Both the position numbers and the translations under genes were made by a program. DNA of 64,000 bases, from NCBI RefSeq assembly GCF_000474945.1, contig NZ_AXDW01000001.1, positions 434,001-498,000 of the forward strand. The letters are read 5' to 3'. Below the pieces are notes generated by a model. The model saw nothing but the letters and a program-made list of their open reading frames with translations. It made no database searches and was not told the DNA's origin. This DNA is from Solimonas soli DSM 21787 (GTDB lineage Bacteria; Pseudomonadota; Gammaproteobacteria; Nevskiales; Nevskiaceae). Positions 1 through 64,000 of this stretch are shown here, piece by piece. How positions within the stretch are numbered: position 1 is the stretch's first letter; each line of letters starts with the position of its first letter.

Positions 1-621
1 GGTACGCGCCTGCGGCCAGCCGATGATGCCGGCCGAGTTGGCGATCGAGCGCGGCCCGGCGACGCCCGCCAGCGCGTCATTGAAGCGCGCGATCTGGGTG
101 GGCGTGAAATCGCTGTCCGGCTCGTCGGCGCAGGCCAGATGCGTGATCCAGCCTTCCAGCTTCCAGTTCGGGTGGCGGCGCAGCACGGCGACCAGCCGCG
201 GCACGTCGGCGAGCGGAAAGCCGAGCCGGTGCATGCCGCTGTCGAGCTTGAACCACAGCGACAGCTGCGCACTGTCCGGCAGCGCCTCGAGCAGGGCGAT
301 CTGCCAGTGGTCGTGCACCACGACCTGCAGGCGCTCGTAGACGGCCAGCGCCGCCTCCTCGTGCGAGATCACGCCTTCGAGCAGGGCGATCGGCGTCAGC
401 AGATGCGCCTGGCGCAACTCCATGGCTTCCTCGAGGCAGGCGACCGCCAGCGCATCGACGCCGGCCGCTTCGAGCGCGCGCGCCACCGGCACGGCGCCGT
501 GGCCGTAGGCGTCGGCCTTGACCGCCGCCATCACGCGCGAGCGCGGCGCGAGGCCGCGCACGACACGCAGATTGTGTTGGATCGCCGCGAGGTCGATCGT
601 CGCCGTGACGCGTGGAATCAT
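1..621 (-). CDS. alr: Alanine racemase, N-terminal part (cut by window edge)
   Basis: PLP-dependent racemase that interconverts L- and D-alanine for peptidoglycan; cytoplasmic. The first 207 codons are visible and the reading frame runs off the left edge, so the C-terminal beta-domain is missing only because of the window. The motif AVKADAYGHG holds the PLP-binding lysine, Lys35. Later, HRLGF within LDSGMHRLGF and HLACADEPDS are typical of the TIM-barrel domain. The start is the ATG that overlaps the dnaB stop as ATGA (618-621), which suggests translational coupling. The dnaB-alr order is conserved in many gammaproteobacteria. Confidence 0.95.
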   Translation of the reverse strand, partial: MIPRVTATIDLAAIQHNLRVVRGLAPRSRVMAAVKADAYGHGAVPVARALEAAGVDALAVACLEEAMELRQAHLLTPIALLEGVISHEEAALAVYERLQVVVHDHWQIALLEALPDSAQLSLWFKLDSGMHRLGFPLADVPRLVAVLRRHPNWKLEGWITHLACADEPDSDFTPTQIARFNDALAGVAGPRSIANSAGIIGWPQART

Positions 622-1991
622 TCGCCCGGGTCGAAACCGTAGCCCTGCGCGAGATTCTCGAAGCGCGTGTATTCGCCGAAGAACGCCGTCTTCACCGTGC
701 CGAGCGGACCGTTGCGCTGCTTGGCGATGATGATCTCGGCCGTGCCCTTGTCCGGCGAATCCTTGTTGTAGACCTCGTCGCGATAGATGAACAGGCAGAG
801 GTCGGCGTCCTGCTCGATACCGCCGGACTCGCGCAGGTCGGCCATGCGCGGACGCTTGTTGTCGCGCTGCTCGACACCGCGATTGAGCTGCGACAGCGCG
901 ATCACCGGCACCTCGAGTTCCTTGGCCAGCGCCTTCAGGCTGCGCGAGATTTCGGAAATCTCGTTGGTGCGGTTTTCCTTGTTGCCGGGAATCTGCATCA
1001 GCTGGATGTAATCGACGACGATCAGGCTGAGGCCGTGGCGTTGCTTGACGCGGCGCGCACGGGCACGCACGTCGAGCGGCGACATCGCGCCGGTCTCATC
1101 GATGTACAGCGGCGCCTCGCGCAGGAAGCCGCTCTGCGAGACGAGACGGTCCATGTCGCGGTCGTCGAGCTCGCCGCTGCGCAGCTTGCCCATCGGGATG
1201 CGCGCGAACGAGGACAGCATGCGCAGCGCCAGCTGCTCGGCCGGCATTTCCATGCTGAACACCAGCGCCGGCTTCTTCTCGTACATCACCACGTGCTCGG
1301 CGACGTTCAGCGCGAAGCTGGTCTTGCCCATCGACGGACGACCGGCAAGGATCACCAGATCGCCAGGGTGGAAGCCGGTCGTGCTGCGATCGAGATCGGA
1401 AAAGCCGGTCGGCAGGCCGGCGAGCTGGCCCTGGTTCGAGCGCAGGAACTCGATCTTCTTCTCGAGCGCGTCGATCAGCCCCGGCATCGCGTAGTAGTCG
1501 CTCTTCGTGCGATCGGCCTTGGCGCGCAGTTTGAAGACCTTCTGCTCGGCGAGATCGAGCAGCTCGGCGTATTCGCGGCCTTCAGGCCGGTAGCCGAGCT
1601 CGGCGATCTCGCCGCCGACGCTCGCCAGCGAACGCAGCACGGCACGCTCGCGGACGATTTCGGCGTAGGCCATGACGTTCGCCGCGCTCGGCGTGTCGTT
1701 GGCCAGGGTGCCGAGATAGGCCAGGCCGCCGGCATCCTCGAGCTGGCCGCGCGCCTTCAGGTGTTCGGCGAGCGTGACGAAATCGCAGGGCTTGTGCGCC
1801 GTCGCCAGCTCGGCGATCGCGCGGAAGATCAGCTGGTGGTCCTCGCGGTAGAAATCGTCGGCACCGAGCTTGTCGGCGAGATCGTCCCACCAGCGATTCT
1901 CCAGCATCAGGCCGCCGAGCACGGACTGTTCGGCCTCGACCGAATACGGAGGCGCCTTGGGCTGCTGCTGAAGTTTGAGGGGGGTGCTCAT
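618..1991 (-). CDS. dnaB: Replicative DNA helicase DnaB
   Basis: Hexameric 5'-3' helicase that unwinds DNA at the replication fork. It is 457 aa, within the normal family length. The N-terminal DnaB domain (about 15-120) begins with PPYSVEAEQSVLGG, followed by a linker and the RecA-like motor domain. Walker A is GRPSMGKT at 217-224 and the Walker B region is LIVVDYIQLM at about 323-332. The motif SQLNRGVEQR and the C-terminal DLRESGGIEQDAD stretch are diagnostic. No intein or frameshift is visible. The gene follows rplI after a strong hairpin and overlaps alr by 4 bases. Confidence 0.98.
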   Translation of the reverse strand: MSTPLKLQQQPKAPPYSVEAEQSVLGGLMLENRWWDDLADKLGADDFYREDHQLIFRAIAELATAHKPCDFVTLAEHLKARGQLEDAGGLAYLGTLANDTPSAANVMAYAEIVRERAVLRSLASVGGEIAELGYRPEGREYAELLDLAEQKVFKLRAKADRTKSDYYAMPGLIDALEKKIEFLRSNQGQLAGLPTGFSDLDRSTTGFHPGDLVILAGRPSMGKTSFALNVAEHVVMYEKKPALVFSMEMPAEQLALRMLSSFARIPMGKLRSGELDDRDMDRLVSQSGFLREAPLYIDETGAMSPLDVRARARRVKQRHGLSLIVVDYIQLMQIPGNKENRTNEISEISRSLKALAKELEVPVIALSQLNRGVEQRDNKRPRMADLRESGGIEQDADLCLFIYRDEVYNKDSPDKGTAEIIIAKQRNGPLGTVKTAFFGEYTRFENLAQGYGFDPGE

Positions 1992-2063
1992 CGACCTGCC
2001 GATTATGCAGCGTTTGCACGCCGCCGAACGCCGCGCCGCGCGAAAATCGGCGGCGCCGGAAAC

Positions 2064-2092
2064 GAACCGGCCCGCGCGAGGCGGGCCGGTTC
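2064..2092 (-). terminator. Stem-loop between rplI and dnaB
   Basis: A perfect 12-bp inverted repeat (2064-2075 and 2081-2092) with a 5-base loop follows the rplI stop on the minus strand. The stem is almost all G/C. Only a short GTTTCC follows, so it lacks a full U-tract; it may be a partial terminator or an RNA-stabilising hairpin. Confidence 0.55.
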
Positions 2093-2115
2093 GGGACCAC
2101 GAAACCGCAGCGGCT

Positions 2116-2577
2116 TCAGCGGCCCTGCGGCTTGTCCTCTTCGACGATGACCGTGAGGCTGGTCTCGACTTCGGTGTGCAGGCGCACGCCGATCTCGTAG
2201 CTGCCGAGCGCGCGGATCGGGCCGCTGATCAGGTCGATCTCGCTCTTGTGCAGATCGAGGCCGGCGGCCTCGGCGGCATGCACGATCTCGGCCGGACCGA
2301 CGGAGCCGTACAGCTTGCCTTCTTCCGAGGCCAGCACCTTGATCGTCAGCGTCTTGCCGGCGAGCCGCTCGGCGCGGGCCTTGGCGGCGTTGATGCTGTC
2401 GCTGGCCTTGCGCACCAGCTCGGCCTTGCGCGCCTCGAACACCTTGCGGTTGGCCTCGGTGGCGGCCAGCGCCTTGCCCTGCGGCAGCAGGAAATTGCGG
2501 CCGAAGCCCGGCTTCACGTTCACCGTGTCGCCGAGATCGCCGAGCTTCTTGATCTTTTCCAGCAGAATCACTTGCAT
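2116..2577 (-). CDS. rplI: 50S ribosomal protein bL9
   Basis: Large-subunit protein bL9, which binds 23S rRNA and helps maintain reading frame. It is 153 aa, normal length. The N-terminal RNA-binding domain starts MQVILLEKIKKLGDLGD and contains the signature VNVKPGFGRNFLLPQGKA. A long connecting helix and a C-terminal domain (from about residue 80) follow. It is the last gene of the rpsF-rpsR-rplI operon, 12 bases after rpsR, and is followed by a stable stem-loop. Confidence 0.98.
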   Translation of the reverse strand: MQVILLEKIKKLGDLGDTVNVKPGFGRNFLLPQGKALAATEANRKVFEARKAELVRKASDSINAAKARAERLAGKTLTIKVLASEEGKLYGSVGPAEIVHAAEAAGLDLHKSEIDLISGPIRALGSYEIGVRLHTEVETSLTVIVEEDKPQGR

Positions 2578-2589
2578 TGCTGGTTCCCC

Positions 2590-2820
2590 TTACAGGTGCT
2601 TGTCGGTGTACGGCAGCAGCGCGAGGAAACGCGCGCGCTTGATCGCCAGGGCGAGCTCGCGCTGGTAGCGCGTGCGCGTGCCGGTGATGCGGGCCGGCAC
2701 GATCTTGCCGTTCTCGCCGATGTAGCCCTTGAGCATCGCCAGATCCTTGTAGTCGATCTTCGGCGCCTTGTCGGAGCTGAACTTGCAGGACTTCTTGCGA
2801 CGATAGAATTGCTGTGCCAT
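2590..2820 (-). CDS. rpsR: 30S ribosomal protein bS18
   Basis: Small-subunit protein that pairs with bS6 on the 16S platform. It is 76 aa, full length. It shows the family pattern: a basic N-terminus ([10 protein letters not shown]), then [13 protein letters not shown] and the C-terminal [21 protein letters not shown]. It lies 3 bases after rpsF. The E. coli order has priB between rpsF and rpsR; there is no room for priB here. Confidence 0.98.
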
Positions 2821-2823
2821 GGC

Positions 2824-3228
2824 TTAGACTCCTTCCTCGGCGTTCGCTTCTTCGGTCGCGTCCGCATCGTTGTTGCGCGAACGGAACTCGCCCGCCTTCT
2901 TCTCTTCTTCCGGCGCCTTGAACAGCGGCGACTGCTCGCTGACCGCGGCTTCGGTGCGGATCACCAGCTTGCGGATGACGGCGTCGTTGAAGCGGAAGGC
3001 GTTCTCGAGCTCGGCGAGCGTGGTATCGTTGATCTCGACATTGAGCAGCACGTAGTGGGCCTTGTGCGCCTTGGCGATCGGATACGCCAGCTGACGGCGG
3101 CCCCAGTCCTCGAGGCGGTGAACCTTGCCGCCGCCGGCCTGGATCATGTTCTTGTAGCGGTCGAGCATGGCCGGGACCTGTTCGCTCTGGTCCGGATGCA
3201 CCATGACGACGATTTCATAGTGACGCAT
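2824..3228 (-). CDS. rpsF: 30S ribosomal protein bS6
   Basis: Small-subunit protein bS6, partner of bS18. The chosen start, [18 protein letters not shown], gives 134 aa. It is supported by an AAGGAG ribosome-binding site 7 bases upstream and by the family N-terminus. The frame stays open upstream, but that extension has no family match. The C-terminal tail is acidic (EEANAEEGV). First gene of the rpsF-rpsR-rplI operon, with a promoter and a leader stem-loop upstream. Confidence 0.97.
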
Positions 3229-3244
3229 CGCAACTCCTTGTGGA

Positions 3245-3264
3245 CACCGGCGGTGATGCCGATG
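3245..3264 (-). promoter_or_regulatory. Leader stem-loop upstream of rpsF
   Basis: In the transcript, CATCGGC can pair with GCCGGTG around a 6-base loop, ending 16 bases before the rpsF start codon. bS6:bS18 complexes bind leader RNAs of their own operon in several bacteria, so autoregulation is possible. The match to that leader class has not been tested here. Confidence 0.3.
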
Positions 3265-3338
3265 GCTCCCGTCCGGCCGCGGCGCGGCGATGGCGTGGAG
3301 CAAGTGAATCCCGCGCCGGAACGGCACGAGGGGCGCGC

Positions 3339-3367
3339 ATCTTAGGGGAATCGACGCGCTATTGCAA
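3339..3367 (-). promoter_or_regulatory. Candidate sigma70 promoter for rpsF-rpsR-rplI
   Basis: A TTGCAA -35 box (3362-3367) and a TAAGAT -10 box (3339-3344) are separated by 17 bases. Each matches consensus at 4 of 6 positions. Transcription would start about 100 bases before rpsF, leaving a structured leader. Confidence 0.5.
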
Positions 3368-3397
3368 TGAAATCAAAGCTCAGGCCGCAGCGCGCGC

Positions 3398-4150
3398 CTA
3401 TTTCCGGTGCCGCGCCGGCTGCCGTCGCTGGCGGAAGGCCTCGTACAGGCAGACCGCGGCGGCGACCGAGACGTTGAGGCTCTCGGTCTTGCCGAGCATC
3501 GGGATCTTGATCAGGCGGTCGCAGGTGTCGCGCGTCAGGCGGCGCAGGCCTTCGCCCTCGGCGCCCATCACCAGCACGGTGGGCCCGGTCAGATCGACGT
3601 CGTAGAGCGTTTCGCCGGCCTCCCCGGCGAGGCCGGTCGTCCAGTAGCCGAGCTCCTTGAGCCGCTCGAGCGTGCGCGACAGGTTCGTCACCGCGACCAG
3701 CGGCACGCGCTCGGCGCTGCCGGCCGCGGCGGCGCGCGCGGCGGCGGTCAGGCTGGCGCTGCGATCCTTGGGGATGATCACCGCCGACACGCCGACCGCT
3801 TCCGCCGTGCGCAGGCAGGCGCCGAGATTGTGCGGGTCCTGCACGCCGTCGAGCGCGAGGAACCAGCGCTCCGGCTCGGCCGGCTGGTACAGCGCGTCCT
3901 CGGCGTCGAAGGCTTTCTCCGGCACGTAGGCGAGCACGCCCTGGTGACGCAGCTCCGGCGCCTTGAGGTCGAGATCGGCGCGCGGCACGACGCGCAGGCG
4001 CACCTCGAACCGCCGCGCCAGCGCCTGCACGCGCCGCGCGCGATCGTCCTTGCGGGTGTCGGCGAGCAGAATCTCGAAGGGCTTGTCGTGCGCGTCCTCG
4101 AGCGCCGCCATCACCGCGTGAAAGCCGCCGATCAAAGTCGATTTCGCCAC
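3398..4150 (-). CDS. rlmB: 23S rRNA (guanosine-2'-O-)-methyltransferase RlmB
   Basis: SPOUT-class methyltransferase that 2'-O-methylates G2251 of 23S rRNA using SAM. The N-terminal substrate-binding domain begins GGFHAVMAALE, and RHQGVLAYV marks the linker. The catalytic SPOUT domain shows DPHNLGACLRTAEA (about 104-117), VMGAEGEGLRR (about 192-202) and SLNVSVAAAVCLYEAF near the end, which forms the knot. The start is placed at GTG 4150 (250 aa), which matches the E. coli protein length. The frame is open further upstream but unrelated. No strong ribosome-binding site is visible, so the exact start is uncertain. Confidence 0.93.
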   Translation of the reverse strand: MAKSTLIGGFHAVMAALEDAHDKPFEILLADTRKDDRARRVQALARRFEVRLRVVPRADLDLKAPELRHQGVLAYVPEKAFDAEDALYQPAEPERWFLALDGVQDPHNLGACLRTAEAVGVSAVIIPKDRSASLTAAARAAAAGSAERVPLVAVTNLSRTLERLKELGYWTTGLAGEAGETLYDVDLTGPTVLVMGAEGEGLRRLTRDTCDRLIKIPMLGKTESLNVSVAAAVCLYEAFRQRRQPARHRK

Positions 4151-4218
4151 GAGCCGCTCGCTGCCGGATGAGAAGCGCGCATTGTCCCAGAATTCGCCGG
4201 GCCGATGCTGCGGGCAAG

Positions 4219-4250
4219 GAAAAGGCCGCCGTCCTCGCGGACGGCGGCCT
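4219..4250 (-). terminator. Intrinsic terminator after the phytase-like gene
   Basis: An 11-bp GC-rich stem (4223-4233 with 4240-4250) and a 6-base loop are followed on the minus strand by TTTT and CC. It lies directly after the stop of the lipoprotein gene ending at 4264. Confidence 0.75.
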
Positions 4251-4263
4251 GCGCGGCGCGCGC

Positions 4264-6159
4264 TCAGCCGGCCGGCTGGAACTGCAGCACCGGCTTGGCG
4301 AGCTTGAAGACCCACAGCTGCGTGTGGCGCTCGTAAGGCTTGTTGGCGACGATCCTGTACGTGTACGTCGTGCCGTCCGCATCGCTGACGTGACCGGCAT
4401 CGTCGACCGTCAGCGCCGTCACGTCGTCCGCCAGCTGGCCGTCGCCGTCGCGGGCTTCGACGGCGACGCCGAAGTCGTTGTCGTTGATCAGGGCGATGGT
4501 CTGATCGTCGATCAGCGCCAGACCCTCGGCCTTCTCGATCAGCCAGCCGTAATCCTTGAAGTCGGCGATCAGATACTTGCTGGCGGTGACCACGCCGGCC
4601 GCCGCCAGCTGCGCCGGCGTCGTCAGGGTTTCGAGCTCCTTGCCGTTCACCTGCACGCCGCTGAGGTCGGTGGCCTTGCCGAGATCGACGAGGAACAGCT
4701 TGTTGTGGATCTTGTTGTCGGCGAAGGTGCCCTGCTCGATGACCAGGAAGTGCGTGTCGTCGATCGCCACCATGTCGCCGAGCTTGGCCTTGCCGGCCTT
4801 GCCGTCCTGCCAGTCGGCCGGCGTGATCGGGTACGCGAACATCCGCGTCGCCGGCGCGGCTTCGTTGCCCTTGTCGATCTCGACGATGCGCGTGAACAGC
4901 GCCGTGTTCTTCTTGATGTCGAGCGTGCTCTGGATCATCTGGTAGAGCTTGCCGGATGGCGTCAGGGCGATGCCCTCGCAGCCGCGGTTGGCCTGGCGCT
5001 TGGCGATGATCGCCGGCAGTTCGGTGCCCGGCGTGTACTTGGCGACGATCTTGCCGGTCGCCAGTTCGATTTTCGCCACGAACGGACCGTACTCGTCGCA
5101 AATCCAGGCGTGCGTGCCGTCGGGGTCCTTGACGATGCCTTCGGTGTCGAGGCCGTTCGCATCGGTCGCCGGATCGAGCTTGAGCAGCGTTTCGCTGAGC
5201 GCCGCTTCGCTGGTCGAACCGACGTCGCCGACCGGCAGCGGCAGGCCGGTGATCACGGTGCCGGCGACGTTGAGCTCGTGCCGATCGCTGATCGTCACGC
5301 CGTCGGGCTTGACCGTGAGCTTGACGATGGTCGGCGCGAAGGCCGGCGCCGGAAACGATTTGGTCGGCGTGCCGTCGGTCAGCGCCGGCGAATCGCCGTT
5401 CGGACCGCGATCGGTGATGCCGTAGAAGCTCAGCGTGCCGTCCGCGGCCTTGGACAGGAAGTTGAGGCTCGAACCGACGGCGAGCGGAAAGCCGTCCGGA
5501 TAGGCCGCCTTGATGCCCGCGTCATTGCCGGTGTACGGCACGCGCTGGTCCGGCACCACATAGCGCTGGATCGAGCTGAACACGGCGTCGCCGACCGGCA
5601 CCGTCACGCTGCCCTTGGCCTGCGCCTCGGCGACCAGCAGATGGTCGCGCGCGACGGCGGCGTCCTGGATGTCGCGGTCGATGCCGGCGGCGCTCAGCAC
5701 GCCGGCCAGCGCGCTGGCGAAGGCATCGCTGGCCTGGCCCGGATCGGGCAGGCTGGCGCTCTTGAGCTTGTCGCTGTCCGCCGCGCTGATCGCGATGCCG
5801 TCGCTGGGATCGCCGTTCGCATCGAGCGTCTGCAGCAGCACGGCGAGATTGACGGTGCGCTGGTTCGGCAGCGCATTGGCGTCGCTGCCGCCGTCGAGTT
5901 CGCGCAGCAGCAGCATGTCCTTGCCGGCGGCCTTGCCGATGGCGAGGCCCCCGAGCTTGAACGTGACGGTCTCGCCCTGGCGGTAATGGAAGGTACCGTC
6001 CGCCTCCGTCGTGCCCTGCTGGCTGCCGCTGTCGTAGGCCAGACCGCCGACGGCCGCGTCGATCAGCTTGCCGGACAGCACGGGCCCCTGGTTCTTGTCG
6101 TCGCTGCAGGCCGCGAGCAGGGCCGCCGTCAGCAGGACGGCCGTCATCTTCTTGTTCAT
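4264..6159 (-). CDS. Esterase-like-activity-of-phytase domain lipoprotein
   Basis: Predicted envelope lipoprotein of 631 aa. The start at MNKKMTAVLLTAALLAAC has a GGGAG ribosome-binding site and gives a signal peptide with the lipobox LAAC, so lipidation would be at Cys18. An N-terminal module (about 28-130) with GKLIDAAVGGLAYDSG and GTFHYRQGETVTFKLGG resembles modules found in other surface lipoproteins. The rest (about 215-625) matches the 'phytase-like' beta-propeller family: FYGITDRGPNGD, GLDTEGIVKDPDGTHAWICDEYGPF, NRGCEGIALTPSGKLY and a C-terminal WVFKLAKPVLQF. Substrate is unknown; members are linked to phosphate-ester or alkaline-phosphatase-like functions. It has its own terminator and probably its own promoter. 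Confidence 0.8.
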   Translation of the reverse strand: MNKKMTAVLLTAALLAACSDDKNQGPVLSGKLIDAAVGGLAYDSGSQQGTTEADGTFHYRQGETVTFKLGGLAIGKAAGKDMLLLRELDGGSDANALPNQRTVNLAVLLQTLDANGDPSDGIAISAADSDKLKSASLPDPGQASDAFASALAGVLSAAGIDRDIQDAAVARDHLLVAEAQAKGSVTVPVGDAVFSSIQRYVVPDQRVPYTGNDAGIKAAYPDGFPLAVGSSLNFLSKAADGTLSFYGITDRGPNGDSPALTDGTPTKSFPAPAFAPTIVKLTVKPDGVTISDRHELNVAGTVITGLPLPVGDVGSTSEAALSETLLKLDPATDANGLDTEGIVKDPDGTHAWICDEYGPFVAKIELATGKIVAKYTPGTELPAIIAKRQANRGCEGIALTPSGKLYQMIQSTLDIKKNTALFTRIVEIDKGNEAAPATRMFAYPITPADWQDGKAGKAKLGDMVAIDDTHFLVIEQGTFADNKIHNKLFLVDLGKATDLSGVQVNGKELETLTTPAQLAAAGVVTASKYLIADFKDYGWLIEKAEGLALIDDQTIALINDNDFGVAVEARDGDGQLADDVTALTVDDAGHVSDADGTTYTYRIVANKPYERHTQLWVFKLAKPVLQFQPAG

Positions 6160-6230
6160 CGGACTCCCTATCCGTGTGCACGCAATGGAATCGGAGAACC
6201 TAAACCTCGCCGATGACAGTCCTGCGACAA

Positions 6231-6263
6231 GCAAAAGAAAAGCCCCGTGCAGGCACGGGGCTT
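6231..6263 (-). terminator. Intrinsic terminator after the OmpA-like gene
   Basis: A 10-bp stem (6240-6249 with 6254-6263) and a CAGG tetraloop are followed on the minus strand by TTTCTTTTG. A classic strong terminator 20 bases after the OmpA-like stop. Confidence 0.85.
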
Positions 6264-6285
6264 CGGAATGCGAGCGGGGCGCCGC

Positions 6286-6981
6286 TCAGCCGCCGAGATA
6301 CGGCGGCGGTGCCCAGGCCTGTTGCTCCTGACCCTCGACCACCGGCTTGATGACGATGTCGACGCGGCGGTTGCGCGGCTCGTTGACGTTGTCGCCGGTG
6401 CGCACCAGCGGCTCGCGCTCGCCGCGGCCCTCCTGGCGCATGCGCTGGCTCGGCACACCCTGGCTCGCCAGATACGAAGCCACCGATGCCGCGCGGCTCG
6501 CCGACAGGCGCAGGTTGTACTCGTCGCTGCCGGTCGTATCGGTGTGGCCGACGACGTGGATGACGGTCTTGTCGTAGCTCTTCAGGATGCTGCCGATCTT
6601 GGCGTAGGTATCGAGCGCCTCGGGACGCAGCTGCGCGCTGTTCAGATCGAAGCTGACGTCGCTGGCGATGCCGACCTTGAGCGAGCCGTCGGACAGCTGC
6701 GTGATCTGCAGCTCGTTGTTGCGTTGTTCCTCGGCGAGCTGGCGGTTCAACTCGGCCTTCTGGCGATCCATGTAGTTGCCGACCGCGCCGCCGGCGAGCG
6801 CGCCGATCACCGCGCCGACGATCGGCGCGCCGGTCGCATGGCTGACGTTGTTGCCGAGCACGGCGCCAGCGACACCGCCGATCACCGCGCCGGTCTTGGC
6901 GCGGCGGTTCGGATCATCGGTCGCGCAGGCGGCGAGCATGACCGTCACCGTGGCGAGCACGGCCATACGCAGGTGTTTCAT
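6286..6981 (-). CDS. OmpA-family outer-membrane lipoprotein with glycine-zipper
   Basis: A 231-aa lipoprotein anchored in the outer membrane that binds peptidoglycan. The signal peptide MKHLRMAVLATVTVMLAAC ends in a lipobox (Cys19). Residues 30-70 form a glycine-zipper segment (GAVIGGVAGAVLGN, GAVIGALAGGAVGNYM). The C-terminal OmpA domain (about 110-220) shows FDLNSAQLRPEAL, VVGHTDTTGSDEYNLRLSASRA and GRGEREPLVRTGDNVNEPRNRRVDI, with the Asp and Arg positions that bind diaminopimelate. The start codon overlaps the rnr stop (ATGA, 6978-6981), and an AGAGGA ribosome-binding site lies inside rnr, so the two genes are co-transcribed. Confidence 0.9.
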   Translation of the reverse strand: MKHLRMAVLATVTVMLAACATDDPNRRAKTGAVIGGVAGAVLGNNVSHATGAPIVGAVIGALAGGAVGNYMDRQKAELNRQLAEEQRNNELQITQLSDGSLKVGIASDVSFDLNSAQLRPEALDTYAKIGSILKSYDKTVIHVVGHTDTTGSDEYNLRLSASRAASVASYLASQGVPSQRMRQEGRGEREPLVRTGDNVNEPRNRRVDIVIKPVVEGQEQQAWAPPPYLGG

Positions 6982-9347
6982 CGGGATTTCCTCTTGGCGG
7001 AACGCGACTTCGATGGCCGCGATTGTGGGTCGTTGCGCTGAAGCGAATCTGAACGGACGTCACCCCTGGCGCGCGGCGCCTTCGCCAGCTGGCGGATCAT
7101 CTCCAGATCGATCTTGCGTTCGTCGAGATTGACGCGCGCCACCTTGATCCGCAGGCGGTCGCCGAGGCCGTAACTCATGCCATTGCGTCCGCCGCGCAGA
7201 CGGTGCGTGCGGTCGTCGAACTCGTAGTAGTCGTTCTTCAGCGTCGAGACGTGCACGAGGCCGTCGACGTAGAGGCCGTCGAGCTCGACGAACAGGCCGA
7301 ACGGCGCGACGCCCGACACGGTGCCGTCGAATTCGTCGCCGACATGGTGACTCATGTACTCGCACTTGAGCCAGGTCGTCACTTCGCGCGTCGCTTCGTC
7401 GGCGCGACGTTCGGTCATCGAGCAATGCGTGCCGAAGGCCTCCATCTGTTCCTGCGTGTAGATGAAATCCGGTTTTCTGCGCAGCAGCCGGCGCTTGGCG
7501 ATCGCATGCTTGATGGCGCGATGCAGCAGCAGATCCGGGTAACGGCGGATCGGCGAGGTGAAATGCGCGTAGTGCGTCAGCGCCAGGCCGAAGTGGCCGA
7601 CATTGCCCGGGCTGTAACGAGCCTGCATCAGCGTGCGCAGCAGCACGGTCTGGATCAGCAGGACATCGGGCCGGCCGCGGGCCTGTTCCAGCACTTTCGC
7701 GAAGTCGCCGGCTTTCGGCTTGTCGCCGCCGCCGAGCGAAAGGCCCTTCAGCGCCAGGAACTCGCGCAGCGTGTCGACCTTCATCGGATCGGGGTCTTCG
7801 TGAATCCGGTAAAGGTTCGGCAGCTTGGCCTTCTCGACCAGCTTCGCCGCCTCGACGTTGGCGGCGACCATGCATTCCTCGATCAGGCGATGCGCGCGAT
7901 TGCGCTTGACCGGCACGATGCGGTCGATCTTGCGCTCGCCGGAGAACACGATCTTGGTCTCGGTCGATTCGAAGTCGATGGCGCCGCGCCGCGAGCGGGC
8001 CGCGAACAGCGCGTCGAACACTTCGCTGAGCACCTGCAGATGCGGCAGGACGGCCGCGCGCTGCCGGGCCTTGGCGCCGGCGGGATCGTCGAGCATTTCG
8101 GCGACGTCTTCGTAAATCAGCCGCGCGTGGCTGCGCATGACGCCCTCGAAGAAGCGCGACTTGGCGATCTCGCCGTCCGGCAGCACGCGCATCTCGCAGA
8201 CCATGCACAGGCGGTCGACGTCCGGGTTGAGCGAGCACAGGCCGTTCGACAGCTTCTCCGGCAGCATCGGGATGACGCGCTGCGGGAAGTACACGGAATT
8301 GCCGCGCTTGAACGCTTCCTTGTCGAGCGGTGCCTCGGGTGTCACGTAGGCCGAGACGTCGGCGATCGCCACCCACAGCGTCCAGCCGCCGCGCTTCTCG
8401 CGGCGCGCGTGCACGGCGTCGTCGAAGTCGCGCGCGTCGGCGCCGTCGATCGTCACCAGCGGCAGCTGGCGCAGATCCTCGCGCCCCTCGATCTGCCCGG
8501 GCTGCACGGTATCGGGAATCGCCGCGGCCTCGCGTTCGACGGCGGCGGGCCAGTCGTGCGGCAGGCTGTGCGCGCGGATCGCCGCCTCGATCTCCATGCC
8601 CGGCGCCAGATGCTCGCCGAGAATCTCGGTGATCCGGCCGACCGGCAGGGTGCGGTTGCCCGGCGGCTCGACGATTTCGGCGACGACCATCTGGCCGTGC
8701 CGGGCGCCCGCCCTGGCCAGGTCATCCGCCGGAATCAGCAGATCCTGCTGCACGCGCGGATTGTCGGGAATGACGTAGGACACGCCGCGCTCGACGTGCA
8801 GGCGACCGACGACACTGCGGCTGACGCGCTCGATGACCTCGGCGACCACGCCTTCCGGCCGGCCCTTGTAGTCGAGGCCGACGACGCGCACCAGCACGCG
8901 GTCGCCGTTCATCAGCGAGCGCATCTGCTTGGGCGCGAGGAACACGTCCTTGCCGCCGGCGTCGGGGATCAGGAAGCCGAAACCGTCGCGATGCGCCTGC
9001 ACGCTGCCGGCGACGAGATTCATCTGCGTCACCGGCCCGTAGGCGCCGCGGCGGTTCACCGCGAGCTGGCCCTCGCGAACCATGGCCACGAGGCGCTTCG
9101 ACAGCGCCTCCTGCTGCGTGAGCTTGTGCAGCTCGAAAATGCCGATCAGCTCGTCGAGCGTGAGCGGCCCTTCGTGCTGCGCCAGCATGTCGAGAATCAG
9201 CTTGCGGCTGGGGATCGGATCGGCGTAGCGCGTCTGTTCCTGCGCGTAGTCCGCATCGTGCTGCTGCCAGTCGCGGCCAGCCTGGCCGGCGGATTTTGCG
9301 GCGCGGGGCGCCGACTTGGGGTTGTCCTTGGACTTCGTTCTTTTCAT
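6978..9347 (-). CDS. rnr: Ribonuclease R
   Basis: 3'-5' exoribonuclease of the RNase II family that degrades structured RNA, including rRNA and tmRNA-tagged messages. It is 789 aa. Order: a helix-turn-helix region (about 45-110), cold-shock domains (GFGFLIPD, FLAPKQM), the RNB catalytic domain with the acidic cluster DGADARDFDDAVHA (about 299-312), HFTSPIRRYPDLLLHR, an S1 domain (about 660-745) and a basic Lys/Arg/Ser-rich tail. The start at ATG 9347 gives the family N-terminus; only a weak ribosome-binding site precedes it, and the frame is open upstream across the tRNA. Downstream it overlaps the OmpA-like gene. Confidence 0.95.
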   Translation of the reverse strand: MKRTKSKDNPKSAPRAAKSAGQAGRDWQQHDADYAQEQTRYADPIPSRKLILDMLAQHEGPLTLDELIGIFELHKLTQQEALSKRLVAMVREGQLAVNRRGAYGPVTQMNLVAGSVQAHRDGFGFLIPDAGGKDVFLAPKQMRSLMNGDRVLVRVVGLDYKGRPEGVVAEVIERVSRSVVGRLHVERGVSYVIPDNPRVQQDLLIPADDLARAGARHGQMVVAEIVEPPGNRTLPVGRITEILGEHLAPGMEIEAAIRAHSLPHDWPAAVEREAAAIPDTVQPGQIEGREDLRQLPLVTIDGADARDFDDAVHARREKRGGWTLWVAIADVSAYVTPEAPLDKEAFKRGNSVYFPQRVIPMLPEKLSNGLCSLNPDVDRLCMVCEMRVLPDGEIAKSRFFEGVMRSHARLIYEDVAEMLDDPAGAKARQRAAVLPHLQVLSEVFDALFAARSRRGAIDFESTETKIVFSGERKIDRIVPVKRNRAHRLIEECMVAANVEAAKLVEKAKLPNLYRIHEDPDPMKVDTLREFLALKGLSLGGGDKPKAGDFAKVLEQARGRPDVLLIQTVLLRTLMQARYSPGNVGHFGLALTHYAHFTSPIRRYPDLLLHRAIKHAIAKRRLLRRKPDFIYTQEQMEAFGTHCSMTERRADEATREVTTWLKCEYMSHHVGDEFDGTVSGVAPFGLFVELDGLYVDGLVHVSTLKNDYYEFDDRTHRLRGGRNGMSYGLGDRLRIKVARVNLDERKIDLEMIRQLAKAPRARGDVRSDSLQRNDPQSRPSKSRSAKRKSR

Positions 9348-9375
9348 TGACAAAGGTAGTTGGCGTCGCCACAAT
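9347..9375 (+). promoter_or_regulatory. Promoter of tRNA-Leu
   Basis: A perfect TTGACA -35 box (9347-9352), a 17-base spacer and CACAAT (-10, 9370-9375) lie about 50 bases before the tRNA. The -35 box shares base 9347 with the rnr start codon on the other strand, so the two transcription units are back to back. Confidence 0.6.
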
Positions 9376-9430
9376 GCGCGCCCTTGACGCCGACCGCAAG
9401 TGTTGACGATGCGGCGGCGCAGCCTCTCAT

Positions 9431-9515
9431 GCCGAGATGGCGGAATTGGTAGACGCACCAGTTTCAGGTACTGGCGGGTAACACCGTGGAGGTTCGAGTC
9501 CTCTTCTCGGCACCA
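9431..9515 (+). tRNA. tRNA-Leu, anticodon CAG
   Basis: Full cloverleaf with encoded CCA. The acceptor stem is GCCGAGA/TCTCGGC with discriminator A. The D-arm contains AATTGGTAGAC. The anticodon stem is CCAGT/ACTGG around the loop TTCAGGT, giving anticodon CAG at 9465-9467, which reads CUG, the expected dominant leucine codon in GC-rich genomes. There is a long variable arm (CGGGTAACACCGT), as in class II tRNAs, and the T-arm GAGGTTCGAGTCCTC. A terminator follows. Confidence 0.97.
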
Positions 9516-9523
9516 AACAGAAG

Positions 9524-9546
9524 AACCGGCGCAAGCCGGTTTTTTT
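9524..9546 (+). terminator. Terminator of tRNA-Leu
   Basis: AACCGGC and GCCGGTT form a 7-bp stem with a GCAA tetraloop, followed by a run of T to 9546. Textbook intrinsic terminator 8 bases after the tRNA. Confidence 0.9.
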
Positions 9547-9646
9547 GTGCTCGATGGCTTTTGCGAACCGCGAGCCAGATGCCGACGCGCGGCATTGTAG
9601 CGGCATCGTGGCGGCGCTGCCTTCTTTGGCTTGTGCATCCGCGGGT

Positions 9647-12169
9647 TTATTGCCAGGCATAGCTCAGCTCCGCGCCGATGGTCAGCGGCTCGCCCCAGAA
9701 CACCGCACGGTCGGTGTGCGGCAGCGTCGGGATCGCTTCGGTGACGTAATCCTTGTCGAGCAGGTTGCGCGCGAAGGCCGCCACTTCGAGCGTGCCGCGG
9801 CCCAGCGCGATGCCACTGACAGCCAGCCGCGTGCTGAAGATGCCGCACGACGGCAGATACGAGAGATCGGAGCGGCCCGGCAGGCCGCCGCCGTTGCGCG
9901 AGCCCATGTAGATGTAGTTGGTCGAACCGCGCAGCTGACCCCAGCTCGCGCGATACAGCGTGTAGTCGAGGGCGACGACGCCGGAGTTTTTCGGCGCCGA
10001 CGGGAACGGGTACTGGCCGGCAACGTTCGCGCCCGTGGCATCGGTCACTTCGAGCACCTTGGCATCGAGGTAGGAATAGTCGATCGACAGGCGCAGGCCG
10101 CCGGTGATCGCCAGCACGCCTTCGAATTCGACGCCGCGGATACGAGCGCGGCCGGCATTGGTCGCCTTGGTGTCGCCGAGCGTGCCGGGGATCAGGAAGT
10201 TGATCTGCATGTCATCGAAGTCGGTCCAGAACACGTCGGCATTGATGCGCAGGCGCCGGCCGAGCCAGTCGCTCTTCATGCCCAGCTCTGTCGTTTTCAC
10301 GTATTCCGGCGCGAAGCCGTCGGTAAAGCCGTAGCCGTAGTTGGTGCCGTCCGATGCCGGGCCTGACGCGCCCGATATCTGCGGATCGCGCAGATTGAAA
10401 CCGCCGCTGCGATAGCCCTCGACATACTTCGCGTAGAAGTGGATGTCCCTGCGCAGATCGAACTGCGTGATCAGCGAATAGCTGTCGTTGGAATAGCTGC
10501 GCTCGCCGCGCACATCGTCGAACGCTTCGGCGCTGCTCAGCTTCTGCGCGGTGCCGATGCCGTTGATGTCGACTTCCAGATAGTTGTCCTGCGTGTACGA
10601 CTTCGAGGCCTCGCGGCGATCTTGCGAACGGCGATAGCCGCCGGTCAGGTGCAGGCGCTGTTCGAGGATGTCCGGCGTCCACGTCAGCTGGCCGTACAGC
10701 GCATTGGCGCGGTTGTCGGCGCCGTAGTCACGCATGTTGAAGGTGACGATGCGCGGCCCTGCCAGCGTCGCAACGTCGTTGACGAGCCCCGGGAACATCG
10801 CGTACAGCGGCCCGAGCTGCGCCGGCAACAGGCCCGAGCTGGCCTGGTGACTGAACGGCGTGCGATCGGTCGCGTGCTCGGAGAACAGGAAGCCGCCGAC
10901 GATGTAATCGAGCTGCTCTTCGAACAGATGCCCGCTCAGCTGCAGTTCGTGCGACCACTGGTCCTGCCGCTGACGCGGAATCACCCGCGGCGTCGGACCG
11001 CCGCAGGCGACGATCGCGGCCGGGCCATCGTAGCGGTTGCTGTCGAGGCGGAAGTCCGTCGAGCCGGCGCCACCACCGAGATCGGCGTAGTACTGATCGT
11101 CCAGTTTTCGGTACGCGCCGATGTACTTCAGCTCATGGCCATCGAACGGCAGCGTCAGCGTCAGCGCATGCCCGCTGACGCGCGTCGTCGATTGTTCGAG
11201 CGGCATGCCGGTCGCCAGATGGTCGAGACGCCGCGATGAATAGACGGTGTTGAGCTCGGCGTATTCCTTGATCAGGTTCGCCGTGCCCTTGTCGGCGTCG
11301 GGCGGCAGCACCGCCTGCGCGATCGGCGCGCGCGCGTCGACGTTGGTGAGGTCGAAGCCGTAGTCCATCTGCAGCCAGTCGGTCGGCACCCAGCGCGCGT
11401 CGAAGCGCAGGCCGAGTGCTTCACGATCACCGAAGTCGCCGCCGGGCCCGGTGTTCTCCATGGTGCCGTCCCGGTGCTTGGCGAGCACGCCGAGCTTCAC
11501 GGCGGCGTCGCCGGCGAGCGGCACGTTGATCGTGCCCTTGCCGCTCAACAGCGCGCGATCGCCGGCGCTGCCGCTGAACTGCGTCCAGAACGCGCTCGGG
11601 TCCGGCTTCTTGGTGATCAGGTTGATCGCGCCGCCGGTCGTGTTGCGGCCGTACAGCGTGCCCTGCGGGCCCTTGAGGACTTCGATGCGCTGCAGATCGG
11701 CGACTTCGAGCGCAAGGCCCGAGGAACGCGCCACGTAGACGCCATCGACGTAGACGCCGACGGCCGGATCCTGCGTGACCTGCGCATCGCTGAGGCCGAC
11801 GCCGCGGATGAACATGCGCAGCGTCGAGTTGCTGGTCGGAAACGGCTCGACCGACAGGCCCGGAACATTGCCCTGCAGCTTGTCGACGCCATCGATGCCG
11901 CGTTCCTGCAGCATCTGCTCGTTGAACGCCGACATCGAGATCGGCGTGTTCTGGATCGACTCCGCCTTCTTCTGCGCGGTGACGATGATCTCTTCGATCA
12001 CCGCCGGATCAGCGGCGCGCTCGGCCGCCGGGGTCGGCGGCGCGGCGCTGGACAGTGGGATGGTGTCGAGCGGCACTTCGGCCTGCGTGGCGACGTCCTG
12101 CGCCGCCGCTTCGCCGATCAGCAAGGATGCGCACAACAGACCGCTGAGACGCGGCACGCTCTTTCGCAT
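9647..12169 (-). CDS. TonB-dependent outer-membrane receptor
   Basis: Outer-membrane 22-strand barrel that imports an unidentified substrate using TonB energy. It is 840 aa from ATG 12169, which has a GGGGGAG ribosome-binding site 4-5 bases upstream; an ATG six codons earlier is less well placed. Signal peptide about 1-24 ends AAAQ. A TonB box-like EEIIVTAQKKAESIQNTPIS precedes the plug domain (about 60-165), which has FIRGVGLSD, DPAVGVYVDGVYVARS, EVLKGPQGTLYGRNTTGGAINLITK. The barrel has many aromatic beta strands and ends ELSYAWQ. The type resembles receptors common in Solimonas-like bacteria and sphingomonads. It lies downstream of purA but has its own leader with a striking dyad. Confidence 0.93.
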   Translation of the reverse strand: MRKSVPRLSGLLCASLLIGEAAAQDVATQAEVPLDTIPLSSAAPPTPAAERAADPAVIEEIIVTAQKKAESIQNTPISMSAFNEQMLQERGIDGVDKLQGNVPGLSVEPFPTSNSTLRMFIRGVGLSDAQVTQDPAVGVYVDGVYVARSSGLALEVADLQRIEVLKGPQGTLYGRNTTGGAINLITKKPDPSAFWTQFSGSAGDRALLSGKGTINVPLAGDAAVKLGVLAKHRDGTMENTGPGGDFGDREALGLRFDARWVPTDWLQMDYGFDLTNVDARAPIAQAVLPPDADKGTANLIKEYAELNTVYSSRRLDHLATGMPLEQSTTRVSGHALTLTLPFDGHELKYIGAYRKLDDQYYADLGGGAGSTDFRLDSNRYDGPAAIVACGGPTPRVIPRQRQDQWSHELQLSGHLFEEQLDYIVGGFLFSEHATDRTPFSHQASSGLLPAQLGPLYAMFPGLVNDVATLAGPRIVTFNMRDYGADNRANALYGQLTWTPDILEQRLHLTGGYRRSQDRREASKSYTQDNYLEVDINGIGTAQKLSSAEAFDDVRGERSYSNDSYSLITQFDLRRDIHFYAKYVEGYRSGGFNLRDPQISGASGPASDGTNYGYGFTDGFAPEYVKTTELGMKSDWLGRRLRINADVFWTDFDDMQINFLIPGTLGDTKATNAGRARIRGVEFEGVLAITGGLRLSIDYSYLDAKVLEVTDATGANVAGQYPFPSAPKNSGVVALDYTLYRASWGQLRGSTNYIYMGSRNGGGLPGRSDLSYLPSCGIFSTRLAVSGIALGRGTLEVAAFARNLLDKDYVTEAIPTLPHTDRAVFWGEPLTIGAELSYAWQ

Positions 12170-12199
12170 ATCTCCCCCAAGGCGCACTGGCGGCGCTTG

Positions 12200-12229
12200 T
12201 CCGACATTTCCGGTATCCGCAATGTCGGA
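12200..12229 (-). promoter_or_regulatory. Dyad upstream of the TonB receptor gene
   Basis: TCCGACATT and AATGTCGGA form a perfect 9-bp inverted repeat separated by 12 bases, ending 31 bases before the receptor start. Half-site centres are 21 bp apart, two helical turns, as expected for an operator bound by a dimeric regulator. It could instead be a transcript hairpin after purA, but it is AT-rich and has no U-tract. Confidence 0.45.
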
Positions 12230-12305
12230 ATTTCGAGGGAAACGAGCCTCCCCCGAACTGGGGAGACATGGCGACTGCCGCTGCCGGCAGCCGCCCCGCT
12301 ATTGG

Positions 12306-13701
<1,396 letters not shown>

Positions 13702-13748
13702 AGAAACTTCCTTTCACTTACTGGTGGCGCGCTCGCAGCGCGCGGATT

Positions 13749-14729
13749 TTACGCGCCCAGGCGCAGCAATTCGTTGAGGTCGGCCGAGAAGCCGGTGGCC
13801 GGTCGCGGCGCACCGAACTCGTGGCCGACGCCGTCGTAGCGGCCGCCGCGCGCGATCTCGCGGCCGTGGCCGGGCACGAAGGCGGCGAACACCATGCCGG
13901 TGTGATAGCGGTAGCCGCGCAGTTCGGCGAGATCGACGTGCACCGGCAGCTTCGGCTTCTCGCGGCCCAGCTCGGCAACGGTCTGCTCGAGCAGCGCCAG
14001 CGCAGCCTCCACTTCGGGGCCGGCGCCCTTCAGCACGGTCCGCGCGCGGCAGAGCACCTCGTCCGGCGCGCCATTCAGTTCGATCAGCTCGCCCATCAGA
14101 TTGGCGATCGCCGGCTTGAGCCGGCGCGCGCGGGCGAACTCCTCGAGGTCGGGCGTCGATTTGCGCTGCACGATGTCGAACAGTGCCGCTTCGTCGTCGG
14201 CGTCGAGCTTGAGGCGGGCGACCACGGCGCGATAGATGCCGACGTGGCCGAGATCGACGTGCACGTTCTTCACGCCGGCCAGCTTCAGGGTCTTCAGCAT
14301 GACGCGCAGCACTTCGATGTCGGCGGCAAGTCCCGGCTCGCCGAAAATCTCGCAGCCGACCTGACGGGGCGAACGCGGCCCGCCGAGGCTGTCCGGTTGC
14401 GAGCGCAGCACGGTACCGATATAGCAGAGCCGCACGATGTCCTGGTCGCCATAGTGGCGCGCGGCGATGCGCGCGGCCTGCGGCGTCATGTCGGCGCGCA
14501 GGCCGAGCAGGCGGCCGCTGGCCGGATCGGTCAGCGTGAACATCTGCGCCTCGAGGTCCTGCGCGGTGCCGGTCAGCAGCGCGTCGAGATGCTCGATGAG
14601 CGGCGGATGGACGAGCTCGTAGCCGCTCCTGCGGTAATGATCGAGCAGCCTGCGGCGCAGGTCCTCGAGCTGCCACGAGATCGGCGGCAGGGCCTCCTCG
14701 ACGCCGCTCGGCAGCATCCACTTCTTCAT
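13749..14729 (-). CDS. hisZ: ATP phosphoribosyltransferase regulatory subunit HisZ (short)
   Basis: Paralogue of the HisRS catalytic core that lacks tRNA charging activity and activates short-form HisG in histidine synthesis. It shows MLPSGVEEALPP, LTGTAQDLEAQMFTLTDPASGRLLGLRADMTPQAARI, DLGHVGIYR and the end block FVPGHGREIARGGRYDGVGHEFGAPRPATGFSADLNELL, seen here in two pieces: the GGRYD motif and the ATGFS motif. At 326 aa it is about 65 residues shorter than typical Pseudomonas HisZ; the C-terminal segment after the ATGFS motif is absent and a stop follows at once. The shortened end abuts the duplicated purA start. The core should still fold. Confidence 0.9.
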   Translation of the reverse strand: MKKWMLPSGVEEALPPISWQLEDLRRRLLDHYRRSGYELVHPPLIEHLDALLTGTAQDLEAQMFTLTDPASGRLLGLRADMTPQAARIAARHYGDQDIVRLCYIGTVLRSQPDSLGGPRSPRQVGCEIFGEPGLAADIEVLRVMLKTLKLAGVKNVHVDLGHVGIYRAVVARLKLDADDEAALFDIVQRKSTPDLEEFARARRLKPAIANLMGELIELNGAPDEVLCRARTVLKGAGPEVEAALALLEQTVAELGREKPKLPVHVDLAELRGYRYHTGMVFAAFVPGHGREIARGGRYDGVGHEFGAPRPATGFSADLNELLRLGA

Positions 14730-14739
14730 TTCGGGTATC

Positions 14740-14931
14740 TCAAACGAACTGCAGGACCGCGATGCCGGCGACCATGCTGAGCAGGCCGATCACGCGCATG
14801 TTGCGGTTTTCCATCTGCGCAATCGTGAACAGCGTGCGCCGCCATTGTGACGGCGCCGCGAACGGCAGCAGGCCTTCGATCACCATCACCAGTGCGAGTG
14901 CGCGCACCAGCTCGGTCCAATCCAGATTCAC
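14740..14931 (-). CDS. DUF2065 small membrane protein (YjeT type)
   Basis: A 63-aa inner-membrane protein with two predicted helices (about 9-25 and 45-62) and the family pattern LVMVIEGLLPFAAPSQWRR then RVIGLLSMVAGIAVL. Function unknown. Always found next to hflC/purA in gammaproteobacteria. Its start overlaps the hflC stop (ATGA, 14928-14931), and hisZ follows 10 bases later. Confidence 0.92.
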   Translation of the reverse strand: MNLDWTELVRALALVMVIEGLLPFAAPSQWRRTLFTIAQMENRNMRVIGLLSMVAGIAVLQFV

Positions 14932-15794
14932 GGCGCGCCGTTCTTGAAGTACTTGAAGAACGGGCTGTCCGGCTGCAGGACCATGACGTCGCCCTGCCCG
15001 CCGAGGCTGTCACGGTAGACGTTCAGGGTGCGGTAGAAGTTGTAGAACTCCGGATCCTGGCCGTAGGCCTTGGCATAGATCTCGGCGGCCCTGGCATCGC
15101 CGGCGCCCTTCAGTTCCTCGGCCGCCTTGTAGGCGTTGGCGAGCGTGACCTGCGCTTCCTGGTCGGCGGTCGCGCGGATCTTTTCCGCTTCCTCGGCGCC
15201 GCGCGCGCGCAGGTCGGTGGCGACGCGCGAGCGCTCGGAGCGCATGCGCTCGTAGACCGTATCGCTGACCGACTGCGGCAGGTTAATCGACTTGATGCGC
15301 ACGTCGACGATGCTGATGCCGAGATCCTTGACCTTGCCGCCGACGCTGTCGCGCAGGGCCGCCATGATCGCGTTGCGCTGGTCCGACACCGCCTGCTGGA
15401 TGGTGCGCGAACCGAACTCGTCGCGCAGGCCGCGGTTGACGATGCTGGCGAGGCGGTCCATGGCCACCAGTTCCTGGCCGTTGGTCGCACGGTAATAGGT
15501 GGCGGCGTCGGCGATGCGCCACTTCACGTAGTAGTCGACCTCGACGTTCTTCTTTTCGACCGTGAGGAAGTTCTCGGTCTGGTTGTCGAGCGTCAGCACG
15601 CGGCCGTCGAAGGTCTGCACGCGCTGGATGAACGGCACCATGACGTGCAGGCCCGGCGCGAAGTTCTCGCCGCGCAGTTCGCCGAACTGGAACAGCACCG
15701 CGCGCTCGCGCTGGTCGACCACGAAAAAGGCGTTGCTGATCGTCCAGATGGCGAGCAGCACGACGCCGATGATGGCCAGGGTCGAGTTCTTCAT
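14928..15794 (-). CDS. hflC: FtsH modulator subunit HflC
   Basis: SPFH/band-7 protein that forms the HflK-HflC cage around FtsH protease in the inner membrane and limits its access to substrates. It is 288 aa. A single N-terminal helix (about 5-22) is followed by the SPFH domain (VDQRERAVLFQFGE, PGLHVMVPFIQRV) and a long Ala/Glu/Arg-rich coiled coil (RARGAEEAEKIRATADQEAQV). The C-terminal LQPDSPFFKYFKN is typical. Start overlaps the hflK stop by 4 bases. Confidence 0.97.
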   Translation of the reverse strand: MKNSTLAIIGVVLLAIWTISNAFFVVDQRERAVLFQFGELRGENFAPGLHVMVPFIQRVQTFDGRVLTLDNQTENFLTVEKKNVEVDYYVKWRIADAATYYRATNGQELVAMDRLASIVNRGLRDEFGSRTIQQAVSDQRNAIMAALRDSVGGKVKDLGISIVDVRIKSINLPQSVSDTVYERMRSERSRVATDLRARGAEEAEKIRATADQEAQVTLANAYKAAEELKGAGDARAAEIYAKAYGQDPEFYNFYRTLNVYRDSLGGQGDVMVLQPDSPFFKYFKNGAP

Positions 15795-16924
15795 TGGCGG
15801 CTCCGGTCGCGCGAACGCTGGCCGTCGGCGGACGAGCCGCTGCGCGGCGCGCTCGACGGCGCGTTCGAATAGTCGGTCGACGAATCCGTCTCGCCGCCTC
15901 TCTGCGCGTTCTTGAGAATCTGGTCGAGCGGCAGGTAGATCATCGGGCTGCCCTTGTCGACATCGAGCAGCACCTTGCTGGAACCGCCGAGCACACTCTG
16001 CATCATGTCCAGATAGAGACGGTCCTTGGTGACTTTCGGCGACTTGCGGTACTCGGTGACGAGCTGGTTGAAGCGCGCCGCATCACCCTCGGCCTTGGCG
16101 ATGACCTGATCGCGATAGGCGGTCGCTTCGGCGATCTGCCGCGCCGCCGCGCCGCGCGCGCGCGGCAGGCGGTCGTTGGCGTAGGCTTCCGCCTCGTTCT
16201 TGACGCGCTGCTGATCCTCGCGCGCCTTGATCGCGTCGGCGAACGCGGCCTGCACCGGCTCCGGCGGCTGCGCCTGCTGCAGGTTCACTTCGGTGACGAC
16301 CAGGCCGGCCTTGTATTCGTCGAGACGTTCCTGCAGGAGGCGCTTGGTCTCGTCGGCGACTTCCTCGCGTCCCTCGGTGAGGATGAAATCCATGGTGCTC
16401 TGGCCGACGACCTCGCGCACCGCGGCCTTGGTCGCCTGCTTCAGCGTCAGGTCCGGCTCGGTCATCTGGAACACGTAGTCCTCGACCTTGGAGACGCGGT
16501 ACTGCACCGAGAGTTCGACGTCGACGATGTTCTCGTCCTTGGTCAGCATCGTCGCTTCCTCGCGCACCGAACGCACGCCGGTGACGTTGACGATCTCGAC
16601 CGTCTCGACCGGCCACGGCAGATGCCAGTGCAGGCCGGGGCTCGTGGTGCCGACGTGATGACCGAAGCGCAGCACGACGGCGCGCTCCTGCTCGTCGACC
16701 GAATAGAAGCCGGAGGCGATCCACAGCGCCACGATGGCCAGCGCGCCGAGACCGAACAGGCCGGCCGGCAGCTTCGCCGACGAACCGCCGCCACCGCCGC
16801 CCTTGCCGCCGAAGCGCTCCCTGAAACGCTTGAGGGTGTCGTCGAGCGGATTCTGGCCGCGCTCGCCGCGCTTCGGCCCCTGATTCCACGGGTCGCGGCC
16901 CGGGCCGGGCTCATTCCAAGCCAT
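15791..16924 (-). CDS. hflK: FtsH modulator subunit HflK
   Basis: Partner of HflC. It is 377 aa. The N-terminal cytoplasmic segment (AWNEPGPGRDPWNQGP) is typical, then a glycine-rich stretch (GGKGGGGGG), one membrane helix (about 55-76), the SPFH domain (VDEQERAVVLRFGHHVGTTSPGLHWHLP) and coiled coil. LTEGREEVADETKRLLQERLD and LGGSSKVLLDVDKGSPMIYLPLD are diagnostic. The C-terminal tail is Ser/Arg rich and low complexity. hflX lies 136 bases upstream. Confidence 0.97.
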   Translation of the reverse strand: MAWNEPGPGRDPWNQGPKRGERGQNPLDDTLKRFRERFGGKGGGGGGSSAKLPAGLFGLGALAIVALWIASGFYSVDEQERAVVLRFGHHVGTTSPGLHWHLPWPVETVEIVNVTGVRSVREEATMLTKDENIVDVELSVQYRVSKVEDYVFQMTEPDLTLKQATKAAVREVVGQSTMDFILTEGREEVADETKRLLQERLDEYKAGLVVTEVNLQQAQPPEPVQAAFADAIKAREDQQRVKNEAEAYANDRLPRARGAAARQIAEATAYRDQVIAKAEGDAARFNQLVTEYRKSPKVTKDRLYLDMMQSVLGGSSKVLLDVDKGSPMIYLPLDQILKNAQRGGETDSSTDYSNAPSSAPRSGSSADGQRSRDRSRQ

Positions 16925-17060
16925 TGAAGACTCCTAAGCTGATAGTTTCGTGCAACGGCCCGCGTCGTCAGCGTGCGGACAGGAGCGGCGGCTTCATCGC
17001 CGAAAGTCTCGGCGTCCTGCCGCCAGCGGTTATGCGCAGTCTCCCGGCGAGGCGCAAATT

Positions 17061-18377
17061 CTAGGGAGATAGCTCCCATTCCTCAATGAGATGTGCCGGT
17101 GCCGGCGGCGGCGGCACGCCGGCCGCGGCGCACAGCCCGCGCAGGCGCTGGTATGGCATCGCCACGCGCAGATGGAAGTTGCCGCCCTCGTCGATCGCCT
17201 CGGCGCGCACCGCATGCTGCGTGAACAGCTGTGCGCGCAGGCGCGCCGCCGACGGCGGCAGGACCAGTTCGCTCTCCGGCAAGCCGGGCTGCAGGCGTTC
17301 GAGGATCGCCTCGCGCAGCAGGTCGAGGCCGACGCCGGTGCGCGCCGAGACGTAGACGCGCGCCGGCGCGCCGTGCTCGTCGCGCTCGATGCGCGGCGCC
17401 TCGCTGTCGCGCAGATCGATCTTGTTGAAGACCTGCAGGCGCGGCACCTCGAGCGCGCCGATCTCGCGCAGCACATCCTCGACCTGGCCGATGCGGCTCA
17501 TGCGCTCGGGGTCGGCGGCGTCGACCACGTGCAGCAGCAGCGAGGCATCACGCGCCTCTTCCAGCGTGGCGCGGAAGGCGGCGATCAGATCGTGCGGCAG
17601 ATCGCGGATGAAGCCGACGGTGTCGGCGAGCAGCACGGTCTCGCCGCTCTTCAGCGCCAGGCGGCGCACCGTGGTGTCGAGCGTCGCGAACAGCTGGTTC
17701 GACGCAAACGTCGCATCGCCGGTCAGCGCGTTGAACAGGGTCGACTTGCCGGCATTGGTGTAGCCGACCAGCGACACCGTCGGCACGCTGTTGCGCTCGC
17801 GCGCCTTGCGGCTCTGCGCGCGGCGGCCGCGCACCACTTCGAGATGGCGCTTGAGCGTGCCGATGCGGTCGCGGATCAGGCGGCGGTCCATTTCGAGCTG
17901 TGTTTCGCCCGGACCACGCAGGCCGATGCCGCCGCCGCGCTGGCGTTCGAGGTGCGTCCAGCCGCGGATCAGGCGCGTGGCGATGTGCTGCAGCTGCGCC
18001 AGTTCGACCTGCAACTTGCCTTCGTGCGAGCGCGCCCGCGTGGCGAAGATGTCGAGGATCAGGCCGGCGCGGTCGAGCACGCGCGCCTTGGCGATCTTCT
18101 CGAGATTGCGTTCCTGGCTCGGCGACAGCGCGTGATTGAAGATGACCAGCTCGGCGCCGGTCGCGGCGACCGTGTCGGCGATCTCCTGCGCCTTGCCGGA
18201 ACCGACGAACAGGCCCGGATCGGGTTCGCGCCGCGAGCCGCCGATGACGTCGACGATCTCGGCGCCGGCCGAGCGGGCGAGTTCGATGAATTCCTGACGA
18301 TCCGATTCGAAATCGGCACCGGGAAACTGCAGATGGACCAGCAAGGCGCGCTGGCCCGCCTTCGGACGTTCAAACAT
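17061..18377 (-). CDS. hflX: Ribosome-associated GTPase HflX
   Basis: GTPase that splits stalled or heat-damaged 70S ribosomes. It is 438 aa. The N-terminal HflX domain (about 1-190) includes DVIGGSRREPDPGLFVGSGK and FNHALSPSQERNLE, with GPGETQLEMDRRLIRDRI in the linker helix. G motifs: G1 GYTNAGKST (about 204-212), G3 DTVGFIRDLPH, G4 NKID. The C-terminal extension follows. Downstream of hfq in the conserved hfq-hflX-hflK-hflC order. Confidence 0.97.
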   Translation of the reverse strand: MFERPKAGQRALLVHLQFPGADFESDRQEFIELARSAGAEIVDVIGGSRREPDPGLFVGSGKAQEIADTVAATGAELVIFNHALSPSQERNLEKIAKARVLDRAGLILDIFATRARSHEGKLQVELAQLQHIATRLIRGWTHLERQRGGGIGLRGPGETQLEMDRRLIRDRIGTLKRHLEVVRGRRAQSRKARERNSVPTVSLVGYTNAGKSTLFNALTGDATFASNQLFATLDTTVRRLALKSGETVLLADTVGFIRDLPHDLIAAFRATLEEARDASLLLHVVDAADPERMSRIGQVEDVLREIGALEVPRLQVFNKIDLRDSEAPRIERDEHGAPARVYVSARTGVGLDLLREAILERLQPGLPESELVLPPSAARLRAQLFTQHAVRAEAIDEGGNFHLRVAMPYQRLRGLCAAAGVPPPPAPAHLIEEWELSP

Positions 18378-18400
18378 GCCGGACCGGGTGTTTCAACGGC

Positions 18401-18424
18401 CCGTCGCCGCGGGGGCGGCGACGG
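18401..18424 (-). terminator. GC hairpin between hfq and hflX
   Basis: A 10-bp perfect stem (18401-18410 with 18415-18424) and a 4-base loop lie between the hfq stop and the hflX start. No U-tract follows, so it may attenuate rather than terminate, or protect the hfq message. Confidence 0.45.
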
Positions 18425-18442
18425 TCACAGCGGCGAGTGCGA

Positions 18443-18700
18443 TCAAGCGGACGGCGTCTCCGTGGCATCGCCTTCATTTTCGGCGTCGTAAATGCGCACG
18501 GCGCGCGCCGGCACGACGGTCGAGATCGCGTGCTTGTAGACCATCTGGCTGACGCTGTTGCGCAGCAGCACGACGAAGGAGTCGAAGGATTCGATCTGGC
18601 CCTGCAGCTTGATGCCATTGACGAGATAGATGGAGACGGGGATGCGTTCTTTGCGCAGGGCGTTCAGAAACGGTTCTTGTAGCGTATGACCTTTCGACAT
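18443..18700 (-). CDS. hfq: RNA chaperone Hfq
   Basis: Hexameric Sm-like protein that pairs small RNAs with mRNAs. It is 85 aa. Sm1 ([35 protein letters not shown], read in two parts) and Sm2 ([13 protein letters not shown]) are intact, including the proximal-face YKH motif and distal-face residues. The C-terminal tail is short and acidic. Sits between miaA and hflX as in E. coli. Confidence 0.98.
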
Positions 18701-18771
18701 CGGATTATCCCTATTGTGTACCCGGACTTACGTGGCCCGGGCGTGGTTATCGCGGGCCAGTCTAGCACCGC

Positions 18772-19731
18772 TTACGCCGTTACGCTCTTGTTTGCGGCGG
18801 CGAAATGCGCTAACGCAGCCTCTATGAGGTCGGACCGCGCCGGATCAAGCCATACCAGCTCGCGCTCGGAGCGCAGCCAGGTCAGCTGACGCTTGGCGAA
18901 CTGCCGCGTCGCGGCGATGCCGCGGCGCACCGCCTCGTCGAGAGCGCACTCGCCGTCCAGATGCGCCCACAGCTGCCGGTATCCGACCGCCCGGATCGAC
19001 GGCAGTTCCGGATGCAGGTCGCCGCGCGCATGCAGGCGACGCACTTCCCCGAGGAAGCCGTCCGCCATCATGGCGTGGAAGCGCTGCTCGATGCGCGCGT
19101 GCAGCTCGCTGCGCTGCGGCGGGTTGAGCGCCAGCTTCAGCCAGCGCTCGCCGTCGTCCGGCCTTTTCGGCTCGGCGTAGAATGCGCTCGGCGTCACGCC
19201 GCTGACCTCGATGATTTCCAGCGCGCGCTGCACGCGCTGCTGGTCGTTCGGGTGCAGGCGCGCCGCGGTCGCCGGATCGAGCGTTGCCAGGCGCGCGTGC
19301 AGCGCCGGCCAGCCCTCGCGGGCGGCCTCGGCTTCGAGCCGGCGGCGCACCTCGGGATCGGCGGACGGCAGCGCGCTGAAGCCCTGGGTCAGGGCGCGGA
19401 AGTAAAGCATCGTGCCGCCGACCAGCAGCGGCACGCGGCCGCGAGCGCGGATCTCGGCGATCAACCGGCGTGCGTCCCCGGCGAAGCGCGCCGCCGAATA
19501 CGGCTCGGCCGGATCGAGGATGTCGATGAGATGGTGCGGCACGCGCGCGCGCATCGCCGCGTCCGGCTTCGCCGAACCGATGTCCATGCCGCGATAGACC
19601 AGCGCCGAATCGACCGACACGATCTCGACCGGCAGGCGTTCGGCCAGCGCCAGCGCCAGCGCCGTCTTGCCGGAGGCGGTCGGGCCCATCAGCAGGATGG
19701 GCGGCGGAGGATCGAAGGACGTCGGCGTCAT
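18772..19731 (-). CDS. miaA: tRNA dimethylallyltransferase MiaA
   Basis: Transfers dimethylallyl to A37 of tRNAs reading UNN codons. It is 319 aa. P-loop GPTASGKT at 16-23, then [54 protein letters not shown] and [10 protein letters not shown] followed by [14 protein letters not shown], all family signatures. 71 bases upstream of hfq. mutL, usually adjacent, is separated by the M48/YjgN pair. Confidence 0.97.
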
Positions 19732-19767
19732 GGCGCCTAGTGTAGAGGCGCCCGCCGCGTCGCTTCT

Positions 19768-20793
19768 TCAGTGCGCGGCCGCCGCTTCGTCGGCGCGCTC
19801 GCCGTCCAGCGCCCGTGCGCGCTCGAGCAGCGCGGGATGCGAGGCCAGCAGGCCAGCGGCGCCGTCGTCGTCCGCCTCTGGGTGCAGGGCCGCCAGCTTG
19901 CGCAGCAGTTCGGCGAGGCGCGAGGGTGCGATGCCGTTGCGGCGCATCAGCTCGGCCGCGTAGCGGTCCGCCTCGCTCTCGAATTCGCGCGAATAGCGGG
20001 CCTGGATCAGCAGCGTCGGCGCCGCGGCGAGGAGCGCGCTGACGTCGCCGAGCCACCAGGCGGCAAGCACGCCGACCGCCGAGTTCTGCGCGATCAGGCG
20101 CAGGCCGTGCCGGTAATAGACGTGGCCGAGTTCATGGCCGACGACGGCGGCGATCTGTTCATCGTTGTCGGCGAGCGTGACCAGCTCGTCGAGCAGCACG
20201 ATGGTGCCGTCCGGCAGCGCGAAGGCATTGGGACCCAGCGTCGGCGCGCTGCGGAATTCGATGCGATAGGCGGCCTGTGCGCCGTCGGGCGCGCGCAGGT
20301 CTTCGAGCCTGCCGGTCAGCTCGGCGGTGCGGTTCGCATCGAGCCGCGTCGGCTTGAGCAGATGCCGGTCGAACAGTTTCATCGTCTGGTCCGACAGCGC
20401 ACGCGACAGTGTGTCCGGCATCGCCCGCGCGACCAGCTGGGCGCCGGCCGGAATGCCCCAGACGAACAGCGCCACGCCGCAGGCGGCGACCACGACGACG
20501 GACAGGGCGATCATCCGCCAGCTCGATTCGGCGCGGTGCAGCCAGCCGCCGCGCCGCGCCGCCTCGCGCAGCAGCGTGTCGAAGGCCTCGTGCTCGCGCA
20601 CCTCGCAGCGCGCGCCGTCGGCGAAGTCCAGCGCGCGCGGCGTGCTGCCGAGCCGCGCCGAAATGCGCAGCGAGCCGAGCGCGTCGCGCCGGTCGACGCC
20701 ATCGCCGCTTACCAGCAGGTCGGCGCCGTCCAGCTCGAGCCGCACGGCGTGGCGCTGCGCGCTGCGTCCATCGAAGTAGACGGCGTCGACCAC
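19768..20793 (-). CDS. M48 family membrane metallopeptidase
   Basis: Predicted inner-membrane zinc peptidase, 341 aa from a GTG at 20793 placed 10 bases after the YjgN stop; the frame is open upstream into YjgN. An N-terminal soluble beta-rich region (about 1-90) precedes one helix (about 94-114). The catalytic domain has GHELGHVYYRHG with HELGH at about 220-224, and REFESEADRYAAELM supplies the third zinc ligand region. Related proteins act in envelope protein quality control. Cotranscription with YjgN suggests joint action, but the substrate is unknown. Confidence 0.88.
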   Translation of the reverse strand: MVDAVYFDGRSAQRHAVRLELDGADLLVSGDGVDRRDALGSLRISARLGSTPRALDFADGARCEVREHEAFDTLLREAARRGGWLHRAESSWRMIALSVVVVAACGVALFVWGIPAGAQLVARAMPDTLSRALSDQTMKLFDRHLLKPTRLDANRTAELTGRLEDLRAPDGAQAAYRIEFRSAPTLGPNAFALPDGTIVLLDELVTLADNDEQIAAVVGHELGHVYYRHGLRLIAQNSAVGVLAAWWLGDVSALLAAAPTLLIQARYSREFESEADRYAAELMRRNGIAPSRLAELLRKLAALHPEADDDGAAGLLASHPALLERARALDGERADEAAAAH

Positions 20794-20803
20794 GAGCGCC
20801 GCC

Positions 20804-21871
20804 TCAGAGGCCGATGTCGATGTCGAACAGCTCGGCGGTCTCCTCGCCGAGCGCGGCGACGCCCCGCTCGGCATCGCCGACGATCGCGTCGAGCGAGCCG
20901 TCGACCGCGAGGCTCGTGCAGCTGGCGCGATAGCGCGCGAGGCGCACCGCCGCCCAGGGCATGAACAGGCCGAGCGTCAGGGCGACGAGCAGGAAGTTGC
21001 TGACGCCGATGCCCATCAGGCGCCAGCCGGACAGGCGGCTGACGAAGCGGTGCGGGCCGAGCGCCGTGTGATTCCAGATCAGGTTCTGCACCGCCGCCTG
21101 CAGCAGCGGGCCGAGTATCAGCACGCCGAACATGATCGCCAGCCAGAACACGCCCATCGCCGACATCATCATCGCCGGATCGGGCTTGCCGCCGGCCGCC
21201 TGCACCGCCTTGACCGCGCCCAGCATGTGGAACATCGGCACGAAGGCGAGCGCCAGCAGGGCGGCGCCGGCGAGCATGTACAGGACGTAGGTGCGGTAGA
21301 AGCGGCCGACGCCGGCGTCGAAGGCGAACGCCGTGCCGCCGTAATAGCTGTTGCCGTGCTGGTAGCGCTTGAGGCGCTGGTGGAACAAGGGCCCGGCGAG
21401 ATAGGCGGTGATGAACATCAGGATCGGATAGCCGAGGAACACCGCGTAGGCCTGGCCGAGCGAGCCGCGGAAGCTGAAGCGCAGGCCGCGATAGCTGCTG
21501 TAGTGCGCGCGAAAGCGCAGCGCGTTGCGCAGCAGCCAGGGCAGCGCCAGCGCCAGGATCGCCAGTGCCAGCAGCGTCCAGATCGAGATATGGGTCGTCG
21601 CGAAGTGGTAGATCAGCAACAGCCCGAGCGCGAGCAGACGCCCCTTGAGGATCGCCAGCGGCCGGCCGTGATAGTCGAAGCTCGAGCCCGCCAGTTCGGT
21701 GTTGCGGTAGAAGTACTGCATCCGCCGCACTTTCGCCCACGGCGAATAAATGCCGAGGGTGATGATCGTCAGCAGCACGTTGACGATCCAGATGCCGAAA
21801 TACTCCGAACCGGAGCCGTTGAAACGAAACGGCTCGATGCTGCGGCCAGGCGCCGCCTCGACGTGATCCAT
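20804..21871 (-). CDS. DUF898 (YjgN-type) polytopic membrane protein
   Basis: A 355-aa inner-membrane protein with about seven to eight hydrophobic helices. Two family repeats are visible: FRFNGSGSEYFGIWIVNVLLT with LGIYSPWAKVRRMQYFYRNT, and later FLLVALTLGLFMPWAAVRLARY. A GGGAGGGAG ribosome-binding site precedes the ATG. Function unknown; homologs are often paired with M48 peptidases, as here (10 bases to the next start). Confidence 0.87.
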   Translation of the reverse strand: MDHVEAAPGRSIEPFRFNGSGSEYFGIWIVNVLLTIITLGIYSPWAKVRRMQYFYRNTELAGSSFDYHGRPLAILKGRLLALGLLLIYHFATTHISIWTLLALAILALALPWLLRNALRFRAHYSSYRGLRFSFRGSLGQAYAVFLGYPILMFITAYLAGPLFHQRLKRYQHGNSYYGGTAFAFDAGVGRFYRTYVLYMLAGAALLALAFVPMFHMLGAVKAVQAAGGKPDPAMMMSAMGVFWLAIMFGVLILGPLLQAAVQNLIWNHTALGPHRFVSRLSGWRLMGIGVSNFLLVALTLGLFMPWAAVRLARYRASCTSLAVDGSLDAIVGDAERGVAALGEETAELFDIDIGL

Positions 21872-21988
21872 CGCTCCCTCCCCGCGCCTCAGGCCTTGCG
21901 CCGCGACGCTTCCCGCGATGCATCGGCATCGATCGTCGCGACCCCGGCCGGTCGGACGACCGGCGTTTCGAGCATAGCAAACGCCGGC

Positions 21989-23812
21989 TCAGCGGCCGCG
22001 CAGAAACAGGCGATCCAGCTCGGCAACTGTGATCTGCATCCAGGTCGGCCGCCCGTGATTGCACTGGCCGGCGAGTTCGGTGCGCTCCATGTCGCGCAGC
22101 AGCGCGTCCATCTCGGCCAGCGTCAGGCGGCGCTGCGCCTTGATCGCCGCCTTGCAGGCGACATCGGCAAGCACGCGATGCTGGGCATCGAGCGCCTCGC
22201 CGAAATGCGCGGCGGTCTCGCGCCGCGTCTCGTCGCCAACCAGCTCGCGCAGCAGCGCACCGATGTCGCTGCGCGCCAGCAGCGGCGGCACGGCGCGCAC
22301 CAGGACGCTGGCCGGACCGCTGCGATCGAGCTCGAATCCGTAGGCGTGCAGGGTGTCGCGCTGCGCTTCGAGCGCGTCCGCCTCGTCCTCGGCCAGGCTC
22401 ACGACTTCCGGCACCAGCAGCGCCTGCGCCGGCACGCCGCCGTCGGCGAGCTGCTGCTTCAGGCGTTCGTACAGCACCCGCTCGTGAGCGGCATGCGCAT
22501 CGACCAGCACCAGCCCCTGATCGTTCTGCGCGAGGATGTAGATGCCGTGCACCTGGGCGAGCGGCGTGCCGAGCGGACGCGCGTCGCCATCGGCCGCCGC
22601 TCGCGTCTCCGCCATGGCAGCGGCCGCCGGCGGCGCATCACCGTAACGGGGCGGCGCCGCTTCGCGCAGATCGAGCCGCGCCGCCGGCCGCCATTGCGGC
22701 ATCGCGGCCGGCGCACTGCCGCGGGCGACGTAGCCCGGCAGCACCGTCGGCCCTGAGGGCGTTTCGTCCGGCGGCGAGAACGCCACCTGATGATGGCGCT
22801 CCGGCTCGGGACGCAGGCGCCGCAGCAGCTGATGCACGGCACCGAACAGCAGATCATGCACGCGGTTGGCATCGCGGAAGCGCACTTCGGTCTTCTGCGG
22901 ATGCACGTTGACGTCGACCCCTGCGGGATCGAGCTCCAGATAGACGATGTAGGCGGGATGATGCGTCGAATGCATGACGTCGGCGAAGGCACGCTTCAGC
23001 GCGAAGCCGAGCAGGCGATCGCGCACCAGGCGGCCGTTGACGTAGATGTACTGAAGATCGGCATTGGGCCGCGCGACGCTCGGCAGGCCGATCCAGCCGT
23101 GCAGGCGCATGCCGAGCCGGGTCTCGTCGATCGCTTCCGATTGCGCCACGAACTCGTCGCCGCAGATCGCGCGAATGCGCGCGAGCCTGCCCCCGTCGCC
23201 GGCCGCGGGCGCCAGGTCGAAGACGCGACGGTTGTTGTGGCGCAGCGCGAAGCCGACGTCGAAGCGCGACAGCGCGATGCGCGACAGGGCCTGCTGCAGC
23301 TGGCGGAATTCGGTCGCCTCGGACTTGAGGAACTTGCGCCGCGCCGGCGTGTTGAAGAACAGATCGCGAACTTCGATCGTCGTGCCGAAGGGATGCGCCG
23401 ACGGCCGCGGTTCCGCACCCTCGATGTGTCCGGCGCCGCCGAGTTCCCAGGCGTGCTCGGCATCGGCGTTGCGCGAAACCAGCTTGAGACGCGACACGGA
23501 CAGGATGCTCGGCAGCGCCTCGCCGCGAAAGCCGAGCGTGGCGACGCGCTCGAGGTCGTCGAAACTGGCGATCTTGCTCGTCGCGTGCCGCGTCAGCGCC
23601 AGCGCCATTTCATCGCGGGCGATGCCCCGGCCATCATCGCGGATGCGCATCAGCACCATGCCACCCTGCTCGACCTCGACCTCGATCGCCCGCGCGCCGG
23701 CATCGAGACTGTTCTCCACCAGTTCCTTGATGACGGCGGCCGGGCGCTCGACGACTTCGCCGGCGGCGATCTGATTGACGAGCGTGTCGGGAAGGACGCG
23801 GATCAAAGGCAT
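21989..23812 (-). CDS. mutL: DNA mismatch repair protein MutL
   Basis: GHKL ATPase that couples mismatch recognition by MutS to strand incision. It is 607 aa. The N-terminal ATPase has AAGEVVERPAAVIKELVENSLDAGA, DDGRGI and TLGFRGEALPSI. The variable linker is Pro/Ala rich. The C-terminal domain contains DAHAAHERVLYE (about 436-447), fitting DQHA-x2-E-x4-E, plus ACKAAIKA and CNHGRP (about 581-586). These are the metal-site motifs of endonuclease-type MutL, unlike the E. coli protein that depends on MutH. An intact gene. Confidence 0.97.
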   Translation of the reverse strand: MPLIRVLPDTLVNQIAAGEVVERPAAVIKELVENSLDAGARAIEVEVEQGGMVLMRIRDDGRGIARDEMALALTRHATSKIASFDDLERVATLGFRGEALPSILSVSRLKLVSRNADAEHAWELGGAGHIEGAEPRPSAHPFGTTIEVRDLFFNTPARRKFLKSEATEFRQLQQALSRIALSRFDVGFALRHNNRRVFDLAPAAGDGGRLARIRAICGDEFVAQSEAIDETRLGMRLHGWIGLPSVARPNADLQYIYVNGRLVRDRLLGFALKRAFADVMHSTHHPAYIVYLELDPAGVDVNVHPQKTEVRFRDANRVHDLLFGAVHQLLRRLRPEPERHHQVAFSPPDETPSGPTVLPGYVARGSAPAAMPQWRPAARLDLREAAPPRYGDAPPAAAAMAETRAAADGDARPLGTPLAQVHGIYILAQNDQGLVLVDAHAAHERVLYERLKQQLADGGVPAQALLVPEVVSLAEDEADALEAQRDTLHAYGFELDRSGPASVLVRAVPPLLARSDIGALLRELVGDETRRETAAHFGEALDAQHRVLADVACKAAIKAQRRLTLAEMDALLRDMERTELAGQCNHGRPTWMQITVAELDRLFLRGR

Positions 23813-23895
23813 ATCAACCCCAGATTACACAGATTCCACCGATCAAAGGACGGAAAATCTGCCTGCGTAAATCCGTGAAATCCGCGGCTGAACGT
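23813..23895 (-). repeat. Repeat-like intergenic sequence between serS and mutL
   Basis: The gap is AT-richer than its surroundings and reads like dispersed intergenic elements seen in many proteobacteria (words such as GATTACACAGATT, AAATCTGC and GTAAATCCGTGAAATC). It includes imperfect inverted halves (CAGATT/AATCTG). No gene or U-tract terminator is seen in it; the mutL ribosome-binding site lies at its end. Confidence 0.45.
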
Positions 23896-23898
23896 TTT

Positions 23899-25209
<1,311 letters not shown>

Positions 25210-25280
25210 TTAGCCGACATCTTCGCCCTCCTCGGCCGCCGTTCCGCGCCGCGACCGGCGCAGGTGCCGCACGCCGGTTC

Positions 25281-25311
25281 TTGACGTGCCCTGCCCGCGC
25301 CTTCACACAAT
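25281..25311 (+). promoter_or_regulatory. Possible promoter of the small secreted protein
   Basis: TTGACG (25281-25286) and CACAAT (25306-25311) resemble the tRNA-Leu promoter boxes of this genome, but the spacer is 19 bases, longer than optimal. The gene starts 40 bases later. Confidence 0.3.
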
Positions 25312-25350
25312 GGACAACACCCACTCTCGCACCGACAAGGAAGTCATCGC

Positions 25351-25836
25351 ATGGTCCGGCTACGCGTTCTTTCCGCCCTTCTTCTCCTGATGCCGGCTTT
25401 GGCCCCGGCACAGGAAACGGTCACGATACCGAGCGTCGTTCCATACGCGGATGGCGTCGGTACGGTCGACCTGCGCAAGGAGTGCGACTGGAACAGACAG
25501 ATCAGCGACTACATCGTCAAGTATTCGAAGCGCGCAGTCGCCAGCGCCGAGAATCTCTCGACCGTTCAAGGCCCGGTGTTGTGGCTGACGGTCACCGAAG
25601 TGCATGCTGCGGGCGGCGGCAATTTCAGCGGTCCCAAGTGGGGCGCGGTGACCGGAGAACTGAAGAAGGGCGGACAGATCGTCGGCTCCTTCGTCGACAT
25701 GCGGCAGGTTTTTCAGAGCGGCCTCTCCTTTACCGCTTGCGGCGTGCTCGGGCACGTCAGCAAGGCGATCGGCAAGGACGTCGCGAAATGGCTCGAGAAT
25801 CCGACGATGGACGCCAAACTGGGCAATGCCCGCTGA
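25351..25836 (+). CDS. Small secreted protein of unknown function
   Basis: A 161-aa protein with a clear signal peptide (MVRLRVLSALLLLMPALAPAQ) and an AAGGAAG ribosome-binding site. The mature part shows RKECDWNRQISDYIVKYSKRAV, VLWLTVTEVHAAGGGNFSGPKW and a central SFTACGVLGHVSKAIGKDVAKWL. Two cysteines could form a disulfide. I do not recognise the family; the pattern of a strand-rich body with a terminal helix and TACG resembles small periplasmic or lipoprotein-like proteins that affect membranes, but that is a guess. Its stop is one base from the convergent crcB stop. Confidence 0.75.
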   Translation: MVRLRVLSALLLLMPALAPAQETVTIPSVVPYADGVGTVDLRKECDWNRQISDYIVKYSKRAVASAENLSTVQGPVLWLTVTEVHAAGGGNFSGPKWGAVTGELKKGGQIVGSFVDMRQVFQSGLSFTACGVLGHVSKAIGKDVAKWLENPTMDAKLGNAR

Positions 25837-25837
25837 T

Positions 25838-26236
25838 TCAGGCACCAGCGGGCCGCGCCAGGAGCCAGTGCGCCGTCCAGATGCCGAGCAGCGTCATCAT
25901 GAGCGAGCCCGCCACATGCAGAATGATCGCCAGCGCCAGCGTGCCCAGGCGCCCCTGCTGCAGCTGTAGCGCGATCTCGGCCGAGAACGTCGAGAAGGTG
26001 GTCAGGCCGCCGCAGAAGCCAGTGATGATCAGCAGCCGCCATTCCGGTGCGATGCCGGGAATCTGCGTGAAAACACCGAGCGCCGCGCCGATGATGTAGC
26101 CGCCGATCAGGTTGGCCGCCAGCGTACCCGGCGGCACCGGCGTGAAGAGATGATTCAGCGCAAGGCCGAGCAACCAGCGCAGCCAGGCGCCGAGCGCGGC
26201 GCCGACGCCGACGGCCAGAATTCCGTAGAAACCCAT
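25838..26236 (-). CDS. crcB: Fluoride exporter CrcB/Fluc
   Basis: Dual-topology fluoride channel in the inner membrane, 132 aa with four helices. Signatures: [10 protein letters not shown] near the N-terminus, [14 protein letters not shown] and [15 protein letters not shown], whose Phe and Thr/Ser residues line the pore. GGAGAGG directly precedes the ATG. A fluoride riboswitch lies upstream, so expression should rise with fluoride. It interrupts the usual serS-rarA adjacency. Confidence 0.97.
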
Positions 26237-26266
26237 TTCCTCTCCGAAACGTTGATCGCACGCACG

Positions 26267-26355
26267 GGAGGTGATGGCATCGGCCTACCCGCGCGTCGCG
26301 CAGTGGGTAGGCATCATCAGCCCGGTCGGGCGGTTCGCGGAGGAATGCCATCTCC
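26267..26355 (-). promoter_or_regulatory. Fluoride riboswitch (crcB motif) with expression platform
   Basis: Reading the minus strand from 26355: GGAGATGGCATTCCTCC, then GCGAACCGCC and GGGCTGATGATGCCTACC, the conserved aptamer pattern including the GATGATGCCTAC 3' segment (to about 26305). After it, GCCTACCC (26305-26312) can pair with GGGTAGGC (26283-26290), sequestering the 3' aptamer edge. ATGCCATCACCTCC (26267-26280) is nearly complementary to the 5' aptamer strand GGAGATGGCAT. These are mutually exclusive with the aptamer fold, giving an obvious switch. There is no U-tract, so control may be translational. Confidence 0.95.
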
Positions 26356-26389
26356 GAGCGCGCACGATAGCGGGCGCGCCGCCGGCCGG

Positions 26390-27715
26390 TCAACGCGCCT
26401 TGCGCGCCGCGCGCAGTTGCGCGAGCCGCTCGCCGATCTTGATCTCGAGCCCACGCGGCACCGGCGCATACAGTTCGGTGCCGAGCAGCTTGTCGGGCAG
26501 GAAGGTCTGCCCGGCCGCCAGCGCGCCCGCTTCCTCGTGATCGTAGCGATAGCCCTCGCCGTAGCCGAGATCCTTCATCAGCTTGGTCGGCGCGTTGCGG
26601 ATGTGCATCGGCACTTCCAGCGTGCCGGTCTGCTCGACCAGGGCGCGCGCGGCCTTGTAGCCGGCGTAGACGGCATTGCTTTTCGGCGCGCAGGCGAGAT
26701 AGACGACGGCGACCGCCAGCGCCAGCTCGCCTTCCGGACTGCCGAGGCGCTCGTAGGTATCCCAGCCGTCGAGGCACAGGCGCTGCGCACGCGGATCGGC
26801 GAGGCCGACGTCCTCGATCGCCATGCGCGTGATGCGCCGTGCGAGGTAGGCCGCGTCGACACCGCCGTCGAGCATGCGCGCGAACCAGTACAGTGCCGCA
26901 TCGGGGTCGCTGCCGCGCACCGACTTGTGCAGCGCCGAGATCTGGTCGTAGAAATTCTCGCCGCCCTTGTCGAAGCGGCGCAGGCCGCGGCCGATCAGCT
27001 TGTCGAGCAGCTTGTCGTCGGGCTGGCCGTCCGCTCGCGTCGCTTCGGCGCGGCCGAGTTCGACCGCCGTCTCCAGCAAAACGAGGCTGCGTCGCGCGTC
27101 GCCGTCGGCGGCCTCGGCGATGCGATCGAGCCAGTGGCGCGGCAGCGCATCCGCGCCCAGGCCCATGCCGCGCTCGCCGTCGGCCAGCGCACGCACGAGC
27201 AGATCGCGGATCGCCGGCGCATCGAGCGAGCGCAGCACGAACACGCGCAGCCGCGACAGCAGCGCGGCGTTCAGTTCGAACGAGGGATTCTCGGTGGTCG
27301 CGCCGATCAGGGTGAGGGTGCCGTCCTCGACGTACGGCAGCAGCGCGTCCTGCTGGCTCTTGTTGAAGCGGTGGATTTCGTCGATGAACAGGATCGTGCG
27401 CCGCGGCGTCAGGCCCGAGCGCAGGGCCTGCGCGTGCGCGACCGCCTCGCGGATGTCCTTGACGCCGGCGAGCACCGCCGACAGCGTCAGGAACGCGGCG
27501 TCGCTGTATTGCGCCAGCAGCCGCGCCAGCGTGGTCTTGCCGACGCCGGGCGGCCCCCAGAACACCATCGACGGCACGCTGCCCGCTTCGAGCAGCACGC
27601 GCAGCGGACCGCCGGCGCCGAGCAGATGATCCTGGCCGACGACTTCGTCGAGCGTCCGCGGCCGCATGCGCTCCGCCAGCGGCTGCGCCGGCTCGGCGCG
27701 ACGTCCGCTGGACAT
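26390..27715 (-). CDS. rarA: Replication-associated recombination protein RarA (MgsA)
   Basis: AAA+ ATPase of the clamp-loader type that acts at stalled replication forks. From ATG 27715 it is 441 aa. PLAERMRPRTLDEVVGQDHLL opens the conserved part; Walker A is GPPGVGKTT, Walker B LFIDEIHRFNKSQQD, sensor GATTENPSFELN, arginine-finger region LSRLRVF. The C-terminal tetramerisation domain has EDVGLADPRAQ and YLACAPKSNAVY. An in-frame GTG at 27784 has a better placed GGAGG signal just after lolA, so the true protein may carry 23 extra residues. Confidence 0.95.
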   Translation of the reverse strand: MSSGRRAEPAQPLAERMRPRTLDEVVGQDHLLGAGGPLRVLLEAGSVPSMVFWGPPGVGKTTLARLLAQYSDAAFLTLSAVLAGVKDIREAVAHAQALRSGLTPRRTILFIDEIHRFNKSQQDALLPYVEDGTLTLIGATTENPSFELNAALLSRLRVFVLRSLDAPAIRDLLVRALADGERGMGLGADALPRHWLDRIAEAADGDARRSLVLLETAVELGRAEATRADGQPDDKLLDKLIGRGLRRFDKGGENFYDQISALHKSVRGSDPDAALYWFARMLDGGVDAAYLARRITRMAIEDVGLADPRAQRLCLDGWDTYERLGSPEGELALAVAVVYLACAPKSNAVYAGYKAARALVEQTGTLEVPMHIRNAPTKLMKDLGYGEGYRYDHEEAGALAAGQTFLPDKLLGTELYAPVPRGLEIKIGERLAQLRAARKAR

Positions 27716-27807
27716 CGACCCCGGTGAACGCCCGGCCACGGACGGCCGGGCCGGCGCCGGATCAGGATTCTGCGGTCCCGCCACGGACGGCACCTCCGAA
27801 TACTGCT

Positions 27808-28446
27808 TCAGCGCCTTTCGTCATCGCCTATCACTTCCGCACCCTTGGGCGGCGTGAAGCGGAACAGCGCGGCGTCCAGCCGGACGCCGGTCTTGATCTG
27901 GCTGAACTCGATGTCGGTGTTGCCGCCGAGCGCGTCGTAGAACTTCATGCGCTGCGGCACGCCGTTCTTCAGCCACAGCTCGATCGACTGGAAGTCGCTG
28001 TTGGTCTCGCCGCCCTTCGGCTTGAGCTTGACGATGTCGGCACCGTCCTTCTGGCCGCCGGATTCGACGGCGAAGGCGTCGCCGAGCAGGCTCTTCTGCG
28101 CGAGCAGCGCGGCCGGCGTGCCCTTGAGCACCTGGTCGGCGTCGCGCACCGTCACCTGCTGCAGGTCCGGCTCGTAGTTCCAGATCTTCTTGCCGTCGCA
28201 GACCATCAGCTGCTCGTAGGGCTTGTCGTAGTTCCAGCGGAAGCGGCCCGGACGCGCGAGGTCGAACTGGCCGCTGCGCTGCGCGATCACTTCGCCATGC
28301 TCATCCGTCTGGGTCTGCGCGAAGCGCGCCGTCAGCGTCTGCGCGCCGTCGACGAAACGCTTCAGCGCGTCGTCGGCCGGGCCGGCGGCGGCGGCGACCG
28401 CGAACAGCGAAAGACACAGGGCCAGGGCGGCGCAAAGCTTGTTCAT
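27808..28446 (-). CDS. lolA: Outer-membrane lipoprotein carrier LolA
   Basis: Periplasmic chaperone that carries lipoproteins from LolCDE to LolB. It is 212 aa. Signal peptide about 1-21 (ending AAAAG). Core motifs: GAQTLTARFAQT, GQFDLARPGRFRWNYDKPYEQLMVCDGKKIWNYEPDLQQVTV (here noted as RPGRFRWNYDKPY and WNYEPDLQQV) and LGGNTDIEFSQIKTG near the end. Between ftsK and rarA as in E. coli. Confidence 0.96.
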   Translation of the reverse strand: MNKLCAALALCLSLFAVAAAAGPADDALKRFVDGAQTLTARFAQTQTDEHGEVIAQRSGQFDLARPGRFRWNYDKPYEQLMVCDGKKIWNYEPDLQQVTVRDADQVLKGTPAALLAQKSLLGDAFAVESGGQKDGADIVKLKPKGGETNSDFQSIELWLKNGVPQRMKFYDALGGNTDIEFSQIKTGVRLDAALFRFTPPKGAEVIGDDERR

Positions 28447-28512
28447 GAGGGTTCCGGAAAGAGAGACGCGCCACTATCGAACGGCGCGCTGAATCGCATC
28501 TGACTTGGCCGC

Positions 28513-30957
<2,445 letters not shown>

Positions 30958-31116
30958 GCTCGAAAAAATGCGCCCGTCGTGAGCGACCGGCGGGCCGGGA
31001 AGTGGTCGGCCGAGTATAGCGGTCGGGCCTGCGCGCCGCCGAGACTTGAAAGCCACGGCGAAACCTTCATATTGAAAGCGTGTCCAGATTTCGTGAGCGC
31101 AGCCGCTAACCGAACC

Positions 31117-31452
31117 ATGAGCCAGCACATTCGCCACTTCGTCCTGACGCCGGAAGGCGGGATTCGCGAATTCACCGCCGACCAGGCGGCGCTGATCGCT
31201 GCCGGTGCCGATCGTCTGCCGGAATTCGCCGGCCGCGACCTGCGCTATCTGCAGCTGACGCTCATGGACAACGCCGGCAGCGGCGAATTGAAGATCCAGA
31301 CCGCCGGCGCGCGCATCCATTTCGACGAGCAGGGACGCATGACGGAGGCCGGCCCGCCGACCGACGCCGAGCCGATCACGCACTTCGAACATGACGCCGT
31401 CGTGCAATGGGTGCTGCGCGACGTCCCGGCCGCGGCGCCGACTTTCCACTGA
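31117..31452 (+). CDS. Conserved-looking hypothetical protein
   Basis: A 111-aa soluble protein without signal or membrane segment: [20 protein letters not shown], then [41 protein letters not shown] and a C-terminal [13 protein letters not shown]. The strand-rich pattern with repeated '[17 protein letters not shown]' turns suggests a small beta-fold domain. I do not recognise the family. No clear ribosome-binding site precedes the ATG, and the frame is open far upstream, so the start is uncertain. It is divergent from ftsK and 121 bases before aat, at the place where trxB or lrp sits in other genomes. Confidence 0.6.
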
Positions 31453-31573
31453 GGATTCCCCGCATCAGCCGTCCGGCGGCGTCGATTCGTCGCCGGACGT
31501 ATCGTCGTGCCGTTTCCGCAGGCACGCTGTCTGCGTATGCTAGCGAGGCATCGCCGGAGGCCGCCTCGAGAGA

Positions 31574-32320
31574 ATGGAAAGCCCGATCCGCCTGCATTGG
31601 CTGGACCCGCGCAATCCGCACCAGCCGTTCCCGCCCGTGCATCTGGCGATGCGCGATCCGAACGGCTTGCTGGCCATCGGCGGCGATCTGTCGACGACGC
31701 GGCTGCTGAGCGCCTACCGTCAGGGCATCTTCCCCTGGTACAACCCCGACGAACCGATCTTGTGGTGGTGCCCCGATCCGCGCACGGTGCTGCAGCCGTC
31801 GGCGATGCACGTCTCGCACAGCCTGAAGAAGGCGATCCGCCGCGCCGACTACGCCGTCAGCTTCGACCGCGCCTTCGACGCCGTGCTGCGCGCCTGCGCC
31901 GGTGAGCGGCAGAAGAGCCGCGGCACCTGGCTCGGCGACGACATGCGTTACGCCTACCACGAGCTTCATCACAAAGGCCACGCGCACAGCGTGGAAGTCT
32001 GGCGCGCGCAGGAATTGATCGGCGGTCTCTACGGCATCGCGCTCGGCCGCGTGTTCTTCGGCGAATCGATGTTCTCGCGCGCCACCGACGCTTCGAAGCT
32101 GGCGCTGTACTGGCTGTGCCAGCAGCTGCAGCGCTGGGGCTTCGAGCTGATCGATTGCCAGATCAGCTCCGCGCATCTGCTGAGCCTCGGCGCGCGGGAA
32201 GTGCCGCGCGCGGAGTTCCTGCCGCGGCTCGCCGTCGCCGTGCAGGCGCCGCTCAAGCCGCAGCGCTGGTCCTTCGACGCCGACGTTCCGGCGGATGCCA
32301 GGCACGGCCCCGTCCCATGA
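31574..32320 (+). CDS. aat: Leucyl/phenylalanyl-tRNA-protein transferase
   Basis: Adds Leu or Phe from aminoacyl-tRNA to proteins with N-terminal Lys or Arg, marking them for ClpS-ClpAP. It is 248 aa. Signatures: PNGLLAIGGDLSTTRLLSAYRQGIFPWYN (in pieces GLLAIGGDLS and GIFPWYNPDEPILWW), HELHHKGHAHSVEVW, GGLYGIALGRVFFGESMFS and DCQ motif LIDCQISSAHL. Stop overlaps the bpt start (ATGA). Confidence 0.97.
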   Translation: MESPIRLHWLDPRNPHQPFPPVHLAMRDPNGLLAIGGDLSTTRLLSAYRQGIFPWYNPDEPILWWCPDPRTVLQPSAMHVSHSLKKAIRRADYAVSFDRAFDAVLRACAGERQKSRGTWLGDDMRYAYHELHHKGHAHSVEVWRAQELIGGLYGIALGRVFFGESMFSRATDASKLALYWLCQQLQRWGFELIDCQISSAHLLSLGAREVPRAEFLPRLAVAVQAPLKPQRWSFDADVPADARHGPVP

Positions 32321-33030
32321 CCCAGTCGCTACGCCTCTTTCTCAGCACCGAGCACGCCTGCGGCTATCTGCCCGGCCTGCTCGCGCGCAGCGCCTTCGTC
32401 GATCCCGAAGCCGGCCTCGGACCCGCGCACTACCAGCGCCTGCTCGAACTGGGTTTCCGCCGCAGCGGCGATCACACCTACCGGCCGCATTGCCGCGAGT
32501 GCGCGCGTTGCGTGCCGGTGCGTATCGACGTGCAGCGCTTCACCGCCGACCGCAGCCAGCGGCGCTGCCAGCGCCACAATGCCGATCTGCAACTGACCAT
32601 CGAGCACAGGCTGACCGACGAGCACTACGCGCTCTATCGCCGCTACCTGCAGACGCGACACGCCGGCGGCGGCATGGACCCGCAGGACCGCAAGGCCTTT
32701 CACGCCTTCCTCGAATGCTCCTGGCTCGACGTGCGCTTCTGGTGCTTCCGCTGGCACGGCGAGCTGCTCAGCGTCGCCGTCGTCGATCATCTGCCGCAGG
32801 CGCTGTCGGCGGTCTACACCTTCTTCGACCCGAACGAACACGGGCGCGGGCTCGGCACGCTGGCCGTGCTCCAACAGGTGCAGCAGGCGCGCCTCGCCGG
32901 ACTGGAGCACGTCTATCTCGGCTACTGGGTCGAGCACAGCCCGAAGATGGATTACAAGCGTCGCTTCCGTCCGCTCGAAGCCCTGCTCGGCACACGCTGG
33001 CTCGATCTGCCCGCCGCCGCGGGCGCCTGA
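32317..33030 (+). CDS. bpt: Aspartate/glutamate leucyltransferase (bacterial Ate)
   Basis: Transfers Leu to proteins with N-terminal Asp or Glu, widening the N-degron pathway beyond Aat. It is 237 aa. The Cys-rich N-terminal motif (RPHCRECARCVPVRI) and YLPGLLARSAFVDPE are typical; the GNAT-like C-terminal half has AVYTFFDPNEHGRGLGTLAVL and YLGYWVEHSPKMDYKRRFRPLE. Overlaps aat by 4 bases, so both are made together. Confidence 0.96.
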   Translation: MTQSLRLFLSTEHACGYLPGLLARSAFVDPEAGLGPAHYQRLLELGFRRSGDHTYRPHCRECARCVPVRIDVQRFTADRSQRRCQRHNADLQLTIEHRLTDEHYALYRRYLQTRHAGGGMDPQDRKAFHAFLECSWLDVRFWCFRWHGELLSVAVVDHLPQALSAVYTFFDPNEHGRGLGTLAVLQQVQQARLAGLEHVYLGYWVEHSPKMDYKRRFRPLEALLGTRWLDLPAAAGA

Positions 33031-33102
33031 AAGCAGCTCGTGGGTTGATGTGGCGGGACGCTTTCCCGATAATGCCCGCCTTCTAAAAGAACCGAAGGGC
33101 GT

Positions 33103-33321
33103 ATGGCGAAGGAAGATCACATCGAGATGGCGGGCGTCATTCTGGAAACGCTGCCGAACACGACGTTCCGTGTGAAGCTGGAAAACGGCCACGTCGTCGT
33201 CGCGCACATCTCGGGTCGCATGCGCAAGAACTACATTCGCATCCTAACGGGCGACAAAGTGAAGGTCGAGCTGACGCCCTACGACCTCACCAAGGGACGC
33301 ATCACGTTTCGCGACAAGTAG
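33103..33321 (+). CDS. infA: Translation initiation factor IF-1
   Basis: A 72-aa OB-fold protein that occupies the ribosomal A site during initiation. [45 protein letters not shown] and [18 protein letters not shown] match the family end to end. It lies 72 bases after bpt and has a bidirectional terminator 92 bases downstream. The stretch between (33322-33413) holds small hairpins but no recognisable tRNA. Confidence 0.98.
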
Positions 33322-33413
33322 GAACCCGAGCAGCGTGGAGGGCCCACGACGCGCAGCGTCGGGGATCCTAGCGTCGCGAGAGGTGACTCTCTCAAGACGA
33401 GAACCGCACCAAC

Positions 33414-33441
33414 AAAAAGCCCGCCTTCCGGCGGGCTTTTT
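33414..33441. terminator. Bidirectional terminator between infA and clpA
   Basis: AAAAAGCCCGCC and GGCGGGCTTTTT form a perfect 12-bp stem around TTCC. A-tract and T-tract on the two sides let it stop both the infA (+) and clpA (-) transcripts. Confidence 0.93.
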
Positions 33442-33457
33442 CGTCTCAGGCACACGC

Positions 33458-35737
33458 TCAGACCGGCTCCAGCTGCGTCGGCTTCTCGCGGGCCTCGATC
33501 TCGAAGGTGAGCTGCTCGCCCTCGCCCAGCAGCACGTGCACACGGCCACCATTGACGAGCTTGCCGAACAGCAGCTCCTCGGCGAGCGGTCGCTTGACGT
33601 TCTCCTGGATCACGCGCGCCATCGGCCGCGCGCCCATCTTCACGTCGTAGCCTCGATCGGCGATCCACAGCTTCGCCGATTCGTCGATGTCGAGCTGCAC
33701 GTTCTTCGCCGCCAGCTGCTCCTCGAGCTGCAGGAGGAATTTGTCGACCACGCGCAGGATCTCGCGACGCTCCAGCGGCGCGAAGGCGACGATGGCGTCG
33801 AGGCGGTTGCGGAACTCCGGCGTGAACATCCTGCGCATGACCTCCATCGCGTCCGTCGTGTGATTCTGCTCGGAGAAGCCCACCGAACGCCGCGACGATT
33901 CCTCGGCACCGGCGTTGGTCGTCATCACCAGGATCACGTTGCGGAAATCCGCCTTGCGGCCGTTGTTGTCGGTCAGCGTGCCGTGGTCCATGACCTGCAG
34001 CAGCAGGTTGAAGACGTCCGGATGCGCCTTCTCGATCTCGTCGAGCAGCACGACGGCATGCGGATGCTTGATCACCGCCTCGGTCAAGAGGCCGCCCTGG
34101 TCGAAGCCGACGTAGCCCGGCGGCGCACCGATCAGGCGCGACACGGTGTGCCGCTCCATGTATTCCGACATGTCGAAGCGGATCAGCTCGATGCCGAGCA
34201 GTTGCGCGAGCTGGCGCGTGACTTCGGTCTTGCCGACGCCGGTCGGGCCGGCGAGCAGGAAGTTGCCGATCGGCTTGTCCGGGTTGCCGAGACCGGAGCG
34301 CGACAGCTTGATGCAGGCCGTCAGCTGCTCGATCGCGGCATCCTGGCCGAAGATCACCAGCTTGAGGTCGCGCTCCAGGGTCGCCAGCTTGTCGCGGTCG
34401 TTGCTCGACACGCTCTTCGGCGGGATGCGCGCGATGCGCGCGACGGTTTCCTCGATGTCGCGGACCTGCACGGTCTTGCGGCGCTTGGATTCCGGCAGCA
34501 GGCGCAGGCGCGCCGCCGCCTCGTCGATGACGTCGATCGCCTTGTCCGGCAGATGGCGGTCGGTGATATGGCGGTGCGACAGCTCCACGGCGGTGCGCAG
34601 CGCGCCGCGCGTGAATTGCACCTGATGATGCTCCTCGAAACGGGCGCGCAGGCCTTCGAGGATCTTCACGGCGTCGTCGACGCTCGGCTCGCCGACGTCG
34701 ATCTTCTGGAAGCGACGCGCCAGGGCGCGGTCCTTCTCGAAGATGCCGCGGTATTCCTGATAGGTGGTCGAACCCATGCAGCGCAGCTCGCCCGAGGCCA
34801 GCAGCGGCTTGAGCAGGTTCGAGGCGTCCATGACGCCGCCGCTGGCGGCGCCGGCGCCGATGATCATGTGGATTTCGTCGATGAAGACGATCGAGCCCGG
34901 CCGCTTCTGCAGCTCGTTGATGACGGCCTTGAAGCGCTTCTCGAAGTCACCGCGGTACTTGGTGCCGGCGATCAGCGCGCCGAGGTCGAGGCTGTAGACG
35001 ACCGCGTTCTTCAGCAGGTCCGGAACGCGGCCCTCGACGACCAGCCAGGCCAGGCCTTCGGCGATCGCCGTCTTGCCGACGCCGGCCTCGCCGACCAGCA
35101 GCGGATTGTTCTTGCGGCGGCGGCACAGCGTCTGCATGACGCGCTCAATCTCGAGGTCGCGGCCGATCAGCGGATCGATGCGGCCCTGGGCGGCGCGCTC
35201 GTTGAGATTGACGGCATACTGCTCCAGCGCGCTCTGCGTCTGGCCCTTCTCGCCGCCCTCCTCGTTCGATTCGGACTCCTGCGCCTTTTCCGGCTGCGAG
35301 GAGCCGTTCTTGGCGATGCCGTGCGAGATGAAGTTGACGATATCGAGGCGCGACACGCCCTGCTCGCCGAGCAGGTACACGGCATGCGTGTCCTTCTCGG
35401 AGAAAATGGCGACGAGCACATTGAGCGTCGACACCTGCTTCTTGCCGGCCGCCTGCACGTGGTAGATCGCACGCTGCAGGACGCGCTGGAAGGACAGGGT
35501 CGGCTGGACCTCGTGCTTCTCCACGTCCTTGATCGACTGGATGTGGTTGCGGATGTAGTCCTTCAGCGCCGCCTCCAGCTTGTCGGTATCCGCGCCGCTC
35601 GAGTTGAGCGCCTCGGCGACATGCGTGTCCGACAGCAGGGCGAGCAGCAGGTGCTCGACAGTCAGCAGCTCATGGCCTTCCATTCTGGCCGAAACAAAAG
35701 CCGCATCCAGCGCCTTCTGCAGTTCTTCGCTCAGCAT
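33458..35737 (-). CDS. clpA: ATP-dependent Clp protease ATP-binding subunit ClpA
   Basis: AAA+ unfoldase that feeds ClpP. It is 759 aa. N-domain repeats (about 1-145) bind ClpS. D1 Walker A is GEAGVGKT (216-223) with VFIDEIHMIIGAG; D2 Walker A is GPTGVGKTEV (about 497) with LLDEIEKAHPDVF. IGAPPGYVGFDQGGLLTEAV is the D2 pore loop. The C-terminal IGL-type loop that contacts ClpP lies near FTPEFRNRLDAIV downstream region. clpS is 107 bases upstream in the same direction. Confidence 0.97.
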   Translation of the reverse strand: MLSEELQKALDAAFVSARMEGHELLTVEHLLLALLSDTHVAEALNSSGADTDKLEAALKDYIRNHIQSIKDVEKHEVQPTLSFQRVLQRAIYHVQAAGKKQVSTLNVLVAIFSEKDTHAVYLLGEQGVSRLDIVNFISHGIAKNGSSQPEKAQESESNEEGGEKGQTQSALEQYAVNLNERAAQGRIDPLIGRDLEIERVMQTLCRRRKNNPLLVGEAGVGKTAIAEGLAWLVVEGRVPDLLKNAVVYSLDLGALIAGTKYRGDFEKRFKAVINELQKRPGSIVFIDEIHMIIGAGAASGGVMDASNLLKPLLASGELRCMGSTTYQEYRGIFEKDRALARRFQKIDVGEPSVDDAVKILEGLRARFEEHHQVQFTRGALRTAVELSHRHITDRHLPDKAIDVIDEAAARLRLLPESKRRKTVQVRDIEETVARIARIPPKSVSSNDRDKLATLERDLKLVIFGQDAAIEQLTACIKLSRSGLGNPDKPIGNFLLAGPTGVGKTEVTRQLAQLLGIELIRFDMSEYMERHTVSRLIGAPPGYVGFDQGGLLTEAVIKHPHAVVLLDEIEKAHPDVFNLLLQVMDHGTLTDNNGRKADFRNVILVMTTNAGAEESSRRSVGFSEQNHTTDAMEVMRRMFTPEFRNRLDAIVAFAPLERREILRVVDKFLLQLEEQLAAKNVQLDIDESAKLWIADRGYDVKMGARPMARVIQENVKRPLAEELLFGKLVNGGRVHVLLGEGEQLTFEIEAREKPTQLEPV

Positions 35738-35843
35738 CAGCGACCTCCGCGCGCGAGCGCGATACCACGATGATCCGATTCCATGACCGCCAAACCCTTC
35801 ACCACCACCTTACCCTGACCGGCGTGCAAACGCAGCACGCGCA

Positions 35844-36167
35844 TCAGGCTTTTTCCATCACCGTCAACAGCGGATGCTGGTTCTTGCGCGCGTAGGCGTT
35901 GACCTGCGCGGTCTTCGTTTCCGCAATCTCGGCGGGAAACACGCCGGCGACGCCACGGCCGGCCGTATGAATCTCCAGCATGATCTGTACCGCCTTTTCG
36001 CGGGAATGCCGGAAAAACTGTTGCAAGACCTGGACCACGAACTCCATCGGCGTGTAGTCGTCGTTGATCATGATGACTTTGTACAGCGGCGGCGGGGCAA
36101 GCTTCGGCTTGGCCTCTTCGATCGCCAGGCCCTGCCCGGCATCGCCGCGCTTGACGCCGTTACTCAT
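35844..36167 (-). CDS. clpS: ClpA adaptor ClpS
   Basis: Adaptor that binds N-degrons (Leu, Phe, Tyr, Trp) and presents them to ClpA. It is 107 aa from ATG 36167; the frame is open upstream. The extended N-terminus precedes [20 protein letters not shown], which holds the N-degron pocket (NDDYTPMEF), and [20 protein letters not shown] supplies the conserved His. Together with aat, bpt and clpA in the same 5 kb it completes the N-degron pathway. Confidence 0.95.
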
Positions 36168-36362
36168 GGCACCAGGGGCGGCGTTGAGCGGCCCCGCGCG
36201 CCGCGCGGCGATACGGCCCACGCTCGCGAACACGATCTGTCGACAGGAGTTTCATGGTGTCAGTTTACCGTCGTCGATCCTTTCTGGGGATGCTCGGGGG
36301 CAAGTCAAGCGTGCGCCGGGCGGCTGGCAGGGCCCGGATGTCGCCGCGCCGCCTTCACCGCG

Positions 36363-38594
36363 CTATTTGTGCTCGAAGGTGAAGGCGCCGTCCCAGTCCG
36401 CACCCGGCGGATGGCGGCGCAGGAAGTCGATCCGCTCGAGGAACAGCCGGTAGACCTCGTGCGGCCGGCCGCCGTTCAGCAGGGTGAGGAATTCCTGCTC
36501 GGCGGCATTCCAGCGCTGCGCGCGATAGAGCTTGAGGGCGCCGCGATGGCGGGCCAGATCCTGGCGCAGATCGGCATCGAGCGCGTCCTTGGGTCCGAAG
36601 GGCTCGTAGATCGCCACCGGCTCCTGCTTGCCCTTGACGCGGACCAGATCCAGCTCGCGAAAAGCCCAGTCGCCCGGCGCCGCGTCGCGCGTCGACTGCG
36701 TGCAGATGATGGCGACGCCGTACGCCTTGGTCAGGCCCTCGACGCGCGAGCCGAGATTCACGGCATCGCCCATCACCGTGTAGGCACGGCGGAACTCCGA
36801 ACCCATGTTGCCGACGCTCATCTTGCCGCTGTTGAGTCCGACGCCGATGTCGAGCGCCGGCCAGCCGCGCGCCCCGAACTCGGCGTCGAGTTCGCGCACC
36901 GCGCGCAGCATGTCGAGGCCGGCCTGCAGGGCGTGAAAGGCGTGCCGCTCGTCCGCCAGCGGCGCGCCCCAGAAGGCCATGATGGCGTCGCCCATGTACT
37001 TGTCGATGGTGCCGCGATAGCGATGGATCACCGCCGTCTGCCGGCTGAGGAAGGCGTTCATCAGCTGCGCCAGCTCGCGCGCCTCGAGCCGCTCGGAAAT
37101 GCCGGTGAAGCCGCGCACGTCGGAAAACAGCACGGTCATCTCGCGGCTCTCGCCTTCCATCGACGGCGCGCCGCCGCGTTCGGCCATCTCGGCGACGACT
37201 TCCGGCGGCACGTACTCGCCGAAGCTGCGCGCGATGCTGCGCGCGCGCCGCGACTCGATGAAATAGCCGTACAGCAGATGCGCCATGAACAGGGCCAGCG
37301 CGAAAACCACCGGCACGCCGAGCGGCAGGATGAAGGCGGCGCCGCTCCAGAATGCCAGCGCCAGCCCGACCAGGGCCGCGACCAGGCCGAAGCCGACCAG
37401 GGCGCTCCAGGCCGCCGTCAGATGCGAGAACGCCCAGGCCAGCGCCAGCGCCACCAGCAGCAGCAGGACAGCCTCGATGCCGTCGTAGTACGGCGCCTTC
37501 TGGCGGATGCCGCCGTTGAGGATGCCGTCGACCAGACTGGCGTGCACCTCGACGCCGGCGAAGACCTTGTTGACCGGCGTCGAGCGCAGATCGAGATAGC
37601 CGGCGGCGGTCGCGCCCATCAGCACGACGGCGTCGCGCAGCATCGCCGGATCGGCCACCGCGCCGCGAATCACGTCGGTGGCCGATACGTAGCGGAAGGT
37701 GCGGTTGTCGCCGCGATAGGGCACGTAGGCCGCCGCCTGGGCATCGACCGGCACGGCGCGATCGCCGAGGCGCAGGCGCTCCAGGTGCAGCGAGCTGCGC
37801 ACATCGGGCGGATCGAACTCGAGGCTGGCCGGCGCCCGTCCGAGCGCCAGCCGCGCGACTTCGAGCGCCAGCGACGGATAAATGGCGCCGCCGTAGCGCT
37901 GCAGCAGCGGCACGCGGCGGTAGACGCCGTCGAAATCGACGGCCGGGTTGTCGAAGAATCCGCAGGACGCCGCGGCTGCCCGCAGCGCCGGCACGTTGCC
38001 GCCGGCGCCGGCCGGCTCGTAGAAGGCGACGTCGTAGAGACGCGCCGCACCGGCGTCGATCAGCGGCGCGCAAAGCTGGCCGGTCTGCGCCGCCTCGCGC
38101 TCGCCGAGCCGCGGCTTGAAGAAGAAGCCGAGCACCACCGGCCGGCCGCGCAAGGCCTGCGCGAGGCGGGCGTCGTAATCGAGGCTGGCGGCCACCGCGG
38201 CGCGGCGTTCCGCCACGGCGGGAAGATCGGCGAGCGTGCCGTCGGCGAGCTGCTGCCAGAGGCGGCCGGCCTTGTCGTCGGCCTCCGCGAACACCATGTC
38301 GAAGCCAAAGACGCGGATGTGATATCGATCGAACAAATGGTCGACCAGCGTCGCCAGCCGGTCGCGCGTCCACGGCCACTGCCCTTCCGCGGCCAGGCTG
38401 CGCTCGTCGAGATCGACGATGACGATCTTCGGATCGGCGCGCCGCGGCAGGGTCAGGTTGACACGCGCGTCGTAGGTGAAGGCCTCGACGACGTCGAGCA
38501 GGCGCCAGGGCAGGATGCGCGCACTGTGCAGAAGGAACAGCCCGAGAACGACGGCACTGATCGCGAAGCGGATACGCGTGCGTGACGAGCCCAT
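36363..38594 (-). CDS. CHASE2-domain class III adenylate cyclase
   Basis: Membrane receptor cyclase, 743 aa. One N-terminal helix (about 8-24), then an extracytoplasmic CHASE2 sensor (about 38-335; YDARVNLTLPRRADPKIVIVDLDERSL, in part VIVDLDERSLAAEGQWPW), three to four helices (about 350-435), and a cytoplasmic catalytic domain. Metal Asp residues lie in LFSDVRGFTG (about 488) and YMGDAIMAFWGAP (about 534). The Lys of TIDKYMGD and the Asp of VMGDAVNLGSRVEG (about 605) predict ATP rather than GTP use; the Asn and Arg of NLGSR are the transition-state pair. A helical C-terminal extension follows. It is next to the gsp operon but divergent. Confidence 0.92.
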   Translation of the reverse strand: MGSSRTRIRFAISAVVLGLFLLHSARILPWRLLDVVEAFTYDARVNLTLPRRADPKIVIVDLDERSLAAEGQWPWTRDRLATLVDHLFDRYHIRVFGFDMVFAEADDKAGRLWQQLADGTLADLPAVAERRAAVAASLDYDARLAQALRGRPVVLGFFFKPRLGEREAAQTGQLCAPLIDAGAARLYDVAFYEPAGAGGNVPALRAAAASCGFFDNPAVDFDGVYRRVPLLQRYGGAIYPSLALEVARLALGRAPASLEFDPPDVRSSLHLERLRLGDRAVPVDAQAAAYVPYRGDNRTFRYVSATDVIRGAVADPAMLRDAVVLMGATAAGYLDLRSTPVNKVFAGVEVHASLVDGILNGGIRQKAPYYDGIEAVLLLLVALALAWAFSHLTAAWSALVGFGLVAALVGLALAFWSGAAFILPLGVPVVFALALFMAHLLYGYFIESRRARSIARSFGEYVPPEVVAEMAERGGAPSMEGESREMTVLFSDVRGFTGISERLEARELAQLMNAFLSRQTAVIHRYRGTIDKYMGDAIMAFWGAPLADERHAFHALQAGLDMLRAVRELDAEFGARGWPALDIGVGLNSGKMSVGNMGSEFRRAYTVMGDAVNLGSRVEGLTKAYGVAIICTQSTRDAAPGDWAFRELDLVRVKGKQEPVAIYEPFGPKDALDADLRQDLARHRGALKLYRAQRWNAAEQEFLTLLNGGRPHEVYRLFLERIDFLRRHPPGADWDGAFTFEHK

Positions 38595-38762
38595 CGCCCC
38601 TCGATCTCCCTGCCGATCCCCGCGCGCAGGCTACTGAAGGGCGCCGGTGCCGGCAAATCATCACCCGGCGCGGGGATGCAGGCGGCGACCCTTGCGACCG
38701 CACAAATTCCCTTACGAAAATCCGCTATTTACTTTCATGCACCGCAGTTATCATCGGCGCCC

Positions 38763-39620
38763 ATGAATCCCAGCGTTTCCCTGCAGACGGTCAGCCGGCT
38801 TTACGAGCGGCACGGCCGCCGCTTGCCGTCGGCCGTTTCCCTGCTGCTCGTCGCGCTGCTCGCCTATCTCGCGGCGAAACTGCTGTGGGCGCTGATGCCG
38901 GTGCCGGAAGCCGGCCGCTGGCAGCCGCCCGCCCTGCCGCCGGCGCAGACGACGGCACGGCACGAGCCGAACGTCACCGCGCTCGCCGACGCGCATCTGT
39001 TCGGCGTCTGGCAGCCGGTGCCGACCGGCCAGAACGCCGCCGAAGCGCCGGACACGCGCCTGTCGCTCACCCTGTTCGGCATCCTGGCCGCGACCACCGA
39101 GCACGACTCGCGTGCCCTGATCGCCGGCGGCGAAGGTGACGAAAAGCCATACGCGATCGGCGACGACATCGTGCGTGGCGTCAGCCTGCAGGCGATCTTC
39201 CCGGACCGCGTCGTGCTGTCGCGCAATGGCCAGCTGGAAACGCTGCGTCTCAACAAGGACGCACCGGGCGGCGATGTCGCCGAAACGCCGCGCACGCCCA
39301 GCGCCGACAGCTCGCAGATCGCGCGCATCCGAACCGAGATCATGACCGACCCGAGCAAGGCCTCGCAGTACATCCGCATCCAGCCGGCCAACATCAACGG
39401 CCAGCTCAAGGGCTTCCGCGTCTATCCGGGCCGCGAGCGCGGCGCCTTCAACCAACTGGGCCTGCGCCCCGGCGATCTGGTAACGTCGGTCAACGGCGTA
39501 CAGCTCGACGACAGCCAGAAAGCCCTGCAAATGCTGACCGAGCTATCCCAGGCCAGCAGCGTTTCGGTGACCGTCGAGCGCGGTGGCCAGACCCAGACCT
39601 TGAACGTGAATCTGAATTGA
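38763..39620 (+). CDS. gspC: Type II secretion inner-membrane protein GspC
   Basis: Links the inner-membrane platform to the secretin GspD. It is 285 aa. One N-terminal helix (about 24-43), a Pro-rich linker, an HR domain (about 80-155: LFGVWQPV, RLSLTLFGILA, AIGDDIVRGVSLQAIFPDRVVLSRNGQLE in part IGDDIVRGVSLQAI) and a C-terminal PDZ domain (KGFRVYPGRERGAFNQLGLRPGD in part FNQLGLRPGDLVTSVNGV). No ribosome-binding site is visible and a TATCAT box ends 8 bases before the ATG (TTTACT 15 bases further up), so the message may be nearly leaderless. First gene of gspCDEF. Confidence 0.95.
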   Translation: MNPSVSLQTVSRLYERHGRRLPSAVSLLLVALLAYLAAKLLWALMPVPEAGRWQPPALPPAQTTARHEPNVTALADAHLFGVWQPVPTGQNAAEAPDTRLSLTLFGILAATTEHDSRALIAGGEGDEKPYAIGDDIVRGVSLQAIFPDRVVLSRNGQLETLRLNKDAPGGDVAETPRTPSADSSQIARIRTEIMTDPSKASQYIRIQPANINGQLKGFRVYPGRERGAFNQLGLRPGDLVTSVNGVQLDDSQKALQMLTELSQASSVSVTVERGGQTQTLNVNLN

Positions 39621-39624
39621 TCTT

Positions 39625-41733
39625 ATGAAGCTCCGCAAACCTCTCGTTTGCGCGATGGCGGCGCTTGTCTGGCTGTCGGCTGCGCCCGCCCATGCGGATA
39701 TCACCCTGAACCTGAAGGACGCCGACATCAACACGCTGATCGCCACGGTCAGCGATGTCACCGGCAAGAACTTCATCGTCGACAGCCGCGTCAAGGGCAA
39801 GGTCACGGTGATCTCGGCCTCGCCGATGAACTCCAACGCCCTCTACGAGACCTTCCTCGCGGTGCTGCAGGTCAATGGTTTCGCGGCAGTGCCGTCGGGC
39901 GGCGCCATCAAGATCATTCCGGACGCGAACGTGAAGTGGGAGGGCGGCGCCTACAACTCCGACGGCACGCACCTGGCGCGCGACGAGATCGTCACGCACG
40001 TCTTCCAGCTGGAGAACGTTTCCGCCGCGCAGCTCGTGCCCATCCTGCGTCCCCTGATGCCGCAGTGGGCGCACCTCGCCGCCTACCAGGCCAACAACAC
40101 GCTGATCGTCGCCGACCGCGCCGCCAATGTCGCGCGCATCGGCGCGCTGATCCGGCAGATGGACCAGGCGGGCGATCGCGACATCGAGAACATCCACCTG
40201 CAGTTCGCGTCGGCGCCGGAAGTCGTGCGCACGCTGACGACCATGGTGCAGCAGGACAAGGCCGCCGATCCGGCCAGCAAGCCGGCGACGATCATCGCCG
40301 ACGAACGCAGCAACAACATCCTGATCGGCGGCGACAAGGCCGACCGCGCACGCCTGATCGACATCGTCCGGCAGCTCGACGTCGAGCTGCCGGACGGCGG
40401 CGCCACGCAGGTCGTCTACCTGCGCTATGCCAGCGCCGAGAATCTGGCGCCGATTCTCGAAGGCTATGCGCAGCAGGTGAAGCAGTCGTCGCAGAAGAGC
40501 GGCGCCGCCACCGCCGCCAATGCCGCGCCGACGGTGGGCTCCGGCAGCGGCGGCGGCAACGGCGACACGCGCGTGCTGTCCGACAAGGACACCAACTCGC
40601 TGATCATCACGGCACCGCCGAAGACCATGCGACAGATCCGCGACGTCATCGCCCAGCTCGACATCCAGCGCGCGCAAGTGCTGGTCGAAGGCATCATCGC
40701 CGAGGTCAGCGCCAACAAGCAGCGCGACGTCGGCGTGAACTGGGCGGTGTACAACCCGGACAGCATCGCCGGCGCCGGCATCCTCAGCGATTCGGTGTCG
40801 ACCGCGATCACCAACTACGCGACGACCGGCGAAGTCTCGGCCGCGGCCAGCGCGCTCAGCTCCGGCATCAACCTCGTCGCCGGCGGCCAGCACGGCAACA
40901 CCATCTTCGGCGTGCTGCTGCAGGCGCTGCGCGGCGACGGCAACACCAACGTGCTGTCGACGCCGACACTGGTCACGCTCGACAACGAAGAAGCCAAGTT
41001 CTCGGTCGGCCAGGAAGTGCCGTTCCTGTCCGGCAGCTACGCAAACACCGGCACGACCAGCACCACCGGCTCGGTCAATCCTTTCCAGACCATCGACCGC
41101 AAGGACGTCGGCACCACGCTGTCGGTGACGCCGCAGATCAGCGGCGAAGGCAACAGCGTCAAGCTGAAGCTCAACCTGGAAATCTCCGGCATCGCCAGCG
41201 GCACGGCGGGCTCGTCGAACCTGATCACCAACAAGCGCACGCTGAGCAACGTGGTCGGCATGGAAAGCGGGCAGATCCTCGTCATCGGCGGCCTCATCGA
41301 CGACCAGATCCAGACCTCGCAGACGGCGATTCCCTTCCTCGCCGACATTCCCTTCTTCGGCGGCCTGTTCCGCAGCTCGTCGATCAAGAAGACCAAGCAG
41401 AACCTGATGCTGTTCATCCGTCCGTCGATCCTGCGCAAGGGCAACGAGATCGACTACTACTCGCGCAAGAAGTACGCGACCGTGCAGCAGAGCCTGATCG
41501 ACGCCGCGAACGCCGTCGGCGGCAAGGGCAATCCGCTGCTGCGCCCGTACAACGAGCTGCTCAATGACAACCCGCCGGCCACCGTGCCGCCAGCGGCGGC
41601 CCCGGCACCGAGCGCCACGCCGACGCTGCCGCCGCTGGCACCCGCGCCGAATGCGGCCGAGAAGCCGGCGCCGAGCACGCCGCCCGGCTCGGCCGAACAG
41701 CATCCGGCCGACACGACCGCGCCGCAGAACTGA
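39625..41733 (+). CDS. gspD: Type II secretion secretin GspD
   Basis: Outer-membrane channel of the T2SS, 702 aa. Signal peptide about 1-24 (AAPAHA). N0 domain (ITLNLKDADINTLIATVSDVTGK in part DADINTLIATVSDVTG), N1-N3 domains, a Ser/Gly-rich loop (about 300-315), and the secretin domain: VLVEGIIAEVSANKQRDVGVNW, NVLSTPTLVTLDNEEAKFSVGQEVPF, and LIDDQIQTSQTAIPFLADIPFFGGLFR in parts VPFLSGSY and PFLADIPFFGGLF. The tail is Pro/Ala rich; no S-domain pilotin site is obvious. Four bases after gspC. Confidence 0.97.
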   Translation: MKLRKPLVCAMAALVWLSAAPAHADITLNLKDADINTLIATVSDVTGKNFIVDSRVKGKVTVISASPMNSNALYETFLAVLQVNGFAAVPSGGAIKIIPDANVKWEGGAYNSDGTHLARDEIVTHVFQLENVSAAQLVPILRPLMPQWAHLAAYQANNTLIVADRAANVARIGALIRQMDQAGDRDIENIHLQFASAPEVVRTLTTMVQQDKAADPASKPATIIADERSNNILIGGDKADRARLIDIVRQLDVELPDGGATQVVYLRYASAENLAPILEGYAQQVKQSSQKSGAATAANAAPTVGSGSGGGNGDTRVLSDKDTNSLIITAPPKTMRQIRDVIAQLDIQRAQVLVEGIIAEVSANKQRDVGVNWAVYNPDSIAGAGILSDSVSTAITNYATTGEVSAAASALSSGINLVAGGQHGNTIFGVLLQALRGDGNTNVLSTPTLVTLDNEEAKFSVGQEVPFLSGSYANTGTTSTTGSVNPFQTIDRKDVGTTLSVTPQISGEGNSVKLKLNLEISGIASGTAGSSNLITNKRTLSNVVGMESGQILVIGGLIDDQIQTSQTAIPFLADIPFFGGLFRSSSIKKTKQNLMLFIRPSILRKGNEIDYYSRKKYATVQQSLIDAANAVGGKGNPLLRPYNELLNDNPPATVPPAAAPAPSATPTLPPLAPAPNAAEKPAPSTPPGSAEQHPADTTAPQN

Positions 41734-41737
41734 GGTC

Positions 41738-43222
41738 ATGGACGCATCCCTGCGGCGCCCGCCATTCACGTTCGCGAAGCGGCACGGCCTCATCGTCACC
41801 GAGGATCGCGGCGATCACGTGATCGCCGTGACGCGGCCCGGCGTCGCCATCGACGCCGTGCAGGAGACGCGCCGTTTCGTCGGCCGTCCGCTGAAGCTGC
41901 AGCCGGTCACGCCGGCCGAATTCGACGCGCTGCTGTCGCGCACCTATGAAGGCCAGACCTCGGCGACGGCGAGCCTGATGGACCGCCTGCAGGACGAGGA
42001 CGCCGATCTAGACGCCCTGGCGGCGGCACTGCAGGACAGCCAGGACCTGCTCGAGTCGGACGACGACGCGCCGGTCATCAAGTTCATCAACGGCCTGCTG
42101 GTCGAGGCGATCCGCGAGAACGCCTCGGACATCCACATCGAGAGCTTCGAGAGCCGCCTGCAGATCCGTTTCCGCGTCGACGGCGTGCTGCGCGAGGTGC
42201 TGGCGCCGCCGAAGCAGCTGGCGCCGCGCCTGGTGTCGCGCATCAAGGTCATGGCCAAGCTCGACATCGCCGAGAAGCGCCTGCCGCAGGACGGCCGCAT
42301 CTCGCGCGCCTTCGGCGGCCGCAAGGTCGACGTGCGCGTGTCGACGATCCCGACCGGCGTCAACCTGGAACGCGTGGTGATGCGTATCCTCGACAAGCAG
42401 GCCGAGAAGCTCGACCTGGAACAGCTCGGCCTCGACGAACATTCGATCAGCGCGCTCAAGCGCATCATCCATCACCCTTACGGCATCCTCCTGGTCACCG
42501 GCCCGACCGGTTCGGGCAAGACCACGACGCTGTACGCGGCGCTGTCGCAGCTCAACGACCGCTCGCGCAACATCATGACCGTCGAGGATCCGATCGAGTA
42601 CTACATCGACGGCGTCGGCCAGACGCAGGTCAACACCAAGGTCGAGATGACGTTCGCGCGCGGCCTGCGCGCCATCCTGCGCCAGGACCCGGACGTGGTG
42701 ATGGTCGGCGAAATCCGCGATCTCGAGACCGCGCAGATCGCCGTGCAGGCCTCGCAGACCGGCCACCTCGTGCTGTCGACGCTGCACACCAACACCGCCG
42801 TCGGCGCGGTGACGCGCCTGCGCGACATGGGCGTCGAGCCCTACCAGCTCTCGTCTTCGCTGATCGGCCTGATGGCGCAGCGCCTGGTGCGCCAGCTCTG
42901 CAAGCATTGCAAGGAACCCTACGAAGCGAGCACGGCGGAGAAGGAGCAGCTCGGCCTCGATCCGAAGCTGGCGCTGCAGCTGTTCAAGCCGGTCGGCTGC
43001 CCGGCCTGCCGCCACACCGGCTTCCTCGGCCGTACCGGCATTCACGAAGTCATCGAGGTCGACCGCAAGCTCGAGGCGATGATTCACGACAACGCTTCCG
43101 AGCAGCAGCTCGAGGCCTACGCGCGCACGCAGAGCCCCGGCATCCTGCAGTCCGGCCGCAACAAGGTGATCGCCGGCCAGACGACCGTGCGCGAAGTGCT
43201 GCGCGTGACGATCGAGGAATGA
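41738..43222 (+). CDS. gspE: Type II secretion ATPase GspE
   Basis: Cytoplasmic ATPase that drives pseudopilus assembly. It is 494 aa from ATG 41738, with GAGGT overlapping the gspD stop. N1/N2 domains (about 1-130), then IKFINGLLVEAIRENASDIHIE. Walker A GPTGSGKTTTLY (about 255-266), Asp box VEDPIEY, Walker B DPDVVMVGEIRDLETAQIAVQASQTGHLVLSTLHTN in part QDPDVVMVGEIRD. Tetracysteine zinc domain: LCKHCKEPY (about 388) and GCPACRHTGF (about 421). Confidence 0.97.
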   Translation: MDASLRRPPFTFAKRHGLIVTEDRGDHVIAVTRPGVAIDAVQETRRFVGRPLKLQPVTPAEFDALLSRTYEGQTSATASLMDRLQDEDADLDALAAALQDSQDLLESDDDAPVIKFINGLLVEAIRENASDIHIESFESRLQIRFRVDGVLREVLAPPKQLAPRLVSRIKVMAKLDIAEKRLPQDGRISRAFGGRKVDVRVSTIPTGVNLERVVMRILDKQAEKLDLEQLGLDEHSISALKRIIHHPYGILLVTGPTGSGKTTTLYAALSQLNDRSRNIMTVEDPIEYYIDGVGQTQVNTKVEMTFARGLRAILRQDPDVVMVGEIRDLETAQIAVQASQTGHLVLSTLHTNTAVGAVTRLRDMGVEPYQLSSSLIGLMAQRLVRQLCKHCKEPYEASTAEKEQLGLDPKLALQLFKPVGCPACRHTGFLGRTGIHEVIEVDRKLEAMIHDNASEQQLEAYARTQSPGILQSGRNKVIAGQTTVREVLRVTIEE

Positions 43223-43281
43223 GCGGCATGATCGGTGATGGGTGATCAGGAAACGGTTATGAAACTCGCGGCACCGCTTGC

Positions 43282-43309
43282 GAATCACGAATCACGAATC
43301 ACGAATCAC
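43282..43309. repeat. Heptamer tandem repeat between gspE and gspF
   Basis: Four perfect copies of GAATCAC in a 96-base gap inside an otherwise tightly packed operon. The gap also holds GGTGATGGGTGATCAGG-like direct repeats near 43230-43250. Gap is non-coding as far as can be seen; the gspF ATG follows 9 bases later without a strong ribosome-binding site. Confidence 0.9.
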
Positions 43310-43318
43310 CCCTGAGCG

Positions 43319-44533
43319 ATGGCTGCCTACGAATACAGCGCGCTCGACGCGCAGGGCCGGCAGAAGAAGGGCCTCATCGAGGGCGACACGCCGCGCCATG
43401 CGCGCCAGCTGCTGCGTGAGCGCGGGCTGACGCCGCTCGACGTCACGCAGGTTTCCGAAGGACGCGTGCACGGCGGCTCGCCGTTCACGCGCGGCGGCAG
43501 CATCTCCACCGCCGAACTCGCGCTGTTCACGCGCCAGCTGGCGATCCTCGTGCGCTCCGGCCTGCCGCTCGACGAAGCGCTGACCGCGGTCAGCGAACAG
43601 AGCGAGGGCAAGCGCGTCAAGCGCATCGCGCTCGGCGTGCGTGCCGGCGTCGTCGAGGGCAACGCGCTGGCGCACTCGCTGAACCAGTTCCCGAACGCCT
43701 TCCCGACGCTGTTCCGCGCCACCGTCGAGGCCGGCGAGCAATCGGGCAAGCTCGACTACATCCTCGAACGCCTCGCCGATTACGTCGAGCGCCGCCAGCA
43801 GTTGAAGTCGCGCGTCAGCCTGGCGCTCATCTATCCGGTGATCCTCACCGTCGTCGCCCTCGGCGTCGTCGTCGCCCTGCTCACCTACGTCGTGCCGCAG
43901 GTGGTCGGCGTGTTCGACAGCATCGGCGCCCAGCTGCCGCTGCTGACGCGCGCGCTGATCGCGGTATCGAACTTCCTGCGCGAATGGGGCATCTATCTGC
44001 TGATCCTCATCGCGATCGGCGTCTTCGTCTTCACGCGCATGATGCGCGCGGCGCCGTTCCGCCGTCGCGTGCACCTGTTCGTGCTGCGCCTGCCGCTGAT
44101 CGGACGCCTGACGCGCGGCTCCAACACCGGCCGCTTCACGCGCACGCTGGGCATCCTGTTCGGTTCCGGCGTGCCGATCCTCGACGCCATGCGCATCGGC
44201 ACGCAGGTCGTCAGCAACCTGCCGATGCGCGAAGCGATCGACGATGCCGCGCTGAAGGTCCGCGAAGGCGCGTCGCTGTCGCGCTCGCTCGCCGCCAGCA
44301 AGCTCTTCCCGCCGATCACGGTGCATCTGATCGCCAGCGGCGAAGCTTCCGGCCGCCTCGACGAAATGCTCGACCGCTCGGCCGAGAATCAGGAGCGCGA
44401 GGTCGAGATGCTGGTGCAGACCACGGTCAGCATCTTCGAGCCGGCGCTCATCGTCGTCATGGGCGGCATCGTGCTGCTGATCGTGCTGGCGATCCTGGTG
44501 CCGATCTTCGACCTCAATCAGCTCGTCAAGTAA
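43319..44533 (+). CDS. gspF: Type II secretion inner-membrane platform protein GspF
   Basis: Polytopic core of the T2SS platform, 404 aa. Two cytoplasmic GspF domains (about 70-195 and 270-395), each with the family pattern: ELALFTRQLAILVRSGLPLDEAL with EAGEQSGKLDYILERLADYVE, and FTRTLGILFGSGVPILDAM with IASGEASGRLDEMLDRSAE. Three membrane helices (about 165-195, 215-240, 370-395). The operon stops here; gspG-N are not in the window, and glk follows in the opposite direction 17 bases later. Confidence 0.97.
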   Translation: MAAYEYSALDAQGRQKKGLIEGDTPRHARQLLRERGLTPLDVTQVSEGRVHGGSPFTRGGSISTAELALFTRQLAILVRSGLPLDEALTAVSEQSEGKRVKRIALGVRAGVVEGNALAHSLNQFPNAFPTLFRATVEAGEQSGKLDYILERLADYVERRQQLKSRVSLALIYPVILTVVALGVVVALLTYVVPQVVGVFDSIGAQLPLLTRALIAVSNFLREWGIYLLILIAIGVFVFTRMMRAAPFRRRVHLFVLRLPLIGRLTRGSNTGRFTRTLGILFGSGVPILDAMRIGTQVVSNLPMREAIDDAALKVREGASLSRSLAASKLFPPITVHLIASGEASGRLDEMLDRSAENQEREVEMLVQTTVSIFEPALIVVMGGIVLLIVLAILVPIFDLNQLVK

Positions 44534-44550
44534 GCACCGCCGCCGCGCGC

Positions 44551-45564
44551 TCAGCCGTGCAGCGCGGCGCGGCGCTCATGCATGCCGAAGGCGCAGGCCG
44601 CCGAACCGAGCAGGCCGACGTGCGGATGCGTGATCGCCAGCGTCGGTATGCCGCTCAGCAGCGCCTCGAAGCGCCCTTTCTGCTCGAAGCGGCGCCGCAG
44701 GCCGCCGCGTTCGAGCCAGGGCAGCAGCTTCAGCGTGATGCCACCGGCGAGATAGACGCCATCCCAGGCGCCGTGCGTCAGCACCGTGTCGCCGGCGAAG
44801 CAGCCCAGCAGTTCGCAGAACAGCGCGACGGTGCGGCCGGCGAGACCGTCGGGCTGCGCATTGGCCTGTTCGCTGACTTGCGCCGGCGTCTCGGCGTCGC
44901 AGCGCAGGCCTTCGATCTCGCCGACGGCGCGATAGAGATTGAGCAAGCCGGGTCCGCACAGCAGGCGCTCGGCCGAGACGCGCGAATACTGGCGCAGCAG
45001 CCGTTCGAGCACTTTCAGCTCGTAGGTGTTGCCCGGCGCGAAGCCGACGTGGCCGCCCTCGGTCTCGAGAATGATCGCCTCGCCGTGCCGCAGCAGCACG
45101 CGCCCGACGCCGAGGCCGGTGCCGGGGCCGAGCACCGAGTAATGGCCGTCGGTCCGATCGCGCGCGAGCCGCTCGGGCATGGCGCCGATCGGCCGCACGT
45201 CTTCCGGGCCGAGATGCGAGATCGCGTAGCCGATCGCGGCGAAATCATTGATGAGCCACAGCGCGTGCAGACGCAGCTCGGCGCGCAGCGCCTGCACCGA
45301 GAAGCTCCACGGATTGTTGGTAATCTTGATCTGGTCTCCGGTCACCGGCGAAGCGACGGCGAACACGGCTTCCTCGACCGTCGCGCCGCTCGTCTGCAGA
45401 TAGTGCCGCGCCGCATCGCCCAGGGTCGCGTAGTCGGCACCACGCAGCTCGAGAATCTGCTCCAGCACGGGGCGGCGTCGTTCGTCGGCGGTCGCCAGGG
45501 CGAAACGCGCGTTGGTGCCACCGATGTCGGCGACGAGAATGGGCAGTTCGGACCTCGCAGCCAT
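44551..45564 (-). CDS. glk: Glucokinase
   Basis: ATP-dependent glucose kinase of the proteobacterial Glk family. It is 337 aa from ATG 45564, which has GAGG five bases upstream; an ATG 13 codons earlier has none. LVADIGGTNARFAL is the phosphate-binding loop. AVASPVTGDQIKITNNPWSFS, LINDFAAIGYAI (catalytic Asp), LGPGTGLGVGRVLL, EGGHVGFAP and GDTVLTHGAWDGVYLAGGI are all present. Convergent with gspF; lies 106 bases after plsX. Confidence 0.95.
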   Translation of the reverse strand: MAARSELPILVADIGGTNARFALATADERRRPVLEQILELRGADYATLGDAARHYLQTSGATVEEAVFAVASPVTGDQIKITNNPWSFSVQALRAELRLHALWLINDFAAIGYAISHLGPEDVRPIGAMPERLARDRTDGHYSVLGPGTGLGVGRVLLRHGEAIILETEGGHVGFAPGNTYELKVLERLLRQYSRVSAERLLCGPGLLNLYRAVGEIEGLRCDAETPAQVSEQANAQPDGLAGRTVALFCELLGCFAGDTVLTHGAWDGVYLAGGITLKLLPWLERGGLRRRFEQKGRFEALLSGIPTLAITHPHVGLLGSAACAFGMHERRAALHG

Positions 45565-45670
45565 GGTGGCCTCGTAGCACGCTGCAAGCGCGGGGGCCGT
45601 CATTCTAGAGGCGCAGGACGCGGCGATGCGATCTGCATTCGCCCGCGAGCCAGTGCGGGCGCCGTCCGCG

Positions 45671-46717
45671 TCAGCTGCCGCTCGCCGCCTTCGGGACCTG
45701 CGGCAGGGCGATTTCGAGCAGACGCGAGATTCGCGCCGGCACGTCGTTCTGCACTTCGCGCACGGCGACGCGGATGGCCGAGGTGAACGCCGTGGCGTCG
45801 GCGCTGCCGTGCGATTTGATGACGATGCCGTTGAGGCCGACGAAGCTCGCGCCGTTGTAGTTGCGCGGGTCCATGCGCTTGCCGAGCGCCTTGAGCGCCG
45901 GCATCGCCGCGAGCGCAGCGAGCCTGGTGAACACCGAGCGGGTGAATTCCTGCTTGATGTAGTGGTAGATCAGCTTGGCGACGCCCTCGCCGGTCTTCAG
46001 CGCGATGTTGCCGGTGAAGCCGTCACAGACCACGACGTCGAAATCGCGCAGGAACACGCCGTCGCCTTCGACGAACCCGGCGTAGTTGAGCTGCGAGGCC
46101 TGCAGCAGCTGTGCGGTCTGCTTGATGATCTCGTTGCCCTTGATCTCTTCCTCGCCGATGTTGAGCAGGGCGACGCGCGGACGGGCGATGCCGTGCACCG
46201 CCGTGACCAGCGCCGAACCCATCACCGCGAACTGGAAGAGCTGCTCGGCCGTGCACTCGGCGTTGGCGCCGAGATCGAGCATGTGCACATGACCATTCAT
46301 CGACGGAATCGGCGAGATCATCGCCGGACGGTCGATGCCGGGCAGGGTCTTGAGGACGAACTTGGCGGTCGCCATCAGGGCGCCGGTGTTGCCGGCCGAC
46401 ACGATCGCCTGCGCGCGGCGCTCGCGCACCAGATTGATGGCGACGCGCAGCGACGAATCCTTCTTGTTGCGCAGCGCCTTCGACGGCGATTCGTCCATGC
46501 CGACGACTTCCGAGGCGTGCTGCAGCGTGATGCGCTCCAGCCGTGCGGACTCGGGCTTGCGCGCCTTCAACGCCGCCGCCATCTGCGGCTCGTCGCCGAC
46601 CAGAATCAGCTGCAGGCCTGGATGTTCCGCCAACGCCAGAAGAGCGGCGTCCACGGTCATTTTCAGACCGTGATCGCCGCCCATGGCGTCGATCGCTAGA
46701 ACGACGGGAGCCGTCAC
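45671..46717 (-). CDS. plsX: Phosphate acyltransferase PlsX
   Basis: Makes acyl-phosphate from acyl-ACP for phospholipid synthesis (PlsX-PlsY route). It is 348 aa from the GTG at 46717, which gives the family N-terminus MTAPVVLAIDAMGGD; two other in-frame GTG codons lie up to 6 codons upstream. Signatures: AMGGDHGLKMTVDAA, VSAGNTGALMATAKF, LDLGANAECTAEQL, LLNIGEEEIKGNE and VVCDGFTGNIALKT. Follows rpmF by a few bases. The fabH gene that usually comes next is absent; glk follows instead. Confidence 0.95.
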   Translation of the reverse strand: MTAPVVLAIDAMGGDHGLKMTVDAALLALAEHPGLQLILVGDEPQMAAALKARKPESARLERITLQHASEVVGMDESPSKALRNKKDSSLRVAINLVRERRAQAIVSAGNTGALMATAKFVLKTLPGIDRPAMISPIPSMNGHVHMLDLGANAECTAEQLFQFAVMGSALVTAVHGIARPRVALLNIGEEEIKGNEIIKQTAQLLQASQLNYAGFVEGDGVFLRDFDVVVCDGFTGNIALKTGEGVAKLIYHYIKQEFTRSVFTRLAALAAMPALKALGKRMDPRNYNGASFVGLNGIVIKSHGSADATAFTSAIRVAVREVQNDVPARISRLLEIALPQVPKAASGS

Positions 46718-46741
46718 GGGCACGCCCGGCGGCACGCCCGC

Positions 46742-46942
46742 TTACTCGCCGGCGTCAGCCGCCGGAGCCGTGTCGATGACCTTCTTGCCGCGGTAGTAGC
46801 CGTCGGCGGTCACGTGGTGACGGCGATGCGTTTCGCCCGAGGTCGGGTCGGTCGACAGGGCCGGGGCCTGCGCCTTGTTCTTCCAGTGCGCGTAGCGGTG
46901 GCCGCTCTTCGCACGGGACTTCTTGGAATCCTGGACTGCCAT
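46742..46942 (-). CDS. rpmF: 50S ribosomal protein bL32
   Basis: A 66-aa basic protein: [21 protein letters not shown] and [19 protein letters not shown] match bL32. No CXXC zinc motif is present, so this is the zinc-free (C-minus) form. Between yceD and plsX as in most gammaproteobacteria. Confidence 0.97.
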
Positions 46943-46976
46943 GTTTCAACTCCGTCGGGCCGATGCCCTTCACTCT

Positions 46977-47507
46977 TTAGCTTTGTTTACCCAGCCGCCC
47001 CTTGAGCGCCGCGAACGGGTTTTCCTTCCCGCGCGCATCGCCCTCGGTGGACGCCTGCGTTTCCGGCGATGCCTCGACGGCCCCGGCCCGGACGATATTT
47101 TCGCACGTTTCACAACGCGGCAGCATCGGCAGCGCCAGCAGGAGCTCGTCCTCGACGATCTCACGCAGGAGCAGCTGGTCGTCCTGCACCAGATACGGGT
47201 CCGCCTCGTGCAGGACGGCCTGCTCTTCCTCTTCGCTGTCGACCAGCCGCAGGTCGACCTGCACATCCACCGGCCAGGCATAGGCCTGCTCGCAGCGCAG
47301 ACAACGCAGGGTGAGCGTGCCGCCGATCGTGCCCTGCAGCATGACGCGACCCTGCGCCTTGCCGGCCTGCAGCTCGATTCCCAGTTCGCCGGCGTCATCC
47401 GCCAGCGACGGCAGCAGGCGCTCGAAGCTGCACACCGGCAGGGTGCCGCGATACGCTTGCTGCTGTGCAACGGCGGTCGATGCCCTGACGCTTTGCGGAA
47501 TCGGCAT
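46977..47507 (-). CDS. yceD: DUF177 rRNA-processing-linked protein YceD
   Basis: A 176-aa protein from ATG 47507 (MPIPQSVRAS), with GGAG 5-6 bases upstream. Contains two CxxC pairs (LRCLRCEQAY and PRCETCENI) that could bind a metal, and DDQLLLREIVEDELLLALPM, the DUF177 core. The family is needed for 23S rRNA accumulation in plants and is nearly always next to rpmF. Preceded by the best sigma70 promoter in this window. Confidence 0.93.
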   Translation of the reverse strand: MPIPQSVRASTAVAQQQAYRGTLPVCSFERLLPSLADDAGELGIELQAGKAQGRVMLQGTIGGTLTLRCLRCEQAYAWPVDVQVDLRLVDSEEEEQAVLHEADPYLVQDDQLLLREIVEDELLLALPMLPRCETCENIVRAGAVEASPETQASTEGDARGKENPFAALKGRLGKQS

Positions 47508-47542
47508 GGCCGCTCCGGTCGCGGTCCTCAAAAAGGGCGCGA

Positions 47543-47571
47543 ATCATAGTCACGCGCCTGCCAAAAGTCAA
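47543..47571 (-). promoter_or_regulatory. Strong sigma70 promoter for yceD-rpmF-plsX
   Basis: TTGACT (47566-47571), exactly 17 bases, then TATGAT (47543-47548); each box matches 5 of 6 consensus bases. Transcription would start about 30 bases before yceD. yceF starts 10 bases beyond on the other strand. Confidence 0.8.
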
Positions 47572-47580
47572 AGAATTCCA

Positions 47581-48177
47581 ATGCTTAAACCTGCCCCGAA
47601 CGCCACTGCCGCGGTGATCCTGGCGTCAGGCTCGCGCTATCGCGCCGAACTGCTCGCGCGCCTGCGCATTCCTTTCCTGGCCGAAGCCTCGCAGGTCGAC
47701 GAAACGCCGCGGCCCGGCGAGAGCGTCGAGGCGCTGACGCGGCGCCTCGCCGTCGCCAAGGCCACCGCCCTCGCCGGCCGGCACGCGGACGCCTGGATTC
47801 TCGGTTCCGACCAGGCCGCCGCGATCGATGACGAAATCCTCGGCAAGCCCGGCACGCCCGCCCGCGCGCGGGCGCAGCTGGCCCGCTGCAGCGGCCGCGA
47901 GCTGCGTTTCCTCACCGCCGTCGCCCTGCTGCGCGGCACCCGGTGCCTGACGGCGCTCGACGTGACGACCGTGCGCTTTCGCGCGCTGAGCAGCGGCGAG
48001 ATCGAACGCTACCTCGCCGCCGAGGACGTGCTCGACTGCGCCGGCAGCTTCAAGTGCGAGGGCTACGGCATCACCCTGTTCGAAGCGATCGAGAGCAACG
48101 ATCCGACCGCCCTGATCGGCCTGCCGCTGATCAGCGTGCGCCGGCTGCTGGCGCAGGCCGGTCTCGCGCTGCCTTAG
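47581..48177 (+). CDS. yceF: Maf-family nucleotide pyrophosphatase (YceF type)
   Basis: Hydrolyses non-canonical nucleotides; the YceF subgroup prefers 7-methyl-GTP. It is 198 aa from ATG 47581. VILASGSRYRAELLARLRIPF, VDETPRPGES, WILGSDQAAAI (the catalytic Asp, with Gln as in YceF) and CAGSFKCEGYGITLFEAIESNDPTALIGLPL in part FKCEGYGITLFE. Divergent from yceD. Its stop overlaps the convergent phosphatase stop by 3-4 bases (TTAG, 48174-48177). Confidence 0.93.
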   Translation: MLKPAPNATAAVILASGSRYRAELLARLRIPFLAEASQVDETPRPGESVEALTRRLAVAKATALAGRHADAWILGSDQAAAIDDEILGKPGTPARARAQLARCSGRELRFLTAVALLRGTRCLTALDVTTVRFRALSSGEIERYLAAEDVLDCAGSFKCEGYGITLFEAIESNDPTALIGLPLISVRRLLAQAGLALP

Positions 48178-48845
48178 GCCGCGCCGCGCCGCGCCATGCG
48201 CAGCCAGCCCGGCAGATCGGCGACGCCTTCGAGCAAGGCCTGCGCGCCGGCGTCGAGCAGGCGGCGCGGTGCGTGCACGCCGCAGGTCACGCCGAGCGCC
48301 GGCATGCCGATCGCGCCTGCCATCGCCATGTCGTACTCGGTGTCGCCGATCATCAGTGCCTCTTCGGCGCGCAGGCCTTCGTCGGCGAGCAGTTCCATCA
48401 GCATCCGCGGATCGGGCTTCGCGGCGGTCTCGTCGGCGGTGCGCGAATTGATGAGCAGATCGCGTACCTCGACATGATGCGCAAGCGAGCGATCGAGTCC
48501 GCGCCGGCTCTTGCCGGTCGCGACCGCCAGCCGCAAAGCGTCGCCGTGCAGCGCGCGCAGCGCATCGAGTCCGCCGGCGAACAGCGGCGCCTCGCCGGCG
48601 CCCTCGGCGAGCCAGTGCGCGCGGTAATGATCGAGCAGACCGCGGATATGTCCGACATCGGCATCCGGATACAACCGGCGCAGGCCGTCGTCGAGGCTCA
48701 GCCCGATCAGTTCGCGGATCGCCTCGTCGGAACGCGCCGGCAGCCGCAGGGCGGCGATGGCGCGCTGCATGGCACCGACGATCATGGCGGCGGAGTCGGC
48801 CAATGTGCCGTCCCAGTCGAAAATGATGAGCTTGATCTGCTGCAT
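48174..48845 (-). CDS. HAD-superfamily hydrolase (Gph-like)
   Basis: A 223-aa phosphatase from ATG 48845 (MQQIKLIIFDWDGTLADS). Motif I FDWDGTLAD has the nucleophile Asp10, motif II is VATGKS (Thr/Ser), motif III KPDPRM, motif IV MIGDTEYDMAMA. The helical cap lies between I and II. Closest to phosphoglycolate phosphatase or pyrophosphatase PpaX-type enzymes; the substrate cannot be set. Adjacent rluC is on the same strand, as in Pseudomonas. Confidence 0.88.
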   Translation of the reverse strand: MQQIKLIIFDWDGTLADSAAMIVGAMQRAIAALRLPARSDEAIRELIGLSLDDGLRRLYPDADVGHIRGLLDHYRAHWLAEGAGEAPLFAGGLDALRALHGDALRLAVATGKSRRGLDRSLAHHVEVRDLLINSRTADETAAKPDPRMLMELLADEGLRAEEALMIGDTEYDMAMAGAIGMPALGVTCGVHAPRRLLDAGAQALLEGVADLPGWLRMARRGAA

Positions 48846-48911
48846 GGCGTTTCTTTGGACCGGCGCGGCGATCCCTGGCGCAACCTCGTCTCCTGATCGA
48901 ACCCCGGCCCG

Positions 48912-48964
48912 GCGTTTACCCAACTCGGAGTGACATCAAGTCCCTCCTCGCCAAAGGTAAACGC
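48912..48964. repeat. Inverted repeat in the rluC-phosphatase gap
   Basis: GCGTTTACC (48912-48920) and GGTAAACGC (48956-48964) are perfect 9-bp arms around 35 bases, with outer CCCGGC/GCCGGG flanks (48903-48908 and 48971-48976). A separate 7-bp hairpin, GTGAAGC-TGC-GCTTCAC, lies at 48990-49006. The 223-base gap 48846-49068 shows no convincing gene. Confidence 0.6.
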
Positions 48965-49068
48965 TCCGTGGCCGGGCGTTCGCTGCCGCGTGAAGCTGCG
49001 CTTCACCGGCGCGGCGGCTCACCCATGCCGATCGACGAAGACCAGCTTGATCGACCGCATCGGCTCGC

Positions 49069-50019
49069 TCAGCGCGCGCGCGGCAGCTTGTCGAGCACTT
49101 CGCGCAGCTCGTCCGGCAGCGCGGCGTTGACGATCAGCTTCGGCAGCTCGCCTTCGGCGTTGAACTTGAGGAAGTGCGAGTGCAGGAACATGCGCTTGAG
49201 GCCGAGTTCGCGCAGCGGCTTGTTGTCCTCGCGCTCGCCGTACTTGGTGTCGCCGGCGACCGGATGGCCGAGCGCCAGCGCGTGCACGCGAATCTGGTGG
49301 GTGCGGCCGGAGAAGATCTGCACCTCGCACAGCGTCGCGTCGCGGTAGCGCGCCTTCGGCGAGAAGCGCGACTTGGACGGCTTGCCGTCGTCGTCGTCGA
49401 CCTTCATGCGCCGTTCGCCGGAGGCGATGCGGCTCTTGACCAGCGCCGCGTCGACGTCGCGGTCCTCGCCGCGCCACTTGCCGATCAGCAGCGCGAAGTA
49501 GCGCTTCTCGGCCTCGCCGTTCTTCAGCGCGCGCTGCGCGCGCAGCAGCGCCGGGCGCGTCTTGGCCAGCAGCAGCACGCCGCTGGTGTCGCGGTCGAGG
49601 CGATGCGCGAGCTCGATGAACTCGTACTTGTTCCAGGCCCGCACGGCTTCGATGACGCCGTATGGCACGCCGCTGCCGGCGTGCGCGGCGAGGCCGGCGG
49701 GCTTGCAGATGGCGAGGTAATGCTCGTCTTCGTGGACGATGGCCTCGCGCAGGCGATTCAGCACGGCATCCGGCGCGCGGGCGATTTGTGCTTTATCGGC
49801 GGCGCGAACCGGCGGAATGCGAACTTCGTCGCCGGACGAAAGCTTTCGTTCGGCCTTGACGCGGCCGCCGTTGACGCGCACCTGGCCCGAGCGCAGGAGC
49901 CGGTAGACGTGTGACTTCGGCACGCCAGGCAGCTGTTTCAAAAGGAAATTATCGATCCGCTGGCCGGTATCGTTGGCGCCCGCCTTCACGTATCTGACTT
50001 GTGGACGATCTTGTGTCAA
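49069..50019 (-). CDS. rluC: 23S rRNA pseudouridine synthase RluC
   Basis: Isomerises U955, U2504 and U2580 of 23S rRNA. I place the start at TTG 50019 (316 aa), with GGAAG 8 bases upstream; this matches the E. coli length (about 319) and N-terminus (RYVKAGANDTGQRIDNFL). An ATG at 50106 overlaps a probable -10 box and would be outside the transcript. S4-like domain about 25-90 (GVPKSHVYRLLRSGQVRVNG), catalytic HRLDRDTSGVLLLAK with Asp, and FSGRTHQIRVHALALGHPVAGD. Divergent from rne as in E. coli. Confidence 0.93.
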   Translation of the reverse strand: MTQDRPQVRYVKAGANDTGQRIDNFLLKQLPGVPKSHVYRLLRSGQVRVNGGRVKAERKLSSGDEVRIPPVRAADKAQIARAPDAVLNRLREAIVHEDEHYLAICKPAGLAAHAGSGVPYGVIEAVRAWNKYEFIELAHRLDRDTSGVLLLAKTRPALLRAQRALKNGEAEKRYFALLIGKWRGEDRDVDAALVKSRIASGERRMKVDDDDGKPSKSRFSPKARYRDATLCEVQIFSGRTHQIRVHALALGHPVAGDTKYGEREDNKPLRELGLKRMFLHSHFLKFNAEGELPKLIVNAALPDELREVLDKLPRAR

Positions 50020-50104
50020 AATAGGAACTTCCGTCGAATCAGGTAGAAATTCCGTTCCCGATTCGACGGTTACGGAAGAAAAATGAGATGCAGGGCGTGC
50101 ATGC

Positions 50105-50113
50105 ATTGTATCA
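50105..50113 (-). promoter_or_regulatory. Extended -10 promoter for rluC
   Basis: TGATACAAT: a TACAAT -10 with the TGn extension, no good -35. Start of transcription would be near 50098, about 80 bases before the TTG start of rluC. Confidence 0.5.
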
Positions 50114-50210
50114 GCCCGACATCCGCTCCGAATTCCAGCCGCGGCGCTGCTCTCGCGCGCATGCGGCGCCAGTTAGAACCATATCGCGCGCAAAAGCGCC
50201 GGGAGACTCC

Positions 50211-50369
50211 ATGACGATTCGCGAACAGTGCCGAATCCGGGACGAGTCCACCGTCGCCGGTCGCCGCGCATCACAGGACTTTTCACATGAAGCGCATCTT
50301 GATCAATGCCACGCAGCGCGAGGAGCTGCGCGTGGCGATCGTCGACGGACAGAAGCTACAGGACCTTGA
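50211..50369 (+). other. Possible 52-codon upstream frame overlapping rne
   Basis: ATG with GGGAG five bases upstream opens a frame of 52 codons in the rne leader (starting [13 protein letters not shown]) that ends 83 bases inside rne in another frame. Its initiation site looks better than that of rne. It may regulate rne or be chance; composition is Arg-rich and no homolog is recognised. Confidence 0.3.
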
Positions 50370-53172
50370 CATCGAAACCGCCGCCCGCGAACAGAAAAAG
50401 GGCAACGTCTACAAAGGCCGCATCACGCGCGTCGAGCCCTCGCTCGAAGCCTGCTTCATCGACTACGGCGCCGAGCGCCACGGCTTCCTGCCCGTAAAGG
50501 AAATCGCCAGGAACTACTTCAAGGACGGCAAGTCGAGCGGCAACCTGCGCGAGCAGTTGCAGGAAGGCCAGGAGATCATCGTCCAGGTCGAGAAGGAAGA
50601 GCGCGGCAACAAGGGCGCGGCGCTGACGACATTCGTCTCGCTGGCCGGCCGCTATCTGGTCCTGATGCCGAACAATCCGAAGGCCGGCGGCGTGTCGCGT
50701 CGCGCCGAGGGCGACGAGCGCGAGGAAGCCAAGGAGGCGCTCGAGAAGCTGCAGATCCCGGACGGCATGGGCGTGATCATCCGCTCCAACGGTGTCGGCC
50801 GCACCGTCGACGAACTGCAGTGGGACGCCAACTACCTGATCGAGATCTGGGCGGCGATCGAGAAGGCCGCCGCCGAGCGCCAGGGCGCGTTCCTCATCTA
50901 CCAGGAAAACAACATCATCCTGCGCGCCCTGCGCGACTACCTGCGTGCCGACATCGGCGAAGTCGTGATCGACAACCCCGAGATCTACGAGCAGGCGAAG
51001 ACGCACATGGAACATGTGATGCCGCAGAACCTGCCGCGGCTGAAAATCTACAAGGACGAAATCCCGCTGTTCTCGCGCTTCCAGATCGAATCGCAGATCG
51101 AATTGGCGCATGAACGCACCGTGCGCCTGCCGTCCGGCGGCTCGATCGTCATCGACCCTTCGGAAGCGCTGACCGCGATCGACATCAACTCGGCGAAGGC
51201 GACCGGCGGCGGCAGCATCGAGGACACGGCGTTCAACACCAACCTCGAAGCGGCGGACGAAATCGCCCGCCAGCTGCGCCTGCGCGACCTCGGCGGCCTG
51301 ATCGTCATCGACTTCATCGACATGAACTCGTCGAAGAATCAGCGCGAAGTCGAGAAGCGCCTCGAGGAAGCGGTCGAGATGGACCGCGCCCGCATCCAGC
51401 TCGGCAAGATCTCGCGTTTCGGCCTGCTCGAGCTGTCGCGCCAGCGCCTGCGTCCGAGCCTCGGCGAGCACACGCAGATCCCCTGCCCGCGCTGCCTGGG
51501 CCGCGGCCACATCCGCAGCGTCGAATCGCTCGCGCTGTCGATCCTGCGCCTGATCGAGGAAGAGGCGATGAAGGACCGCACCGGCCGCGTCATCGCCCAG
51601 GTGCCGGTCGACGTCGGCACCTTCCTGCTCAACGAAAAGCGTCTCGCCGTGCGCGAGATCGAGGCGCGCTACCGCACCTACGTGACGCTGGTGCCGAATC
51701 CGTCGCTGCACACGCCGAACTACGAAATCCGTCGCGTGCGCGCCGATCACCTGCAGCAGGACAACAACAGCAGCATCAGCTACCAGCTGGCACAGGACTT
51801 CGACGCCAAGGCGCAGGAAGAGATCGGCAAGACGGCGACCGTGCAGCGCGTGCTGACGGAGCCGGCGGTCAAGCAGATCCTGCCGTCGACGCCGGCGCCG
51901 GTCGTCATCCAGCAGCCGGTGCAGGTCGTCGTGCAGCCGGTGAGCGCCGGCAGCGGCGAAGGCTTCTGGAAGCGCCTGCTGCGCCTGCTCGGCTTCGGCG
52001 GCGGCGCGGCACAGCCGGTCACCCCGCCGGCGCAGCCACAGCGCCGCGATCAGGGCCGCCGCGACGAGCGCCGCGGCGGCCGCGACCCGCAGCGCCGCGA
52101 GCGCGGCGAGCGCGGCGGACAGCAGCAGCGCGGCCAGCAGAACCAGCCGCGCGGCGAGCGCCAGCAGAATGCGTCGCGCAGCCAGGAGCAGCGCGGCCAG
52201 CAGCAGCCGCAGCAGCGCCAGCCGCAGCCGCCGCGCGAGGGTCAGCAACAGCGCGGGCAGCAGCCGCAGCAGCGTGGCGGCCAGCAGGGCGCGCAACAGC
52301 CGCCGCGACAGAATCAGGGTCCGGCGCCGGCGCGGCCGGAAACGCCACCGGCGGCCGTCGCCGCCGGACTCGTCGCCGATGCCGAAACGGCTGCCGGCGA
52401 AATCGACGTCCTGCAGCCGGGTGAAGGCGTGAACGGCACGGCTCCCGCCAGCGAACCGCGCAGCGGCGGCCGTCGTCGGCGCCGCGGCGGTCGCGATCGT
52501 CGTGAGCGCGACGCCACGCGCGCGGCGGCCACGTCCGCCGCTGTGGCGGAGGGCGAAGAGAGCGTCAGCGCCATGGAGGCGGATGCCGCGACGACGCCGA
52601 ATGTCGAAGTCGGGGCCGAACGCGAAGCCGCCGTCGCGGCCACGCCGCGCGAGGAGCGTATCGAGACGCAGCTGCCGCTGCTGCGCGAAGTGAGCCGTGA
52701 CGAAGACGCCCCGCGCGCCGCCGTTGCGGTCGCCGCCGCGGATACGAGCGGTGCCGAGCCGCTCGCCGTGGCAGCGGAACCGGGCATCGAAGCGGTGCCC
52801 GAGACGGTGATCAGCGCCGCGCCGGCCGCCGTGGCCGTCGAGGTGCCGGCCGCGCCGATCGAGGCCTCGGTCGTTGAGCTGCCGGCCGCCGCGGTCGTGC
52901 CGGCCGTCGAAGCGCCGGTCACCGAGGCACCGGCCGATGAAGCGCCGCGCGACGCGCCGACGCAGCTGGCGAACGGCGCAGCGTCGTCCGCCGCAGCGGC
53001 GACCCCGGCGACCGCAGCACCGGCGGAAACCGCGGCGGAGTCGCCGCAGTTCCGCGCCGTGGCGCCGGCTGCGGACTACTTCAAGCTGTTCGAGAAGGCC
53101 ACGCAGCAGGTCGCGCAGCAGCCGGCCGACACTGGCACGACCGAGAAGGCCGAGGACCACAAGCCGGCCTGA
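50287..53172 (+). CDS. rne: Ribonuclease E
   Basis: Essential endoribonuclease and degradosome scaffold, 961 aa. Catalytic half: S1 domain (about 38-125), 5'-sensor, DNase I-like site with Asp299 (AIDINSAK) and Asp342 (IVIDFIDM), the zinc-link CPRCLGRG (Cys400, Cys403), equivalent to E. coli D303, D346, C404, C407. The scaffold half is different: a short amphipathic membrane helix [11 protein letters not shown] (about 560-570), a long Gln/Arg/Gly tract (about 579-681), an Arg block [17 protein letters not shown], an Ala/Val/Glu/Pro tail and a terminal [17 protein letters not shown] 5' leader of over 150 bases suggests autoregulation. Confidence 0.96.
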
Positions 53173-53186
53173 GTCCCGCGGATGTG

Positions 53187-53214
53187 AAAAAGGCGACCGC
53201 AAGGTCGCCTTTTT
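53187..53214. terminator. Bidirectional terminator between rne and kdsB
   Basis: AAAAAGGCGACC and GGTCGCCTTTTT form a 12-bp stem with a GCAA tetraloop, U-tract on either strand. Serves rne (+) and kdsB (-). Confidence 0.93.
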
Positions 53215-53233
53215 CGTTGGCGCCGGGACGCGC

Positions 53234-54013
53234 TCAGCCGCCGGCGAGCAGCCGTGCGACAGCCTGCAGATCGTCCTCGGTGTCGACGCCGCGCGGCGGC
53301 GGCGTGTCGGTGATGCCCATCTTGATGCGCAGGCCGTGCGTCAGCGCGCGCAGCTGTTCGAGCGCCTCGCAGTCCTCGAGCGGCGCCGGCGGCAGCGCGC
53401 TGAATTCGGCCAGCGCGGCGACGCGATAGGCATAGAGACCGATGTGACGGTAGGCGAGTCCGTCGGGCAGGCGCGGCGCTTGGCGCGTCGAACCCTCGCG
53501 CCGCCAGGGAATCGGCGCGCGCGAGAAGTACAGCGCATAGCCGCGACGATCCATGACCAGCTTGACCACGTTCGGATTGAGCCATTCGTCCAGCGTGTGC
53601 AGCGGGTGGCACAGCGAGGCGATGTCCGCGCCGGGATCGTTGGCGAGCAGCTCGGCGGCCTGGCGCACGAGCGCCGGCGGCATCAGCGGCTCGTCGCCCT
53701 GCAGGTTGACGACGACCGTGCCGGCGTCCCAACCCGCCTGGCGCGCGATCTCGTTGGCGCGATCGGTACCCGAGTTGTGCGTCGGCGCGGTCATGCGCAC
53801 GTCGGCGCCGAAGGCGGCGCAGAGCCTGGCGACCTCGTCCGAATCGGTGGCGATCACAACTTGGCTGGCGCCCGCCTTCTGCGCCGCTTCCCAGACGTAC
53901 TGCACGACCGGCTTGCCGGCGACCTCGCGCAGCACCTTGCGCGGCAGCCGTGTCGAGCCGAGCCGTGCCGGCACCACGACCTTGAACGCGAGCGCCTTCG
54001 CTTCGCCGCTCAC
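53234..54013 (-). CDS. kdsB: CMP-Kdo synthetase KdsB
   Basis: Activates Kdo with CTP for LPS core synthesis. It is 259 aa from a GTG whose last bases overlap the ycaR stop (GTGA, 54010-54013). [17 protein letters not shown] is the nucleotide-binding loop; [32 protein letters not shown] and [13 protein letters not shown] (metal Asp) follow; PIPWRR and [12 protein letters not shown] are conserved. Distal gene of msbA-lpxK-ycaR-kdsB. Confidence 0.96.
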
Positions 54014-54195
54014 GCCTGCAGTTCCTCGTCGCTGAGCGTGCGCGCTTCGTCTTCGAGCATCACCGGCACGCCATCGCGCACCGGGTAGGCGAGCCGTGAG
54101 GCGCGGCACCACAGTTCCTGCTGCTCGGCATGCCACTCGAGCGGCGCCTTCGTCACCGGACACACCAGAATATCGAGCAATCGCTTGTCCATCAT
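54010..54195 (-). CDS. ycaR: Trm112/YcaR-like small zinc-ribbon-fold protein
   Basis: A 61-aa protein ([21 protein letters not shown]). One Cys of the usual LxCP motif is present (LVCPVTK) and a second at ELWCRAS; the end [16 protein letters not shown] is the family signature. Function unclear; in eukaryotes Trm112 activates methyltransferases. AGGA is 5 bases before the first ATG, which overlaps the lpxK stop (ATGA). Confidence 0.93.
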
Positions 54196-55190
54196 GCGTT
54201 CCTGGGCACAGAGCCGCGCAGCTTGGCGGCGCATTGTTGCACACGTGCCGTGTCGTCTTCGGAGAGCCGGGCGGCGACCGGCACGGCCCACAGGCGAGCG
54301 TCGGCGAAGGCCCGGCATTTCACCGCGTCCTTCTCCGTCATCAGCACCGGCCGTGTGTCGCCGAAGGCGAGATCGGCCGGCCGATAGGCGTGATGATCGC
54401 CGAAGGCGTGCGGCACCACGTCGAGCCCCGCCGCGACCAGACCGGCAAAGAAGCGTGAAGGGTCGCCGATGCCGGCGACGGCGTGCACGCGCTCGCCACG
54501 AAACGCCGCGAACTCACGCGCCGTGCCGTCGAGCAGGCGGCGCGGCGCGGCGGTTTCCAGATCCATGCGCAGCGCCCCCGCGTATGGCGCATGCGCCGCG
54601 CCGTTGACGACGACGAGATCGACGCTCGCCAGCCGCGCCGGCGGCTCGCGCAGCGGCCCGGCCGGCAGCAGCGCGCCGTTGCCGAGGCCGCGCCGCCCGT
54701 CGATCAGACAGATCTCCAGGTCGCGCGCCAGCCGCAGATGTTGCAGACCGTCGTCGCTGATGACGATGTCGACCCCGCCGCGCGCGACGAGCCGGCGCGC
54801 GGCGGCGACGCGATCGGGATCGACGACGACGGGACAGCGCGCGCGCTGCGCGATCAACAGCGGCTCGTCGCCGCAAACGGCCGGCTCGTCATCGGTGCGC
54901 ACCTCGTGCGGATAGCCCGCCGCGCGGCCGCCATAGCCGCGGCTGACGACGCCGGGCTGCCAGCCCCACTCGCGCAGACGTTCGACGAGCCAGATCGTGA
55001 ACGGCGTCTTGCCGGTGCCGCCGACGCTGATGTTGCCGACCACGATCACCGGCACGCCGACGCGCTGCGCATGCGCGCGCAGGCGCGCGCTGCGCGTGCG
55101 GCTGATGGCGCCGTACAGCGCCGCCAGCGGACGCAGGGCGAGCGGTGCCGGCCGCGGCGCGTACCAGCGACGCTGCAGCCAGTCCTTCAA
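54192..55190 (-). CDS. lpxK: Tetraacyldisaccharide 4'-kinase LpxK
   Basis: Phosphorylates the lipid A precursor at the 4' position on the inner membrane face. It is 332 aa. Start is a TTG overlapping the msbA stop (TTGA, 55187-55190). N-terminal membrane-associated helix [14 protein letters not shown]-loop [12 protein letters not shown] (GGTGKT 57-62), [29 protein letters not shown] (catalytic Asp region) and [10 protein letters not shown]. Translationally coupled to both neighbours. Confidence 0.95.
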
Positions 55191-56956
55191 GTCGTGCCCT
55201 TGCCGCCGTCGTCGAACTGCATGCGGTACAGCGCCGCATAGAGGCCTTCGGCGGCGAGCAGCGTGTCGTGCGTGCCAGTCTCGGCGATGCGGCCGTCCTG
55301 CATCACGACGATCAGGTCGGCGTTCTGGATCGTCGACAGACGATGCGCGATGACCAGCGTCGTGCGGCCCTCGACGAGCGTTTCGAGCGCCGCCTGGATC
55401 ATGCGCTCGGACTCGGTGTCGAGCGCCGAGGTCGCTTCGTCGAGAATCAGGATCGGCGCGTTCTTCAACAGCGCGCGGGCGATCGCCAGGCGCTGACGCT
55501 GGCCGCCGGACAGCTTCGCGCCGTTCTGGCCGATCGAGGTCTTCAGTCCCTCCGGCATCTTCTCGATGAATTCCCAGGCATGTGCGAGGCGCGCCGCACG
55601 CTCGATCTGCGCGGCATCCGGCATCGGCTCCAGACCGTAGGCGATGTTCTCGGCGACGCTGGCATTGAACAGACGGACTTGCTGATCGACCAGCGCGATC
55701 TGCTGACGCAGATCGCGCAGGCGGTACTCGCGCAGATCGTGCCCGTCGAGCAGGATCTGGCCGCCGCTCGGATCGTAGAAGCGCGGCAGCATCGCCAGCA
55801 GGGTCGACTTGCCGCTGCCCGATTTGCCGACGAAGGCCACGGTCTGGCCCGGCTCGATGCGCAGGCTCAAGCCGCGCAAGGCATCCTGCACCTGACCGTC
55901 GTAGCGGAAGTGCACGTCGCGGAATTCGATCGCGCCCTCGGCGCGGGCCAGTTCGCGCGGGCCGTCCGCCGCTTCGACCGGCTCGTCTAGCACCTTGAAC
56001 AGTTCGACACCGGCAGCGATGCCGCGCTGCAGCTTCTCACCCACGCCGCCCATGCTCTTCAGCGGCTGCATCAGCGAAATCATGAAGCTGATGAAAGCGG
56101 CGAACGTCCCCGGCGTCATCTGTTCGAGCATCGCCGGCTGCGTCGCGAAATAGACGATCGCCGCCACTGCCCACGCCGCAATGAACTGGATCAGCGCACC
56201 ACTACCGGCCTTGGTCGCAACGATCTTCATGCTGAGCCAGCGATTGTTTTCGTTGACCCGATCGAAATGCTCGCGCTCGAACTTCTGTGCGTTGTAGATT
56301 TTGACGATGCGCTGGCCGAGCACCACCTCGTCGACCGACTCCGTGACCTTGGTGACACTGTCCTGGATACGCACGCTGATGCGGCGAAAGCGCTTCGTCA
56401 CGTAGTTGATGATCAGCGCGATCAGCGGCATCACCACCAGCGTGAACGATGCCAGCCGCCAGTTCAGCCAGAACATGCCGCCGATGTAGAACAGCACGCT
56501 GAGGGAATCCTTCAACGTGCTCGTCAGCACCGTCGTCGTCGCCTCGGCGATCTGCTCGACGAAATACGTCAGGCGCGATACCAGGGACGCCGAATTGACG
56601 CGATCGTAGTAGCGCGAGGGCAGCAGCAGCAGCTTGTTGAACACACGCTCGCGCATGTCCTTGACGACCCGCCGCGCGACCCAGGCCATGCCGTAGACCG
56701 AGGCAAACGACGTGATGCCACGCAGCACGAACAGGCCGATGATGTAGAACGGGATCAGCTTGATGTACGCCTGATTCTGGTCGACGAAGGCACGATCGAG
56801 CAGAGGCTGGATCAGCTTGACGAACAGCGCCTCGACTCCCGCAAGCCCCGCTGTCGCGATTGCGGCCAGCAACATGACGCGCCAGTGCGGCAACGAATAC
56901 CCGAGCAGGCGCCGGTACGTCGGCCAGGCGTCGCGGTCCAGTGAGGTTTTGGCCAT
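55187..56956 (-). CDS. msbA: Lipid A flippase MsbA (ABC transporter)
   Basis: Homodimeric exporter that flips lipid A-core across the inner membrane. It is 589 aa. Six helices in the first 320 residues, then the ATPase: Walker A GKSGSGKSTLL (about 372), Q-loop ALVDQQVRLFN, signature LSGGQRQRLAIARA (about 479), Walker B LILDEATSALD, H-loop AHRLST. LLLPSRYYDR is typical of MsbA. Leads the LPS operon msbA-lpxK-ycaR-kdsB. Confidence 0.96.
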   Translation of the reverse strand: MAKTSLDRDAWPTYRRLLGYSLPHWRVMLLAAIATAGLAGVEALFVKLIQPLLDRAFVDQNQAYIKLIPFYIIGLFVLRGITSFASVYGMAWVARRVVKDMRERVFNKLLLLPSRYYDRVNSASLVSRLTYFVEQIAEATTTVLTSTLKDSLSVLFYIGGMFWLNWRLASFTLVVMPLIALIINYVTKRFRRISVRIQDSVTKVTESVDEVVLGQRIVKIYNAQKFEREHFDRVNENNRWLSMKIVATKAGSGALIQFIAAWAVAAIVYFATQPAMLEQMTPGTFAAFISFMISLMQPLKSMGGVGEKLQRGIAAGVELFKVLDEPVEAADGPRELARAEGAIEFRDVHFRYDGQVQDALRGLSLRIEPGQTVAFVGKSGSGKSTLLAMLPRFYDPSGGQILLDGHDLREYRLRDLRQQIALVDQQVRLFNASVAENIAYGLEPMPDAAQIERAARLAHAWEFIEKMPEGLKTSIGQNGAKLSGGQRQRLAIARALLKNAPILILDEATSALDTESERMIQAALETLVEGRTTLVIAHRLSTIQNADLIVVMQDGRIAETGTHDTLLAAEGLYAALYRMQFDDGGKGTT

Positions 56957-57043
56957 TTCGTTCGATTTTGACAGGGCCGGTATGCTATCAAGTCAGCCTT
57001 CATCGCACTTCAGCCGCCCGGCGCGGCCGGACCCCAGACGCCC

Positions 57044-57385
57044 ATGAGCAAAACCCTGTTCGAGAAAATCTGCGATCGCGAGATCCCCGCCGACATCGTC
57101 TACGAGGACGAGCTGTGCGTGGCCTTCAAGGACATCCATCCGCAGGCGCCGCTGCACGTCCAGCTGGTGCCGCGCAAGCCGATCACCATGCTCAGCAAGG
57201 CAGACGCCGCGGACCAGGCGCTGCTTGGCCATCTGCTGCTGACCGCACCGAAGATCGCCGCCGCGCAGGGTTACGCGGACACCTTCCGTCTGGCCATCAA
57301 CAACGGCGCCGCCGTCGGCCAGTCGGTGTTCCATCTGCACTTGCATATTCTGGCCGGCCGCCCGTTCAAGTGGCCGCCAGGCTGA
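57044..57385 (+). CDS. hinT: HIT-family nucleotide hydrolase/transferase (HinT-like)
   Basis: A 113-aa protein that likely cleaves purine phosphoramidates. KICDREIPADIVYED, LVPRKPI and the histidine triad HLHLHIL (His97, 99, 101) are intact. The C-terminus is short: after LAGRPFKWPPG the gene stops, where E. coli HinT continues longer. The last 37 bases, including the stop, recur 104 bp downstream and part recurs inverted in between. Confidence 0.93.
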   Translation: MSKTLFEKICDREIPADIVYEDELCVAFKDIHPQAPLHVQLVPRKPITMLSKADAADQALLGHLLLTAPKIAAAQGYADTFRLAINNGAAVGQSVFHLHLHILAGRPFKWPPG

Positions 57386-57490
57386 GCACGGCGCACGCCG
57401 GCCAGAATATGCACTGCGTGCATTGCTTGATCCGATCGCCAAGGCGATCGCGGCTGGCCGGCCGCCCGTTCAAGTGGCCGCCAGGCTGAG
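57342..57490. repeat. Direct and inverted duplication of the HIT gene 3' end
   Basis: Bases 57350-57386 (37 bases) are repeated exactly at 57454-57490. Separately, 57342-57358 (17 bases) recur as a perfect inverse at 57397-57413. The rest of the spacer holds the palindrome CGATCGCC-AA-GGCGATCG (57434-57451). This second copy has no start codon and cannot encode a protein. Confidence 0.95.
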
Positions 57491-57527
57491 ACCCGGAAAA
57501 GAGGACTCAATGTCCTCTTTTCCGGGT
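57491..57527. terminator. Large hairpin after the HIT duplication
   Basis: A 16-bp perfect stem (57491-57506 with 57512-57527), loop TCAAT, includes AAAAGAGGAC/GTCCTCTTTT. Likely the terminator of the HIT transcript, displaced by the duplication; the U-run is inside the stem rather than after it. Confidence 0.6.
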
Positions 57528-57614
57528 TGAACGTGCGGCCATGGATGGCCGGGACAGGGCTTGATCAGGCATTGCAGTCACGCCAGGGACGGCAGCGCCG
57601 CACTTCAAGCACGC

Positions 57615-59240
57615 TCAATACACGTCGCGCCGATAGCGCCCGCTCTCGACGAAGGCGTCGTAGGCCGAAGCGCCCAGAACCTCGCGCAGCACGGCGTCGA
57701 CCGCCGGCGCCATGCCCTCGAGGCTGCCGCAGACCAGCACGTGCGCACCGTCGGCAAGCCAGGCGGCGAGCCGTTCACGCCGCGCGGCGAGCCGCTGCTG
57801 GACATAGACGCGCTCGGCCTGATCGCGCGAAAAAGCGAGGTCGACGTGTTCGATCATCGCCGCACGCTGCCACGCCGCGATCTCGTCGCCGAAGAAGAAA
57901 TCGTGCTGTGCGCTGCGTTCGCCGAACAGCAGCCAGTTGCGGTGCTGTCCGGCGGCGACGCGCGCCTTGAGATGCGCGCGCAAGCCGGCGATGCCGGTGC
58001 CGTTGCCGATCAGGAGCAGCGGCTGGCCGTGATCGTCGAGATGGAAGTTGCGATTGACGCGCACGCGCAGCGCCAGCGCGGCGCCGACCGGCGCATGCGC
58101 GGTCAGCCAGCCGGAGCCGAGGCCGAGACGGCCGGCGGCATCACGCACCTGCCGCACGACGAGTTCGAGCACGCCGTCCTGCGGCAGCGAGGCGATCGAA
58201 TACTCGCGATGCGGCAGCGGCGGCAGACGCGCGAGCCACGCGGTCAGCTCGGCCTCATGCACGACGCCGCGCGCCTCTTCGATCGCCGGCAGCAGGCGAT
58301 CGCGCAGGGCGACACCGACGGCCTGACGCTGTGCGCCCGTGCCGACCATGGCATTGGCGTCGATACCGGCGGCGCACAGCCAGCGCTCGAGCGTCGCGTC
58401 GTCATTGCAGGGGCCGATCTCGACGAGATCGCCGGCGCGCCAGCCGGCGCCCGCCGGCGGTTTCAGCCGGAGATGGAAGGCCGGCGCGCCGAAGCCGCGC
58501 GGATTCAGGCAGCGGCGTTCGAGCAGCTCGGCGCGCTGATAGGCCGGCGCCCGCCAGTCCGCCATTTCGGCGTGGCCGCCGAGTGAACGCAGATGATGCT
58601 GCCAATGGCGCAGGGCGGCGGCGTCGCCCTTGTCGACCTCCACCAGATCGAACAGCGGCTGCGCGCCCGACAGGCGCAGCCAGTGTTCCAGCTGATGACC
58701 GAAGGCACAGAACCGCGCGTAGCTGCGATCGCCGAGCGCCAGCACGCCATAACGCAGCGTGTCGAGCGTGGCGGCTTGCGCCATGGCCCGGCGCACGAAT
58801 CGCCAGGCCGCGTCCGGCGCATCGCCCTCGCCCGTCGTGCTGACGATGAACAGCGCGCGCCGGCCTTGCAGGGCCGCGGCCGTCATGTCGCCCAGCGACA
58901 CCAGTCGCAGGCCGACGCCGGCCGCCTGCAAGGCGGCGGCGGTCTGCCGGGCCAGCTGCTCGGCGAAGCCGGTCTGGCTGGCGTGGACGACGAGGAGGTC
59001 ATCGCCGTCGACAGTCAGCGCCGGCGGCGGCCGGCGCCGGCGCTGCGCGGCAAAGGGAATCGCGCTGCAGCCGAGCCAGACCAGCAGCAGGACGCCGGCC
59101 AGCGCGAGGCGCGCGCACGACGGCGGCGCCGGCGGCGGCGCGGTCTGCACGCCGTGGAGCGCGAACGCGAGCGCCACGAGCAGCAGGCCCAGCAGGGCCT
59201 GCGCCAGCAGGCTCCGGTCGAACGGTCGCGGCATCGTCAT
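57615..59240 (-). CDS. Membrane-anchored CysJ/CPR-type flavoreductase
   Basis: A 541-aa diflavin reductase. Two N-terminal helices (about 10-30 and 44-62) anchor it. Flavodoxin domain (about 80-215): VVHASQTGFAEQLARQTA binds FMN phosphate, with STTGEGDAPD and LALGDRSYARFCAFG. FAD domain (about 235-380): REYSIASLPQDGVLELVVRQV (RxYS FAD motif). NAD(P)H domain (about 395-541): LLIGNGTGIAGLRAHL, LLFGERSAQHDFFFGDEI, VCGSLEGMA and end GRYRRDVY. The connecting domain of full CysJ is shortened. Overlaps apbE (ATGA, 59237-59240). Likely sends NADPH electrons to membrane or periplasmic partners encoded beside it. Confidence 0.9.
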   Translation of the reverse strand: MTMPRPFDRSLLAQALLGLLLVALAFALHGVQTAPPPAPPSCARLALAGVLLLVWLGCSAIPFAAQRRRRPPPALTVDGDDLLVVHASQTGFAEQLARQTAAALQAAGVGLRLVSLGDMTAAALQGRRALFIVSTTGEGDAPDAAWRFVRRAMAQAATLDTLRYGVLALGDRSYARFCAFGHQLEHWLRLSGAQPLFDLVEVDKGDAAALRHWQHHLRSLGGHAEMADWRAPAYQRAELLERRCLNPRGFGAPAFHLRLKPPAGAGWRAGDLVEIGPCNDDATLERWLCAAGIDANAMVGTGAQRQAVGVALRDRLLPAIEEARGVVHEAELTAWLARLPPLPHREYSIASLPQDGVLELVVRQVRDAAGRLGLGSGWLTAHAPVGAALALRVRVNRNFHLDDHGQPLLLIGNGTGIAGLRAHLKARVAAGQHRNWLLFGERSAQHDFFFGDEIAAWQRAAMIEHVDLAFSRDQAERVYVQQRLAARRERLAAWLADGAHVLVCGSLEGMAPAVDAVLREVLGASAYDAFVESGRYRRDVY

Positions 59241-60256
59241 TCGAGCAGCGCCGCCAGCGCCGGCGTGATGCGTTCATGCCAGCGGCCGTCGGCGTCGCGC
59301 CAGACCAGGAGCGCCGCCACGTCATGCCGTCGCGCATAAGCCTCGCCCTGGTCGACGCCCAGCACACCGAGCGCCGTGGCGAGGCCGTCCGCTTGCATGC
59401 AGGAGCGATGCACGACGGTGACCGCCGACGGACCGTCGCGCGGCGGCCAGCCGCTGCGCGGATCGAGGGTGTGCGCGTAGCGGCGGCCATCGCTGTCGAA
59501 ACCGCGCCGATAGTCGCCGGAGCTGGCGATCGCCAGGCCGTGCAGCGCGATCAGCGCTTCCGGCAAGGCGCCGGCGGCCGGCGGGCGTTCGATCGTCACC
59601 CACCAGGGCATGCCATCCGGCTTGCAGCCGCGACCGCGCAGCTCGCCGCCGGCCTCGACCAGATAGTGCTCGACGCCGGCCGCATCGAGCGCCGCGCAGA
59701 CGCGGTCGACGGCATAGCCCTTGGCGATCGCCGACAGATCGAGGCGCAAGCCGCCCGGCTGTCGCGCCCGTCGCTGGCCGGCATCGAAGCGCAGCTTCCG
59801 CCAGCCGCTCACCGCCAGCGCCGCGGCGATGTCGTCGCATGCCGGCGCCGTGGTGCGGCGCGGCTGCGGACCGAAGCCCCACAGATCGACGAGCGCGCCG
59901 GCCGTCGGATCGTAGGCCCCGTCGCTGTCGCGCGCGAGCGCGAGTGCCGCTTCGAGCACCTCGCAGAACGCGGCCGGCAGCAGGTGCCAGCTGCCGGCCG
60001 GCGCCGCGTTGAAGCGGCTCAGCTGCGATGCCGGTTCCCAGCTGCTCATCTGTGCGATGACCAGCGCCAGCTCCGCTTCGATCAGGCCGAGCGCGCGCGC
60101 CTCGCCGACGCCGGGCGCCGGCACGAACGAGACCGTCCAGCTCGTGCCCATGCTGCGCCCCTGCAGGCGGCACACGCCGGCGCCGAGCGGCGGCGGCGCC
60201 GGCATCGCGCTCAAGTCGAGCGGCACGAAGACGTGCCGCTGTGCGGCGGCGCTCAT
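59237..60256 (-). CDS. apbE: FAD:protein FMN transferase ApbE
   Basis: Covalently attaches FMN to Thr in target proteins. It is 339 aa. GRSMGTSWTVSF, DPTAGALVDLWGFG, LDLSAIAKGYAVDRV, VEAGGELRGRGCKPDG and AHTLDPRSGWPP with a late QADGLATALGVLG are family signatures, including metal-site residues. Unlike most ApbE proteins, no signal peptide or lipobox is seen (MSAAAQRHVFVPLDLSA), and no better upstream start is visible. Lies between DUF4198 and the flavoreductase; DUF2271 in the same cluster holds a target motif. Confidence 0.95.
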   Translation of the reverse strand: MSAAAQRHVFVPLDLSAMPAPPPLGAGVCRLQGRSMGTSWTVSFVPAPGVGEARALGLIEAELALVIAQMSSWEPASQLSRFNAAPAGSWHLLPAAFCEVLEAALALARDSDGAYDPTAGALVDLWGFGPQPRRTTAPACDDIAAALAVSGWRKLRFDAGQRRARQPGGLRLDLSAIAKGYAVDRVCAALDAAGVEHYLVEAGGELRGRGCKPDGMPWWVTIERPPAAGALPEALIALHGLAIASSGDYRRGFDSDGRRYAHTLDPRSGWPPRDGPSAVTVVHRSCMQADGLATALGVLGVDQGEAYARRHDVAALLVWRDADGRWHERITPALAALLE

Positions 60257-60293
60257 CGCAGCAGAGGCCGCGCAGTCCGGTCCGGAAGGCCGG

Positions 60294-61172
60294 TCAGGGC
60301 AGGACTTCGAGCGTCGCCGAATAATTCACCCGGCGCGACGGCGCCGCCGCCGCGCCATCCTTGCTCTTCTTGCTGGCGGCGGCCTTCGGCCCGGCAGCGT
60401 CGGGCTTTCCGCCACCTTCGCCCGGCCCCTCCATGCCGCCGCCGAGTGAGGCGTTGAGCCAGTACAGGCCGGCCGCCGGCCAGGTGATCGTGAAGGCACC
60501 GTCGGCCTTCGTCGTGGTCGTGATCTCGCTCTGGCTGTCGCGGTAGCGCGTGCCGCCGGGAATGACCGTCACCTTGATGTCGTTCGCCGGCTTGCCGTCG
60601 AGCAGCAGTTTGAAGGTCGCGGCCTCGCCGGCGACCAGATCGTTCGGGTGCGTGACTGGCATCAGTTCGAGACCGACGCCGGTCGGCTTGAAGACGTCCG
60701 TGCTCGGCTTGCCGACCGTGACGAAGGTCTCGACGCGGTTGACGATCTGCGTCACGCGCAGGTTCTTGGCGCCCTTCGGCACTTCGGTCTTGAACGTCGC
60801 CTCGTTGCCGCGCCAGCGCTTCGGCTGACCGTCCTCCTCCCAGCTGGCCATGACGCCATTGCTCGCCGAGGCGATCCTGTAAGTCCCCGCCGTCTGCAAT
60901 GGCACGTCGAAGCTGCTGCGCAGCTTGCCGCTGAAGACGTTCTCCGGCGTCACCGCGCTGCCGTCCGGCGCGGTGATCAGCAGCGCGTCGAGCTTCATGC
61001 CGTTGTGGTTGAAATAGAACAGATCGTTCGAGACCGCGGCGTCGACCGTGATCCCGTGATCGTTCTCCGTCAGCACCGTCGATGACGGAACGAAAAACTG
61101 CTTGTGTGCCTGCGCGCCCAGCGGCGACAGCGCGACCAGCGCAAGGCAAAGCGTCGTGGTGAAAGTCTTCAT
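60294..61172 (-). CDS. DUF4198 periplasmic protein
   Basis: A 292-aa secreted protein. Signal peptide about 1-22 ends in AQA, leaving His as the likely first mature residue (HKQFFVPS). The body is beta-rich: FKTEVPKGAKNLRVTQ, VGLELMPVTHPNDLVAGEAATFKLLLDGKPANDIKVTVIPGG in part LELMPVTHPNDLVAGE, and TTKADGAFTITWPAAGLYWL. A Gly/Lys/Ala-rich stretch (about 240-275) precedes the last strand. DUF4198 resembles domains linked to nickel/cobalt uptake. Possibly binds a metal in the periplasm. Confidence 0.88.
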   Translation of the reverse strand: MKTFTTTLCLALVALSPLGAQAHKQFFVPSSTVLTENDHGITVDAAVSNDLFYFNHNGMKLDALLITAPDGSAVTPENVFSGKLRSSFDVPLQTAGTYRIASASNGVMASWEEDGQPKRWRGNEATFKTEVPKGAKNLRVTQIVNRVETFVTVGKPSTDVFKPTGVGLELMPVTHPNDLVAGEAATFKLLLDGKPANDIKVTVIPGGTRYRDSQSEITTTTKADGAFTITWPAAGLYWLNASLGGGMEGPGEGGGKPDAAGPKAAASKKSKDGAAAAPSRRVNYSATLEVLP

Positions 61173-61206
61173 GTCTGCACTCCAGGATGTTCGGATGGCG
61201 CCGCGA

Positions 61207-61734
61207 TCAGGGCTTGATGTCGAGCGCGACCTTGCCGAGCTCGCTGCTGCCCTGCGCCTGCAGCTGCTGGGCCTTCGACACCGGCCACTGGAACGGAATC
61301 TTCACGAGCTCGCGGCCGCCGGTTTCGCGAGCCGCCTCGACCACCAGCTGATAGTGGCCGGGTGCCAGCTCCGGCAGCGGTCCCTTGCCGCTGACGAAGC
61401 TCAGCGTCTGCTCGCCGACCGGGCGCGTCGCACCGCTGACACCGTCCATCGGCATCTGCAGTTCGCGGCCGGCGCGACGCCACCACTGGCGCAGGTCCTT
61501 GAGCCACTTCGTGCCTTCGCCATTGCGCTTGTCGAGCTCGTACCAGACGGCGAGATTGGCGGCGACGCTCTGATCCTCGCGCTCGATCCACACCGCCACG
61601 TAGGGACGGTGGTACTCGGCGACGTCGAGTTGCGGAATCTGCAGCTTGACGCCGACATCGGCGGCGAGCGCCGGCGCCGACGCCAGTCCGCACAGCGCGA
61701 CGGTCAGAGAAGCACGCATCGGAGGAGTTCGCAT
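61207..61734 (-). CDS. DUF2271 periplasmic protein with flavinylation motif
   Basis: A 175-aa secreted protein from ATG 61734 (MRTPPMRASLTVALCGL, signal peptide to about residue 25). Body: LQIPQLDVAEYHRPYVAVWIER, LAVWYELDKRNGEGTKWLKDLRQWWRR in part WYELDKRNGEGTKWLKDL. DGVSGAT (97-103) fits the ApbE acceptor consensus Dxx(S/T)GA(T/S), predicting FMN on Thr103. C-terminal LVVEAARETGGRELVKIPFQWP. Eleven bases after the PepSY stop. Confidence 0.9.
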   Translation of the reverse strand: MRTPPMRASLTVALCGLASAPALAADVGVKLQIPQLDVAEYHRPYVAVWIEREDQSVAANLAVWYELDKRNGEGTKWLKDLRQWWRRAGRELQMPMDGVSGATRPVGEQTLSFVSGKGPLPELAPGHYQLVVEAARETGGRELVKIPFQWPVSKAQQLQAQGSSELGKVALDIKP

Positions 61735-61745
61735 CGGGGACGCCT

Positions 61746-62381
61746 TCAGTGGAGGAACAACACGATCAGGATGAGAGGAATCAGCAGGCCGAGACCGACC
61801 AGCGGCCAGGTCGCCGGACGGCGCGAAGCGTGCAACTGAAGCAGGAACAGGCCCGTCACCGAGAACAGCACGCAGGCCACCGCGAACAGGTCGATGAACC
61901 AGTTCCATGTCGCGCCGGTGTTGCGGCCCTTGTGCAGATCGTTGAGCCAGGCGATCCAGCCGCGGTCCGTACGCTCGTATTGCCATGCGCCATCCGGCAG
62001 CTCGATCGCCAGCCAGGCGTCGCCGCCCGGACGCGGCAGCGAGACGTACAGCTCGTCCGACGACCACTCGCCGGTTTCGGCATGCGCGCCGATCTCCGCG
62101 GCAAGCCAGGCGCGCAGGGCCGCGGGCAGCGCCGCCCTGCCCTCGCGCACCGGCGCGGCCAGCTCGGCGACAAGGTCTCGCGGCAGCCGACCGTCGCGTT
62201 TCGTCACGATCGGGCTCGCCTTGATCTGCGCGGCGTGATTCAGCGTGATGCCGGTGACCGCGAACATCAGCATCGCGATCAGGCACACGGCCGCGCTGAT
62301 CCAGTGCCACTGGTGCAGGGTCTTCAACCAGTACGCGCGCCGCGCCGGATCGCCGCCCGCGCCGCCTGTCGCCTCGCGCAT
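61746..62381 (-). CDS. PepSY-associated membrane protein
   Basis: A 211-aa inner-membrane protein with three helices: one N-terminal (about 25-47), two C-terminal (about 160-182 and 188-210), and an exported loop between. HQWHWISAAVCLIAMLMFAVTGITLNH has two His near the first helix, and WLNDLHKGRNTGATWNWFIDLFAV in part NDLHKGRNTGATWNWF precedes the second; these histidines are candidates for heme ligands, as in related PepSY_TM proteins. Probable electron conduit in the cluster. Confidence 0.88.
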   Translation of the reverse strand: MREATGGAGGDPARRAYWLKTLHQWHWISAAVCLIAMLMFAVTGITLNHAAQIKASPIVTKRDGRLPRDLVAELAAPVREGRAALPAALRAWLAAEIGAHAETGEWSSDELYVSLPRPGGDAWLAIELPDGAWQYERTDRGWIAWLNDLHKGRNTGATWNWFIDLFAVACVLFSVTGLFLLQLHASRRPATWPLVGLGLLIPLILIVLFLH

Positions 62382-62393
62382 CGGCCGCGCCGC

Positions 62394-62825
62394 CTACGGC
62401 GCCGGCGCGGCCTGCGAAGGATCGGTGACGAAACCGATCTTCGTCAGGCCGGCCTTGCCGGCTTCGCTCATCACCTCGGCGATCACTTCGTAGCGCGTGT
62501 TGCGGTCGGCGTGCAGGTGCAGCTCCGGCGCCGGCTCCTTCTGCCCCGCCGCGCGCAACCGCTCGAGCACGGCGGCGCGATCGAGCTTCTCGCCGTCCCA
62601 GTAGAGTTGGCCGTCGGCGTCGATCGCCAGCTGGACCGTCTCCGCCTTGCTCGCGTTGGCCTCGCTCGACGCCTTCGGCAGATCGATCTTCACGGCGTTC
62701 GTCAGCAGCGGCGCGGTGATGATGAAGATGACGAGCAGCACCAGCATGATGTCGACCAGCGGGATGACGTTGATCTCCGCCATCGGCGTCGAACTGCGGT
62801 TGCCGCTGAAGCTTCCGAATGCCAT
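62394..62825 (-). CDS. exbD: Biopolymer transport protein ExbD
   Basis: Proton-channel partner of ExbB that energises TonB. It is 143 aa. MAEINVIPLVDIMLVLLVIFIITAP carries the essential membrane Asp (Asp25). The periplasmic domain has ADGQLYWDGEKLD and HADRNTRYEVIAEVMSEAGKAGLTKIGFVT in part YEVIAEVMSEAGKAGL. Confidence 0.95.
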   Translation of the reverse strand: MAFGSFSGNRSSTPMAEINVIPLVDIMLVLLVIFIITAPLLTNAVKIDLPKASSEANASKAETVQLAIDADGQLYWDGEKLDRAAVLERLRAAGQKEPAPELHLHADRNTRYEVIAEVMSEAGKAGLTKIGFVTDPSQAAPAP

Positions 62826-62833
62826 GGCGGACC

Positions 62834-63574
62834 TCAGCTGCGCGGCGCCGCGGTCTTGATCGGCGTGACCTGCGCCGACACCGCCGTGTCGATCTTGGCG
62901 CCGGTCGCGAGGAAGGCGAACAGGTCATGCGCGAAGGCATCGAGCTGCGCCAGCGTGACGCGGTTGGCGCGCACGATGAAGTTGTAGCCGAGCACTGCCG
63001 GAATCGCGACCGCCAGGCCGATCGCCGTCATGATCAGCGCCTCGCCGACCGGACCGGCGACCTTGTCGAGCGTGCCGGCGCCGGACATGCCGATCGCCAT
63101 CAGCGCGTGGTAAATGCCCCAGACCGTGCCGAACAGGCCCACGAACGGCGCCGTCGAACCGACCGAGGCGAGAATCGTCAGGCCCGATTCCATCTTCGCG
63201 GTCTCCTCGTCGATCGTCTTGCGCAGCGTGCGCGTGACGAAGTCGCTGGAGCTGCCGGCCTCGTTGAGACGATTGATGCCGTGCCGCTCGTGGTGACGGC
63301 TGGCGAGAATGCCGTGATAGGCGAGGTGCGAGAACGGCTCGTCCGGATGTTCGCCTTCGAGATGCACGGCCACTTCGTTGAGCGACGGTGCGTTCCAGAA
63401 AAAGTCGAGAAAGCGTTCGCTGCGACGGCGCGCGCGTGCATTGGCGATGGCCTTGGTGACGATCAGATACCAGCTCGTCACCGACGCCAGCAGCATGATC
63501 AGCAGAATCGTCCGGGCGACGAAGTCGGCCTGTGCGAAGAAGTGGCCGAAGCCGAGACCTTGCGTTGCGTCCAT
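62834..63574 (-). CDS. exbB: MotA/TolQ/ExbB proton channel protein
   Basis: A 246-aa inner-membrane protein. Three helices; LASVGSTAPFVGLFGTVWGIYHALM and ALIMTAIGLAVAIPAVLGYNF are the pore helices with conserved Thr. N-terminal helix about 20-40. Eight bases before exbD. Confidence 0.95.
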   Translation of the reverse strand: MDATQGLGFGHFFAQADFVARTILLIMLLASVTSWYLIVTKAIANARARRRSERFLDFFWNAPSLNEVAVHLEGEHPDEPFSHLAYHGILASRHHERHGINRLNEAGSSSDFVTRTLRKTIDEETAKMESGLTILASVGSTAPFVGLFGTVWGIYHALMAIGMSGAGTLDKVAGPVGEALIMTAIGLAVAIPAVLGYNFIVRANRVTLAQLDAFAHDLFAFLATGAKIDTAVSAQVTPIKTAAPRS

Positions 63575-63601
63575 GTGTTTACCGTTTGCGCAGCGCCGTT
63601 G

Positions 63602-64000
63602 TCAGCGCTTCTGATTGAGTTCGAACGTGATCGGCACCTTGACCCAGGCCGCCACGGCTTTGTCGCCCTGCTTCGCGGGCACGAAGCGCCAATAGCGCTT
63701 GACGACGTCGATCGCGGCGTCGTCGAGGCGCGAGTGGCCGCTGCTCGATTCGACCGTGACCTTGTCGGCGCGACCTTCCGCGCTGACCAGCACCAGCAGC
63801 ATCACCGTGCCCTGCTCGCGCAGCTTCATCGACATCTGCGGATACTTCGGTCCCGGATTGTTGAGATAGGCCGCGACGAAATTCGGCGGCACCGTCTCCG
63901 GCGGCGCGGCCGGCGCTGCGGGTGCCGGCGTCGGCGGCGCCTGCTCGACCGGCCTCTCGTCCACCGTCGGCTCGTCGAGCGGCGGCGCCGTGATCGCCGC
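63602..64000 (-). CDS. tonB: TonB energy transducer, C-terminal part (cut by window edge)
   Basis: The frame enters from the right edge; the N-terminal anchor helix is outside. Visible: a Pro/Ala/Glu-rich spacer (PPTPAPAAPAAPPETVPPN) and the TonB C-terminal domain NPGPKYPQMSMKLREQGTVMLLV in part YPQMSMKLREQGTVML, then SSSGHSRLDDAAIDVVKRYWRFVPA. Heads the operon tonB-exbB-exbD in the visible part. Confidence 0.95.
   Translation of the reverse strand, partial: AAITAPPLDEPTVDERPVEQAPPTPAPAAPAAPPETVPPNFVAAYLNNPGPKYPQMSMKLREQGTVMLLVLVSAEGRADKVTVESSSGHSRLDDAAIDVVKRYWRFVPAKQGDKAVAAWVKVPITFELNQKR

What the first reader, a model, noticed from the sequence alone, without database searches (positions are those of the whole stretch)
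57615..64000. Probable flavin-based envelope electron-transfer system fused to a TonB locus
Eight consecutive same-strand genes: tonB-exbB-exbD-PepSY-DUF2271-DUF4198-apbE-flavoreductase, with short gaps or overlaps. They combine TonB energy transduction, a PepSY membrane protein with conserved histidines, a periplasmic protein bearing an FMN-attachment motif, the FMN transferase and a membrane-anchored NAD(P)H diflavin reductase. ApbE, flavinylated proteins and PepSY proteins are known parts of extracytoplasmic redox chains. The coherent inference is that cytoplasmic NADPH electrons cross the membrane via PepSY to flavinylated DUF2271 and reduce a substrate, perhaps a ferric siderophore or other metal complex brought in by TonB-dependent receptors. 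The exact role is not established.
Basis: partly seen in the sequence, partly recalled or inferred. Interest (0 to 1): 0.72.

Follow-up and report, generated by a model that had tools for sequence, protein, structure and literature searches.

The report
Iron-uptake operon with flavin-based periplasmic reductase
A bacterium of the Solimonas group carries, in one ten-gene run, an outer-membrane iron-siderophore receptor, its energy supply and a membrane electron chain that probably reduces the imported iron; the parts are known, but having them in one run, with a flavin-attaching enzyme that looks cytoplasmic, is less usual.

Summary
The eight genes are real and correctly placed: tonB (cut by the window end), exbB, exbD, PepSY, DUF2271, DUF4198, apbE and a membrane-anchored CysJ-like reductase, gaps -4 to 37 bases. 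Outside the window the run continues with piuC and a PiuA/Fiu-clade receptor: ten genes behind one upstream region with a Fur-like half-site that occurs once in the genome. Best reading: reductive siderophore-iron uptake, in which NADPH electrons pass through the reductase and a two-haem PepSY protein to FMN-DUF2271 in the periplasm, which reduces iron brought in by the receptor. The core cluster and its iron link are published (PMC8238504, PMC12004947, PMC3751524), and so is the PiuA-PiuC pair. Added here: the two modules sit together in 50 of 105 loci, in three orientations; the exact ten-gene order recurs in five other species-level genomes; and most of 78 cluster ApbEs, with all three ApbEs of this genome, show no signal peptide although their presumed substrates have one. 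Iron reduction, flavinylation, co-transcription and Fur control are inferred. No structure could be predicted.

The parts
63602..64000 (-). tonB (225 aa; start codon at 64279 in extended numbering, outside the window)
   Evidence: PF03544 86.9 bits; frame and start; one of 7 TonB_C matches in the genome
62834..63574 (-). exbB/tolQ-type proton channel (246 aa)
   Evidence: PF01618 117 bits; NCBIfam scores TolQ 186 above ExbB 130, both below their cut-offs; adjacency to tonB favours ExbB
62394..62825 (-). exbD/tolR-type protein (143 aa)
   Evidence: PF02472 118.5 bits; NCBIfam scores TolR 114 above ExbD 90, both below their cut-offs
61746..62381 (-). PepSY_TM_like_2 membrane protein (211 aa), three hydrophobic segments (24-51, 157-175, 188-211); candidate haem ligands H26, H150, H184, H211
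   Evidence: PF16357 278 bits; segments; H26, H150 and H211 in 100% and H184 in 98% of 105 aligned rows
61207..61734 (-). DUF2271 protein (175 aa) with Sec-type leader and flavinylation motif DGVSGAT
   Evidence: PF10029 175 bits; sequence; D..[ST]GA[ST] in 85 of 104 DUF2271 rows and in no row of the other cluster proteins scanned
60294..61172 (-). DUF4198 exported protein (292 aa); leader ends AQA and the mature protein would begin with His
   Evidence: PF10670 194 bits; this His in 102 of 102 aligned rows and invariant in the 51 rows of A1
59237..60256 (-). apbE, FAD:protein FMN transferase (339 aa), no visible signal peptide
   Evidence: PF02424 272 bits; 245 bits to solved FMN transferase 5mgy; leader analysis
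57615..59240 (-). membrane-anchored CysJ-like reductase (541 aa): two hydrophobic segments (7-35, 38-56), flavodoxin domain, NAD(P)-binding domain
   Evidence: PF00258 and PF00175; CysJ-type 6efv 149.5 bits; segments
57493..57527 (.). hairpin between the reductase gene and the convergent HIT gene, terminator-like
   Evidence: long stem, z = -5.9 against 200 shuffles; the terminator scan did not list it (0 found)

Best explanation
It is a reductive siderophore-iron uptake operon. A PiuA/Fiu-clade receptor, energised by the operon's own TonB-ExbB-ExbD, brings a ferric siderophore into the periplasm; PiuC (an Fe(II)/2-oxoglutarate dioxygenase) supports that route in an unknown way. The reductase takes electrons from cytoplasmic NADPH and passes them to the cytoplasm-side haem of PepSY; PepSY carries them across the membrane on two haems, each held by two histidines (H26/H184 inside, H150/H211 outside); the outer haem reduces the FMN on DUF2271, which reduces the ferric siderophore. 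DUF4198, with a His at its mature N-terminus, may hold the released Fe(II), which then enters by FeoB, present elsewhere in the genome. Shown by sequence: gene identities, order, conserved residues, the FMN motif, the Fur-like half-site. Inferred: every electron-transfer step, the substrate, the roles of DUF4198 and FeoB, Fur control and co-transcription.
For: Receptor: 521 bits to 5fok, 484 to 5nec, 412 to Fiu 6bpm, 384 to 5fp1, then 128 for the next family, FhuA. PiuC: 317 bits to solved PiuC 9ghl. The two modules lie together in 50 of 105 loci (two pairs of loci are the same species): PiuC upstream on the same strand 27, downstream 8, opposite strand 15; at least 13 changes of state on the PepSY tree among 91 loci of 14 kb or more. 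Four conserved His near both faces of the membrane in PepSY; FoxB has two haems held by conserved His on each side (passages of PMC13038864; section 10 of PMC11334425). PepSY and DUF2271 are one frame in Pseudoalteromonas sp. NC201 (L177 6923-8053). ATGAGAATCRTTW occurs once in the 4.19 Mb genome, about 115 bases before the receptor gene; read backwards, 0 times. The best Fur-like site reaches p <= 0.05 in 70 of 102 loci. Published: Caulobacter CC_3059-3063, same order of products, listed among iron-responsive and Fur-regulated genes (table passage); insertions in these genes lower fitness in EDTA (passage). FeoB 489 bits.
Against: No experiment on this organism. The window's own best 19-mer Fur score is borderline (13 of 19, p = 0.06) and those shuffles keep base content only; 11 of the receptor-first loci gave no site in the simpler search. 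The promoter scan found nothing, also upstream of the receptor. PepSY matched no solved structure and structure prediction failed, so haem geometry is untested. It has three hydrophobic segments; the FoxB-like proteins have at least four and a large periplasmic cavity. ApbE lacks a visible leader. DUF4198 of Ideonella sakaiensis bound Ni2+ best of the metals reported (section read). In Caulobacter CC3060 and CC3061 are listed with values 0.50 and 0.41 in the table of genes altered in a zur mutant (passage).
Confidence: 0.72

Rival explanations
1. The redox chain handles another metal (nickel, zinc or copper): DUF4198 is a metal carrier with an N-terminal His and the flavin chain sets the redox or ligand state of that metal.
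For: Ideonella sakaiensis DUF4198 bound Ni2+ (Kd 18 nM) through His1 and His18 (section read); a PepSY_TM protein of another subfamily is tied to copper (passages); CC3060/CC3061 are in a zur-mutant table (passage).
Against: Receptor in the PiuA/Fiu clade; iron/Fur listing in Caulobacter and a predicted Fur regulon in Stenotrophomonas (passages); Fur-like sites in many loci. In this clade no conserved His stands near position 18; the conserved second one is H34 (92%).
Confidence: 0.12
2. PepSY is an inner-membrane permease for the whole ferric siderophore and the redox proteins act after uptake.
For: PepSY proteins next to iron-regulated receptors were proposed as permeases (PMC7190382, passages).
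Against: 211 aa with three hydrophobic segments, against 4 to 8 in the proteins; conserved His near both faces; related proteins are described as periplasmic reductases (passages).
Confidence: 0.08
3. The run is two independent transcription units, an iron receptor unit and a general periplasmic redox unit, neighbours for no functional reason.
For: The redox module stands without PiuC in 55 of 105 loci, among them 25 Achromobacter loci; the receptor-PiuC pair stands without it in 7 of 9 loci (one of the 7 is a 4 kb contig).
Against: Gaps of at most 37 bases throughout; repeated co-location in three orientations. The promoter and terminator scan found no site at all, so it does not decide.
Confidence: 0.08

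Closest known systems
PepSY-like flavinylation-associated gene clusters (PMC8238504)
   Same: PepSY, DUF2271 with [ST]GA[ST], secreted DUF4198, ApbE, proposed iron reduction; 2833 clusters with DUF2271, 1500 with DUF4198, and 231 with PF03544 (there called a TonB receptor; Pfam names it TonB C-terminus) (passages)
   Different: Here in one run with receptor, PiuC and a full TonB-ExbB-ExbD set; the reductase is a separate protein; ApbE has no visible leader
Caulobacter crescentus CCNA_03155-03159 (CC_3059-3063)
   Same: Same five kinds of product in the same order; iron/Fur listing; EDTA fitness (passages)
   Different: In Caulobacter cciT-cciO (CCNA_00028-00027) is another locus; here both are one gene run
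PiuA-PiuC / Fiu-YbiX / CciT-CciO receptor-dioxygenase pair
   Same: Receptor in the PiuA/Fiu clade next to a PKHD dioxygenase; a PepSY-TM gene is a known neighbour in under 25% of genomes (PMC12004943, passage)
   Different: Followed by tonB-exbB-exbD and the flavin module; substrate unknown; below the curated Fiu cut-off (594.6 against 686)
Stenotrophomonas maltophilia predicted Fur regulon, SMLT_RS05535-05570 (PMC6240677)
   Same: A table lists a pepSY gene, a periplasmic-protein gene, a receptor, a sel1 gene and piuC with neighbouring locus tags (passage)
   Different: Not discussed as one system in the passages seen; that the periplasmic protein is DUF2271 is my inference from position
FoxB-type PepSY ferrisiderophore reductases
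   Same: Conserved His near both membrane faces; siderophore-receptor context
   Different: Shorter, three segments, no sequence match to solved structures; would act through a separate flavoprotein

Membership tests
PepSY-like flavinylation cluster (PMC8238504) | PepSY-like protein (PF03929 or PF16357) | tested here: met
   278 bits PF16357 and 39.3 bits PF03929, both over cut-off
PepSY-like flavinylation cluster (PMC8238504) | Flavinylation substrate with [ST]GA[ST] | tested here: met
   DGVSGAT in DUF2271
PepSY-like flavinylation cluster (PMC8238504) | ApbE or substrate within five genes, at least one with a predicted signal peptide | tested here: met
   apbE two genes after DUF2271; DUF2271 leader read by eye, no SignalP on hand; ApbE itself shows none
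PepSY-like flavinylation cluster (PMC8238504) | Covalent FMN on DUF2271 | not testable with these tools
   Shown for the Amantichitinum ursilacus homologue in PMC8238504 (passage)
PiuA-PiuC pair | Receptor of the PiuA/Fiu clade | tested here: met
   521 bits to 5fok against 128 to the next family; that 5fok is P. aeruginosa PiuA and 5fp1 A. baumannii PiuA is recalled
PiuA-PiuC pair | PKHD dioxygenase with HxD...H | tested here: met
   375.9 bits, cut-off 336; H96, D98, H159 in all 50 aligned rows
Fiu (NCBIfam NF007349 equivalog) | Score over the curated cut-off | tested here: not met
   594.6 bits, cut-off 686: clade member, not called Fiu
FoxB-type reductase | Two pairs of membrane His for two haems | tested here: inconclusive
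   Four conserved His suitably placed by sequence; no structure obtained
FoxB-type reductase | At least four TM segments and a large periplasmic cavity | tested here: not met
   Three hydrophobic segments, 211 aa
Ni-binding DUF4198 (PMC12537917) | Mature N-terminal His | tested here: met
   102 of 102 aligned rows
Ni-binding DUF4198 (PMC12537917) | Second ligand His18 | tested here: inconclusive
   The window protein has His at mature position 17, not conserved; H34 is 92%; the I. sakaiensis sequence was not compared
Fur regulon | Fur box in the operon promoter | tested here: inconclusive
   Half-site unique in the genome and repeated in some relatives, but 19-mer score 13 of 19, p = 0.06

The most novel reading that the evidence does not exclude
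In this lineage the flavin is attached in the cytoplasm: a leaderless ApbE modifies DUF2271 before or during Sec export, so the flavinylated chain crosses the membrane, and the reduced iron is then handed to DUF4198 through its N-terminal His. That would break the usual picture that exported flavoproteins are flavinylated by an exported ApbE and would recast DUF4198 as a ferrous-iron acceptor.
Probability: 0.25. Interest if true: 0.65.

Novelty: new variant of a known kind. Interest (0 to 1): 0.4.

Why it matters
How Gram-negative bacteria free siderophore iron in the periplasm is only partly known. One gene run that holds receptor, energy module, dioxygenase, electron chain and a possible metal acceptor gives a single genetic unit in which each step can be tested, and it joins two lines of work (CciT-CciO and flavinylated PepSY clusters) that concern separate loci in Caulobacter. 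The leaderless ApbE question is directly testable and bears on exported flavinylated proteins in general.

Tried and rejected
No model and no fold search.

Flavin-free DUF2271: the Gly of the motif is Ser or Ala in 5 of 79 loci with apbE and in 11 of 15 with a reductase but no apbE in the cluster (Fisher p = 7e-8). I do not claim loss of flavinylation: the test ignores kinship; the tree gives one supported independent pair (6 on all branches); the Thr is kept in 99% of 101 rows; an ApbE lies somewhere in each of the 14 of these 15 genomes that I searched; and Gly to Ala lowered flavinylation only to about 50% in a model protein (PMC12052999, passage). The Fisher test was run on a mistyped table and is replaced.

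A second FMN target in the cluster: no D..[ST]GA[ST] in 105 PepSY, 103 DUF4198, 78 ApbE, 56 receptor, 52 PiuC, 17 each TonB, ExbB, ExbD rows, or 21 reductase rows (the coverage filter dropped most reductases, so that gene is little tested).

Reductase-PepSY fusions beside PiuC: none found in 20 PiuC-centred loci.

First neighbourhood tables lost or invented genes through read-through frames and were replaced. Searches used a wrong DUF2271 frame and gave no hit; corrected in 84, 85. The crude leader rule called 56 of 92 DUF2271, 91 of 100 DUF4198 and 7 of 76 ApbE; it missed L127 and flagged L074, L102, L110, which are doubtful, so it is only a rough check. The automatic reading of the two other own ApbEs used a wrong anchor; they were read again. 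Rfam: 0 matches in L002 3000-14500. One FecCD permease in the genome, best model BtuC below its cut-off, role open. PiuC papers with 2-oxoglutarate: 0 held.
Full report
What is there. The window is C1:434001-498000 of a 4.19 Mb genome; the nearest named loci are from Solimonas flava and S. variicoloris (PepSY 81-82% identical). Beyond the window, in extended numbering, lie piuC 64282-64962 and a receptor gene 64976-67339, with gaps of 2 bases (piuC-tonB) and 13 bases (receptor-piuC). Upstream comes an M23 peptidase gene; downstream a hairpin and the convergent HIT gene. Ten genes form one run with gaps from -4 to 37 bases. Co-transcription is inferred.

What the genes are. The receptor belongs with PiuA/Fiu: 521 bits to 5fok, 484 to 5nec, 412 to Fiu, 384 to 5fp1, then 128 to FhuA. 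The dioxygenase is PiuC-like. TonB, ExbB, ExbD, PepSY, DUF4198, ApbE and the two reductase domains pass Pfam cut-offs, DUF2271. ExbB and ExbD score higher against TolQ and TolR models than against ExbB and ExbD ones, all below cut-off. ApbE aligns to solved FMN transferases.

How the electron path could run. PepSY has three hydrophobic segments. H26 and H184 lie beside the arginine-rich ends (positive-inside reading, by eye), H150 and H211 at the other face. H26, H150 and H211 are in all of 105 aligned rows and H184 in 98%. That fits two haems across the membrane, as described for FoxB, but no structure was obtained. In Pseudoalteromonas sp. NC201 PepSY and DUF2271 are one open frame, which puts DUF2271 after the third segment, on the outer side. 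The FMN motif occurs in 85 of 104 DUF2271 rows and in no row of the other cluster proteins scanned, of which the reductase was little sampled.

Neighbourhood survey. In the relatives search (61 genomes, own included) 25 have DUF2271; the 24 others gave the loci. A PepSY search gave 80 named loci, the best 80 of 142. Among 105 loci: PepSY-DUF2271-DUF4198 in order 103; apbE after DUF4198 79; reductase 90; PiuC 50; TonB or ExbB 17. PiuC is in 19 of 24 relatives and 30 of 80 named loci; 25 of the 80 are Achromobacter, none with PiuC in reach. On the PepSY tree (103 rows, quick method) PiuC linkage (45 of 91 loci of 14 kb or more) changes at least 13 times and TonB linkage (15 of 91) 8 times. The exact ten-gene order is in L002, L035/L060, L036/L059, L043, L046 and L093. 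Seen from PiuC: 62 of 185 genomes of the class match, own included; I fetched 20 of the best 24 others, leaving out four. Nine have a receptor beside PiuC: three in the order receptor-PiuC-TonB-ExbB-ExbD without redox genes, two with TonB/ExbB/ExbD genes placed otherwise, two with the redox module, one on a 4 kb contig, one with a weak PepSY hit (22 bits). In the other 11 (39-44% identity) my profiles found no receptor; they are probably other dioxygenases. So the operon reads as a receptor-PiuC-TonB module joined to a flavin module.

Regulation. The upstream region contains ATGAGAATCGTT, plus strand, L002 13455-13466. ATGAGAATCRTTW occurs once in the genome. A like block (AAYGATTCTCA) stands at about the same distance in L035-L038, L047, L050, L055, L057 and the duplicates L059, L060, with variants in L041, L077 and L129 and another site in L039; the simple search found none in L043, L044, L046, L048, L049, L051, L052, L054, L056, L093, L123. 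Best-site scores reach p <= 0.05 in 70 of 102 loci, about 5 being expected; the window's own is p = 0.06. Loci are related, and the shuffles keep base content only. A Fur gene exists. The sigma-70 scan found no site.

ApbE without leader. In 78 cluster ApbEs the stretch before the catalytic core is mostly not hydrophobic; a clear lipoprotein-like leader is seen by eye in L062, L106, L112, L127 and L129, whose titles are of Lysobacteraceae and kin (order recalled). In 19 of 76 an in-frame stop lies within 42 codons of the conserved MGT. Cupriavidus, Sphingomonas and Indioceanicola copies also show none. The genome has three ApbE matches; none shows a leader by eye, while the two FMN_bind neighbours of the other two carry Sec-like and Tat-like leaders. 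The review PMC12052999 says that most ApbEs are exported and names cytosolic ones, one of them acting on a soluble fumarate reductase (passages). A search for five phrases on cytosolic ApbE found only that review. Possible readings: flavinylation before export, unconventional export of ApbE, or a leader that inspection cannot see.

DUF4198. Its mature N-terminal residue would be His in all 102 rows. PMC12537917 (passages, section 6) solved a family member from Ideonella sakaiensis with Ni2+ on His1 and His18 in a facial arrangement and drew on TonB and NikR neighbours; 'PepSY', 'DUF2271' and 'iron' have no hits in its main text as held. In the present clade the partner of H1 may be H34 (92%). 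That the cluster is iron-linked suggests testing Fe(II); this is inference.

What is known already. PMC8238504 (passages) describes the cluster and its iron link and counts 231 clusters with PF03544. PMC12004947 and PMC3751524, passages only, give Caulobacter data; the column headings of the second table were not in the passage. PMC12004943 reports a PepSY-TM gene near cciT or cciO in under 25% of genomes. PMC6240677 lists such genes with neighbouring tags in a predicted Fur regulon. None of the 8 papers listed holds ExbB together with ApbE and DUF2271, so the full ten-gene arrangement seems undescribed in this library; most subscription papers and all supplements were not seen.

Verdict. The whole-operon arrangement and the leaderless ApbE make it a new variant of a known kind; interest 0.4.

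Noticed in passing
G000 C1:337224-338054 (L169), C4:310990-311751 (L170), window 59237-60256: All three ApbE matches of this genome appear leaderless, yet the FMN_bind proteins beside the other two have Sec-like (L172) and Tat-like (L173) leaders.
   Followed up: partly
L039, L042, L044, L045, L052, L054, L067, L101, L126, L134, L138: These clusters have a reductase but no apbE, and Ser or Ala in place of Gly in the DUF2271 flavinylation motif, with the Thr kept.
   Followed up: partly
L178 7689-8231: DUF2271 of an Acidovorax plasmid reads DGVTSPT although an ApbE gene is in the cluster.
   Followed up: no
L177 6923-8053: PepSY and DUF2271 in one open frame on a Pseudoalteromonas sp. NC201 plasmid.
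   Followed up: partly
window 57350-57386 and 57454-57490: Exact 37-base direct repeat: the 3' end of the HIT gene is copied 104 bases downstream.
   Followed up: no
ApbE N-termini, e.g. L046, L104, L123, L135: Many leaderless ApbEs share a start like M[RNQ]RVLIP/LVP/FIP of unknown meaning.
   Followed up: no
L175 3876-9914: A Sphingomonas parapaucimobilis plasmid carries receptor-dioxygenase-PepSY-DUF2271-DUF4198-ApbE with no reductase annotated next to it.
   Followed up: no
G000 whole genome: Seven TonB_C matches: TonB systems beside the operon's own.
   Followed up: no
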